Assembly (NCBI RefSeq): GCF_024713945.1
Contig: NC_134684.1
Coordinates: 2,399,001 to 2,463,000, forward strand
DNA: 64,000 nucleotides
Origin: Dermatophagoides farinae
Taxonomy: Eukaryota > Arthropoda > Arachnida > Sarcoptiformes > Pyroglyphidae
Direction: 5' to 3'
Shown here: positions 1 to 64,000 of the stretch, piece after piece
Layout: each line of letters begins with the position of its first letter
How positions within the stretch are numbered: position 1 is the first letter of the stretch
The notes under the pieces: model-generated
Database searches by the model: none
Told to the model about the DNA's origin: nothing
Seen by the model: the letters and a program-made list of their open reading frames with translations, nothing else
Translations under genes and position numbers: made by a program

Positions 1-2350
1 AAACGTATTTTGATTCATTGACATCACATCAACACTTTCATTGTATCCTGCATTAATGGCCATACTATCAAAGTTGGCGTCTTCATTCATCATATAATGG
101 TGATTTTCGATATCGTCAATTTGATCGTAATATTTTTTAAGATTATCATCATCTTCAAACAATGGACTTTCATCATCTAAGCCTTTGATTTGTAAATTAT
201 CACTAAAATTTTTTCGCCAAAAAGGTTTTGAATCTTTTGGAATTTTGTCGTTTCGTTGTTTTATTTTGGAACGATTATCGTCTACCGTTATGTTGTTGTT
301 GCTTGGCATGGTCAATTTCAATTGATCAGTTTCATCATGACCGATGTAGATTATACGAATGAAACTATACATTGAGAATCGTGGTAATCGTCTTGAAAGT
401 TCGAATACATGATAATGAGTACTCGAACGAAAACCAACCAATGCCTTTACATGCATATCGACTGGTACATCTTTTGGGGGCCTCAAAGGCACACCAATCA
501 TATTGCTAACTTCTGATTCGGGTGGATAAATGACAATCGATTCATGTTTAAATATTCCTTCCGCAAATATTATTGCCGCTCGTATACGAGTATTATTAGT
601 TGTTTCCAAACGTAATTCAATAAAATCCTAAAAAAAAGATATCAGAAAATTTTAGAATTTTATCAATATTTTATTTTATTCATAACAGATACTACTAACT
701 GGAAGAGAATCATCACATGATTGAAGAATTAATGATGATCGTAATTTTGTGCTGGCCGGTATGGCGCCAAAATGATCACCTTTTTCTGTTAAAACTTTTC
801 CTTTATTCATCACTAATGGATCGGCTAAATTTTGTATACGGGCATTCTCTTCATAATTACGAAGTTCTTGCATTAATGTTTGTTTTCTTTTCATCAAATC
901 TCTTATTGTATCTTGTTCGATATTAAAATTAACCTGTTGATGTCTTTCTTCTTGATTTTCCATTCGATAACCATAAACATCACCAGAAACGGTACATACA
1001 ATTAATTCATCTTTTCCATCCATATTATAATCGGCAATCATAATACCAGCTACTGAACATTTATAATTTTCACGATATAAAACCTCTCCAGTCATAGCGA
1101 TTCGAATGTCTAATTTTCCATTTGACCAACCAGTGAGTAGTTCCATTTGGCCATTATTATTGATATCAGCACCAAACAATGTCATGGCTTGATTTTTTGA
1201 TTTAATTCGCCAAACTCTTTCCTTATTCTGATAGACACCAACAGTACCGTTGGCTAAAGCATAAGCAAATAATGTTGGTCCAAGTGGACATAAATGCGTA
1301 ACACAATCAGTTTCGCTCATCTCACAAATAATAGCATCTTTTTTGAATACTTGAATTTCACAATCTTGAGATCCTACTACAAGCTATGAAAAATATCCAT
1401 CAGATGGCAACACTGTTTTTGATTAAATTAAAAAAATTTTTATTTCTTACTTCATTTTGTTGATCACTATCAATATCAACCAATGCCATTGCCGTTATAT
1501 TATCACCGGTAACCATCCAATATGTATCATGTCCTTCACGATCAAATCCATGGATAGCACAATTACCGCCGATCAATGCTAATTTTGATCCATTTAATAT
1601 TTGTCCAAATTCACCAATCACCAATGTATTGGCTCCATCAGGTATCTAATAAATCAAATAGAATATTATTTCCACCAATATTCTGAATAAATAAAATGGA
1701 AATTAAACCAACTTCCTTATAGTAAAGATCCGTGTTATGTAAAATATCATATGCATGGATTGATGTTTTTGTTCCGACAATAAGAATATCATTATTCTTA
1801 TTGTTGTCTTGTTTTTGTAGATTTTTTGTCCTTAGAGAAATTTTACGACCACTACCAGCACTATTAATCGATGTTTTTTTATTCGATGTATTCACTATGA
1901 CAGAACTGCTAGTATGAGAAGCTAAATCCGTATCGTTTACCGTATCTTTCAACGATAACGACGAAATCGAACCAGCAGCAATACAAGTAATTGTCTGATT
2001 AATGTTAAGAAAATTAAGATCAGAAGCGATAGTGGAAGAAGTGTGTTGAGCCAATCGACTTCCATCATTAGTTGGATGATCACGATTCAGTTTTGATTGT
2101 TGTTGTTGTGTATCGTATGGATCGTTTAATGAACGATTATGTGGATTATGGACAAATATCTGTAAAAAATGAATGCATTGATTCAATTTAATCATGGCTA
2201 ATAATAATTAAGATATGGAAAAAATACTTTATCTGATCTAGTTACAGCAACAATACTTGGATGTATACCATCAAAATAACCAATATTAACTTTATCCGGT
2301 TTAATTGGTTCACTTAGATTGATAATAAATTCACAATTTAACATAGGCAT
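1..2350 (-). CDS. BBS2: BBS2, Bardet-Biedl syndrome 2 protein, BBSome subunit (3' end beyond window)
   Basis: BBS2 is a subunit of the BBSome, the coat-like complex that moves membrane proteins in and out of cilia. Five exons can be read on the minus strand: 2228-2350, 1713-2159, 1451-1645, 700-1383 and 1-627, all joined in phase 0 with GT/AG ends (692 codons so far). The N-terminal beta-propeller is clear: [11 protein letters not shown] near the start, then [48 protein letters not shown] and [10 protein letters not shown], all close to animal BBS2. After it come the short coiled coil [12 protein letters not shown] and the GAE-like region [12 protein letters not shown]. Against vertebrate BBS2 there is a low-complexity insertion in exon 2 (about 1850-2110), and the C-terminal part in view has an Asn/Asp-rich stretch. 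The start is one of two in-frame ATGs (2350 or 2344). Further upstream the frame is open but only Ile-rich. Confidence 0.93.
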
Positions 2351-2552
2351 TCTGATGATCGAAATTATGATCAAAATTATTATTATTATCAATATAGTTA
2401 TTATTCATTGATATAATCATATTTACATTTATTAAATTTTTCAAAAGAAAAATTATCATTATTATTAAACAAAACAACAATATGGAATCAAATGAAATGA
2501 ACTTTTATTGTTGTTGTTGTTGTTGTTTTGTGTTTTGGATACCCAAACATTG

Positions 2553-2567
2553 GTTTCCATTGGTAAC
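2553..2567. promoter_or_regulatory. X-box-like RFX site upstream of BBS2
   Basis: GTTTCC, a 3-base spacer and GGTAAC form two inverted half-sites about 0.2 kb upstream of the BBS2 start codon. This fits the general X-box form (GTHNYY, spacer, RRNAAC) bound by RFX proteins, except that the nematode spacer is usually 2. BBS genes are classic X-box targets. Function is inferred from sequence and position only. Confidence 0.45.
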
Positions 2568-4804
2568 AATTCATTTCATTTCATTTTTTTTTTTTTTTGA
2601 ATTAATACAATATATACGTTATATATATATATACAGATTGTCATTGTGTATTCATTTTGAACAATTCAATTCATAATCGACAATACGGACAATTTATTAT
2701 TGATATGATGAACCCTCGGAAACAGAGAAAGAAAGAAAGAAAGAAAAAAAGAAAAATCATCATTTTCAATTGAAATTTTCTAAATAAAAATAAAAATTGA
2801 TCAGACAATAAAAATAAATGTGAAACAATTAGGTTCATGAACATGACTGTTTACCATTTGTTTTCAAAAATTTCCAGCTTTGGCCAATATATTTGGCATC
2901 GATGTTTTTTTTCAAAAAAAAATCAAATTGTGAAATAAATTTTTCAACCTCAATAAACAATAAAAATAAAATGGGAGTGATCTGGTTCGAATTTTTTTTT
3001 TTTTAATTAAAATGTATGTTATTTGTTCAAGTGGCAAATATATTACACGTGTCAATATATTTATTTTTTTTTCCAATAGACAATGTCTATACGCGTGATA
3101 TATATATATTGAATATATAAATCGTTTATCAATCAATCAAAAAAAAAAGAGAGCGAAGAATTTATTACCGATAATGTGATAATCAGATTGTCATTATTGT
3201 AATCATCAAAGACCATGATGATGATGATGATGAAATCCTCTCCATATCCTACACGTGGCAAGGCATGTACACGCTTTTGGCAAACAGCTACCGTATTACA
3301 AAAAAAAAAAAAAAAACACGCGTAGCTTATATATATGCTTTATATTCACAATGGATCATCATCATCATCTTCCAACATTCATTCATTCATTCATTCGATC
3401 GTGTTTCGTATAAATATTCAATCACAATTACAATGTCAAAGGTCGTGTATTATTGTTGTTTGCCAGTACTCAAATTGTTTCTGTACCAAAAAAAAAATTA
3501 CCGATTCGTGCTCTGTGTAATATTTAAATACTTGTATTGTATTGTATTCATTGTATTGCCATTATTACAATTGAAATGAAGAGACAAATAAATCTCATTT
3601 TGTTTGAATAATAAACTTTCAACAACAACAACAATGACAATATATTGTACCGTAACATATACAGATATATGGTATGTGTAATCAAAATTATGAAAACGAA
3701 ACAAAACGTTAGAACTATCTAAAATATCACAGATGAACAAAAGTTAAATTTGTCCATCAATTTCATCATTGTATGGAGAATATCGGATATCTTTTGAAAT
3801 TATAATTAAAAACCAAAAAAAAATAAAAACTACTACCATCAAACACATTATATTGAAGCATTTCATTTTCATTTTCATTTGTACATAGAATCATCACCAA
3901 AAATATAATAATAATGGATGGATGAAAAGAGTTTCAAATTTTCCTCTGACTATGATGAGTATATTTTGCAATATATGATGGTCGTTGAATTCTTTATTCA
4001 TATTTCTCTTTGTTCAATTTGGTTGGCTAGCATCCATCCAATAAATACAAAAAAAAATAATAACATGCACTTGTGCACACAATCACCAGAAATTGACCAG
4101 AAATAATAATAATAACCCGTTTATTCTAAAATTTCATCTCCATCGTGCAAGTGTCCAGTGTGGAATTTTTCTTTTATATTATTTTATATAATAGAAATTC
4201 TTTTGCATTCATTGAAGTAAATTTCAAATTTTTTCTCTTCTTTCACTTCTTCTTCTTCTTGTCTCTATGCAAGATTTCAATTCAATTAGGAGAATTGTAT
4301 TCATTTATCAGGAATTGTATTAACACACATACACACACACATGCATGACTCGATGGCAACCAAAAAATTTTTTTTTTCCATCTCAAATCTAATGTTTGTA
4401 CCTAGAAAAATAAAAGACAAGCAACACAACATACACACACACACAGAATTGAGCAAGTAATGCATGTTGTAAAGAGTTGTTTCCGTTTTTTTTTCGTTTT
4501 TTTTTTGATTGATATTAAAAATAATAAAAGAATTGAATGATATTATTTGCATACCATTGAATGGAATCTTTGATTATTCTAAAAGAATTTGAAAACAAAA
4601 AAAAAGAGAAAAGAAGAAAAGAATACCATCTCATACATAGATCAATCATAAGAATCGAAATTAGATAAATCAGATTTTAATTTGAAACAATTGATTCTTT
4701 CTATTGATCAATATTAAATTTTATCGATTCGATTTGTTATGTTTATACGATTGCTCGGGTATTTTTTTTAAAGTTTATTTTCCTATTCGAATACCGATTG
4801 TATT

Positions 4805-4846
4805 GTACTGGTACCCGTATCAGTAACCGTAACCGTAACCGTACCA
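4805..4846 (+). repeat. Hexamer array of GTAACC-like units upstream of the RFX gene
   Basis: Seven consecutive 6-base units begin with GTA. Three are perfect GTAACC (4823-4840). They are preceded by GTACTG, GTACCC and GTATCA and followed by GTACCA. GTAACC matches the RFX half-site GTNRCC, so this may be a binding-site array about 0.33-0.37 kb upstream of the RFX start codon, or simply a rare hexamer microsatellite. Confidence 0.55.
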
Positions 4847-4938
4847 TTTGAACACACACACATAGATAAGATCCTCCCATTTTTTTTTGTCATGGATAGC
4901 TTTGAATTACCCGCCATAGGATGGCCGCCCATTTAGAA

Positions 4939-4946
4939 TATATATA
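4939..4946 (+). promoter_or_regulatory. TATA-like element upstream of the RFX gene
   Basis: TATATATA lies about 120 bp before the first upstream ATG and 230 bp before the main RFX start. AT-rich flanks make such strings common, so the call rests on position only. Confidence 0.25.
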
Positions 4947-5064
4947 GTATGAACATTCTTGATTGGTTCATTTTCAAACAGATTGGGCCGTATATCATTG
5001 GATTGGATTAGATAGTGAGAATAATGTGAATATAATACAAAAAATATAATCGAGCTTGCCAATC

Positions 5065-5148
5065 ATGGATGATAGTGACAATTTTTTGTTGTTATCATTT
5101 GATGCAAATCATCATCATTTAGTAAATGGTGATGATCATATCGGATAA
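5065..5148 (+). CDS. Upstream ORF or alternative first exon of the RFX gene (27 aa)
   Basis: An ATG with A at -3 and G at +4 opens a 27-codon frame, beginning MDDSDNFLLLSF, that ends 24 bp before the main start codon. It is either an upstream ORF in the 5' leader or an alternative first exon. A GT donor at about 5128 (AATG followed by GTGATG) would leave phase 1 and join exon 2 in frame, as the main first exon does. Nothing in the sequence decides between the two. Confidence 0.35.
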   Translation: MDDSDNFLLLSFDANHHHLVNGDDHIG

Positions 5149-5172
5149 AATATTTGAAAAAAATCAATAAAT

Positions 5173-8100
5173 ATGTCTGATCAAGAAGAAACGAATATGG
5201 ATGATAATTTTAAACAATCATCATCATCATCATCATCATCATCGTCTTCATCGTCGACATCAAGTAATTCATCGAATGATGTGAAAAATTATAATTAATT
5301 TTCACAAAAATTAATCTGTAATTTTAACAATTTCATTTTCTAATCTAGATTATCCACATTTGGAAAATCATTTTGAACAAAATTCACAGGCCAATAATCA
5401 GCAATCATTGGTCGATAATTGGCCATCATCATATCTAATGCTTGATGAGAATGGTAGTTCATATCATCATCATCAATATCAACATCAACCTAATCATAAT
5501 CATGATCAACATGGATCAAGTAATATTAAACCAGAATACAATCACTATCCATCTGTTTCAGATAGTGATGTAAGAAATTTTACTAATGAATCGTCTTCAT
5601 TTGATCCAGCAACATCGTTTCAAAATACCCAAGAACAAAATCAAAAACATTTGATTACTCTTGAAAGTAATTATAGTTCGGCTACCGACGAAGTGCCCAA
5701 GCAACATTCAGTGACAAATGGTAAAGAAATTTTGAAAAAAATTGAAACAGTTAAAAACATTCTACCATGTAATGGTAATAATGTACAAAAACCGATTACC
5801 TTACGGCCACATTCAACTCCAGCAACATTAATGTGGCTTGAAAATAATTACGAATTAGCCGAAGGTGTTTGTATACCTAGATCAGTTTTATATTTACATT
5901 ATATTGATTTCTGTCAAATCAATCGTGTTCAACCGGTAAATGCAGCCAGTTTTGGTAAAATAATTCGACAACAATTTCCACAATTGACCACTAGAAGATT
6001 GGGCACCAGAGGACAGTCCAGGTTTGTTTTTATTGTTTTGTTTTGTTTTGTTTCAAAATCCATTATAAATAAATTCCTAAATACACGTATGGAATATATA
6101 TATATATTACAGATATCATTACTATGGAATCGCTATCAAAGAAAATTCACCATATTATCAACTATCATATTCGAAAAAATCTGTACAATTACAATGGTAA
6201 TCTATGTTTTTTTTCATGTGACTAATTGCCATTACTAATCATAATAATAATCAGATTAAAAACAAAAAAATAGTATGAAGAATGGAATGAAATGACAAAA
6301 AAAAATCTAATCAAAATAAGATTATAATATATCTATGTGTGTGTGTGTGTGTCCAAGCAATAATAAATAAATTTAATTGACTAATTTAATAACTCAATTT
6401 ACCGATTCTGATCCGATTATTGCATTTCATTGGTAGTTATAATCGGATTAAAGTATTTGTGAGTTGTGTGTGTGTGTGAACACGTGCATATTGTGTTATT
6501 TGATCAAAAATTAGTGTTTTTTTTTTGTTTGTCTCACATTTAACCCTTTTGATATTTATTTTTTAATTTTTTATACGTAAAAAGTTCTGAAAATGGTCGA
6601 AAATATAATAATGGTAATGGTAATAATAATAATAATAATAAATCGATAATGAAAAGAATATCATCACGTACATCATATATGGATAATATATCATCAACAT
6701 CAACATTGATGACAAGATCACAACAACAACAACAACAACATCAAAATCAATATTTTAACACATCTGATGGTAATCAATCTCAAACAATGAATCCTACATC
6801 ATCATCATCATCATCATCGATTTTGATCACCAATTCAGAAAACCATCATCAATCCAACATCATTATTGGTTCGAATCAACATCAACAACAACAACATCAA
6901 CAACAATCAAACGCTAAAATGGTGAGAATTCTTTGGATATATTTTTTTAATCAATCGTTATTACCGCTCGAATTGATAGATACAATGCTATTATAAATAA
7001 TGAAAAAAAAGTGAAGAGGGAAAAAATTTTTGTGGCCACGCGACCCAAAAACTTTTGCTTGATATAGAGAAAAACAAAAACAAAAATTCATCGCCGAATA
7101 AATGAATCTGAATTGTTAAGTGTGTTGAACTCACACACATTCCACAAACACACACACAATCATAGAATTATTAAAAAACAAAAATTCTTTTACGGTTTGC
7201 GGATTCTTCATTTTGTTGTTGTTTGTGGCTAAGCATTATGAATGAAAAAAAAAGAAGAAAATTGTTTGCTCGTTTCTTATGTTTTATTTTGTTTTTTTTT
7301 TTTGTCTAGAAATTTTTGTTTTTTTACATATTAATTATACTGGTAATGGTTTCTGTTTTCCCTTCCAAATATTCACAGATTGATTTAAATGTCAACTATA
7401 ATAAAGAAAATAAAATTCGTCCACAATCCGTTCGATTGTTAAATGATGATACGATTAATCATCAACACCATAATGGTCAATTTCAATACTCTACTTCTTC
7501 CCCCTCCTCGTCATCGTCGTCATCATCATCATCATCGTCATCATCGGTTATTGAAGAAGAAGAAATAATTGAAGAAGAACCAGAAAATGGTCAACCGAAT
7601 AGTCAACCAAATAATCTTCAATCGAATAATAATAATAACAATTATTATTATCATTCAACTAATACGGCTAATTTGATGCCCGTATTACCACCATTTCCTA
7701 CAAATGAAGAATTACAATTATGCCATAATTATCACAACAATTTGGTAAGTGTATATATATGTTTGTTGGATTTTTTTTCTTTCTTTCATCGAGTTCTAGA
7801 ATCTTGAAATGTTTTTCAACATACATAAAACTTGCATAACAAATCATTTCTGAATGTTTGCATACCATAATGATTGTCAATAATGATGATGATGATACTA
7901 CTTGTGCTGAAGTCGACAATAATGAGGATATAGAATTGTTTCGACAAATTTTCGATGAACAATTTAAAATAGATAAGTTTGTTGGTATTTCAAAGAATTT
8001 TCGTATAGATACAATGGATGAAAAAACATTGGATAAAATGATGACAATAGTAAATTCATGTGAATTTAGAAAGACAATTGCATTTCTCGATCATGATAAT

Positions 8101-10767
8101 GGGTCAAGTATATTTGAGTTTCCGGTAAAACAACAACAACAACAACAGCAACAGCAAAGACAACAACATTCAAATGAACAAATAAATGATGTTGATTTAC
8201 AAAATTTATTAGCCATCGATGAACAATGTGAATGTGAAATATTATCACGATTAACTGGTATTAATGTTGCATTTCGTAAATCAAATTCATTTACTAAATC
8301 TGAATTAAAATCATTAATTCATTATGAAATGAATAATGATAAATGTAAACGGAGAAAAAATTTTGATTTTAAAAAGAAATTTCATAATGGTCATAATTCA
8401 TATTGGTATCAATGGAAACAACGTTTTCGTATCTATAATTTTTATCTAATAAAGAAAATGTTTGATTCAGTCAATTGTGTGATGATTTGTTGGATGCTTT
8501 GTTTTTGTACCAGCATGTTACGTTAAATTATATTATAATTATCATCATTAATAATAATAAATAAATGAATGAATGAATTGGATAAATATGAATAAAATTT
8601 CTTATATTTCATAGATACCGACATTTTTACTTATGTATCGTGCACATTGTCAACGTATATTGGATGCAATTGTACGTGCCAATTTTGATGAAGTACATAC
8701 ACTTGTATATCATTTTTGGCAACAAATACCTACACATCTTACACCTGTAATGAATAGCCATTTATTTATCAATCTATTGGCCATATGCGATATTCGTCTA
8801 TATAGAACAATAATTAAAATTGTTTCAATGACATTTGTACAACCACTTTCACAAATGTAAGTAATTTTTTTTTTTTTTTTTTGAAAATCGATAAAAAAAT
8901 AAAATTGAATAATTGTTTTTGAATATTGAATTGTATTGTAAATGGTATAATAATCATATAGAGCTTATGGTCAATTAGAACATTTTGCTGCTGCATATGA
9001 TTCCGTTTTACAGGCTGCTTTACCACGTGAAAATGTTCTATTGATTCAGATTAAATTAGAATTGGCCAGACATTTTATCGTATTGATCAAATGTCTATTA
9101 AGACATTGTCGTCTATTTCATACTTTACAGAATCAATTATTCAATAATTGCCATAATAGCGTAGTAGGAAATCTACTTAAACAATTACATCAAGATTGGA
9201 TGCGAATCGATTTGAATAATCTTTGTGATAAAATTATTGAAATTTATTATAAAACCGGAACGATCAATTATTTGAGCGGAACAACAACAATTTATCCAAC
9301 AAATGTGTATGAAAAATTACATAAATTATTATATAAATGTAAGATAAGATGATTGTGTGTTTTTCGGCCAAATTTATTCATATACAATATTTTAATCGAT
9401 TGAATAAAAATGGATTTAGATTTTTCTGAATTTAAATTATTGGTTGCCAATATGGTTGATTGTACTCAATTATTGGATTGGTTTGAAACTACATGGAACG
9501 GATCGATGAGAATCTATTTTCAACATCGACAACAACAAACCCAGGAAGAGCATTCAGCAACAACTTTTTTCGACACTGATTTTGCTCGCCATTTTCTAAT
9601 CATTTGGACATTTGTTAAATGGCAGATTATACAAGAAATGATCAAAATAAAAGCTTCAAGTCATGGTTTGTTTAATTTCACATTTTTGTTTTATGAATTT
9701 CGAAACAATTTTAATTCTTTTTATATATACATGCATTATATAGATTTATTCATAACTTTTGGTGGACTATTCGATGATTTTTGTATTTATAAAATCAAGG
9801 ACATTTATTTTGATCATTGTGTTAAATGGTTTTATGCAAATGCAGCAATGAATTCTAAACCATCGTGGCCACAAAATCATTGTTATGATCCTATGGGTTA
9901 GTAGAAACAATCGAATATTAACATTTTCAGAGCTGTTCTTATCACATATTATTTAATTATTTAGAATTGATTCACCATACAACATCATTGGCAAGTAATC
10001 TAGCTAGCCAACAACAACAACAACAACAACAACCAAATTCGGATCAATTTATTGAAACATTTAGCGATGGTAATACATCATCTGGCACAGGTTCAAGTTT
10101 TTGTTCGAATAATGGCTGCAGTGACAACAACCATTATCATCATCATCATCACCATCAACATTATCATCAAAATCCATATCAAACGAATATAATTTATCCA
10201 GAAGTTGATGGCTATGCCAGTACATCTTGTACGACTGAACAACAGCAACATCAACAGTATAGGAATAATAATAATCCTAATCATCATTATACCCAGCAAT
10301 ATCAAACAAGACAAGATAGTTTAATTTGTTTTTCAATGAATTTTCATGCCAATTCTATTCAGGTAATGGCAGCACCTTCATCATCATCATCATCATCATC
10401 AATAACGGCTACTGGTATTGGTGATGTATGTCCAACACCGATAACACCAACAACAACAACAGCGACAACAGAAACCACATCATCATCAACATCAATAAAT
10501 GAATCACGACATCCTCATTATCAATACCATAATCATCATCATCATCATTACCATAAACAATATCAAACATCAAACAATAATATCCCTGTGAATGTGGATA
10601 CATCACCAACAACAATTACAACATCAACGAATATAGGTCAACAAACATCATCATCATCATCATCAATGGCCAATAATGGTAAATCGATACGATATTATTT
10701 CACAACGGAAAATTGTCAAAATATTTACAACACTAATAACAGCAATAATAATAATAATAATCGTTGA
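5173..10767 (+). CDS. RFX4: RFX4-type winged-helix transcription factor
   Basis: RFX proteins bind X-box DNA and drive ciliary and neural genes. Ten exons: 5173-5263, 5349-6021, 6113-6196, 6585-6921, 7379-7744, 8615-8856, 8962-9338, 9420-9665, 9744-9896, 9965-10767. They total 3372 nt (1123 aa) with matching phases. The DNA-binding domain lies at about residues 187-280: [46 protein letters not shown], then [15 protein letters not shown] across the exon 2/3 junction. The EGVCIPRS and [19 protein letters not shown] wording is closer to RFX4 than to RFX1-3 or RFX6. The B/C and dimerisation region begins at [20 protein letters not shown] (about residue 520) and runs to about 857. The linker and C-terminal tail are rich in Gln, His, Ser and Asn, which makes the protein much longer than vertebrate RFX4. 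A poly(A) signal AATAAA lies at 11013-11018. The start exon is uncertain (see the upstream ORF). Confidence 0.92.
7870..8526 (+). CDS. Unrecognised 218-aa ORF inside an RFX4 intron
   Basis: This ATG-to-stop frame lies wholly inside the largest intron (7745-8614) of the RFX gene, same strand. I do not recognise the product. It reads as real protein: an acidic start, [34 protein letters not shown], a Gln run (about 8130-8167), [18 protein letters not shown], a Lys/Arg-rich stretch, then a hydrophobic, Cys-containing tail ending [12 protein letters not shown]. Exons 5 and 6 of RFX4 are both phase 0 and join directly to conserved sequence, so this ORF is not needed for RFX. It could be a nested intronless gene. 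Its middle (7927-8125) could also be a cassette exon: GAG acceptor, GTAAAA donor, phase 0 at both ends. The splice signals are weak. Confidence 0.4.
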   Translation: MIVNNDDDDTTCAEVDNNEDIELFRQIFDEQFKIDKFVGISKNFRIDTMDEKTLDKMMTIVNSCEFRKTIAFLDHDNGSSIFEFPVKQQQQQQQQQRQQHSNEQINDVDLQNLLAIDEQCECEILSRLTGINVAFRKSNSFTKSELKSLIHYEMNNDKCKRRKNFDFKKKFHNGHNSYWYQWKQRFRIYNFYLIKKMFDSVNCVMICWMLCFCTSMLR

Positions 10768-11296
10768 AATTAATATGACACACACAGACAGACAACATCG
10801 CAAACATAAAATTGAAAGTTTTTATTTGGTCTATGGAAAAAAAAGAATGTTTTTTTTTGTTTCTTCTATATTTATTATATCATTGTTTTTTATCGATCCA
10901 AACGGATTGATCGATGTCATATATCGTAAGGTTATATGTATGATGTGTGTGGGAGAGAGAGAGAGACAGAGCTGTGAAATGTGTATTTATATGTGAAAAA
11001 AGTAGTAATATTAATAAAACAAAAGAAATAAATTACCTTGACCCAAAAATATTGACCACACACACACACACACACACACACATAGCCAAAACAATGATCT
11101 GATGATGATGATGACAATGATGACACATGACCTTGTCTCCGGTTTTAATTTAATGAAACACAAAATGAATTTTTCTGCTTTTGATTTCCATTCTAATAAT
11201 AAGTAATAATATTATTCAGTGAAAAAAAAATTGGCTGTCAAGATTTTTCAATTTTATTGATGAGATCATGACTACTGAATCACTCGTATTCAACAT

Positions 11297-11333
<37 letters not shown>

Positions 11334-11513
11334 CAATCTCTCTCTCTCTCTTTGTTTGTTGTTTCTGAATCACAATATATATTGATCGGATTAATTTTCA
11401 TTAATAATCAATCAAAATACCATATAGATAATATAATGTCATAATATTGAATTTATTAAAAAAAACTTGTTTTTTAAATTTTTTAATAAAAAATTTTTTT
11501 CTTTAAAAAATCA
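10768..11513. other. Intergenic: 3' ends of RFX4 and the CRAL-TRIO gene, with CA and CT microsatellites
   Basis: The region holds the 3' untranslated parts of two convergent genes. AATAAA on the plus strand is at 11013-11018 for RFX4. Its complement at 11452-11457 serves the minus-strand CRAL-TRIO gene. A CA run lies at about 11056-11083 and a CT run at about 11299-11330 with a second short block near 11338-11352. No coding sequence is seen. Confidence 0.7.
11299..11330. repeat. CT dinucleotide microsatellite
   Basis: About 15 CT units, followed after a short gap by a second CT block ending near 11352. It lies between convergent genes. Confidence 0.95.
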
Positions 11514-12401
11514 CTATCGAACACCATATTTGGCCAATTTTTCTGCTTCTTCAAGATTTGGTTCAAATATTTTATAATATTTTTCCATCTCTTTTTCAGT
11601 GAAACCATGTTTAGGACCCAATTCTTTGATCGATGGACATTGTCTTGTTACTTCTAGATCAGTGAAATCTAAATCACATTCACCACCAAGATAACGTGGT
11701 AGATTTTCGGCTGGAATATATTTTAGAATTTCTTGACCATCACAAAATCGTATAGTTCTTTCGGTACTTCCAAGAAAAACTTTAGCAATCGACCACATTG
11801 GACGTAATTTACCTGGTACATTATGACATAAAGTATATCGTAAACCATATGGATAATATGATTGTACTAGTTGAATCATAAATTGTAGAAATTCCAGATC
11901 TAGATTCCACCAACTCATTCCGACTGCATCAAACATAAAAACAAAACCATTTGGACCACTTTTTTGATCAACATAATCGATGACACCGGCAACAAATTGT
12001 TTAAAAAAATTATTTAATACTTGAATTCTTCTATATACTTTGACACGTATATAGATAACATTACGACCTTTGTAATCGGTACCCAATGGAAACAATGCGG
12101 CTGATTTGGCAAATTCAATAGGCAAATCTTTAGCATCACGATCATTGATACCAAAAATTTTTCGCCATTTAAAAGCATCGATCATTTGTTTAAGAGCTTT
12201 ATCTTCATTATCACGATTCCATTTTATGAAACGCAATGTCCACCAATCATTCATCATGATCATATTGATATCTTTTTCATGAAATAATTTTGGATCATTT
12301 CGATAGTGATTCAAAAATTTATTACGAACATTTACAATTGTATCGGAATAATTTTTCTGTGAAGAATCGTCATTATCGTTGTTGTTTTGATTTTTGTCCA
12401 T
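11514..12401 (-). CDS. CRAL-TRIO (Sec14-like) domain protein, MOSPD2-like
   Basis: A single-exon 295-aa protein. CRAL-TRIO domains hold a hydrophobic lipid in a pocket and move it between membranes. The order is a polar start, a CRAL-TRIO-N helical part (WWTLRFIKWNRDNEDKALKQ, then DAFKWRKIFGIND), then the lipid-binding core with YKGRNVIYIRVKVYRRI, GFVFMFDAVGMSWWNLDLEF, QSYYPYGLRYTLCHNVPG and YIPAENLPRYLGGECDLDF. These match the CRAL-TRIO half of MOSPD2 and its arthropod relatives best. MOSPD2 also has an MSP domain and a C-terminal membrane anchor, and both are absent: the frame ends 30-odd residues after the domain. The protein should therefore be soluble and unable to bind FFAT-motif partners. 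The start is the first ATG of the frame, and AATAAA (minus strand, 11452-11457) lies 57 bp past the stop. Confidence 0.85.
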   Translation of the reverse strand: MDKNQNNNDNDDSSQKNYSDTIVNVRNKFLNHYRNDPKLFHEKDINMIMMNDWWTLRFIKWNRDNEDKALKQMIDAFKWRKIFGINDRDAKDLPIEFAKSAALFPLGTDYKGRNVIYIRVKVYRRIQVLNNFFKQFVAGVIDYVDQKSGPNGFVFMFDAVGMSWWNLDLEFLQFMIQLVQSYYPYGLRYTLCHNVPGKLRPMWSIAKVFLGSTERTIRFCDGQEILKYIPAENLPRYLGGECDLDFTDLEVTRQCPSIKELGPKHGFTEKEMEKYYKIFEPNLEEAEKLAKYGVR

Positions 12402-13478
12402 TATTGTTGATTTTTTTTTGTAAAAAAATAACTAATTGATGATATTTAAACAAAATTTCGATTGAAATGATGACCAGATATTTAGATTAGACGTGACAAT
12501 CTTAATTTTGTTTGTCATATACTCATCGGTTGACCACGTTGACAACGACGAATAAAAAAAATGACACAAATGAAAAAAGTAGATGCTCATGAATGAAACA
12601 ACAAACATATAAACAAAAAAATATTATTTACGTAAAATCTATATGTGTTCAAACAATAACGATCAGTTCGTCATTGGGGCCAGATTTTCGCGTTTTCGTT
12701 TCATTTCATTTCTTCATCAGATATTGAAAAGTACATTCAAATAAGAGTGTGAGAGAGAGAGAGTGAGAGAATGAGAGAACGAGAATAGTAAAAAAAATGA
12801 AAATTGTTTCGTTTCAGCAAACACATCTGCACACAACCACCGTATAGCGCGTAGTTATGTCATGCCGTATTTTCAAGAAAACAAAAACAAAAAAAAAACA
12901 TAAATTGAACAACTTTGACCAAAAGTTTACATTGGAAATTTGTGTGAAAAAAAAATCTCTCACTCTCTTCGATCGATCGATCGATAGACATTTCCATTAA
13001 TTATGAGGATGATGATGATGATGATGAGAATACCTTGGAAAATCAACATCTCTCACATGAATGTGTGTACCAACTTTTGTCATATGTAAATTCTATCATA
13101 ACTTCATCGTCAATATATGTTTTTTTTGGCCATAAAATGATTTGGCAAAAAAAAAATTTCAGAACGATTGCAATCGATATACATTTTGAGTGATGATGAA
13201 TCGATATTGATGTTTTATATCTCAAGGACAAACGATATTGCTAATGAAGATGATTATGATGGGGAAAGACAGAATTTTTTTTTTACACCAAAATATTCAA
13301 GAAAAAGGTGAAAAGTTTTATTATTAAGTCAACTAATTTATTGAATATACATCATTGAATCATTGTTAATAAATGATTGTCATGAAAAAATTTTTCTTTT
13401 TCTGTAAAATTTAAAATGTCATTTTTTAAAATTGAATTGAATTAAATTTTCACAACAAATTCAAGTGTAAAAGAAAAA
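12402..13478. other. Intergenic between CRAL-TRIO gene and ACSL
   Basis: Promoter side of the CRAL-TRIO gene and 3' side of the ACSL gene, both minus strand. It holds a GA-rich run (about 12749-12780), a GATC run (about 12971-12985) and an ATG run (about 13009-13026). A minus-strand poly(A) signal for ACSL is at 13317-13322. No coding sequence is seen. Confidence 0.65.
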
Positions 13479-15952
13479 TTATTTTTTTACTTGGACACGA
13501 ATTTTTTCCGGATTAGTTTGTAATGTTGACCACATTCGTTGTAGATCATTATTATAATGTTTGATAATATTAGCTCGTTTCAATTTCATAGCTGCTGTCA
13601 ATAGATCATTATCGGGTGCCCAAATTTCATTGCACAAAGAAATTATTGATGGTAATTCAATAGATTTCAAACGTTGTCGAATACCGACAGCAATAATATT
13701 TTCATGTAAAATTTTTATAATTTCTGGATGATCATGTTGAATATTGTTTGCATTTGAAATGAGTCCATTTGATGATTCGAATTGTTGTTTTTCCAAGGTT
13801 TTTATAGACATAAAATTCGGCACAACCAATGCGGCCAAACAATTTAATGTTGCATTTGGAACGATACAAATATTATCCACATAACAGCTACTTTTTAATA
13901 TGGCTTCAATCTGAATTTTGGAAAAAAAATATAAAGAAAATTTTCAAATTTTCCCAATGAAAATGATATAATTACAAACCTTTCCTAATGAAATAAATTC
14001 TCCATTAGCCAATTTTACTATATCTTTTTTACGATCAATTATAGAGAATGTACCGTCTGAATGAATTTCTGCAATATCGCCAGTAATGAACCAATGAAAA
14101 CCATCTGAATCGAAAAATGCATCTCGAGTAGCTTCTTCCAGATCAAGATAACCGGAAGATATCATTTTACCACCGATGATCAATTCACCACGAGGATTTG
14201 GCTTGTCATCAATAAAATAATTGCCTTCATACCAATTCACTACACGTACTCGTACACCATTCAATGGTGATCCAATTCGTCCATAGGAAAGATCTTTGAA
14301 ATCCATAGAGAATACACCACCCGATGTTTCTGTTGATCCATAACCTTGAATCAATGTTACATTCAAAGCACATTTGATTCGTTTTTGTAGATCATATGCT
14401 AAAGGTGCTCCACCAACCACCATATAATGTAGATTACCGCCAAATTGTTCTTGTACTTTTGAACAGAGCAGCTTATTTACTATAGGGGTAGAATAACCTG
14501 TAATAAGAAATAAAAAAAATTGATAACTTCAAATCTTTGGAGAAATTCACTCAAAATCATACCTTTGCTAATCCAATGTGCTTTATAATCGATAAGATAG
14601 TCAAAAATTGCTTTCGAGAATGGAGTTCGTTTTTGTAATTTATTATAGATCTCTTTTTGCATTCGATCCAAAACTAACGGAACACTGATCATCACAGTTG
14701 GTTTTAATAATTGAAGATCACAGATTTGACCTTTAGCTAAACCTGGTGCTGATTCATTCAATGTAAATGGTGTTGCATAACCAACTTTGACACCACCTAG
14801 GAATAAGAATAATTCGATGGAAAATTCCAATACATGAGCTTGTGGTAAATAAGCTATATAAGTGTGGCTCGGTCCGGTCATAATAACATCGCGTACAACT
14901 TTTCCAATGGTCATTGCAGCTTCTTTCATTTGACGTTGCGTGATTTTGACTCCTTTAGGAATGCCTGTAGTTCCAGAAGTGAACATGACACCAAATAAAT
15001 CGTCTGGTTCTAAACATTTTGATTCAATATGTCGATATTTGTCCAAACGGCCCAGATTTTTGATCTCATTCAATGTATAAACTTTAATATTGGAATCGAA
15101 TGTTGGAATTTTTTGCTTTTTAGGTCCTATTTTTTATTATTATTAAATTTACAGATTGAAATGGACTACTAACAATGTATGAATTGAACTGCAAAACTTA
15201 CCTTCATAATAGATGATCGTTTTAAGATGTGGACAATTCTTCACGAAACCATGAACACGATCCACCAATTCAAAACTAACAAATATAATTTTAACTTTTG
15301 TTTGATTGAGAGCATGAATTAATCCTTGATCAGTAAGTGTATGGAATACCGTTACAATTAAAGCACCGGCTTTTCCACTAGCAATCATTGATATCATAAA
15401 ATCGAATCCAGTTTCCGAATAAATGGCAATAGGATCATGTTTTTTGAAACCAACGGCATACAATCCACGATTAATGGCTTCAACTTGTTCCAGAAAATCA
15501 CCATATGTTACCCATTTGTAATTACTTAATTTATATTTTCGTAAAACTTTTCCATCAATTTTGATTGGATTACCCGATTGATCATGTTGAATTTCTTCTT
15601 CCAATATTTTTCGATAACCAATCGATGGTAGATCATTTGGATATAATTCTGATCTTGCATATATAGCTTCAGTTATTGTATTACATTTCATCAATGGATG
15701 ATGCGGTATTGGTACATCATGTTCGAATTCTAAATATTCAGCATTTGACAATGATTCTGGTATGCCATTTTGTCGTATGAATCGTCCACGTTTGATAAAA
15801 TTTGCGCCACACATTCCGGCCATTTTCAATGTTTTCCATGGTTTTTCAAGTAGATAATAGATTGGTATGGTGAAAAATGTATAAACATAAACCACAGATT
15901 TGACAATATTGACTACAATAACTACCAAAAATTCTACTAAAGATAAGGCCAT
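13479..15952 (-). CDS. ACSL4: Long-chain fatty-acid CoA ligase, ACSL3/4 type
   Basis: The enzyme joins ATP, CoA and a long-chain fatty acid to make acyl-CoA on ER or mitochondrial membranes, feeding lipid synthesis and oxidation. Four exons: 15202-15952, 14563-15126, 13980-14497, 13479-13910 (2265 nt, 754 aa). Residues 1-40 form a membrane anchor (VEFLVVIVVNIVKSVVYVYTF). The ATP-binding P-loop MFTSGTTGIPKGV is at about 298-310. AYLPQAHVLEFSIELF follows, the adenylate motif QGYGSTETSG is at about 489-498, and the hinge region reads FITGDIAEIHSDG, IDRKKDIVKLANGEFISLGK. All catalytic motifs are intact. The anchor plus the long linker match ACSL3/4 rather than ACSL1/5/6; which of 3 or 4 cannot be told, since arthropods usually have one. 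The start is the first ATG before the anchor. Confidence 0.93.
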
Positions 15953-17013
15953 TTTAGTGATAATTGCACTGCGAGCGATTTTTTTTTCTTAATAATTTTT
16001 TGCTTGTCTTTATGTGATGATGATAGTGGAATAGTTGAAAAATTGAAATTTATTTTCAATTTCAAAAAAAAAGATTTTGAATTAGTCCAAATTATTGATT
16101 GTTAAATGTAAATTTCAATTTGTAAAACTTTTTATAGATGATGATGATGATGATGAAAGTACAGGATATGCACAAAGAGGTCACGAAAATTTTTTTTTTA
16201 TCTCACCCACACACACACACGCACACATTTAACAAAAAAAAAAAATTTAAATTTGTGATTACACAATTTTTTTACGCAGAAATTCTGACCAGATTAGCGG
16301 ATATGTACGCAAATAAAAATGGGAAGTTATTTCTTCTTATCGATAACTGATATGAACCCAATGAACACGAACAAATTCAAATTCGAACATACAAAATAGA
16401 TATTTTTTTGTTGTCATTCGTTTGACATTGGTTTGATGAATTTTCTTAGTTTTTCATGTTATATGATGAAAAGTCAAATGATGATAGAATACTGTGCACG
16501 AAATACGAGGAGATGAAAAGGACATGCAAACAATATTTTTTTTTATTTTTTTTTTTGCACATTATAAAAGCCCCAAGTGTCCACTTTGTATATGTGGTGT
16601 GTGTGTGTGTGTGTGTATTCGATGCACTGTAAAGAGAAAAAAAACACTGCTGGAAACAAAGAAAATTTGTCCTGGATGGAACACAATGGTCATCAAGATT
16701 TTTCTTCTTTTCCAATTGTTGTTGTTGTTGTTGTTGTTGTAAAGGGAAATGAAAAATTTATTATTTTTTTTTTTTTGCATTTAAACTTTTAAATTTGATT
16801 GTTGTTCATTTCCAATAGACACACCAATTTACACGCCTACTTATTTATTCGATATTTTGAACACTTTTATAACAACGATTAACAACGATGATGATGATGA
16901 TGTGTGCGGCTTGGAAATTGTGTTTATATGTACCAAATCAATCAATCAATCATTTTTTTTCTGTGGACAAATAAAGGCCATCCAACAGTGATGATAATGA
17001 TGAAAAATACTTT

Positions 17014-17047
<34 letters not shown>

Positions 17048-18820
17048 TCTATTCGATTCGTTTTCCTAGCTATTACATACATACACCATATGCAATGAAA
17101 ATTTTTGGACAACAACAACAAAGAAAATTTGTGTCAAAGATAAACGTAAGGAAAACGAATAATTGAACGGAACATTTTTTTTCACATTTGCACATTATGG
17201 ACTTGATCATTTTACCTTTGTTGTTGTTGTTGTTGTTGTTAATCCTCAAGTTGTTGTTGTTGTTGTTGTTGTTGTTCGTTACAAAAACGAACAAAAGATA
17301 CGGATGACCAAAACGTACTTTGACTTTCTCTTTCACACACGCACACTTATAATTTCTCACTTTTTTTTGAATTCCATTAAGTAATGTAAAAAAAAGACAA
17401 TTCCAAGAAAGTGAATACAACAACAAAAAAACTGGATACCGAGGCATCCTTTATTTATTTGTCACTACATGTGAACATTTCCTCCCCTCCTTATGTTGTT
17501 CGATTGTTGTTGGTGGATCTATTTTTAGGTTTTTAGGTTTAAAAACTCTTGCATATGTATGTATGGCAAATTTGTATTCCATAATTTAAATTATCAAAAA
17601 AACAAACAAAAAAAAAGAAAAACCATAGTCATTTGTCTTTATGTTCATTTTATGCTTCTCTATCATCATCTATCATAAAACGGGTGATGATGATCGATTT
17701 TTTTCGCCATCATAACCGGTTTTTTTTTCTTTTCTCTATTTATTCAACGATATGTGAGATTTCTTTTGTTATCCAAATATATGTTTTTCATTTGAATTGT
17801 ATTTGAAAATGAAATTGACCGAAACAAAACTTACAACTATTGATTGATCAGATCATTTGTCATTTTTCTAAGCCATTAAATACCGCCAATTTTGTTGTGT
17901 GATGAAAAATTTAAATAATTTCAAATGTTTATTTGTCTACACTAGATGACACTACTGGGATCCAACTTTAATTTGATATTTTGTTGTTTTATGATGATAA
18001 TAATAAAAAATGACGAATTTCCACATTCAATCAATTCTCATTTTGACAATGGACAATCATTTTTATCATTGCATAATGGAATTTTTTTTATGTTCAATTA
18101 TGAAAAGTAAAAAAAAATTTTTTTTTTGTTGCTGGTTGAATCGCGTACACTGGCCAGGATGATGGATATGAAAATGACATCATAATTGGGGTTTTTATTT
18201 ATTGTTTATTTCCATCTTTTTTCCTTTCATTTTTGATCAATTAACAAAGAATTTTTTTATTCATTTTTTTTCATTTAAATTGATTCTCTTTTTTTTCTTC
18301 TCTACCAGTTATTCGATTATTCAATATTTTGCATGGAAAAAAAACAATCATTCATATTCGAGTCGATATTGGAAAACAAAGAAAAAACTATTTGAAACAG
18401 ATTGAAATCTAAATTGATATTTTATTGAATGTATGTATTTTAAATGATATTATTATTTTCGAAATTTTACAATAAGAATTCATTTGTTATCTCAATTATC
18501 AATCGAATCGTTTTTAAAATAGTTATGGCTGCCATCATCGATAGACATAATCATTCAAGTTTTTTCAATGTCAATGTTAAAATATCTAATTATCTGACTA
18601 AATTCACCTTGGAATTTTTTTTTTTTTTTTTGGAAATTTTCAATTTTTCTCTCATTCATGCAATCACTGGCTTTGAATTCTCATCTTAATTGTTTGTCAG
18701 TATCTTTCACACGAAATACGTAAAAAATTTTCCAATTGAATTGTTTTTCTTCAATATACGGTGTATTATTCAATCAAATCATCATCAGCCAATATAGGTA
18801 GTTTGTCATCAAATTTAATC
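15953..18820. other. Divergent intergenic region rich in microsatellites
   Basis: This 2.9 kb lies between the ACSL start (minus) and the start of the cysteine-rich membrane protein (plus). It holds a TG run (about 16598-16617), a TTG run (about 16719-16741), a CA run (17016-17046) and two TTG blocks (about 17218-17240 and 17250-17276). Frames through it translate to Val, Asn or Thr/His runs and do not look coding. Confidence 0.65.
17016..17046. repeat. CA dinucleotide microsatellite
   Basis: About 15 perfect CA units, one of the longest dinucleotide runs in the window. Confidence 0.95.
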
Positions 18821-20251
18821 ATGCATCAATCACAATCTGGCGGTAATCAACAATCGATTTGGTGGTGGATGGCAACCAACCCATCACCATTATCGTCATC
18901 AACTGAAGAGAAACTGAAAAAACTTGTTGTAAAAGCAAACAATAATAGCACGAATGAAGATACCTGGTTATTCACAACGAATCCTATTCAATTTCATTAT
19001 CCTTTGAGTCATCATCAGTTTGATAATAATAATAATAATATTTTTGTGCATCAAAAATTGAATAAAAATAAAGAAAAAATGGACACACTTCCCAGAACAT
19101 TCAACGAGATGGCCAAAGATCTTCATGATGACCAACATGGAATTGTTCATAAAATCAACTATAAGCATTATGCCATTATGACTGTTTTGTTCACTATTCT
19201 TGTGCTTTCCAGTAAGTTTTTTTCAGAATATTTCAACGAATCTTATATAAATTCATTGATCTATTATCATTGTAAATAGTGATCTGGCTTTTGGCTCATG
19301 ATTCGCATAAATGTACGGTTGATCAACATACAGTCGATACTTGTCTACGACGTTTGACATTTTTCTCAGAAATTAATCATTTTCCTACCAATGGAAAAGA
19401 ATTGGACAAATATTGCAAGTACGGATCCCCATTAAGTTCATGATTCATTGGTGTTGACTAATAATGATTTTGTTTGTTTAATCAAAGAGATAAAATGGAA
19501 AGTGTCAAATGTTTAAGACATTTTGTCGAAGGCTGCCTTGAACCGGATAAACTTCAACGCAGTTATTTCAAAAAATTTGTCTCCAACTATCAACGACAAT
19601 TGGACAAGATTTGTCTTCGTTATACTGAACGACAAAGTTTGTTTGATTTATATTAACGATAAATTATTATTTCTTCCATAATAACTAATTAATTAATAAT
19701 TAAACTTGATAGGATTCCTTGAATATTCGGATTGCCTTTCCGAAAGTGATTTAATACACAATGTTTCCACCTGTCAGAATGCATTTCAGAATCAATTGAT
19801 TTACATTGCACAGAATCTGGATGGCGAACAACGACTTCAAGCTGCATGTTGTGCTTTTGGTGCACGTTCTGATTGTTTAGATCGAACAATATCAACCGTT
19901 TCTTGTGCTAGTAATAATCAAGTTAGAAGTTTTGTTCTGGATCAAATCGAAGGACCTTTTCTTGGAATCATCGATTCAGTATGTGAACCATATCATTCAA
20001 CACGATACGGTTGTCAACAATTAGTCGAACCAACACTGTATGAGAAACTATTCGAACATCCGGAAACATTGATTAGAAAATATGATCAAACAAAAATGCT
20101 TTCATCGGATGAAATGGATTTTTCATCACCATCATTGGTCAATGATTCGATTACTAATTCTACGAATTCAATCAGTTCTCGATTCAAGGTTGTTCAATTA
20201 ATATTCTATGAAAAATTTCTTTCCTATTTTATCATAATCCGGTCAAATTAA
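18821..20251 (+). CDS. Unrecognised type II membrane protein with cysteine-rich ectodomain
   Basis: I do not recognise the family. Exons: 18821-19211, 19280-19418, 19488-19636 and 19713 onward, phases consistent. The N-terminal 115 residues are polar and lack a signal peptide. One membrane segment follows (AIMTVLFTILVLS joined to MIWLLA), so the remainder should be outside the cell or in the lumen. The ectodomain has spaced cysteines (VDTCLRRL, CLRHFVEGCLEPD, QAACCAFGARSDC, IIDSVCEPY) and predicted helices, a pattern seen in helical disulfide-rich arthropod secreted proteins, but I cannot name a Pfam family. The 3' end is uncertain. The frame either reads on to the stop at 20251 through a hydrophobic tail, or splices at 20188 to an exon starting at 20311 and ending at 20373. 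AATAAA is at 20401. The start is the first ATG, and an upstream exon is possible. Confidence 0.75.
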
Positions 20252-20531
20252 TTTCAATGAAACAATGAATTCCATTTAATTATTGATTGTTGAGCTTTGT
20301 TTAATGATAGATTTGTCATCACCATTCATATATATACTATAGTAATAAGGTATTTATTGTAAATATAATATAACAATAATTTTTAAAAAAATTTTTCCTA
20401 AATAAAACATATAACAGAATTTTATTTCATTTATTATTTGAAAAATTTGTTTAGTTCAAAATAGCATTGATTTTATCGTAGATTATTAGAATCCAACACA
20501 TGAAAATATCACGAGCAAATATAATTAACCA

Positions 20532-22265
20532 TCACAAATTGATTGGAACTGGTTTTTGTTTGTACGTTGGGTCAAGATCATAATTTCGACCATATAAAGC
20601 TAATGTGCTTAATTCAATAGCTTTACTTTCCGGATTGTCTTTGGCACCTAATTCAACGAAATGTTCAGGTTTATCCGGTACATTTACTTTCCAATATTTC
20701 CATTTATTTTCAGGATTAATGAGCTGATTTTTAGGACCAACGGCACTGGGATATACGGCAGTACTTTCACTAAATGCTCCTCTTAGTTTTGCGTAAACGA
20801 ATCGAGAATTAAGTTCTTGATTTGAACCAAATTGTGAACAATCTTTTTCCACTTTTCCAATGTTCCAACGTGATGATGGACAGACAACAACGGCACAAAT
20901 CTCTTCAGTCCAACGATAAGTACCTGGTCGCGTACGATTAGCCACCATTAAATAGTAACGTTCTTCGGGAGTAAAATATTCAAGCATATTTGCTAATAAT
21001 GGTACACGATCCACCCATGACTCCCGCGGTTGATCTTTCACAGCTAAACGGTATTCAATCTGGCAACAAACACCTTTATAGCAGATATGAAATTCAGAAT
21101 CTTTTGAAGATAATTCCACTAATGTTACATCCAAAAGATTCATGTTAAGATGATGGTATTTTACAGAATTTGGAATCGGAATCTGTTGAGGTACTTCAAT
21201 AATTTCGCTATCCAAAGGACAAACAGATTTATCCGTTTCTCGGGGCTTGATGGGAACATTTGCCAAAACTAAACGTTCAACAGAATCATCGTATAATGCT
21301 GTAGCTAGTGTTTGATGTGGTCCAACATAAATACCACTGCCACGTGAGCCCAGCTAAAAAATAAAAATTTAGAAACAATCAAACAGAGAAGACTTATTTT
21401 TATACCTCGACACGATGAATGTTTGAAGCTAATAATGTGACATTGTTACCAAAGGCCCATGCCATTTGATATTGACTAGAAGATAACATTGGGGCTTCAT
21501 CAAACCACCACGTCGGAAAAAGCATGGTATCAAATTTGTTTTGTTCTGCTAGAAAATGTCCGGGCGTCTTAAAGATCATGTCGAAACATATTTGCATACC
21601 AAGCCGTCCTAATTCTGTATCGATGACCAGTAATTCTGGTTTCGGTGGAATATTCATGGTCATCTCACCGAACAAATGCATTTTGTGATAACGTCCCAAG
21701 AGTTTACCTTGGCGATCGAACAAGACGGCCGTATTGAATAAAAATTTTTTATCAGCAGGGCAAGAATCTGATGTGTTGCTAATGCCTAATTCTTCGCATG
21801 ATTTTCGATCAATCAAATCTGCTACAACGAATATTTCATGTTTTTGAGCTAGACATGCTAACCGATTATACACAGACTTTGTTTCCAGTGTACATGCATT
21901 TGTTTCACCATCGGGAATATCCGAAGCGAATTCGTCAGCTTTTTCACGTGAAGCAATATTATAGATGAGACCATCTTCGGGAAAAACGATAATATCGGCA
22001 CCCTAAATACAAAATTAAAATTTTTAAAATTAATTAGTCAATTTTTTGAGAAAAATACTTGTTTTTTAGCTAAGGCAGCTGCGTCTTCATAGACTTTGAA
22101 ATTCAATTCTATTATCTTGGCGAAATCGGATAATTGGCGAACATTTGTTTGATGAACATGATCAAGAACGGCGGCACGAAAGCAACCTTCGGGTGCTTTT
22201 TTCGTTTCAATCACGATGAATGTCATCAACGATAACAATAACCAACATCTCAATGGTTGCATCAT
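20532..22265 (-). CDS. Vanin/biotinidase-family secreted amidohydrolase (pantetheinase-like)
   Basis: Vanins split pantetheine into pantothenate and cysteamine; biotinidase frees biotin from biocytin. Exons 22059-22265, 21406-22002 and 20532-21353, all phase 0, give 541 aa. A signal peptide (CWLLLSLMTFIVIE) starts the protein. The nitrilase-fold catalytic triad is complete: Glu78 in VFPEDG, Lys176 in GRYHKMHLF and Cys208 in LGMQICFDM, almost the same spacing as human VNN1. The C-terminal vanin domain, with FHICYKGVCCQIEYRL and ICAVVVCPSSRW, keeps paired cysteines typical of the family. No clear GPI-anchor signal is seen, so the enzyme is probably secreted. Sequence alone does not choose between pantetheinase and biotinidase activity. 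It is convergent with the gene on its left and divergent from the RCC1/BTB locus on its right. Confidence 0.92.
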
Positions 22266-22788
22266 GCTTGTAATTTTATTCGGCAATAATTATGGTTTCA
22301 AATGAGAAATTGACTTGATGAGCGATAGAACTAGATAATTTATTCATTCGTCCAGATTTATATATTATGTTTATTTATACAATTTTAAGTACATATTAGT
22401 GAAAAATATCTAAGAAAATTAATTAAATTAGATATGTTTCAAGTATCAAGAGGATGTACTGATTTTATCATTGGAAAAAAACCTCTTGAACTCGATTAAA
22501 ATAACGAAGTAATCAAAAAAAAAACGGATGATTTTTATTATTATTGATGCGCGCATGTCTTTGTTTTTCAAAACACGCAGAATTGTTTCCAAGCATTTTT
22601 TTTGCAATGTATTCTCATTTTACGAATACGTCCTTTATGAGGAATTCACTAGTGTTGCAATTTTTCCGTTCAAATGTTTCCTGCTCAAATTTTTTTTTCT
22701 CACACATTCACTTTTCGTTCTTTGTTTAATTTTGTTAAATTTGATTTCTTTCGTTAAAAAAAGGTTTTTTTTTGTAATTTTTTCAAAA
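22266..22788. other. Divergent promoter region between vanin-like gene and Gag-like/RCC1 locus
   Basis: About 520 bp separates the two start codons. From about 22530 the plus frame stays open into the next ORF for 87 codons, but its composition (Phe, Leu, Ser, Ile rich) suggests a T-rich 5' leader and not coding sequence. I see no TATA box or repeat of note. Confidence 0.5.
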
Positions 22789-23565
22789 ATGGATCGACGT
22801 TTACCACCATTAACTTGTGACAATTGGAATGAATGGAAAAAAGAATCTAAAATCATATTAAATCGTTTGTATTTATGGTCTATTGTCGATGATGATCAAC
22901 TTTCGGATAAACACAAAGCTTTGGATGATGCAATCGTCGAAATGATTCTATTTTCTATCGAAGATAAATCCTTGATGATTTCATTGGCAAAAAATTGTTC
23001 GTCATCAAATAATTTGTGGCAAAAATTATGCGAACATTTCGAATCCTCAGCAAGTGTTAATATTGAAACAAATGATGAAATCGAATCATCTAATTTTGCT
23101 GCTATACAGATCAAAAAGGATACTCACGATGTTCAAATACAATCATCATTGTTGGACTTATCCGGATCTCTACCCGATGATTTCGAAGAACTTTTTGCTC
23201 TTGTTCAACAATTAGAAATTAAAGTAATTGAAACTTTGTCTGAAATCAAAGATGAATCATTGGTCATCGAAAAAGGCATCAGAATTCGACAGCAATTTTT
23301 GGATTTCATTGGTGTTGTCGAAAATTTTTGTGTTCCTTGTGAAACAGAAACTATTATCACATGTGATTCTCCACGATCTTCGAATTTAATTAATGATGTT
23401 TCTGACTTTAAACCACGTGAAATTGAAACCATTGATGAAACTAAATGTAAATCGAAAAAGTCAAAACCAACAGTTTCTGAATGTGAAAATGAAATAACAT
23501 TCGAAAATATCACGACCTGTGAAAATCAAAATAATTTTTTGGATGATCAACATAACAAAAAGTAA
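22789..23565 (+). CDS. Copia-Gag-like (UBN2/DUF4219-type) ORF, first part of RCC1/BTB locus
   Basis: A 258-aa frame from a well-placed ATG (AAAATGG). Its first 90 residues have the layout of Ty1/Copia Gag N-termini: LTCDNWNEWKKE, LYLWSIVDDD, a conserved acidic Ala/Ile helix (DDAIVEMILFSIED), then NNLWQKLCEHFES. The remainder is acidic and has no CCHC zinc knuckle. No protease, integrase, reverse transcriptase or LTR is seen nearby, so it is not a working retrotransposon. It is best read as a captured or domesticated Gag-like region. It ends at TAA inside AAAAAGTAA, where the frame shifts by +1 into the RCC1/BTB frame. Both frames probably belong to one gene, joined either by a 94-nt intron or across a 1-base indel. 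The fusion is inference. Confidence 0.6.
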   Translation: MDRRLPPLTCDNWNEWKKESKIILNRLYLWSIVDDDQLSDKHKALDDAIVEMILFSIEDKSLMISLAKNCSSSNNLWQKLCEHFESSASVNIETNDEIESSNFAAIQIKKDTHDVQIQSSLLDLSGSLPDDFEELFALVQQLEIKVIETLSEIKDESLVIEKGIRIRQQFLDFIGVVENFCVPCETETIITCDSPRSSNLINDVSDFKPREIETIDETKCKSKKSKPTVSECENEITFENITTCENQNNFLDDQHNKK

Positions 23566-25060
23566 AGACGAAGAAGTTATTGATGAAATTTTGGTATGTT
23601 TAAAAGAACCTACTGCAAATGACACTGTAGTGGAAAATGACTCATCTTTTTTGAGACCTAATAACGAGAAAAATGATAATCTTCCCTGGTTAAAAACTAA
23701 CGATTTAAATCTATGGTCTCGTTTGTTGATTCTTGATCAGACATTTTTGTCAAAATTGGATAAATTTTATTGCAATTCTAGTGGTGAATATTGGCTTTTT
23801 GATGATGATGGCAAAATATTCCGTTATGGTCATCATGATCGAAATCGAGAAGATTTTACTGATATCCAATCACCAATATTAATCAATGAATTGAGTAATG
23901 AGCTTATCAAATCGATTGTCCCTTGCTTTAATTATAAGAGTACTTGGTCTCTGATTCTAACCCAAGATGGACAGCTCTATGCTATTGGCGATAATCAGTA
24001 TGGACAACTTGGCATTGGTAATACAGAATTTCAACATAGACCAGTTTTTGTTTCGGGAAATATTCGTAAAGTTTCTTGTGGTATATACCATGCCTTGGCG
24101 ATAACTAATGATGGAAAAGTGTTAAGTTCTGGCTCGAATCAATTTTTTCAAAACGGACACAAAATAAAAAGTCATGGTAAATTAACACTTAGCGAAATTG
24201 ATTCATTTCGAAATGATCGAGTCATGGATATCACTTGCACTATTAATGCTTCAATAATTATGAAAGAATTTCATGAAATATATCTGTTCGGTTCTTTTAA
24301 TCGAAACATTTTTTTTCCACCAAAACTCATCATTTTTGATTCATTCATAACAAGAATTGTTGGTGGCCGAGATGAATTTCTTGTTCTTTCCAATGAAATG
24401 AAACAAAATCATGATCGTACTAGTGAACAAGCTCATATCTATCAATCGAATAATGAATCAAAATTTATTAGTCACAAGATCAAATTTGATTTTTCGGAAT
24501 CTAAAATAATTGCTGTTTATCCTCAAATTTATTCCAGTAATTACGTATTTGTTACTGAGGATGGCTTATGCCACATCATCTGTTACCAGCAACCACGACA
24601 AATAATAACAACAAAATTTTCATCAGTACCCGATGTTTTTTGTTTGTTTCTTTATCCACAAACGGGATCAATTATTCGTTTACCAAAAGAGTTGACCCAG
24701 AATCTCGATCGTATTTCAACATTGAACAATCCAGGTGTGGCTGATATTATTTTTAAAATTCCAAATTCAAATGTATTGTATGCTGAACGTGAACGTTTAA
24801 GTGGACGTTCATTTTTTTGGCACAACTCATTCAATTGCCAATGGGCGAGCAAATATCCGGCCACTATTCATTTTAAATATTTGCCATTCTATCTTTATTT
24901 ACGTTTTGTTTATGAAATGCCCGATTTGAAAATGATCAATTTGTTGGATTTCATTGAAGAATTGTATGATTTGGGCAGAAAATTTGAAGATGGTGATTTT
25001 ATTCATTATCTTAATAATTTAGCCAATCGTAAAGCTAAAATCAATAATAAGCCAACTTAA
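23519..25060 (+). CDS. RCC1-repeat protein with BTB-like C-terminus (RCBTB-like)
   Basis: An open frame of about 510 codons, overlapping the end of the Gag-like frame. Its true start is likely upstream in that frame, since no good ATG begins it. RCC1 propeller blades are recognisable in the middle: SLILTQDGQLYAIGDNQYGQLGIGN, split here by the reader as TQDGQLYAIGDNQYG then QLGIGN, and CGIYHALAITNDGKVLSSGSN. The C-terminal 110 residues look like a divergent BTB domain: DIIFKIPNSNVLYAERERL, then FVYEMPDLKMINLLDFIEEL and LYDLGRKFEDGDF. RCBTB proteins use the BTB part to dimerise or bind cullin 3, and the propeller to bind partners. It is intronless, or has one intron near the overlap. AATAAA is at 25240-25245. 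Confidence 0.75.
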   Translation: MKIKIIFWMINITKSKDEEVIDEILVCLKEPTANDTVVENDSSFLRPNNEKNDNLPWLKTNDLNLWSRLLILDQTFLSKLDKFYCNSSGEYWLFDDDGKIFRYGHHDRNREDFTDIQSPILINELSNELIKSIVPCFNYKSTWSLILTQDGQLYAIGDNQYGQLGIGNTEFQHRPVFVSGNIRKVSCGIYHALAITNDGKVLSSGSNQFFQNGHKIKSHGKLTLSEIDSFRNDRVMDITCTINASIIMKEFHEIYLFGSFNRNIFFPPKLIIFDSFITRIVGGRDEFLVLSNEMKQNHDRTSEQAHIYQSNNESKFISHKIKFDFSESKIIAVYPQIYSSNYVFVTEDGLCHIICYQQPRQIITTKFSSVPDVFCLFLYPQTGSIIRLPKELTQNLDRISTLNNPGVADIIFKIPNSNVLYAERERLSGRSFFWHNSFNCQWASKYPATIHFKYLPFYLYLRFVYEMPDLKMINLLDFIEELYDLGRKFEDGDFIHYLNNLANRKAKINNKPT

Positions 25061-25277
25061 ATGTTAATTTTTTTTTCGATTTCCGAAAGAACCCTTTAAA
25101 TAATTTTGATGTTTCATTTTTTTTCCATTCAGATACATAATCTTTTTGTAAATCAAATTAATCGATAAAAATAATTTTTTCAAATATAATTTGTTTATTA
25201 ATGATAAGATATAATGATAATAATAATGAGATTTAATTGAATAAAGAATTATATAATTCACAATGGATTTTTTCTGT

Positions 25278-26119
25278 TCAATTCAATATGGTATGATTAT
25301 CGAAAATATTACGACGCTGTTCTTTTACTTGACGTTTCCATTTGTTTTGTGAATGACCAACACGATTCAATACACCGATTGGTCCGGCTGCCGTTATATT
25401 TACATCATCGGTTATACCACTAAATTTGAATGAAAAAAAAAATTGAATGGATTTCTCTAAAAAAAAATTATTAACAATACATACGATGATGATGATATTC
25501 GATGTCTAGCGGATTGACTATCCGAATCTCGTTGAGGAGGTTGTTGATGTTCTTGTTGTTGTGGTTGTTGTTGTTGTTGCGATCCATCCGATGGCTGTTG
25601 TTCATGTTCTTCTAATGAAACTTCTTCATTGAAATATTTATAACTGTTCCTTGATTGACCTGATTGAAATCGAATAGAATATAAATGAAAAATTTGTTGA
25701 TAATTGCAATATGAAAAATAGATACGTTTATGAATCCATGGATCAAGAATCATTAGAAACAGCATATAAATGACCAGAAAAGATATGACACCAATGATGA
25801 ATATGACAAAGAAACGAATAATGGATGTATCTCTTGATTCATATTTACATTCACAGCGTGGACAAAATTCTTTTGCTTTCGATTGAACATCGGATGATAA
25901 TTGTGGCAGAACAACGAAATCACAATTACATTGATTGGGAGCTACATTTCTAATGTATAATTTTCTTGTAGTACCTTTGGTTGCATTGCTTACAACACTA
26001 GGCACTGGACATATACATTTACATCGAACATCTTCATATTGGCCATCGACCGATCCAATGATCAACATAATAAATGGTAAACATGTTAAAAATAGACAGA
26101 AATTTACTTGATTTGCCAT
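25278..26119 (-). CDS. TMEM9: TMEM9 family lysosomal/endosomal membrane protein
   Basis: TMEM9 proteins are single-pass glycoproteins of late endosomes and lysosomes, linked to V-ATPase and CLC transporter regulation. Exons 25726-26119, 25485-25659 and 25278-25419 (711 nt, 236 aa) join in phase. A signal peptide (FCLFLTCLPFIMLIIG) is followed by the family hallmark EDVRCKCICPVP, the second Cys block CNCDFVV and FCPRCECKYESRDTS, one membrane helix (FFVIFIIGVISFLVIYMLFL), then LDPWIHKR. The cytosolic part has a Gln/Pro-rich insert. The last exon gives the conserved end: NKWKRQVKEQRRNIFDNHTILN, matched in two halves (NKWKRQVKEQRR and IFDNHTILN). The first intron (25660-25725) is 66 nt, has no in-frame stop and could be retained. 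The family call is firm. Confidence 0.93.
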
Positions 26120-26449
26120 TTTTTTTACAAGAAAAGTCTCAACAAAAACAACAGAATATTAGGTCATTTTTAAATTTAAGATTTTTATTCAAAAATGATC
26201 TTGAGTAGGAGTTTTTTAAAATATTGACATGGCAAAATTTGTCAAATCGCAAAAATTGATGGCAAAAAAAATGTAAACAAAAGACTGTTCAAATAGGACG
26301 TATGGAATTTAAAAATGACGCGCCAACAAATTGAAAAAAAATTCCTATGAATTAATCATTTATTTCAATACAAATATAGAAAAAGTTAAAAAAATTTCTG
26401 AAAAAACAATCTTCAATAAGTTATGATAAAATTTCAAAAAAAAAAAACA

Positions 26450-27596
26450 TTAATCCCGATGAAACCTTGCGATATATTCCACAATGTTATTTGTCTTGTT
26501 CATTGTTACAATTTTGTCTGTCCAACAAATAAAAATTTCTGGAATTTTCTTTTGAAATATTCGTTTAACATTTTCACAACTTTGACGATTTTCTGAAAAT
26601 AAATTAACAATGAATCTATGAGATCAATATATTCGAAAATTATATCAATCTTACGTTGAAACCAAAATTCTCGCAAATTATTTAAATGATAAACATTATT
26701 CGGAAATATGGTTATTTCGTTATTATCCAGATGTAGATGTGTCAAAGAAGATGGTAGTTTCCAATTAGCTGGCAACCATCTCAGTTGATTATAACTCAAA
26801 TCAAGTGAACGAAATTCTTTGGAATCAGCTGGAAAAAAATTTACATTATCAATGCTTGTCAGTTGATTATGTGCCAACGAAAGCATCCGAAGATTTGCCA
26901 CATTTTTCAATAGATCTACACCGGCCAATGATTTTATATTGCAACGAATCATATTTAATGTTTTTAATTTGGAATATACTTCGAATGGTTGATTGAATAT
27001 GAGAAAATGATACGGTGGTTGTAATCGATCATCATCAATCAATTGATATGAATCCAAATGAATCATTTCAAGATGATTCCATGATGATTGTATAAAGTAC
27101 AATAATTGTCGATACATTCGAACGTTTGATATAACCAATTGATGGATATACAAATTTTTATGCTGACTGGCAAATTGATAGGAATTCATATCAATATTTG
27201 AAATTTCTAGCCAATTTATTTCCAATGAATCATGCTGGAATATCAATTCAGGATTCAAACTTCTTATGATGAATTGATCGACAAATATTTTTCCATCATT
27301 AATTTTTTCAATCAATTGATTTAAATGTTGTTGATCGTTATGATTATTAGCATCATCTGTTTGTTTACCATCACAGCAAACTGATTTTTTTTTGGCCATT
27401 ATAATTAGATATAATAATAATAAAAAGATGCCTAATGAATATACTTACGGAAATCAATACGTTGTCGAGCATCTTCGGGTACATTAAAATCATACGAATG
27501 AGCTTTACAATTGCATGATGATCCTATGATTGATTCACATTCAGAATAATATGTTAAAATGATCCAAATAAAAATTTGTATAAACATCATCATCAT
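26450..27596 (-). CDS. Secreted leucine-rich-repeat protein
   Basis: Exons 27449-27596, 26655-27380 and 26450-26592 (1017 nt, 338 aa). The first exon gives an ATG run, a signal peptide (FIQIFIWIILTYYS) and a Cys-rich N-cap (SECESIIGSSCNCKAH, then RQRIDF), the layout seen in arthropod LRR proteins annotated as chaoptin-like or as luciferin-monooxygenase non-catalytic-subunit-like. About six repeats follow, clearest at LKTLNMIRCNIKSLAGV, LRMLSLAHNQLTSIDNV, RSLDLSYNQLRWLPAN, LTHLHLDNNEITIFPN. The C-terminal exon is basic with two Cys (SCENVKRIF, FICWTDK). No membrane anchor is seen, so it is probably extracellular. The ATG beginning MAKKKS at 27399 lies in the first intron and is not the start: the N-cap exon splices in phase 1 to 27380. 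AATAAA on the minus strand is at 26359-26364. Confidence 0.85.
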
Positions 27597-27863
27597 TATC
27601 AATACAAAATCATCATCATCATCATCAATATTAATTGTACATTCGTATTACCAATATCGAAACGAAATAATAATTGTCGAGCCAAGTTAAACATAAACAT
27701 AAATTGATTAATTAATGACAATTATAATTGTATGTGTGTGTGTGTGTATGTGATAAAATGATTATTCAAGTACATAATTGAGCAGATCGAATCATCACAT
27801 TATTAAAGTGGAGAATGGCTATGCAATTTTTTTTTTAAATAAAATGCTTGTTGTAATTTTTCT

Positions 27864-28033
27864 CCATCTAATCATTACAATGCAATCGAGTGTCCGTGGT
27901 AACCATTCGATGAGTGGTAGTCGTTTTTTTTTGTTGCTGTTTTTTTTTCCATCTAATCATTACAATGCAATCGAGTGTCCGTGGTAACCATTCGATGAGT
28001 GGTAGTCGTTTTTTTTTGTTGCTGTTTTTTTTT
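27864..28033. repeat. 85-bp tandem duplication, two copies
   Basis: Copy 1 at 27864-27948 and copy 2 at 27949-28033 are virtually identical, including their T runs. Each contains GTGTCC, two bases, GGTAAC, which resembles an X-box. The near-identity indicates a recent event. Confidence 0.95.
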
Positions 28034-28096
28034 GCCATCAATCATTTTTTCAAATTCCTTAAATTCCATGAATGACATTGGTAAACATTTACAATT

Positions 28097-28240
28097 CAAA
28101 TAAACTAAAAAGTAATCTTTATTATATGGGCATAGATTTTTAATAATAGGGCAAAAATTCGATGAATACAAATAAACTAAAAAGTAATCTTTATTATATG
28201 GGCATAGATTTTTAATAATAGGACAAAAATTTGATGAATA
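28097..28240. repeat. 72-bp tandem duplication, two copies
   Basis: Copy 1 at 28097-28168 and copy 2 at 28169-28240 differ at only a few positions (for example GGGCAAAAATTC against GGACAAAAATTT). It is separate from the 85-bp duplication about 65 bp away. Confidence 0.93.
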
Positions 28241-28353
28241 AGAAATAACAATAAAGAATTTATATTATAGTTAAATTTTAACAAAAAAAAACTTTTATGA
28301 ATATCACAGATTTTATTCATATTGGTTCGGAATTATTCACTTTTTTTTCATGT

Positions 28354-31300
28354 TTAACATTCTGTTTCCACTTTGAATGCAACTTCTGGACTAGATGGTG
28401 GTTCTGGACTAGTAGCCATTGATCGTCTTGACAATATGGGTGGTGTCACTCGTGATGATGTTGGTAAACTTGAAACAATCGATGCACGACGACCAATACT
28501 AACAACGGAAAATCTACGAGGTGCTATGGTTCTCAATTCTCCATCATTATCATCGTCATCTTGATTCTATTTGAGAAATAATAAATTCATAAAAACAGAT
28601 CATTTAGATAGATAAAATTTTACCTCTATATTGATGACGATATTGCTAACATGACCATAATCAGCCAATGATTTACGTCGACGCATTTCGTACAATATAG
28701 TTGTGAATTCTTCTTTTAATTCTTCACAACGTTGAACAACTCCAGGATCACCCATTTCATATGCTCCGGATAATTGATTAAGTTCATCTTGAATTTCATG
28801 AAGTTTATCGGAAAGATCGACAGACCCAGCAATAGCCGGAACTTCAATTAGTGAAGTAGCTTGTTGATTACCATATAATTGTTGCTGTTGAGCAGCCAGT
28901 TGATCACCAAGAAACATCGGACGTTTTGTACGTTTTGATTCACCAGGTACACGTCGTTTTGATAACAATTCATGAAGAGTATCAATTTGACCACAAAAAT
29001 GACGCATCAATTCCTTTGAATTGGTAATCAATTTTGAACTGGTTGCAATTGATATGTAAATATTTTGATCATAACTGAATATATTATATACAAGCGAACA
29101 GTATGAAGGCGGTGATAAAAAATAAAACACTTTATTTAAACGATGTGATCCAATACTTAACGCAGTCTCTGGACCCGTCATATTCGACATGTAAACCGAA
29201 GAATTTCGATTGACCAAATTCATTAACACACGATATATACTCTGTGGCAGGAATCGACTCAATAAATAATGTGAACCATACATTACTGCCGTATCGGCCG
29301 AAGTTTTGAGCTCTTCCATCAGATGACGTACTTCCCACAATCGAGGAATAGCACCCTCTGTATTTGTTGGTATGGGTGATGAAGCTAGAAAAAAAAATCA
29401 TAACATTAGATATAAAAGTAAGTCATTCATATAGAATACAATTACTTAAAACATAATTAACTCCAGTTAAGCTTGCTTCGATTGGCGTCTGTGGTTTGAT
29501 ATCGACCGGAATAGAAATCGTTAAATCCGGTGGATTAATAATATTAGTTTTGGTTGTAAGATATGAACGTATAGAACCGGCAATACAGGCTAATAGAACA
29601 TCGTTGAGAGTGCTGTCGATTGATGAAAAAATGATCAATCGTTAAGGTAATCACCATAATCATTGTTTACTTACCTTCTGGTCACTTGTTTGATTCTGTA
29701 AATCTTTGGTAAATCTAATGCTGACCAATGTATTGATTTAATTTCTTTAGCTTTGGTTAAATAGTTGTGATGACGACGAGTGAACGCCCACATAATCCAA
29801 AGAAAAAATGTTAATGGTCCAACAATGATTGCACGTAAAATATTAATAGACAAAGTGGCCGAGCCAAAACGAGCTTTTTGAGCCGAACACATGGGTACTG
29901 AATCGCAAAGATAATGAGTTAAAATAGATACTAAGCCAGATTGTGAAAGGGTTTGATGAACACGAATAATGAGAATAACTTGATCACAATAGGAAGCAAG
30001 TGAATAACGGATTTGCCATAATGGCTTGTCCATCGGTAATGATTGACCCATAAAGGCCATTAATCTTTTGCGCAATGATCGTTTACAATCGATAGGTTCA
30101 TCTTCGATAACATGGTCATCAAAATTATTCAATTCTGGTTCATATTTCCAATATTGTGAACCACATAATCCACGACGAATGAGACGTGATTTAAAACGGG
30201 CAAGTTCTGGCTTTGTTAGCAATCGTGTGGCAATAACATCACGAAGTTGTTGTATGGACAAACCTTTGTCCAGATACATTAGGCAATGGGTGATATGTCC
30301 CTTTTGAAGCCAAAATGAATCAACTGATGAAATTGGCTCTTGATCGGTAATCGATGTGAATAATGTACATTGAAAAATTCGCTTTATAAAGATGAATATT
30401 GGCAATAATATCAACAAAAACAGTACTGTTGGCGCACCGGTTAACAATGCCAATATGGTGAAAAAAATTGTCAGCAAAAATATGCCAACTATTGAACGAT
30501 CCAATGGATGTATCAAAGTTTTTAGCTATTTTTAGCCAAACAAATAAGAAACAAAAAAGAACCATTAAAAGTATTAGCCATACAAAATCAATAGGTTTCT
30601 ATGGGTCAGCAAAAATTTTTAATAATTACTGAATTGGCAGTTTTCATTCAAAATGTTACCTTTTTTGATTTTAGACCACCATTTGGTTTTTTTGGTATGT
30701 ATGTCAATGGTCGTTTGATGTTGTGATTGTTGACGTTGTGAATTAGATTGTTGTGTGGCTAATAAACTTGAATTACAACTGGTTGGATCCGATGTTGATG
30801 ATGCAATCGAAGAAGCTCGTGATTGATGTTCCGTATGATGATGATGATGATTTGGATGTATATTTGTTGTGGTTGCTGATATTGGAGGAGCTGGAATGGT
30901 TTCCAATGAAACAGCAACAGAATTTTTTGTTCGAAATGAAAATCGAAATCTTCGTCGTTTAGAATCACGATGACGACGTTTTTTATGATGATGATGATGA
31001 TGATGATGATAGGCTCGGGCCGTATCAACTGATTGTGAATGAATAGCACATCCATGATGATGATGATGATGATGGGTAAAAACAGCTGTCGATGAACCTT
31101 GTACTGGATGGACAGGATCATGATCAACATCAACATCAACATCAACATCATCAACGACCACAGGATATTCATAATGTTGATGATGATGATGAAGAGGTAG
31201 TTTAAAACTATTGGGCGGTGGAGGAGGCGTTGGAACTGGTGTATCACTTTCATTTAGAATTTGATGACTATTATTATGTAAATTATTGGTTTCATGTGTA

Positions 31301-31644
31301 TGATAATGGCTATTCACTGGTGATGTTGATGATGATGATTGTTGTTGTTGTTGTTGTTGATGTGTACTGGTTAGAATTAATTTTTGAGCATGGCTCGTAT
31401 CAATACTGAGCTGTGGAAATTTTCTCACCGCACTTGTCGGTGTTATCATCGTTGGTGTTGTTCGTACAGATGGCTGTGGTGATCGACATGGTGATGGTAA
31501 TTCTTTTTGTTGATGGATCAATGTTGATTCTTCATCAAGACCAACTAACATTAAATTAGATCTGGATGATGATGATTGTTTACGTTTCGGTTGTGATGAT
31601 GACGATGATGATGATGATGATGATGAATGTGATTGCATCATCAT
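28354..31644 (-). CDS. WS/DGAT-like (wax ester synthase/diacylglycerol acyltransferase) homologue, motif degraded
   Basis: Members transfer acyl groups from acyl-CoA to alcohols or diacylglycerol. Exons 30660-31644, 29675-30488, 29446-29612, 28624-29384 and 28354-28566 total 2940 nt (979 aa), all in phase. The first 330 residues are low complexity: Ser, Gln and His runs, a Pro run, a Val/Asp repeat and a basic patch KKRRHRDSKRRRFRF. Two hydrophobic segments follow (IFLLTIFFTILALL and TVLFLLILLPIFIFI). The acyltransferase core has SFWLQKGHITHCLMYLDKG, GQSLPMDKPLWQIRY and, in the second half, STLNDVLLACIAGSIRSYL and NMTGPETALSIGSHRL, all family landmarks. The catalytic HHxxxDG is replaced by HQTLSQSG at about 506-513, so normal catalysis is doubtful. 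A C-terminal helical and Ser/Arg-rich tail completes it. Confidence 0.85.
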
Positions 31645-34600
31645 CGTTTTTTTTCACTTTTATTGAATTTCAAATAAAAAAAAAATTATATTCCACACTC
31701 CAGATAGATTGGAATAATAATAAAAAATAATGATCACTGAATTATAATCGATAATATTTGATCATTGTTATGGTAGAATATTTGGCATTTTGGTTTTTTT
31801 TTGTTGTTGTTAATATTGCAATAATTGACAATTTATTCTTATTATTATCATCATCATCATTATTTTTATTAAGTAATAGTGGATTTATATTCTTCATTCG
31901 TGAACATTATTTTCAAACAAAGTAAAAAAATAATGTTTTTTGTGTATGAGATGAATGTGTCAGCCGTTATTGTCATTGATATATATATATATACAATTGA
32001 ATTGAACAATAAAATTGTAATCGATCGATTTTGTTCCGCTTTTTTTTTGGCCCATTCAAAATTGTTTGTGCTATTATTATTATTATTTGCCAATAGCCAA
32101 GCCCAAACAATGATGATGATGATGATGATGGAATCATAAAGAGAAACGAAGAGAAAGTGTCATGAAAAAACTACTCATTCAATGATTATGGCCACGAGAG
32201 CGACGATATTTTCTTCTGGATTCTGGTTCTTTTTTCTTTTCTTTTCGTTTTTTATGAAATTTGTTTGTAATGAACTTTGAGAAAGTTTTTAAGCTCGAAA
32301 CACACGAGAGAAAAAAATGTGAACCAATGAAGAGGAAAAAAATTGCTGATGATCGATTAATAAATTACACGCGCGCGCACACACACACACACATCATTGT
32401 ATTAATTAAACTTCAATGAAACAAAATCAAATTGAATTCCATATGGCCAGACCAATTGAAAAAGGTCACTGTGTGTGTGGTGGATGATTGAATTTCATGA
32501 TTCAATTCTGCAAAAATTGAAATGAAATGAAATATTAATATTTAACTCAAACTAATTAATAATAAGTGCATAAGGATCTAATTAATCTATATGGATAGGT
32601 CTAAAGAATTTTTTTTTTGTTTTGTTTCAAATTTTCATTTCCAATTATTGTTCAAAATTCACTCAACAAAAATCAACATGAAATATTGACTAAACAATAG
32701 AAATTTTTTCAATACAAAATTTCATTCAAATTCTGAAACAAATTCCATAAGAATAACCAATGAATGAATGAATGAATGAATGAATTAAATATAATTGAAA
32801 AGTTCTAGTTGGCCAGATTTTTTTTTGTTGAAAAAAGTATTATTAATAAAAACTTTTCATATCACAAAGTGAGAATACAGAAGAAAAAAAAAGATTATTA
32901 TTAGTTCGTTGAAAATATCGTTGAATTTTGTATTTAAAAATTGTGATGAAAAAAAAATGAAAGATTTAATTTTTGTTTTGTTTTTCATATTTGATTCTTG
33001 TCATTCTTGTTTGTTTTTGTTTTTCATTCATTTCAATGATCAGGATTATTCTTGAAATAATCATCATGATGATCATTATGATGGTTTTGGTTAGGAATTT
33101 TTTTTTTCATTTTCATTTTCATTTTCAATTTATTACTTGAAAACAAATCAAATGTCATACATAGAGTTAAGTAGTTATATTTTTCCGCCAAAATGATGTG
33201 GATCAAGTAATGCACTCATATCAATGTTGTAATTCTTCATTATAACTTGGCTCAAAGTGGATGGAAATGAAAATGAAAATGAAAATGTTTTTTCTTTATT
33301 TTTTCATTTTCATCTAATAAATAATTCAACATGCCAGACAACTGGAAAAAAATGAACCGATGTTTTTTTTCATCATCATCATCATCTCATCTCCTTGTAA
33401 AATGGTTGGATATTCATTGAAAAATTACGAATTTTGTTTACTTACAAACCGAACTCAAACACACACACACACAATCTGCATACTTTCTTTGGGGATTTTC
33501 TTTTACATTCCCATTTCATGATGTTATTAATATTGAATTTATTTCTGGCCAAAATAATGAAAAAAAAGGAAAAAAATTAAAAAAATAAAAACATACATCC
33601 ATGCAACAAAAAAAAGAAACAAAATCCCAAAACACTAATAATACTGACGGATAAGAATTGAAATCATGAATTATCAAGAATTTCATTTCATTCAATTTCA
33701 AATTAAAATCGGTTGGTTGATAAAGTCTCTGTGTTTTTTTTTCTTTCTTTCTTTATTTCTTGTTGTTGATAAATTATTGAATATAAAAAAAAAACATTGT
33801 GCTGTTGTGCATATTGTATAACAGTATGATGTGATGGTCTTTATAATGGTTAAAATAAAAGTACGATACGATAACAGCACAAATATTGCATTTAGAAGTT
33901 TCAACGAATGTTATGTCATAATTTTTTTTTCATTGAAAAAAGAACCGAATAACATTTAACAAGAATTTAAATTTAATCGAAACAAAAAAAAAGATTCGGT
34001 AGATGGGTTTTTTTCTTTGAAAAAAAAATCGAATAACAAAATCATCAAACACATCAAATATCATAAAGAGAGAAAATTTAATTCAATTTTATCACGGCAA
34101 AAGAAAGGTTGCCTCTTTTATGTTGTTTCAAAATTCGTTGACACACACACACACACACTATGAGCAAACATTATGATAAAAAAAGATGAAAATATAAAGA
34201 AAATTTATATTTCAAATTGTGACAAAAACATACCAACCATATCAAACAGGCTATAAAACAAAGAAAATACGAAATACCGGTTTGAACGAGATTTTTTTTC
34301 AATATATAAACACCCGACTTTTTTTTCTGTCATTTACAAACACCAAACACCCGGATATAATTCCTTTATTATTTTGAGCCCATAATATCCAACGATGTGT
34401 ATAAAGATTCGGACATACATGAAAAATAAAGAAAAAAAAAATCTTATCTTACCTCCCACTCGTATAATTTAGCATTGGCTGTGTGTGTGTGTGTGTGTTT
34501 TTGTTTCATCTGACATATTATATTATACCCGATGCATCGTTTTACTCATTTTTTTTTTTTTTTTTGGTTTCATTCATTCATTCATTCATTCCCATTTTCC

Positions 34601-37600
34601 ATCAATTCCCATGACATTTATCTTTGAATCAGTTTATTATCATTTTTTTTCTTTGGAACATACTGACATATTTGATGTGTTTATACGTTTTTCATTCATT
34701 TATTTTGTTGATTACATTGAAATGGATAGTTAATGTGAATGTTTGTGTTTGTTACTGTCCAGTAAATAAAAAAAAAATTAATTATTAATTATATATCACA
34801 ACAGTTATATACAAATGATGATATTGATATTGATATTCTTTTTTTTCTTTGTTTCTGCAAAGTTTTTTTTTATCTGACCGGAATTCTTTAAGAATTCAAC
34901 ATAACTATGGGCAGAAAGAAATTTTTTTCTGTTATTCCGATGATTGGAGATCTGTTGTTGTTGTCCATAAATGTCCGAATAAATTGAACCCGACAAATAG
35001 ATTAATTAAATGAGAAAAAAAATGAATGTATGTAATCCATGTCTATGCGGGTATTATAAGTTATTAGATTAAACAGATGGATATGTTTAATTTACACGAT
35101 AATATCCCGAATCATATATTTTATGATGATTCATTATAATTGACCAGTCGTCATTTCAAATCTTGATAATGATCATCAAGTTTAATTGACCATGACCAAA
35201 AAAAAAAAAAAAATGATGATGGAAGAAAGAAAAAATTTTCTCCACTCACTCTTGCACTCTCATATTACTATGAAATATTTGTAATCATAAAAACATAATA
35301 ATTTGAATTGATCTAATGAAAGTTATAGCCTGATGAATGTTTCTAATAATTGATTGGAATACTAAAATTATCAGTATCCATTGATTAGCCTGTGATCTAT
35401 GATTAGGCTTTATTTTATACATCAATTGATCTGATTATCATTGTATTCATTTTCTCATCGATAGAGATCAATGGATAGGAACAATAAACAAAACAAAAAA
35501 AATTTATATTCATAGACACAACATTGATTTAATTTTATCTTCTCATTGAATTTTGATGTGATAATTATTGCTATATTTGATTTCGACGAAAAAAAAACGA
35601 TTTGATTTGTCGACATTCATATTATTATTCAAACGAACGATGATCTTGATCTATATTTAATCAACATGTGATTGATTGATCGATGAATGGTATAATAATA
35701 ACATTGAGTGGTACAATGAACTTTGATGAAATGAAATGAAAAAAAAAAAAAAATGTTCACCTGGTTAACTATTACATATTCGGGTGATTTTGATTATTTA
35801 AATGTAAATTTTCATCAATCATCATCATTCAATGAATTGAATAGACGACAGACATTTTGTTTTATTGTGTGAAGAAAATATTTGTCAATTTATATATAGA
35901 CTTCTTTTTTTTTTGGATAAACAGGTACAATTTTTGACAAATGTGGTGCAAGTGAAAAATTTTTTCTTCTTCTTCATAGTGACAGATTTACATAGCTACA
36001 AAAATCCAATATATATATGAAATGAATGAAGAAACGATGTGTGTTGAAATTAATTTTATTTACACACACACACAAACACATTACTAAAAAGTAAGTGAAA
36101 AAGTAATAAAAAAAAATTTTTTTTTTTTTGGTAAATTTTTACCAAATAAATTATCAATATGCAAATTATATTCTGATGATGAAAATGTGTGGGATTCTCC
36201 ATGAGAGTTGTATGCATGGAATGATGGATAACATCTGTCAACAGAATTTTTCGTTTTTTTTCTTCACCTACAACTTTATTTGTATGGGTTTTTTTTTGGT
36301 TGAAAATTTAACCAAGTAGGTAGGTAGGTAGGTAGGTAGTGATGATTTGAGTTTTGGATTGTCATTTTTATTTGACTTGAAATGACAATCTCAATCAAGT
36401 GTAGAGATAAAAAAAAAAATTTTTTTTTAATGTCATTTATTCACTTATATCTATGGTATTTTTAGACATTTATAACGATATTGTTTATCTAAGAATCGAT
36501 AAGATAAAGTAATGTGGAACTAAGAAACTGAAACATTTTTTACTTTGCGTGATATATCAAGTTTTTTTTGTTTTGTTTTGTTTTGAAGAGTTTTTTTTTC
36601 CATTTGTTTATTTATCTGTTTGATGACTATTTAGATCAATCTTTCTGTTGTTACCATTTTATACGGAATCATCGACAGCAGTAGCGGCAATTTTTTATTT
36701 TTATTCTATGCTTGATACATATATGCGTCAGATGTGATTGTGATTGTGTTGAAAATTTTTTTTTCTTTTCAATTTTTTTTATTATTCTAGACATGGAAAT
36801 TCGTGAAAAAAGTTTTTTTTTGTTTTGTTTTGTTCTTCTGTAAAGTCAATCACAACAAATTCACATCAGAGATAATTAGTTTATGCACAAAACATGCATA
36901 CAAAATCAAAAAAAAAAGTTTCATAATTTATGAATTCCAAAATTAGAAACAAACAACCAACCAACCAACCATCTCTTTTGCTTTATTTTTGTTTCAAGAA
37001 TTTTGTTGCTATGCAAGAAAAAAATTTTTTTCATAAATACCTGATACACTACAATGATGATGATGATGGTTATGTTTTTTGATATTATTTCTTTTTCAAC
37101 AAAAAAAAAACAAAAGAATCGGCTCTCTCTCAAAAAAAAATCCACACATTTAAAATCACAGCAAAATTGTTCAAACAAAATCAAAGATAACAGAATAATA
37201 AAGTGAAGAAAACAGACACACACACACAAACACAGAATTATTCTTTTTTTTCAAATACCAGAACTGGACCACACATTATATTATTATTATTACAGTATAA
37301 ATTAATGGATGAATAAAAAAAATTCCATGCATTCATGATCGCGGTCTGTTTTCGGTTGATTTTTGCTTGTTTTTTTTCTTCTTCTTCACTGATTTGTTAG
37401 CTGTTATGGATTTTGTTGTTGTTTTTGGATGTTGACGGATAATGGTAGTGATGATTTTATATATTCTTCTACTAATGGGAAATTTTTTTTTTCTTCACAA
37501 TTCTCAAATAGAAAATATTTCACATATAAAAAGGAAATTATTAAATTTTTTTTTTCTACTCTCAATCATCATCAAATATTGAATGTTGAATGTTTAGCTA

Positions 37601-37880
37601 CCAATTTCAATTTGATGTATGCCGTATGGTGGTTAAATGGACACTAATACTTAGACAATCAAAGAACAACAACAACCACCACCACCACCACCAACGACTA
37701 AAACTATGATCGGAATCAATCGTATATATACAGAATACATATAGTGAATAGAAATAGATCAAAAAGAGCTCATCAAAACAATAGATTCTTTAGATTCCAT
37801 CTGGTTCTTGGATGTTTGCTACTACTTAACTACTACTGAACACTTACGCCGATGCAGACAAACACACACTAACACACACT
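31645..37880. other. Non-coding, microsatellite-rich region upstream of the WS/DGAT homologue
   Basis: No gene is supported in these 6.2 kb. It begins with the leader of the WS/DGAT gene. Repeats include a compound CG/CA run (about 32368-32393), an ATGA run (32761-32785), a TG run (34480-34498), a CATT run (about 34568-34590), TAGG (36315-36339) and CCAC (about 37673-37694), with many T or A runs of 8-15. The open frames here are Phe, Ile or His/Thr runs. Confidence 0.6.
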
Positions 37881-37925
37881 CACACAAAAGATTTGGAACC
37901 TAATGGGAAACCAAAAGAAACATAC

Positions 37926-38065
37926 TCAGTTGGTGGCTGTGGCTGTGGCGGCGGTGGCGGTGGCGGTGATGAGGATGTTGATGGCGATGACGAACATCGA
38001 ATCGTTGGTAATGATGGACCAAATGAAATTCTATCCCACCCGTTGTAAAATTTAAAGAGTCGACT
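37926..38065 (-). CDS. Candidate isolated exon, proline-rich, minus strand
   Basis: A locally GC-richer island with a good acceptor (TTTTCAG before AGTCG) and donor (GTATGT) on the minus strand, 140 nt. The open phase-0 reading gives FYNGWDRISFGPSLPTIRC, then a Ser and Pro run. No neighbouring exon could be tied to it and the product is not recognised. It may be part of a gene whose other exons lie outside the window, or a chance match. Confidence 0.25.
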
Positions 38066-39308
38066 CTGAAAACACAATTATTACTATTATTATTATACCT
38101 AAATACAGAAAAAAAAAATGAAACTTCTTTGGATCCTGTGTGTACAAATGTATACAATATCAGAATATATTGAAGATATATACACACACACATAAAGAAT
38201 TGTTTCCGAAAATAACGAAAAAAAAAACGAAGAAGTGGCTGTGTTATTACTATAACATTGCAGCAACATTGAGCATCCGAATATTTCATCGATATTAAAT
38301 CAAGGAATAAAATTCCAAAAAAAAAAACAGCAAATTCTCACCATTACTAACTGAATGTGATAACATAAAAAAAAATACGACAGATCAGCATAATACAAAT
38401 ACACGATATAATTTTATACATTCAATTCATTCGGGAAGGATCAATTCTGGTTGACCGAATTTTTTTTCCCGTCAATGGTTGAATTTTAATTTTAACTTTT
38501 TTTTCATATATATATATTGGTTTTTCATAGCAACAAAAGCAAAAGCAAAAAAAAAATTTTTGATTTTCTTTTTGTCATTCTTTCTGTTTTCAAATATATA
38601 GATCGAATAATAAAAATGTTGATATAATCAAAACAAGTAAAATGTCAAATTGGTGAATAAATTTCAAATGAAAATCATATTGAAAATTTGGTTAGAAAAA
38701 GAATTCCATCATCATCATTTTTTTCAATGGAAATAAAATGAAAATCAAAATTTTTTTTCTTCTTCTTTTTACAAATGTTGATGATCGACAGTTGCCATTT
38801 GAAAAAAAATTGTGGAATTTATTTATGAATGTCCATATGTGTATGTGTGTATATGTAAATCTGTTTATAGTGATAATATTCCTAAAATTTGATAAATAGC
38901 AGTCAGTTATAGACTGTTATAGTTGTTGCAATCAATCTCTAATGTTGTTGATGATGATGAAATGGCAGCAAGTCAATTTATATTATTATTGGACAGCAAA
39001 AAAAAAAAGAAAAAGAAAAAGAATGGCAAATTTTATTTTCCCATTCAACCAATATTTGACAGGAACAATATTTTTCTCCGGTTACCACCACCACCTTCAA
39101 CGAATATATTTTTTTTCATTTTCATTTTCATTCATTACAGATTTATTCTTTGTGAATATATTTTTATTTCACGCCTTAAGAATTTTACCATGGAGAATGC
39201 ATTCCAATAAAACGAATGATGATGATGATGATGACTACACTACTGAAAGATTGACAACAAACAATGTTGAAACGAGAATCGAATATAAATCAAAATCATC
39301 ATCATACC

Positions 39309-39339
<31 letters not shown>

Positions 39340-42300
39340 GCGACGGCAGCAGCAAAACAAAACGGAAAACATACTAGAGAGAGTGTTTCAAGTTTCGAAA
39401 AAAAAGAAACATAAAAAAATGTTTTGATCATGGATTTTTTTCTTTTCACAACAACAACAACAACAATATGCATTTAATATTGATTGTTCATTATGTAAAT
39501 GAAAACAATTATTTCTTCACATCATCATGTTGCCATTGGCATAAAAATTAGAATTCAAACCAAATGATAATTGGCAGAAAAAGAAAAACACATTAATAAT
39601 TTGACAATTAAAATGAAATTATTATTAGAATGAATAATTTTACGAATGAATGAATGAATGTCATCATTTTTCAACATTTTCTAATAATTAATTTCTTGGA
39701 ACAATCAAAATTTTTTTTCCCCGTTCACACGTTTGACACATTGAATGAAAATTTGAAAATGAAAAAAACGTCTTTTTTCCCCCGCCTCCACTGCATAGTT
39801 GAACGAGTGCATCATCATCATTATCATCATGTTGTTCTAGGCCCATTTCTTTGAGTGAAAGAGAAGAAAAGTTTCCATTTGTGTATTGGTAAAGAATTGA
39901 TAAAAAAAAAATTTAAATTTTAAATAATTCAAAACATAAATTTGTTTCTTTTCTACTTCAATTCTCAATATGAGTGTGTCTGTGTGTGTGTCGGTGTGTA
40001 TGTGTTAATAATGGGCAAATTTTTTTTTTTTTTTTTGTAGCCTCAAGATGAATGATGATGATGATGATGATGATGAAAAATTTGGTTCTCATTTTTTTTT
40101 CTTTTGAATCATAATTTGTTCTTCTTCACAATGTGTAATGAAACCATAGAAATTGAAAAATTTGTCTTCAAGTTTATCGATTACTCTCGCTCTCTCACTC
40201 TCAGGAATCATTTTACAGTTTTTTTTTTGTTTTTGTTTTTGTTGAACACTTTAACCATGATGGAAAAGATCGAAAGAATATGGCCATTTTTTTGATAAAT
40301 ACTAAGGAATTTAATAATAACCAAAAGAACAGAGACATTAAAAACGAAATGAATGGATCAAAAAAAAAAAAATTTCTTTTCGAATTGATTCTAAAGCATT
40401 GTATTCAAGCTGTTGTTGTTGTCACGATCACGATTGCATATTATCTCTCTTTCTCTCTCTCTCTCTCTCATTATGTAGTAAAAACAGTGTTTGTCAATTC
40501 CAATTATTTTATACAACTACATCATCATCATCATCGCTATTTTTTTTTGGTGAACCATTTATTCATGTTTGGGTGTGTGTACTCGTGGGAGTATTTGTTT
40601 ATCAGTATTTTTTTGCCATACAACCAATTATTCATGTTTTCATATATATATATTAATTTTAATGACAAGTTTTGGTTTGTTTTATCTATCCATTTGAATC
40701 GATTCTATTACATATTATATTCATAGCATAAATATATTCTGTCGATAAATGTTTTATTAATGATAATGAATCAAAATCAATTTGTTTCATTTTAATGGAT
40801 TTTATTTTCTTTCTTTCTAATATATTAGTTTTTTATTCACTTTAAATTATAATCATTTCCATTTACGAACTGAACGAATAAATAATAATAATAAACATGT
40901 TTATGACGGCTAATTTTATGATTCTTGTTTGTTTTATATAAATTTTTTATATATATACACACACAGATTCTATGATGCTAATTTAGAATTTTTTTTTTGT
41001 GTCTAGAATTCTGTGTGGGTGTGTTTGTTTGTCTGTTGTACACAGTAGTATCGTTGACAAAAAAAAAATCTTGACATTGCGCAAATTATCATTCTGATTT
41101 TGTTGTTGTTGTTGTTGTTGTTGTTGCTGATAGTAGAGAATTCAATCCAATTTGTGTTTATAGCCGGAAAAAAAATTTCAAGAATTCAACAAATATACAA
41201 TATATACACACACACATATGTAACATTCAGACAATTGTTTAAAATTTTTCATTGTCATTGACAAAGTGTTGACAAATTTTATATTCATTGACCTAATCAC
41301 AGATACAAATACATATATTGTAAATGTAAACAATATTTGATAAATTGAAATTCTAACAGAATAGAAAAAATTCTTTTTTTTTCCTTGTTTCAAGAATAAT
41401 TTGAAATCAGTTTAGATTTGCGTGCTGTGTGTGTGTGTGTATGAAAAGCATCCATTAAAGAAAATGAAATGAAAACAAAAACTTTCTTTCCGCTAATTCT
41501 GCTTGAAATTAGTAGTAGTGATTGTGTTGATTGTGTAACGAATTTTTTATTCTTTATTTGTACATTCTAGTCACATTCTAACAACCGAAAGAATGGCATG
41601 CAATCTTTTTATTCTTTTCCTTTTTTTTATATTTATTCTTCATCACTTCTTCCTAATAATATCATCATCATGCTTATTATTATTGTTGTCGTTTCAACTC
41701 GTTAACGATTGGACAATAACCAATGTTGTTGTTGTTGTTGTTGTTGTTATTCATGTTGAACAACAAATACTTTTTTTTATATAGAATTAAAAGACCAGAG
41801 AAAAAAAATAGTATGAGAATAGAGAGATAGAATCATCTTTTCAAGATGAAAACGAATATTCTGAATCTCAAATCTAGAATTCAGAATCGTCAACGGAATT
41901 TTTTTTTTCGTTATTGTTGAATTGTTGAATTGTCTTTTCGACTATTTGCTCATGGTGTGGGTGTGTATGCATGTTTCTGTGTGAATTTGAATGTGAATGA
42001 ATGAATGAATGAATGAATGAATTGGTACATTTGGTAACCATTTTGGACATCATTACATTTTATATTATGTGAGCATTGTTCGCGAACAATTGGACATTAC
42101 ACGACAGAATGAGAAGGAATCAACGAACGGGAAATTTTTTTTTTTGAAATGCATCAGATTATTATTATATACAGAAATGTATGATTTTTTTTCCTTTGTT
42201 CGAATTTGAAAATACTAAATCTATTCACATTTATCTCATGTAATTGAATCCATGATTTGATTTGATTTTTTTTTTTTTTTGGTCATTCAAAATAAAAAGA

Positions 42301-43534
42301 AAAAGATAAAAATGAGATGAAATGAAAAAAAAAATTGATTTTCATGGTCAATCGATCGATGGATAGAATGGCTTAGATGGATATGATGCACGAATTCAAA
42401 TATTTCGAGAAAAAAAAGAAGAATTGATTAGTGGCCATATACATAACTTCAATGGTATTTTTAAATTGAATTCCACTTCAGTTTACATTCATTTTTATTG
42501 TGAAATTTTTTTTTTGTAAGGTAAAATTGAAATAAATTTGAACACACGAAAACGATGATAACAACAATTTGCTAGAAACTTTTTTTCCAATGAATTGAAT
42601 TCCAATGGATTCGGCATTAGATTTACATGATAATTTTATTCTGATTTAGATTTTAGATGGTGAGAAATCAAAAAAAAAAATTTTTTTTCCTATTAAAATC
42701 TTTCAATTCCATTGAATTCGAACAGAAAAAAATGGTAGAATAGAATTTACATTACAAAGCATATTTGATACCGGAAACCAGAATGTTGGTTTTATTTTTG
42801 AAAGTGGCACATATTGTTATTTCATCATCATTTGACTCATATTCGGAACTGAAAATCAAGATATATGATGATTATCGAAAAAAAAATTAACATCAAAAAT
42901 GCAAGGACAACCAGTTTTTTGTTTCTCATTTACCTGATTTCTTTGGCTGTTCTATTTGCCACCATTTATAATTAATCAGGATTACATTAGACCAATTACA
43001 TCAGCAGAAACAAAAAAAAGAAACTTTTCTAAATGACTTTCAAATCAGTTTCCTTTCATTTTTTTTTTGGTGTTTGGTCCCTTCTCTTCTTTTTCCATAC
43101 ATACGCTATATTTGAATTTTGTAGACGTGATCAAACAACATTCATTGGGAATAACCTAGGGATTGCCATCATCAACGTGAATGTATGTTTGACAAAAAAA
43201 AACATTCTCAGACTATGGATGCAGGTGAGATGATGATTTGGGCTATTTGAATTTTATGTGTGTGTGTGTGTACAAACCGTGCATGAACTTTTTTCCTGTT
43301 TTTTTTTTTTTTTTTTTTGTCCTATCCATTAGACAAAAAAAAAATAATCAGATTTTATTTGGTCTGACCTTGTTCATTTCCCTTTAAAATTCAATGAGCC
43401 AAGCCTATTCGTGTGTGTGTGTATGTAGATTGGAATTGGGACATGGTGATAAAATGATAATAATAATTCAATGCCAAGTCATCAACATTAACATTTTTTT
43501 TTCTTTTTTTTTTTTTTGGTTGGTTGGTTGAAAG

Positions 43535-43567
<33 letters not shown>

Positions 43568-44327
43568 CATTTTTTTTTTTATTTCAAAGTCCATTCTGTC
43601 CAAAGTTTGGTATCCAAAATAAAAAAAATGATTAAATTCACTTATGTCATCCATTCAAGAAGAATATTCTGCTTGTCAAAACAAACAAACTAAAAAAAAA
43701 AAAAATGTTATCGACAATGTCAAAAAAGTTTCAAACGTATAATTTATTATTATTTGATTGACAATATTATCACCGCCACCGCCATCACCACTACTACCAC
43801 CACCACCACCACCACCACCAAATGACCAGAATGTATGCCGGAAAGCAACTATTAGAAAATCATTTTAAACACACACACACATACACCCATTTACGAACAG
43901 ATGTTGGCAATCAATTATATTGTCACATCCGAAAACCAACACATACACACACACACACACACACATAAAAATTGAACAAATCAATCAATCTGACTAACAC
44001 ACATATATATGTGGCACACAGGCAGGCAGGCAACAAGCGAAAAAAAAATTTCTTTTCATACATTTTTGAATTAGTTGTATATATTTATTGTATTAATACA
44101 TTGCCAGGTAAATTGTGTGGCTTCACAAAACCACTTGTTTGTGTTGAACCTCTACCTTGTTGGTGTGTTCATATGTATGTATGGGAGGTGGGGGGTATCA
44201 CGTATATATCTCAATTGAAAATCAAAGATTTTGATCTCTCTCTCTCTCTCTCTTTCATTTATTGGATTTCTCTTCATTTCAAACATTCAATGTTTTTTTT
44301 CTGGTCATTTTTTTTCTTATTTCTCAG
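38066..44327. other. Non-coding, microsatellite-rich region
   Basis: No gene is established here. Repeats include CAA (39308-39339), CTCT (about 40444-40469), TTG (about 41101-41127), ATGA (about 41996-42022), GAT (43538-43567) and CCA (about 43795-43820). One frame near 39130-39427 (plus) ends in a Gln run and a Lys-rich tail and has a CAG acceptor before it. It could be a terminal exon but nothing confirms it. Confidence 0.55.
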
Positions 44328-44463
44328 ATTTATGAACCACCACCATCACCACCACCACCACCACAATAGCTTACAACCACAATCGATAACAGCATCAAGC
44401 AAACAAACAGCTAAGGCCATTCGAAATCATTATAAAATTCAGCAAGCTAAAAAAGCAAATTGA
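44328..44463 (+). CDS. Candidate terminal exon with His run, plus strand
   Basis: It follows a good polypyrimidine tract and CAG. The open reading is FMN, nine His, then SLQPQSITASSKQTAKA and IRNHYKIQQAKKAN before TGA. The tail is not repeat-derived and looks protein-like. No upstream exon was found and the product is not recognised. Confidence 0.25.
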
Positions 44464-47400
44464 TCTTGGATGGTTTGGCGTTTTTTTTGTTTTGTTTTGT
44501 TTTCATTGATCGTCATAACAATGGCATTCGAATGATGATGATGATGATGATCAACAAATAAATAAAAATCGCAAGTCAGCCAGCTGTTTTTTTTTTTTTT
44601 TTTTTTGATATTCTAGATATCGATCTTTTTCAACTCAATGTTTGTCATATCGATTTGATCAAAAAAAAACATATTAATGGGTTAGCAGCAGCATTCATAT
44701 GATGATCATGCTGCGCGCGAACAACAACATATTGCCGGCCAATTATTCTTTCCATCCAGTTTCTATCTCTGTATATATGTGTGTTTGATGTGAGTGATAT
44801 GAAACACATTGTGTGCATATATGCTTTATATGTTGCCGCCACAAATGCACAACAACAACAAAAGAAAAAAAAATGTCCCTTGGGTCTTCAAAAACAATAA
44901 CGACAAAAATTTACTAATTAAGTGTGTGTTTCTAATATAATAATTATAATTATTATTATTATAATCACAGCAACAAGTCAATGAACTACATTGGAAAAGG
45001 TAAGTTTGTTTTTATAACATTTAAAAAAAAAATTCATTAATTCATCATTCCATTGGGGGTGATCCAGAAAGATTTGCTTTTTATTGGACAAAAAATTTGT
45101 CATAAGAATTTTGACAATAAACGTAACTGTGTAACAACATATTGTACCATTATCGTGAATGAAACGTGAAAAAAAAGATTCTAAATAACAACATTCCACA
45201 CACACACGCACACACACACATTGAATTCCTATATGCATCATTGACCATGATGAACTAAACAATATAGAAAAAAAAATTGTTATGGTATGAATTTTCCTGA
45301 GAATCAATGAAAAAACAATCATGAATTACAATTTCATTATTGGCCCTTGAATTTTATTTTTTTTTTTTTTGTTATTCAATGATTCAGTTCCTGGGAATTC
45401 ATCAAGAGCATTTTGTTTTGATTCATCAGAACAAAATATCACATATCACACACACACACACAAACGAACGAAATATAGTGTGATGAGAACATTTGACCGC
45501 GATATATTAGTTTCTTTTTTTTTGTAGATAAAAATGGTAGACATTTGATATGTGAAAAAGATTTTTGTTCTTCACGAATTTTTTAATTTTTTTTTCACAT
45601 CAAAATAAAAATCCGATTGGATATTTTCTGGTTGATGATGATGATGATGATGAAATTGATGATTAGTTTTATCAATATGTAGTTTCTTTTAATTTCTTCT
45701 TTTTTTTTTTTTTTTTTTTTTGTTGGATGAAAATATTTGATCTCCGATTCATTGATCCTTTACATATGAATTGGAATTGGAATTTGATTCTAATTATCAT
45801 CATCATCATCATCATTATACTTATCACGTTGCTTGGTTGATTTCGAATGATCAATTGGTTGGTTCTGGGGATTTTTTTTTTTTTTTTGATTATCTTTTCA
45901 TTCAACTAAATAAAAACTCGATCACATTTACTGTACATTCATCATTGAAAATCTTTGCTATCCAGAAAAAAAATGCCCACTGAGAGATATTTTTTTTTTC
46001 GTTTCTTTATCATCATCATCAAATCTGAACAATTATTTCTGACAAATAGATATGATCTTCAAACGATTCAAATATAATATGTTGATCAATAATCGTTGTA
46101 TATTTATTCAGTATGCAGTAGCCATAAATGATGACGATGATGATGATGATGATGATGATGACCACTACGGAAGTCATCTTTAATAAAAAAAAAATTGGCA
46201 ATCGAAATATGTGTATTTTTCATTTTGCAAAAAAAAATTATCATCGTAAATCGTTGGTCAATTGTTGAATCGACATGGTCAAAAAAAAATAAAATAAAAT
46301 AAAAACAATTGATCCATCGATCATCAAATCCGAATGTCAATGAAGAACAAAAGATAATTTTCGATCATATTGTGGCCACACGTTTATCAATCAACAACAA
46401 TCTAATCAATCATTTGATCATCATCATCATCATTTTTTTTGTTTATTTCTATTACAACTTCCATATACGATTATGAATGATTTGACCATCTGTTTGATCA
46501 CCAATTACATATGAATTTGTTTTTCTAAAATGTTGGCCATGGCCAAAGATGCCCTGATGAATTTGATCATCTTTTTTCATTCGATATATGACATTCAATG
46601 ATGATGATTTTCATTACAAAACAGGTACTGGTGGAAAAAATTATCATAGATCAACGATTCACAAATGGTATGTGTCAATAATGATTGGTATTATACATGC
46701 ATATAATCATCTTATCATCATTTCATTTTATTTTTCCATTCCTTCAATGATGATGCCTATGTTGATATTCATTTCACTTTTTTTTCTTCTTCTTCTTCTT
46801 CTTTTACAGACATCAACGTATAATATTCAATGATGATCAAAATATCATCATTTGACGTATCAAATATATTACAAAAATATCCAAAACAATTTTCAAGATC
46901 ATCATCATCATCATCATTTCAAGATTAACTTTCACTTTGAAATGAATATTTATGATATACAAATGCGAAGAAAACAATGGTAGTAGTAGTAGTCTAAATT
47001 ATCTTCGTGGTCATCATCATCAAATGAACATTCGTAACGTCCGTAAAATTTTTTTTTTTACACATTTCACAACTACAATACAATTTTAAAAACTAACTAA
47101 ATGATCATCATAATCATAATTATTATTGTCTATGATGCATTCATTTTCATTTTCAATCATTCTCTATGTTGTTGTCAATATAAAAAAAAATCAAGGATAA
47201 TTTTTCATACCATAGTAACAACAGTGAAAGAGGCCAATCGGTATTATTATATTTTTTTTTATTCATTCAGATTCAATTTTACGTATACGTATTGTTTCTG
47301 TAATCGCGTATTCCATTTTCAACAATTCATTTGATTTTTTTTAAATTTTATTCTTAGACGTAGAAAATGAGCAAAAACAAGAGAAAAAACTTTAAAATGA

Positions 47401-50400
47401 TGATATAAATTTTAAAAAAAACGCCAACACTGACAACAACAACAACAACAACAACTGAGAATGCAATCAATGATTGTTTTCTCAGTTTTTTTTTTTTGTT
47501 CATTCATTGTCCTTAAATCATAAGAAGATTATCGTTTTATATAGTAAAACTTTTGATGAATTTATACCATTTCGCTTTTGTTGATTCTATCAAAGTTTAT
47601 TTTTTCTTAGTTATATTATATTATTCTGATGTGTATATGAATGTATGAATGGTCACTACCCTCGACATTTATTTCGAAATCAAGAATCGAAAGTTTTTTT
47701 TTTACTTTTGATGGATATTTGGACAGTTGGCGTTGGCCAAACAGCATATATATAGTTAATAATAATAATAATGATGTTCATCATCAACATCAAGGCCATA
47801 AAAGGCTCTTTTGAATCTTTTTTGTTGTTGTTGTCGTTGCTGTTTGTTGCCAATTATAGCCATTCATAGAAAGATAGTTTTTTTTAATGATGATGAAAGT
47901 CTAGTATTTTTTTTTTACTGATCTGTTAAACGGAAAATGAAATCATATGAATAGTATAAACCTACCCCTACTACCACCACCACCAATGCCATCACCACTC
48001 CTCAACTTTTGAATTGGATTTATATATGTGAAACAATACTCTACCATCATTATCCATCATAAATCTTGAATCTAATCACCGATTTTCTATTTTCTATTTT
48101 TTTTTATATATTAGAAAGACAAAAAAAGATCATCATCATCATCATTTGTAGAAATATAATGAAAAACAATAAATTTTTATAATGATGATCCATATGAAAA
48201 ATCATTGGACCATTCGATAGTTGTCGTTTTTTTTGTGTGTGTGTGTATGTTTGAATGTTAAGTAAATTGTGAAACACTTATTCAATAGGAAAATAGATGA
48301 TGAATATAATGGTTTGATAATAAAGTTTTCTCTTTATTTATTAACATTGTAATGTGTATATACAGATGTAGCTGAATATTTCTTGGTTAAATATATCAAT
48401 ATATATATATATAAATGTTTATGTTGTGTAAACTTTGTCTTCCATCATCATCATCGTCATCATCATTTGGATCAACTATCATATAGTGAATATTCATTGT
48501 TGAATCTGAAACTTTATGATGGAAACATGATGATGATGATGATGAGATACACTTTTTTTCCAACGAAAAAAGAAAACATCTTTCTCATGAATAAACAAAC
48601 AATTCCAGTGTATATTTTGGAATTTATAAATATTCTTTTATATACATTGGACTAAAACACATATTTATCAAAATATTTGAGTAAAAAAAAAGAAAAAAAG
48701 TTTCAGGAACAATATTACATTTGAGAGCTTTGGATACAACAGTGACAACAACAACAACAACAACAATGATTCAAAGCTAACCCAAATATTTAGATGAATG
48801 AATGTGTAAAGATATTTTAAGAATTATTTCTTTGATGACATTTACTATCAAATTCTGTTTATGTTTGTGTTGTATCTATCCATACAATCAATCCGAATCG
48901 ACAAATTCATCATTTGTTCTATTACATTGACAATTGACAAACCTTGAATTCTATCGGGATGGTTATTATTTTCCAGTAGCAAATCTTGTGTTTATCATTT
49001 CTCTTCGATTCACCTAAATATAATAATGATCATTCTCTTTTTTTTTCGTGATTTTTCTATTTTATTTTTTTTTCTCTTTTTTTTCTAGTTTTTCTTCATT
49101 CATTCATTCATTCATTCATTGTATGTTTTGTTATCCAACTAAATGAAATTTTCGTCATCTTTGTTGTCTCTTCTGTCTTTCTTTTTTTTTTTTGTTCGAA
49201 TTGAACGATATTATCTTACTCTCTCTTGCCTTTCTTCAAAATTACTTCATGCAGCAGTATGGTTTATCCATTCATGTAAGTGTGTCTGTATGTGTGTTCA
49301 TTCTCTTTTTCTGTTATTGTCACTAACTAACTAACTAACCAAAACAAGCTTTCCCATTGCGCCAGCTATCCATCCATCCATCCATCTATCCATAGTTACG
49401 AATCAACAGTAGTAGTTCATTGGGATGAAATGGTGGTCCTACACCCAAATGAAGAAAAAAAAACATCCAAAAAAACGATGAAGAAAAAAAATTGTGGCTT
49501 GTCTAACTTCGACATCAAAACCCAAACGGGCAAACAACATCATTTACCATCCACATCATTGAATATTTGGTGAATGAAATTGTGAATATGTTTGTGTGTG
49601 TTCGTATGTTTGATGTTTGAATAACAACAATCAAAAAGAGAAAGTATTTTTTCTTTCTAATTATATTAGCTGAGATTTCACATCGTATAGTATAGTATAT
49701 TTGAAGATTTTCATTCGTATATATGGTTAACACAAGAGTGAGAGAAAACTAAATGAGAGTTCAAAGTACGCCCGGATAACATCATCATCGTCATCATCAT
49801 CACACATATGCTACGATCATTCAACAAGAAACTCTGAACAACGACGACGACGACAACAACAACAATAACAACAACTATGGTTAGTGTCCGTATATTTGTT
49901 GCTAATATAAGTGATGTGTGTGTTATGTATGATGTTTGTATTTGAATCAAAAAAAGTGCGGAAAAGAATGATGATGATGATGATGATAATAACCCGACGC
50001 ACGCGGATATGATCACCATCCTGAAGATGATGATGATATTTTTGAAATAATTTCATCTAAATCATCATCCATTTTGGGTATATATAGTCATCATATAAAT
50101 TTTTTTTCAGATAGATATATTCTGTTATATCTGTTGTATGTGTTTTTGTGTGTCTGTTTATGTGTGTGTTCCATTTGGAACATTCATTCATTTCAACTAA
50201 AATTGTAGTTTCCATGTGGCCATATAGTTTATATCATTGCCTCTTCCACAACATTTTTGGTTTCCCAAAAGTCGACCGACAACGACCCTATTTCATGTTC
50301 CATGTTTATTTGGGTGTATATATGTGTGTGTGTGTGTGTGTGGGTGTAAGTGGTATTTCTATGTGGTGAAACAACAAAAGATACACATGTTTTTATAGCG

Positions 50401-53400
50401 ACATATACAACAGCCAGTAAAAAAAAAATCAATTAAAAAATAGAAACGAAAACAAAAATATTTCTGGAAATATTTTAAATGTTTCAAAAGAAAGTTTTCG
50501 GAAAAACCATGTTCCAGAAACAATAACAATAATAAACAACAACAACAACAACAATGAAACATTCATTCATAAACACATAAAAACGATCATTATTATTATT
50601 ATTATGAAAACCGCCCAAATCACCAAGACTACGGCCAAGATTTGATCATATTTTTTTTTTTTGTTGCCGATTACTGAATATAATTTGAACTTGTGAAAAA
50701 AAAATAAATGATACACGTTTCATCAATCTTTTTCTTTTCATATGTTTTTTTTTCTATTTAATTTCTTTTTTTCCAGTTAGTTTCAGAACTGATTCATCCA
50801 TCCAATCCATCCATCCATTCATTCATCATCATCATCAACAACAACATCGTCAAATAGTAAAAAAAAAAGAATTATTTGTTGTTGTTGTTCGTAGTCCATA
50901 TCCGCTCCAAACAAAAAAAAACAACAACAACAATAATTTATTGCTCCAATTTTCTTTTCTTTTTTTCATTCCATAATTTTTTTTTCGAGTTTTAATGCAA
51001 TAATTTTGTGTCTGTTTCGTGTACATGTAATTTTTTTTTCACATATATTTTGGTGTCGGTTGGAAATTTTGTTTCATATTACCAAACTGAATGTTTTGAT
51101 CCAAAAAAAACGAAAACGAAAGAAAGAAAAAAAGAAACGGCGGCCATGTATTATCATCATCATCATATGTATAATAATAATCATTGGTGATTCGAAATCT
51201 TTATCTCCACCCAAAAAATATTTTTTTTTTTGTATGTTTATGTTTATGTCTGCTTTTTGTGTGTGTGTTTGTGTTTTTGTGTTAATCAAATGATTCATTG
51301 CCTCATATTGGAACACATACATTACGTCAAATAATAACCCGACATTTTACCATATAATCGATTGATTGGAAAAGTTTTCGAAAAGTTTTTCTTTTGGTAA
51401 GTTTTCCAATTTTTTTTCTTTAATATTTATTATCTGATGATTGATAACAAGTTACAGACACATACAAAATTGACAAAACACAAAAAGCTTTTGTATATAA
51501 GAATGTGTGTGTGTGTGTGTGTGTGGTACACAAAAGATGATGTAATTAAAAATTATTAGGGCATATAGGAAGAAATAAAAAAAAAGAACAACGACAAAAA
51601 AGAAAATTTTTTTTTTTATTATTCTTTTGTGAAATTTTTTCTTCTTCTTCTTCTTCTTCCACTTCTTTAGAGTTCAATGTGAAGAGAAAAAAAAATTTTC
51701 TTTACATTGAAATATATTTCAACAATCATGAACAAATCAGCCAGATATACAACCAGCTTTCTCACTCTCTCACTCACTATTTTTTGCCATCCAATGTATT
51801 ATGTGATGGTGTCATTTTGCATCATCGACACAATGGCAATGTTGTATAATTCTAGTACATAGCACACCCCCCCCCCCACAAAAAAAATGAAAAATAAAAC
51901 ATCTGGTGTTATATTTTTCGATTTCGAATTTGTTCGTTGTATCGAATATTTATTGAACAATCTAATAGTTTGAGCCCATGGCCTAACCATATAGGCTCTC
52001 CACACATAAATCTGCTCGTTTTATATGTCGTTTAGATTTGGTTTTTCTAGTTTTTTTTTCTATTTAGCTGTGTAACCGGAACCACAATTGTATTATGGCT
52101 GGGCAAAATCTAATCCAACTTTATGGGATAGAAATTTTATATGAAAAATTATCTCTTATCCACCACCACCACCATCATTCTTATAATGTGTAGATTAGAT
52201 GTGTTTGTAGCCAAAAAAAAAAAATGAAAAAAAAACAAAAGACATTGGAATGAGTTAAGAATCTAGCCACTAAACAAAGACAATGATGGACATTACGATG
52301 AAAGTTTCAATTTTTTTATTTTCAATATTAGATAATGAATGTTGTCGATATAAGTAAGTAAATCTTGTTCAAAGAATTGAAACTCTATGTCTAATATATC
52401 TGTTATATTTGTATTGTATGGGGATTTAATTCAATGAAAGAAACAAAATGAAATGAAAATGAAAAACAAACACCAACAACGATTGCTTTAAATCTTTGCA
52501 ACGAAGAATGAAATAAACATTTAACGAACAAAGAAAATGAAAATAAGAATCTTGTTTTATCATTTTAATCTGTAGCAATCTGACTGTGTGTTTCTTTTTT
52601 TTTTTTTTGCTTTCTTTCTCTTGATGGTAGTTGGCAACGATTTATTCTGTTCTTTTATTCTCATTGTTTAGATTTGTTACTATTTTTTGTTTTTTCATTA
52701 TTTTTTTCTGGTTCTGGTCATTTTTTTTTGTTTGTGGTTGTGTGTGTTATATATATAACACAAGTATATTAACCGGAAATACAAAAAGACAGATTCATTG
52801 ATTCATTGGTACAATAAACAATAAAGCTAAAGCTAGAATATTCTATGTGCGTCTGTTTGTTTTGGTTTAATAGAATCTTGAATGGAATCAGATTGAAATA
52901 TTTCTATATCACTTTCACACCAATACGTACATGCTAATAGCATGGATTGGAAAAAAAGGGTTCAATGTCCATATATTCATCCATTCTATACAGACACATT
53001 CAACCAGTAACCAAAACTTTCGTTGATTCTTATATATAGAGAGATTGAAATTCGGTTTTTTTTCATCATCATCATGTTCATTGTTCTTTCGCATACATCG
53101 ATAATGATGATGACGTTCTGATTGATTGGTTGGTTGGTTCAACGTTACAAATATTCATAATTCTTTGTATACAAAACAAAAAAAGTTTTAATCATTAAAA
53201 CCAGATTAATTTACAATACGAAAAAAGAAAAAAAAATTCGGTAAAAAAGAAAATGAAAACAAAACAAAAAGCAATCTCATTCTATTCTAGGCACAAAAAA
53301 AAATTCTTCCGGGTTTTGTTTGTTTTTTTTTATATCAACAGAAAAAAACCTTTTGGCTTGAATTTTTTGTTTTTTGTTTTGTTTTTTATGTTTGTTCAAT

Positions 53401-56400
53401 GTCCTGATGAGAATGTGATGATGATGATTATTTTCGTTTCTCGTTTGATGTTTAATGTTGTCGCTCATCAAAATCCTTCCTTGTCGTTTTTTTATATTCA
53501 TACCATTTATTTTTTTGCTTAATCATCATTATCATCATCATGTTAATTATTTTCCCAGTACAACAACAGACAAAAACTTTGCAACAATTGTCATCTATGT
53601 TGTTTATATGATGATGAGCCTGCGAAATATGTATCTATCTATATCGTAATTAGAACGAATATAAAAAAAGAGGAACATGATAATTAGATGATGATTATTG
53701 TTCATTGTTACAGGTACAGACCACATATATAATAGCTGTCAATAATCGATGTCAATCGAAATTGATTTTTCTTCTTTTTTTAATTTTTGCGTTTGTGTGT
53801 GTGTTTGTGACTATCCATCAAATCATTTTTCTTCGTCTTCTTCTTCGTTTTTTCTTCGAGAAAAGATCGAAAGTATTCAATAAAAGATAATTGATACTTA
53901 ACTCTTTTATTTTTTTCATTTAGTCAAGTTCTCTCTCTCTCTGTGTGTGTGCTGAAGGAAATTGAAGAAATCGAGGTTACGAACAAATCACGATTAGGAT
54001 CACGTTTCGTATGAAAAAAAATGAACATACACACACTTTCGACACACACATACACACAATATTCATTTCGATTGATCTCTGTATTTGGCTCATGATGATG
54101 TGTCTGTAAATGTATTGATGATGATGATGATGATGATGACGAGATTTCCAATCCATTCGATCCGCCAATGATGGCATGTCAACTAATTTTTTTTCTCCTT
54201 TTTGATCGACAATGAAATGGATAGAATTGTTCATAAACGATGATGATGATGAAAAAAAGGCTATAACAATCGATGATTGATTGATCGATTTGATGAATCT
54301 TTTTTTTCTCCTTTATATCAAAAGGCATGACATTATTGATGAATGTATACTTGATCTGTTGTTGTTGTTGTTGTTGTGTCGTCAATTGTCTAGAAAATGG
54401 GCTTGAAATTTAATGATCCCCATCCGGTTTGAATTTGAATCATTCAATTGATTTATTCAGCTAATGGTGTATGTGTCCATCGTATAGTTTTTTTTTTGAT
54501 GAACAAAATAATCCAAATTTTTTTTTCTCATTTCTTCAAACAAAATTGAGCCATTATCACAATCGAAATATCAATTACAATGGTGATTATGTGCACACCT
54601 TTCTATGGAAAAATTGATCTGAACTTTGCACACACACACACACACACAAACATGCACACACAATCCATCGATTGGAATCAATGTTCATCTGGATGGAATG
54701 TAATGGTCATTATATATCGATTTTTTTTCATTATTTCCATCTTTAATCCCGTTATTCTATCATTGAATTTTTTTTCAGTGCAAATTTCATCGATTCGATT
54801 TGCTTCTAAATATCTGGAATATTTTTATTTTCCATTATTTCATCAAAAGAAAAAATTTTCTTCATTTTTCAACAACAATGATGATGATGATGATGATGAT
54901 GATGGGCTTCAGTGATGAAAAATGACTTTAAAATCATATATCTTTATATGTTCCATTTGGATCACATTTTAGTTGTCTATGTTGTTGTTGTCGTTGATGC
55001 TTTTATCATTATTGATTCGAAACTTTCAAATATCGTTGAAAGCAGGCATACATACACACGCGACAAAACGATGTTCATCTTATGCCATTATTGTCGTTGT
55101 CGTCGTCTTCATCATCAGTGTTGTTGTTATTGGTCTAAAGACAATGCAAAAAAGATGTGAAAAAAGAAAAAAAAGTCGTCAGAAAGGATGCGTGACGAGA
55201 AGAAATCGTTCGTTCCATACTGCATCCTTACTCATGAAATCATTCTTTTTAAATAAATGAGGGGGATGCTTATCATTTTGGTCTTTTATTTTCAACCGAT
55301 TCCAAGAATCGGCAAGTTTATTTTTTTGTCAAACTATTGCCGTTAGCTTTGAATTCAATGGAAAATTGTCGTAAGAAACTAAAAACTGAATCTAAATTTC
55401 TTTTTTTTTCCATATCATTCATTCATTTATTTTCATCGAATTTCTCTCGGTTGGTGGCACTAACAAATAGTGATAGTATAGTGGAATATAAATTGTGTAA
55501 TCATCAACGAATGATGATGTTGATGATGTCATCGATTTGATGGGCCAAAAAAAAATTGTTCATTGTAATAAAAAAAAACATTGTCATTCATTTGCAAGAA
55601 ACAAGTATCATTACTCTTTTGGAACTCTTTTTTTTCATTATTTCATATGGCCCATATATGTGCGTGTGTGCGTGCGTGCGTGCGTATTGATATTGTTATT
55701 GTCGACCATGTAGTTGATCACTGAAATTTCAAATTAATCATTTTCTATCCTCAAAGGAGTCAATCAAATTGAATTAAATTTTGAAAATTAAATTTTCCAT
55801 CTTTTGTTGTTGTTGTTGTTAATCTATATGATTGTTATGTCAATATTTCATCACAATATAAATGTTGAATCAAAAATATTTTCATCTTATATACATCTTG
55901 ATGATCTTTATATATTTATTTCATTAGTTTAAATTTTTTGAATAATATCCAGATATGTGTCATTGATATATTTGTTTTTCACCGCCAACCCCCCCCCCAC
56001 TCCCTTCCACATTTCTTCACCTTTTTTTTGTCCGATGTGACATGATTTAGAGATTAGATATACACACTCAAAATATACACAGGACATATGAATTTATATG
56101 GTGTAACAAGTTTGAATAGAAAATATTATTTTTGTAAATGTATCCTGTATACTTGTTTAAAATTTTTTTTTTTTTTAAATATATGTGATCGAGGTTATCA
56201 TTATATGTGAACGGTGCAATACTAACTAACTTATTTTTATTTTTTTGGCTAAGTAACAAGTGAGAGAGAGTGTAGATTTAAGACCAATTTGTTTCATTCG
56301 TTATGCTCTAAATTTTGTTCAACAACAATGATATACCACACATTTCATACAGTGAATTTTTTTTCGGGTAAATCCAGTAGATTTTTTTGTTGTTGTTGTT

Positions 56401-56877
56401 GTTTGAAATGAAAAGACAATTTGGATTAACTTTTTTTTTGCTATTACTTTCCTAAAATGGTAAAATTATATCACATATATGGTCAGCTGGTTCATTTTTT
56501 TCATTCTTTTTTTTTGTTTTGTTTCGTTTGAGTCATTCGATTCGGTCAGGGTCATTGAAACTACTCATCAATTATGATTTGTCATGAACAATAAAATATC
56601 GATATTGATCGATATATATGAATGATTGTTATGAAAACAAAAAAAAACAATAATGGTCAATGATCTATACTCAATCATGATAACAAGTTCATGGCCATAT
56701 ATTTTTTTATTATTATTTCTATTCAACTCTTTTTTTTGGCATATGGTACAATGAGATGATTATATCGGAACCTTTTTTTTGTTGTCTTTTATGTTTGATA
56801 AAATTCTTTTGCCTTTTTTTTCATTCAGTAGTAGCCCATTTTATATATATTATTACATCCGTAGATAGTTAAAGTAG
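44464..56877. other. Non-coding, microsatellite-rich region
   Basis: No gene is established in these 12.4 kb. Plus-strand fragments at 44689-44770 and 44971-44999 have splice-like edges and are discussed as findings. Repeats include GAT (about 46135-46160), GTAG-like TAG (about 46980-46993), CAA (about 47438-47456), TG (50323-50342 and about 51505-51525), GAT (54878-54904) and GTGC (about 55663-55685). Two short C runs (51867-51878 and about 55989-55998) are rare in this AT-rich DNA. Confidence 0.55.
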
Positions 56878-56976
56878 ATTTTATTGTATTTTCACTTCAA
56901 ACAACAATTGTCAAATAATTTAATCGAAGAAGGAAAAGAAAGCCTTGCGGCACATCCAAGTACTATTGGTTTTCAG
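56878..56976 (+). CDS. Candidate internal exon, 33 codons, plus strand
   Basis: Bounded by AG at 56876-56877 and CAG before GTGT, 99 nt and phase 0 at both ends. The reading has low repeat content: FHFKQQLSNNLIEEG then KESLAAHPSTIGFQ. The acceptor lacks a strong pyrimidine tract and the donor is T-rich, so splice support is moderate at best. The product is not recognised. Confidence 0.25.
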
Positions 56977-57158
56977 GTGTTTTTTTTTTTCATTTCTTGT
57001 TTGTCCATTCATTTATTCATTCATTCATATCATTTGTTACAAATATCTGAAATGAAGCCCCAAAAAAAAACAAACAAAAAACAATTTCAAATACACAAAT
57101 AACGAATGAATGCTTGTTTGTTGTTGTAATACAAATCGATTATGATTGCGCCTGTAAT

Positions 57159-57159
<1 letters not shown>

Positions 57160-57196
<37 letters not shown>
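57160..57196. repeat. TTG trinucleotide microsatellite
   Basis: About 12 perfect TTG units, the longest such run in the window. It reads as a Gln run on the minus strand but has no coding context. Confidence 0.95.
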
Positions 57197-60163
57197 CTTT
57201 TCTTCTCTTGGTTTGACCACACACACTTATATATTACTCATTATTATTTTGTTTTTATTGGTGTTCTCGTTATATATGAACGATGCTTAACGAAAGAAAA
57301 AAAAATCCGCTATTGTGATTATTGTCCATTGTTGTTGTTGTTGTTGCTGTTGTTGTTGTTTTTTTCTTCACAATAAATACGACAAGCCGGTTTTTTTTCA
57401 TTTTCTCTTATTTGTTTTTGTTATGATGATTTTTTCTGTCAATTTTTCTCTTCATTTTTTTTTTGCAAATATTTTTTCTTTTTATGAGTACACTAACCAA
57501 CATTTCCTATTTTTTTTTTTTTTTATCATTATTATGGAAAAGTGGCAACACACCACACCATGGTTATATTATAAAATCTTGAAATTGATCTCATTTGTTG
57601 ATGCTTGATTTTTATGTTTTAGTATTTTATATATGATGATGATTATTTTATATGATTTATGGTTGATATGGCAATGGGGATTACACACAACATCTAGCCC
57701 TACTCTGACAATGGAAGATTACTCAATCCGAATTTTTTTTTTGTTCGTTGAATCTAGTATTGATGTACGCGTGTTTTGATCCTCTATTCATAAAGTGGTA
57801 TTAGAATAGATGTAAAAAAAAATAATATCCACCTTGGTTGATTCAACTGACCGATTTCTTTCTTTTTTTTTGATGGATTTGCTTATGACGCCCAACATTT
57901 TTTTTTTATTTTGTTCAATTGGTAAATGATGATATAATCTTATTGTGGATTTAGATTTACATAAAAAAGATTTTATGATTTCCTTCTTCTTATTCTTCTT
58001 TTTTTTGATAATTAAAACAATCGATTTTAGACAATCGAAAAGATGAAAAAAAAAATACCGATTGATATTATTAGCTTATCCATATCAAAAACCATTAACC
58101 ATCTTTTCAGCTACTATTGAGTCGATTTTTTTCTGTTGTTACAATCACATAAATAATCAGTGAATCATAATCATCATCGTGAATCATTTTTAAAGCCTCT
58201 TTTTTTCATGATGATCAATGATCAATGATCAATGATCGATGATGATGATGATGATGAAAACTAGAGGTGAGATAAGTTTTTAAAGATTTTTTTCCATTTC
58301 ATTTTAGTTGTTAATAATATAAGAGATGGTAGATGATTTTTTTTTCTTCTTACCACCATTAACATATATATATAAGTATGCCAATCATTATTGATGAATC
58401 ATAATTTTCCGGAAGAAAATGATCATCATCATCATTTTTTTCGGGATTGATCAAATGATCATTTCCTGAATGATGGACATATTTTTATAATGATTATTAT
58501 GATGATGATAATAATAATGGCCATACTAGCCATTGAATCATCATCATTGGTGGTAATTGTCTTGCATTATCAAAGAAAATATTTAGCAATGTTTAACGCA
58601 AAAAAAAAATCATAATCGAATCAGATTTTGTTTGGACAAAAAAAAAATTTGCAACATTACAGCAAAATAAACCGATTGATTAACACTATAGATATAGAAG
58701 CACAAAAAATTAAGACCACAGACAATGATTTGTTTCTCTTTTGTCGTTTTTTTCTTCATTCAAAAAAAAAAATGATCAGCGATGAGTTTCAACATTTATA
58801 TCCGATACACACCTATGCAATATTTCATTTACACATTCGAACAAGACAAAAAATCTAGAACAATCATCAAAATTTTGCTTACTAAACTTTGAATCCAACG
58901 AAATCATTGGCCAAAACAAAAAAATCACATCACATCACATCATCATCATCAACATCGCCGTATAGACAATGAGAAAATTAGTTCAATCAATTACTGGTCA
59001 ATGAAAGAAAAAAAAATCAAATCTGGATAATTTTTTTGATCATCATCAAATCATCTTATCGAATAGATGAGATGACTAGCAATGAAAAAAAAAATTTAAA
59101 CTAAATCGAAATGAAATTCACGAATTTTATTTTTTGATTTTTTGTTTGTTTTTTTTTTCGTCTAAATATATTATGATTATTACAACCATCCTATAAATAG
59201 AGCAAGACCAATTTTTTTTTCTCTCTCTCACACTCCACATTATTGTTTGATTTGTATGATGATTCGATTTTTCAATAATAATGATAATGATGATAATGAT
59301 GATGATGATAATCATGTTTGACACGAAGACCGTCAATCATTCGTTGTTCTAGTCAAATATTGCGTGAGAGGATTCTTTTTTTTGTTTTGTTTTGTTTTTT
59401 TTCGTCACTGTTGTTAACGTCAATTATGCATATGTACTATGTACCCGCCAAACAACAACAATTTTTGAATTTTTTTTTCTCATTTTTTTTCATTTATTCA
59501 TTTATATTCATTTGGTCCTGATTCTTAATCTTATTTTATTCAAGAATTTCAATTGAATATAATGAAAATGAATAGGAAAAATTCGTAGTGGCAATGATCA
59601 TGATGGTGAATAATGATGAAAACATCATTCTGAAAACATTCGGCTATCCTTTTTCTCCATTTTTTTTTTTTTTTAATCGCCTCATTCAATTTGTTTATTT
59701 TTTTCGGCTTTTTTTTTGTCTATAGAAACAAAAGAGTTAAACATTTCTAAATTTGTTTTTCTCTACTAATCATCTCATTATTATCAATGAAACATTTGAA
59801 CGAAAAAATAAAAAAAAATTTATGATTAGAAATGACAAATATCCACACACCAAGGAAATGGAATTAATGTTTTGATCACAGTCAATCATTCGTCGATCAA
59901 TCGTTTTTTTTCGTAGGAGGAGGGAGAGAGAGAGTATATACAGTTTGAAAACTTTTTGAATTTATGAAAAGATGAATGAAAAAAAAATAACAAATTCAAA
60001 TGAAAAAATTGTATCAAAACACACTTATACACACATGTATGTGTATGGGAAATCAAACAAAAACCATTTACCAAAAAAAAGTATTTCTATTGCATTGGTG
60101 TGTATCTAATTTGAAAAAAATAAAATAAAATCAACCAAACAAACAAACAAAAAAAAATTTCGA

Positions 60164-60208
60164 TCAATCAATCAATCAACCAACCGACCGAACGACCGAT
60201 CAATCAGC
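60164..60208. repeat. Diverged tetranucleotide array (ATCA/ACCA/ACCG units)
   Basis: A 4-base periodicity persists while the unit changes from ATCA to ACCA, ACCG, AACG, ACCG and back to ATCA. It is an old tetranucleotide repeat with substitutions, not coding. Confidence 0.8.
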
Positions 60209-63200
60209 CATTCAAAATGGGCAAAGAATCAATCGAAATGAAAATTGAATCTTAAATCAGGAAGAAAATTTTCAATATGAATCAATTTATGATTATTATT
60301 CACTCATCTACTATTACGATTTGGTTGTTTGTTTGATTGTTTGATTTGAGAACAACAGCAAATTTTTTTTTCTTCTCCTGGATTTAAATGTTGTTATAAT
60401 TTTCTCGCCTCGTTTTTTTTTATTCCGATAATCATTTCAATTTACAATGATTATTTGATATATCCGGTTTTATGTTTGTATTTTGTATCCAGTGAAAAAA
60501 AAATTGATTTCAACAAACAACAAAGAAGAAAGAAACAATCCTTTAAATTGGTCTACATTTTTTTCCATTTTGTTTTGCAACATTTCCGGTTTTTTTTTTG
60601 ATTGATTTTCATTCAATTAAAAATATCCATTCGAATGGATCCATTTTTTTATGCTGTTGTTTCGTCTTAATTAAAGATTTCAGTTGTAAATTCTGACAAC
60701 TGGGATTTTTTTTTTGTCACACACAAAAATACCTACTAAAAGCTATTAATATAACATATAAATACCACTCATTTCGTCAATGTGTAATTGATTGTTGTAA
60801 TAATAATTTTCACTGATATAAATGATTGATGTATTTTAGTGGGGAAAAAAAATTATTATTACTTATTGGTTATCTATGTGTGTTCTCACATTTTTTTTCT
60901 TTTTCTTCTTCTTCTTTATATTCGATAACACAAATTATTTAAAATCACGTTTTGGCTGGCTCAACGGCAACTTTGGTATTAAATTGGCCATGATGACTAT
61001 ATGTTATTGTTGTTGTTGTTGTTGATATTCAAACTTTAATTATCCATTGAATATTTTTGCATGTTTGGGGAAGCTTTTCGTTAACATCATCATCATCATT
61101 ATTTTCATTGAAATTGTAATCATATCATGTTACAGATAATTGATATTGATTGAATAAAAAAAATAGAAAAAAGAAATATCGATCTCATATATCGACAATG
61201 TAATGTTGATGTCTATGTCTATGCATGCCTGGTTGTTTTTTTGTTGTTGTTATTGTTCCACTTGCTACAAATGGACAAAACATGCATACACACATACATC
61301 AAACAATTGAAAAAACCAAGAAAATTTTTTACCATTTCCAAACATCTTTTCAATTTCAATAATGATCAAAAATGTAAAAAAAAAACCAAAAAAAAAATTC
61401 CTTTCTAGTCATGTTAATATGAATCCTTATATACTACCTTCAATACCACCACACACACATGACCTATGGGGGGTTATATTGACCTGAAATGAAAACTATT
61501 TTTGTGATTGTCATATATAATAATTTTATTAAAAAAAAATTTCTTTCCTCATCTTTTGTACCATGTCTCTATTATTATTATTATCATCTTTAATGCCATT
61601 TATATCTCTCATTTTTTTTTCTTAAATAATAATGACCTATCATATCGTACATCATGACTTGTGGAAGGCCAATCATTTTTTCTTGTTTCCCACGTTCGAC
61701 TATTATAGTAAATATCACGCTAATAGCTTTGACCAATTGATTCGTTTTTTTTTATTTATATATATCATATAAACAATTTTTCATGATAAAGAATTTTTTT
61801 TTTCGTCTAGGCTCCCGGTTGTTTGTGTTGTATTGATGTTTCTTGACCAATTGTGTCCATCATTGTCATCGTCATCGTTTTTTTTCTTCTTTAGTTGACC
61901 AGAATGTACATAACATTGTGTAATAGGCGCCATATATATATATATGCATATTATATACAGTATAAATATAGTTGTCAAATGATTATGACCAAAATGATGA
62001 TGATGATGATGACAATTTAATGACTACAATAAACCAATATAATATATTGGTTTATTCAATTGTTGTCTTATGGCTCATATAATAATAATATGCGGTGGTC
62101 GATGGTAAGATATGACCGTGTATAAAATTTTTTTTTTCTTTTTTTTTTGCCTCTAAATTTTTATACAACATGGTCAATGTTGAATTGCTTATAATAAAAA
62201 TTTGAATTATTTGTGTCTTCATTTTTTTTTTTTTTTTTTTTTGAATGATGATGCTTATAATGTCAACCCATTTTATGGTGATGGTAAAGCATAAAAATTT
62301 TTTTTCGGTTAGAAGGTCTCTCTCTCTCTCCTCTATGAGAAAATGGCTTTTTTCTTGATGATGATGATGATGATATGTTGAAATTTTGCTCTCTCTCTCT
62401 ATATTTACATGATTATGAATAAACACATCAATGCCATCATCATCATCATCATAAATGCACTATACGCAAATCTTTACCAATCGATTCATTATTTTAAACA
62501 TATTTGAAGCCTATTTGATGATTTTTTTCGTATTGCTTTTTTTTCTGTTGAAAATTGCTCATTCGAAAAAAAAAAAATTTCATTTTTGTTTTTTTTTCCT
62601 TCATAATTCGTAAAATATGAATATGTGGCTTTACAGAATTTATTCTGACTTGATACCATTATGATTGAATAAACATAAGACATTCTTGTTTGTTGACTTT
62701 GATTACTGTTCAAATAGTATGGAATTTTTATTTTTTTCATAATAATCATGATGTGTATTTTTGTAAAGTTGAAAAGTTGATTGTTTTGAATCATGATGAA
62801 ACATTCATCTCGGTTATTAACGGTTTTTTTCTCTTATTGTAAGCCTAATGCCCGATCGAATAGTGTGTGTGTGTATGAGTGTTAACAATAAGAAAAGAAG
62901 TAATAAATTGATTATTATTATTACTACTACCGAATCACTCATTTCATCATCCATCAACATAAAAAAACTTTCGGTTCTTAGTAATTCTTTAGTATTTGAG
63001 TTCTATCGAAAAAATTTAGTGGTAAAAGTTTTTTTCACACTACCAATCATCATCATCATCATCATTGTTTGAATTCAATCAAGATGCTGCTATAACTTTG
63101 TTCTCTTTTTTTTACACAACAACAACAACAATTGATTGAATTCAATAATTTTGACAATGTAGATGAATGAGTTTTTTTTTTGGTTATTTATCCAATATAT

Positions 63201-64000
63201 ATCTATCTATCACCATGAGGTGAAAACATCAAAATGGATGATGTTCTTGTATATATAGCGTCCATTTGCAATTTACAAACAAACAAAAAAAAACGATAAA
63301 CATTCCAAATAAATGAGAAATGATCAAAAAAAAAAAAAAAAAAATGATCGACGGCTAGCTAAATATAAAATTAATGTAATGTGATGTAACGAGAAAAAAA
63401 AGAGAGTAACGAAATTGTTTCAGTGCATTGTGAATCTAGGAGCCATCCTAATGATAATGATGATGATGATGATGATGATGACGATGGAGAAAAATCCAAT
63501 TGAATGATGTATCCAAAATAGTAATCAAAGATTGCTGTTTTGAATGTTGTGCTCTATATGTCACATCAATGAAATCTTTTATCGAAAATCATTTATATAT
63601 ATATGAAAATACTGACGGTTTTTGACGGTAGTAGTTTTTTTTTGTTGATGGCCATGTTTGTATTAAAGAAAAAAATGCAAAGATCTTCATTCGTCATTCA
63701 TTCGTCTTGGCCTTCGAAAATGGAAGCAAAAAAAAAAAAAAAAGAAAAAATGGGCAAAGTAACGGGAAAATTGTATCTCATGTCAATCGAATCCATTGGT
63801 CTATCCAATCAATTCCCCTCAGGCTTATTTGATATTCTGTTTTATTTTGTTCGTTTTTCCTTCTATGTCTCTGTGATGTTTTTTTTTCCATCATCTGTAT
63901 TCATTATCATCATCATCATCATCATCAACGTTGTTTATTTGTATTAGTTTCGAATGAATTTTTTTTCCATTTATTTGTTGGTATGTTTGTGTGTTAATGA

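What the first reader, a model, noticed from the sequence alone, without database searches (positions are those of the whole stretch)
22789..25060. Copia-Gag-like region fused or coupled to an RCC1/BTB protein
Directly seen: one frame with the W-W, LW, NNLW-KL-EHFE layout of Ty1/Copia Gag (UBN2/DUF4219 type) ends exactly where a second frame begins, and the second frame has RCC1 repeats and a BTB-like end. No LTR, protease, integrase or reverse transcriptase is present. Known: Gag domains have been domesticated repeatedly in animals (for example Arc). Inference: a Gag capsid-type N-terminus has been captured by an RCBTB-like protein. I know of no such architecture, and the near absence of introns fits a retro-copied origin.
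Basis: partly seen in the sequence, partly recalled or inferred. Interest (0 to 1): 0.72.

Follow-up and report, generated by a model that had tools for sequence, protein, structure and literature searches.

The report
Copia capsid piece on RCC1-BTB gene
A house dust mite gene appears to have gained, at its front end, a piece of the shell protein of a Copia-type jumping gene, joined to an RCC1-BTB protein; whether it is made as one protein still needs RNA evidence.

Summary
The window lies in a 62,435,336-base assembly that matches published Dermatophagoides farinae. The Gag claim holds: residues 1-100 of the frame starting at ATG 22789 score above all 10,000 shuffles against a profile of the genome's own Copia-type Gags, and align at score 140 (best of 5,000 shuffles: 63) to a stand-alone short Gag on the same contig that passes Pfam's cut-off. 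Only the first capsid lobe is clear. The second frame has RCC1 repeats and a diverged BTB that Pfam misses but a paralogue profile finds. Paralogues examined lack the Gag start and are mostly long single frames too, so few introns do not show a retro-copy.

The join is the weak point: the frames differ by one base and overlap at 23498-23565. Splicing is possible but the in-phase candidates remove sequence that scores as coding, or have poor signals. One coding unit with a frame change near 23510-23566 fits best; its cause (assembly, allele, mutation, recoding) is untested, as are RNA and other mites. Inferred role: a capsid-binding adaptor, perhaps restricting Copia.

The parts
22789..23565 (+). 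Frame 1: Gag-like reading frame, 258 codons plus stop
   Evidence: all eight 90-nt blocks score as coding against an intron model; 0 of 20,000 Markov-1 sequences of the same composition stay open
22789..23073 (+). Capsid N-lobe-like domain (residues 1-95) of Copia-type Gag
   Evidence: groups with the short stand-alone Gag, support 92/79, not starred, both on long branches
23167..23277 (+). LP-block that may be a remnant of the second half of Gag
   Evidence: 5.3 bits, rank 42 of 5,002 targets (5,000 shuffles): suggestive only, and chosen after seeing the motif
23498..23565 (+). Overlap of frame 1 and frame 2; the preferred frame changes between about 23510 and 23566
   Evidence: holds a T6 run at 23535 and an A5 run at 23557
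23562..23655 (+). In-phase GT-AG candidate intron that starts at the end of frame 1 (94 nt): judged unlikely
   Evidence: GC 0.319; splice score 1.18; +14.3 bits as coding in frame 2
23567..23656 (+). Linker in frame 2, without counterpart in the paralogue starts seen
   Evidence: +14.3 bits coding against intron model; slightly negative in two windows against base composition; paralogue starts
23498..25060 (+). Frame 2: RCC1-BTB-like reading frame
23804..24295 (+). RCC1-repeat region: span of the best stretch of the RCC1-like (WD40_RLD) model
   Evidence: RCC1_2 59.1 bits and RCC1 54.2 bits over cut-off; WD40_RLD 84.4, below its cut-off of 150
24713..25024 (+). Diverged BTB-like domain
   Evidence: 21.8 bits against a profile of 16 RCC1-BTB paralogues, best of 2,000 shuffles 6.9; Pfam BTB not detected
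25240..25245 (+). AATAAA after the stop; the only other one on + between 22789 and 25260 is at 24163, inside frame 2
   Evidence: L074:4441 and L074:3364; over the whole locus this hexamer is no commoner than chance

Best explanation
A single mite gene in which a domesticated, truncated Copia-type Gag (capsid N-lobe, no nucleocapsid knuckle) forms the N-terminus of an RCC1-BTB protein. Shown: the Gag ancestry of the first ~95 residues, the RCC1 repeats, the BTB-like end, coding preference on both sides of the join, and the absence of the Gag part from the paralogue frames seen. Inferred: that both parts lie in one product, the frame change near 23510-23566 being an assembly or allelic length difference or recoding. 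Inferred mechanism: the capsid lobe binds capsid lobes (its own or those of Copia particles, as RTL8 does with PEG10) while the RCC1-BTB part supplies dimerisation and a CUL3-type ubiquitin-ligase or scaffold link, so the protein would act as an adaptor that recognises capsids. My odds: one gene with both parts about 0.7; capsid-binding adaptor about 0.3.
For: Gag. The short relative P0002 links this gene to the genome's Copia-type Gags. One unit: no space between the parts; frame 1 is the best of three frames in every 90-nt window starting 22789-23479, frame 2 in all but one (24559) of those starting 23509-24979; no AATAAA on + between 23565 and 24163; the only ATG in frame 2 ahead of the RCC1 part is at 23543, inside frame 1, in a context I judge weak (letters). 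Single match at DNA level, no LTR found. Precedents: RTL8, a truncated Gag-like protein, enters PEG10 particles and lowers their number (PMC11684626, abstract and passages); Ty1 p22, a truncated Gag, inhibits Ty1 (PMC7055915, passages).
Against: As assembled, a stop and a one-base frame change separate the parts. No RNA, second assembly or other mite was in reach. Pfam's Gag score is below cut-off; with the full-length Gag profile 2 of 5,000 shuffles of residues 1-100 scored above the 258-residue query. Against plain base composition several frame-2 windows score below zero, among them 23599-23719. One in-phase splice, 23447-23630, has a splice score of 4.25, within the range of my reference introns. 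The BTB is so diverged that CUL3 binding is doubtful. The structure prediction failed (mean pLDDT 39.6). Binding, expression and selection were not tested.
Confidence: 0.55

Rival explanations
1. The frame change is a real, fixed mutation: the gene was a fusion and now encodes only a 258-residue Gag-like protein, the RCC1-BTB part being a recent pseudogene.
For: Stop at 23563-23565 as assembled; 8 of 50 RCC1 loci on C7 have frames under 450 codons (my count), one of them split over two frames.
Against: Frame 2 stays open over 520 codons and scores as coding in 14 of 15 blocks.
Confidence: 0.15
2. Two separate, overlapping genes: a stand-alone domesticated Gag, and an RCC1-BTB gene that starts at ATG 23543.
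For: A stand-alone short Gag relative exists; an in-frame ATG lies in the overlap.
Against: The second gene's promoter would lie inside the first's coding region; ATG context weak by my judgement; no AATAAA between the parts; most paralogue frames start within some tens of residues of the RCC1 part, whereas this one would carry an extension of about 45 residues that begins inside frame 1.
Confidence: 0.12
3. The frames are joined by splicing (23562-23655, the short AT-rich 23519-23567, 23447-23630, or another of the in-phase candidates); this too would give one protein with both parts.
For: All join the frames in phase (8 candidates, one more); 23447-23630 has splice score 4.25, inside the 3.6-7.0 of 11 reference introns; 23519-23567 has GC 0.224 like true introns.
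Against: 23562-23655: splice score 1.18, GC 0.319 against 0.12-0.24, +14.3 bits as coding where 12 left-out introns reach at most +1.8. 23447-23630: 184 nt against 52-78, and would remove blocks scoring +12.8 and +14.6 as coding. 23519-23567: 49 nt, donor GTGAAA, no pyrimidine tract. The splice weights were hand-set and the reference introns picked by eye, so the comparison is partly circular.
Confidence: 0.12
4. Programmed +1 frameshifting of the kind Ty1 uses joins the two frames.
For: The change is +1, the direction Ty1 uses (PMC7055915, passage on +1 frameshifting).
Against: I recognised no known slippery site (recalled knowledge, no test); 16 of 33 Gag matches of this genome lie in single frames of 1,247-1,399 codons, which suggests Gag-Pol without a shift there.
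Confidence: 0.06
5. The Gag similarity is a chance resemblance of helical sequence.
For: Sub-threshold Pfam score; the full-length profile does not exceed all shuffles.
Against: Local score 140 against at most 63 in 5,000 shuffles with a protein that is Gag by Pfam and has a CCHC knuckle; N-half profile above all 10,000 shuffles.
Confidence: 0.02

Closest known systems
RTL8 (mammalian Gag-like gene that antagonises PEG10 particles)
   Same: Truncated Gag-derived protein resembling the capsid N-lobe, no zinc finger (PMC11684626, abstract and passages)
   Different: RTL8 comes from another element class (Ty3/gypsy; recalled), stands alone, and is not fused to RCC1-BTB
Ty1 p22 restriction factor
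   Same: Truncated Gag of the Ty1/Copia class that disturbs capsid assembly (PMC7055915, passages)
   Different: Made from the element itself and covering another part of Gag (C-terminal half; recalled); no host domain
SCAN-zinc finger proteins
   Same: SCAN domains are proposed to come from retrotransposon Gag (PMC11011659, passage) and serve as a module of multi-domain host proteins (recalled)
   Different: Vertebrate, gypsy-type, dimerising C-lobe (recalled); here a Copia-type N-lobe with RCC1-BTB in a mite
RCBTB1/RCBTB2 and IBtk
   Same: RCC1 repeats with BTB (architecture recalled); IBtk is a CUL3 substrate receptor (PMC4447969, search listing only)
   Different: No Gag part (recalled); the BTB here is diverged beyond Pfam recognition
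Arc / dArc1 and Drosophila Copia
   Same: Capsid proteins with host roles; Copia Gag assembles capsids (PMC11835246, passages)
   Different: Arc derives from another element class and has both lobes (recalled); Copia is a whole element

Membership tests
Copia-type Gag (Retrotran_gag_2 / DUF4219) | Sequence match to the family | tested here: met
   Directly below Pfam cut-off (19.5 of 27 bits); met through the own-genome profile and the relative P0002, 31 bits
Copia-type Gag (Retrotran_gag_2 / DUF4219) | Second half of the capsid region | tested here: inconclusive
   LP block 5.3 bits, rank 42 of 5,002
Copia-type Gag (Retrotran_gag_2 / DUF4219) | CCHC zinc knuckle | tested here: not met
   None in the 258 residues (read by eye); present in P0002
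Intact LTR retrotransposon | LTRs, protease, integrase, reverse transcriptase | tested here: not met
   No LTR-like repeat in 21300-26200; Pfam lists only Gag and RCC1-type families in the two frames; frames outside them were not scanned with Pfam
RCC1-BTB (RCBTB-like) protein | RCC1 repeats | tested here: met
RCC1-BTB (RCBTB-like) protein | BTB domain | tested here: inconclusive
   Paralogue profile 21.8 bits, shuffles at most 6.9; Pfam none
Domesticated Gag gene | Single-copy frame kept under selection across species | tested here: inconclusive
   Single DNA match, open far beyond chance; no other species in reach, so no selection test
Domesticated Gag gene | Expressed host transcript | not testable with these tools
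   No RNA data
Capsid restriction factor | Binds and inhibits element capsids | not testable with these tools
   Needs bench work

The most novel reading that the evidence does not exclude
A purpose-built capsid sensor: a Copia-derived capsid lobe as bait fused to a BTB ubiquitin-ligase adaptor, which tags Copia particles for destruction in an animal lineage that lost the piRNA pathway.
Probability: 0.13. Interest if true: 0.88.

Novelty: new variant of a known kind. Interest (0 to 1): 0.58.

Why it matters
The domesticated animal capsid genes I know of (recalled) come mostly from Ty3/gypsy-type elements; a human-genome survey whose capsid profiles included one for Pseudoviridae (Ty1/Copia) found none of that class (PMC11011659, passage). 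A Copia capsid lobe built into a multi-domain host protein would be a new source and a new architecture. Dust mites lack Piwi proteins and piRNAs (PMC5805368, abstract and section headings), so a protein-level control of Copia would be of special interest there, and binding and knock-down assays could test it.

Tried and rejected
Intron 23562-23655 as the explanation of the join: first favoured, then set aside on splice score, GC and coding score. On checking I also tell that 23447-23630 has a splice score in the range of my reference introns; I raised the splicing rival from 0.10 to 0.12 for that. Retro-copied origin from lack of introns: rejected, paralogues are mostly long single frames too. 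Structure of the 258-residue frame without alignment: mean pLDDT 39.6, so no fold search was run and its helices are not used as evidence. Solved structures: frame 1 gave nothing up to E 10; P0002 and the two-row alignment matched the Copia capsid chain 8vvw_A (E 0.0025 and 0.0026) mainly through the zinc knuckle, which the window gene lacks. Viral contigs and genome contigs gave no confirmed relative. Gag family PF03732: no match in this genome, but no control rang either, so this shows nothing. NCBIfam: nothing up to E 10. The third relative of P0002 that I looked at, at C3:6834884, is a degenerate Copia fragment by eye. Literature searches for such a fusion listed none (listings only: 5 of 5 shown, 7 of 7, 15 of 61, 10 of 37, 8 of 17); the library is open-access papers only.

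Rows dropped and choices made: of 33 Gag matches, 30 came with loci; 5 near-duplicates (similarity over 0.85), 5 fragments and P0002's own locus were left out of the 19-sequence profile; the tree left out 3 fragments. The first extraction read minus-strand loci on the wrong strand and was redone. The first coding score for the join used a wrong frame and was repeated. The 12 reference introns were picked by eye: 11 of the 31 candidates printed, plus one at 22003-22060 whose donor end is off by two bases. The LP-block test and the N-half profile were designed after seeing the alignment.

Full report
Source. The window is C8:2399001-2463000 of a 62,435,336-base, 22-contig assembly. The published chromosome-level assembly of the house dust mite Dermatophagoides farinae has 62.43 Mb and N50 7.12 Mb (PMC11074847, passages); contig C4 here has 7,117,990 bases, the N50 contig if contigs are numbered by length. 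I take the species as D. farinae (inference).

Observation. Frame 1 starts at ATG 22789 and stops at 23563-23565; frame 2 is open 23498-25060. They differ by +1 and overlap by 68 bases, so they do not meet exactly. Against an intron model, frame 1 scores as coding in all eight 90-nt blocks (+9.7 to +17.5 bits) and frame 2 in 14 of 15 (-0.0 to +23.4). Against plain base composition several frame-2 windows fall below zero, though frame 2 is the best of the three frames in all but one window starting 23509-24979. None of 20,000 Markov-1 sequences of the same composition stayed open over the length of frame 1.

The Gag part. Pfam gives Retrotran_gag_2 with 19.5 bits, E 7e-4, for residues 1-91 (17.4 bits for all 258), under the cut-off of 27. 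A genome search with frame 1 gave 3 matches: itself, a locus at C8:2122828 (E 6.4e-9, 31% identity) and one at E 1.12 that I take as chance and did not follow. The second locus is a 196-codon frame whose protein P0002 passes Pfam's cut-off for Retrotran_gag_2 (31 bits), touches DUF4219 below cut-off, and has a CCHC knuckle. P0002's best other match in the genome is the window gene (E 1.2e-10), followed by Copia-type Gags. A local alignment of residues 1-110 with P0002 scores 140; the best of 5,000 shuffles scores 63. A profile of the N-terminal halves of 19 Gags from this genome scores residues 1-100 at 27.0 bits; the best of 10,000 shuffles scores 19.1. The full-length profile is weaker: 12.4 bits for the 258 residues, with 2 of 5,000 shuffles of residues 1-100 above it, although the window frame (16.1 bits from its stop-to-stop form) was the best of 231 window frames. 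In a tree of 23 Gag N-halves the window gene groups with P0002, support 92/79, both on long branches. The second half of Gag is at most a remnant (5.3 bits, rank 42 of 5,002), and no zinc knuckle is present (by eye).

The RCC1-BTB part. RCC1 repeats are clear. Against a profile of 16 paralogues the C-terminus scores 21.8 bits (best of 2,000 shuffles 6.9) over the BTB position, while Pfam detects no BTB there; in paralogue L067 Pfam does (45.1 bits). The best paralogue by BLAST among 29 frames is 25% identical (L064). None of those 29 frames, at least one of which is not an RCC1 gene, shows the Gag start in its first 70 residues (by eye). Long single frames are usual in the family: 42 of 50 RCC1 loci on C7 have at least 450 codons (my count). 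Lack of introns is therefore no sign of a retro-copy.

The join. In-phase GT-AG joins were listed (8 candidates; one search adds 23447-23630). The one at the end of frame 1, 23562-23655, gives 725 residues but has GAG at the acceptor, a splice score of 1.18 (11 reference introns: 3.6-7.0), GC 0.319 (12 reference introns: 0.12-0.24), and scores +14.3 bits as coding in frame 2, where 12 left-out introns reach at most +1.8. The 184-nt join 23447-23630 scores 4.25, within the reference range, but would remove blocks that score +12.8 and +14.6 as coding. The 49-nt stretch 23519-23567 is AT-rich like an intron but has poor splice signals. The weights were hand-set and the reference introns picked by eye, so I call splicing unlikely, not excluded. 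On this evidence the coding preference changes frame without a gap between about 23510 and 23566. Possible causes are an assembly or allelic length difference, a real disabling mutation, or recoding; I could not tell them apart. A 52-codon frame-2 opening alone would occur by chance in 541 of 20,000 trials, which by itself is weak.

Context. The + strand has no AATAAA between 23565 and 24163; one lies at 25240, after the stop, though such hexamers are as frequent as chance. One DNA match, the locus itself, was found in the genome, and no LTR-like repeat in 21300-26200. Neighbours are a biotinidase/vanin-like and a TMEM9-like gene, both on the minus strand (named from recall of the sequences).

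Mechanism. A lone capsid N-lobe can join capsids of a relative and lower their number: RTL8 with PEG10 (PMC11684626, abstract and passages); a truncated Gag, p22, inhibits Ty1 (PMC7055915, passages). An RCC1-BTB-type protein can serve a CUL3 ligase (IBtk, PMC4447969, listing only). Together these suggest an adaptor that recognises capsids. It is inference; the diverged BTB argues for caution. Dust mites lack piRNAs (PMC5805368, abstract), which makes a protein-level Copia control attractive but proves nothing.

Novelty. Five literature searches (listings seen only) showed no Gag-RCC1/BTB fusion. I rate it a new variant of a known kind, domesticated Gag, with Copia origin and RCC1-BTB partner as the new features.

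Noticed in passing
G000:C7:532186-672717 (and C7 1.05, 1.99-2.00, 2.23, 2.89, 3.77 Mb); L068, L069, L073: A very large cluster of RCC1-BTB genes, most of them long single frames: one search gave 130 RCC1 matches in the genome (a lower bound, several per gene), 50 loci on C7 by my count. Several neighbouring units share one frame (858 to 1,997 codons).
   Followed up: partly
L066:3799-4254 (G000:C8:2122798-2123253): Stand-alone 151-residue Gag-like frame with capsid N-lobe and CCHC knuckle but no second lobe, between SLC35-like and ionotropic-receptor-like genes (names recalled); possibly a second domesticated Copia Gag.
   Followed up: partly
L064:3211-6516: RCC1-type matches near the start of a 1,116-codon frame; no other Pfam family listed for the long rest.
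   Followed up: no
G000:C7:627052-628139: An RCC1-BTB paralogue split between two frames (306 and 339 codons): another frame change in the same family.
   Followed up: no
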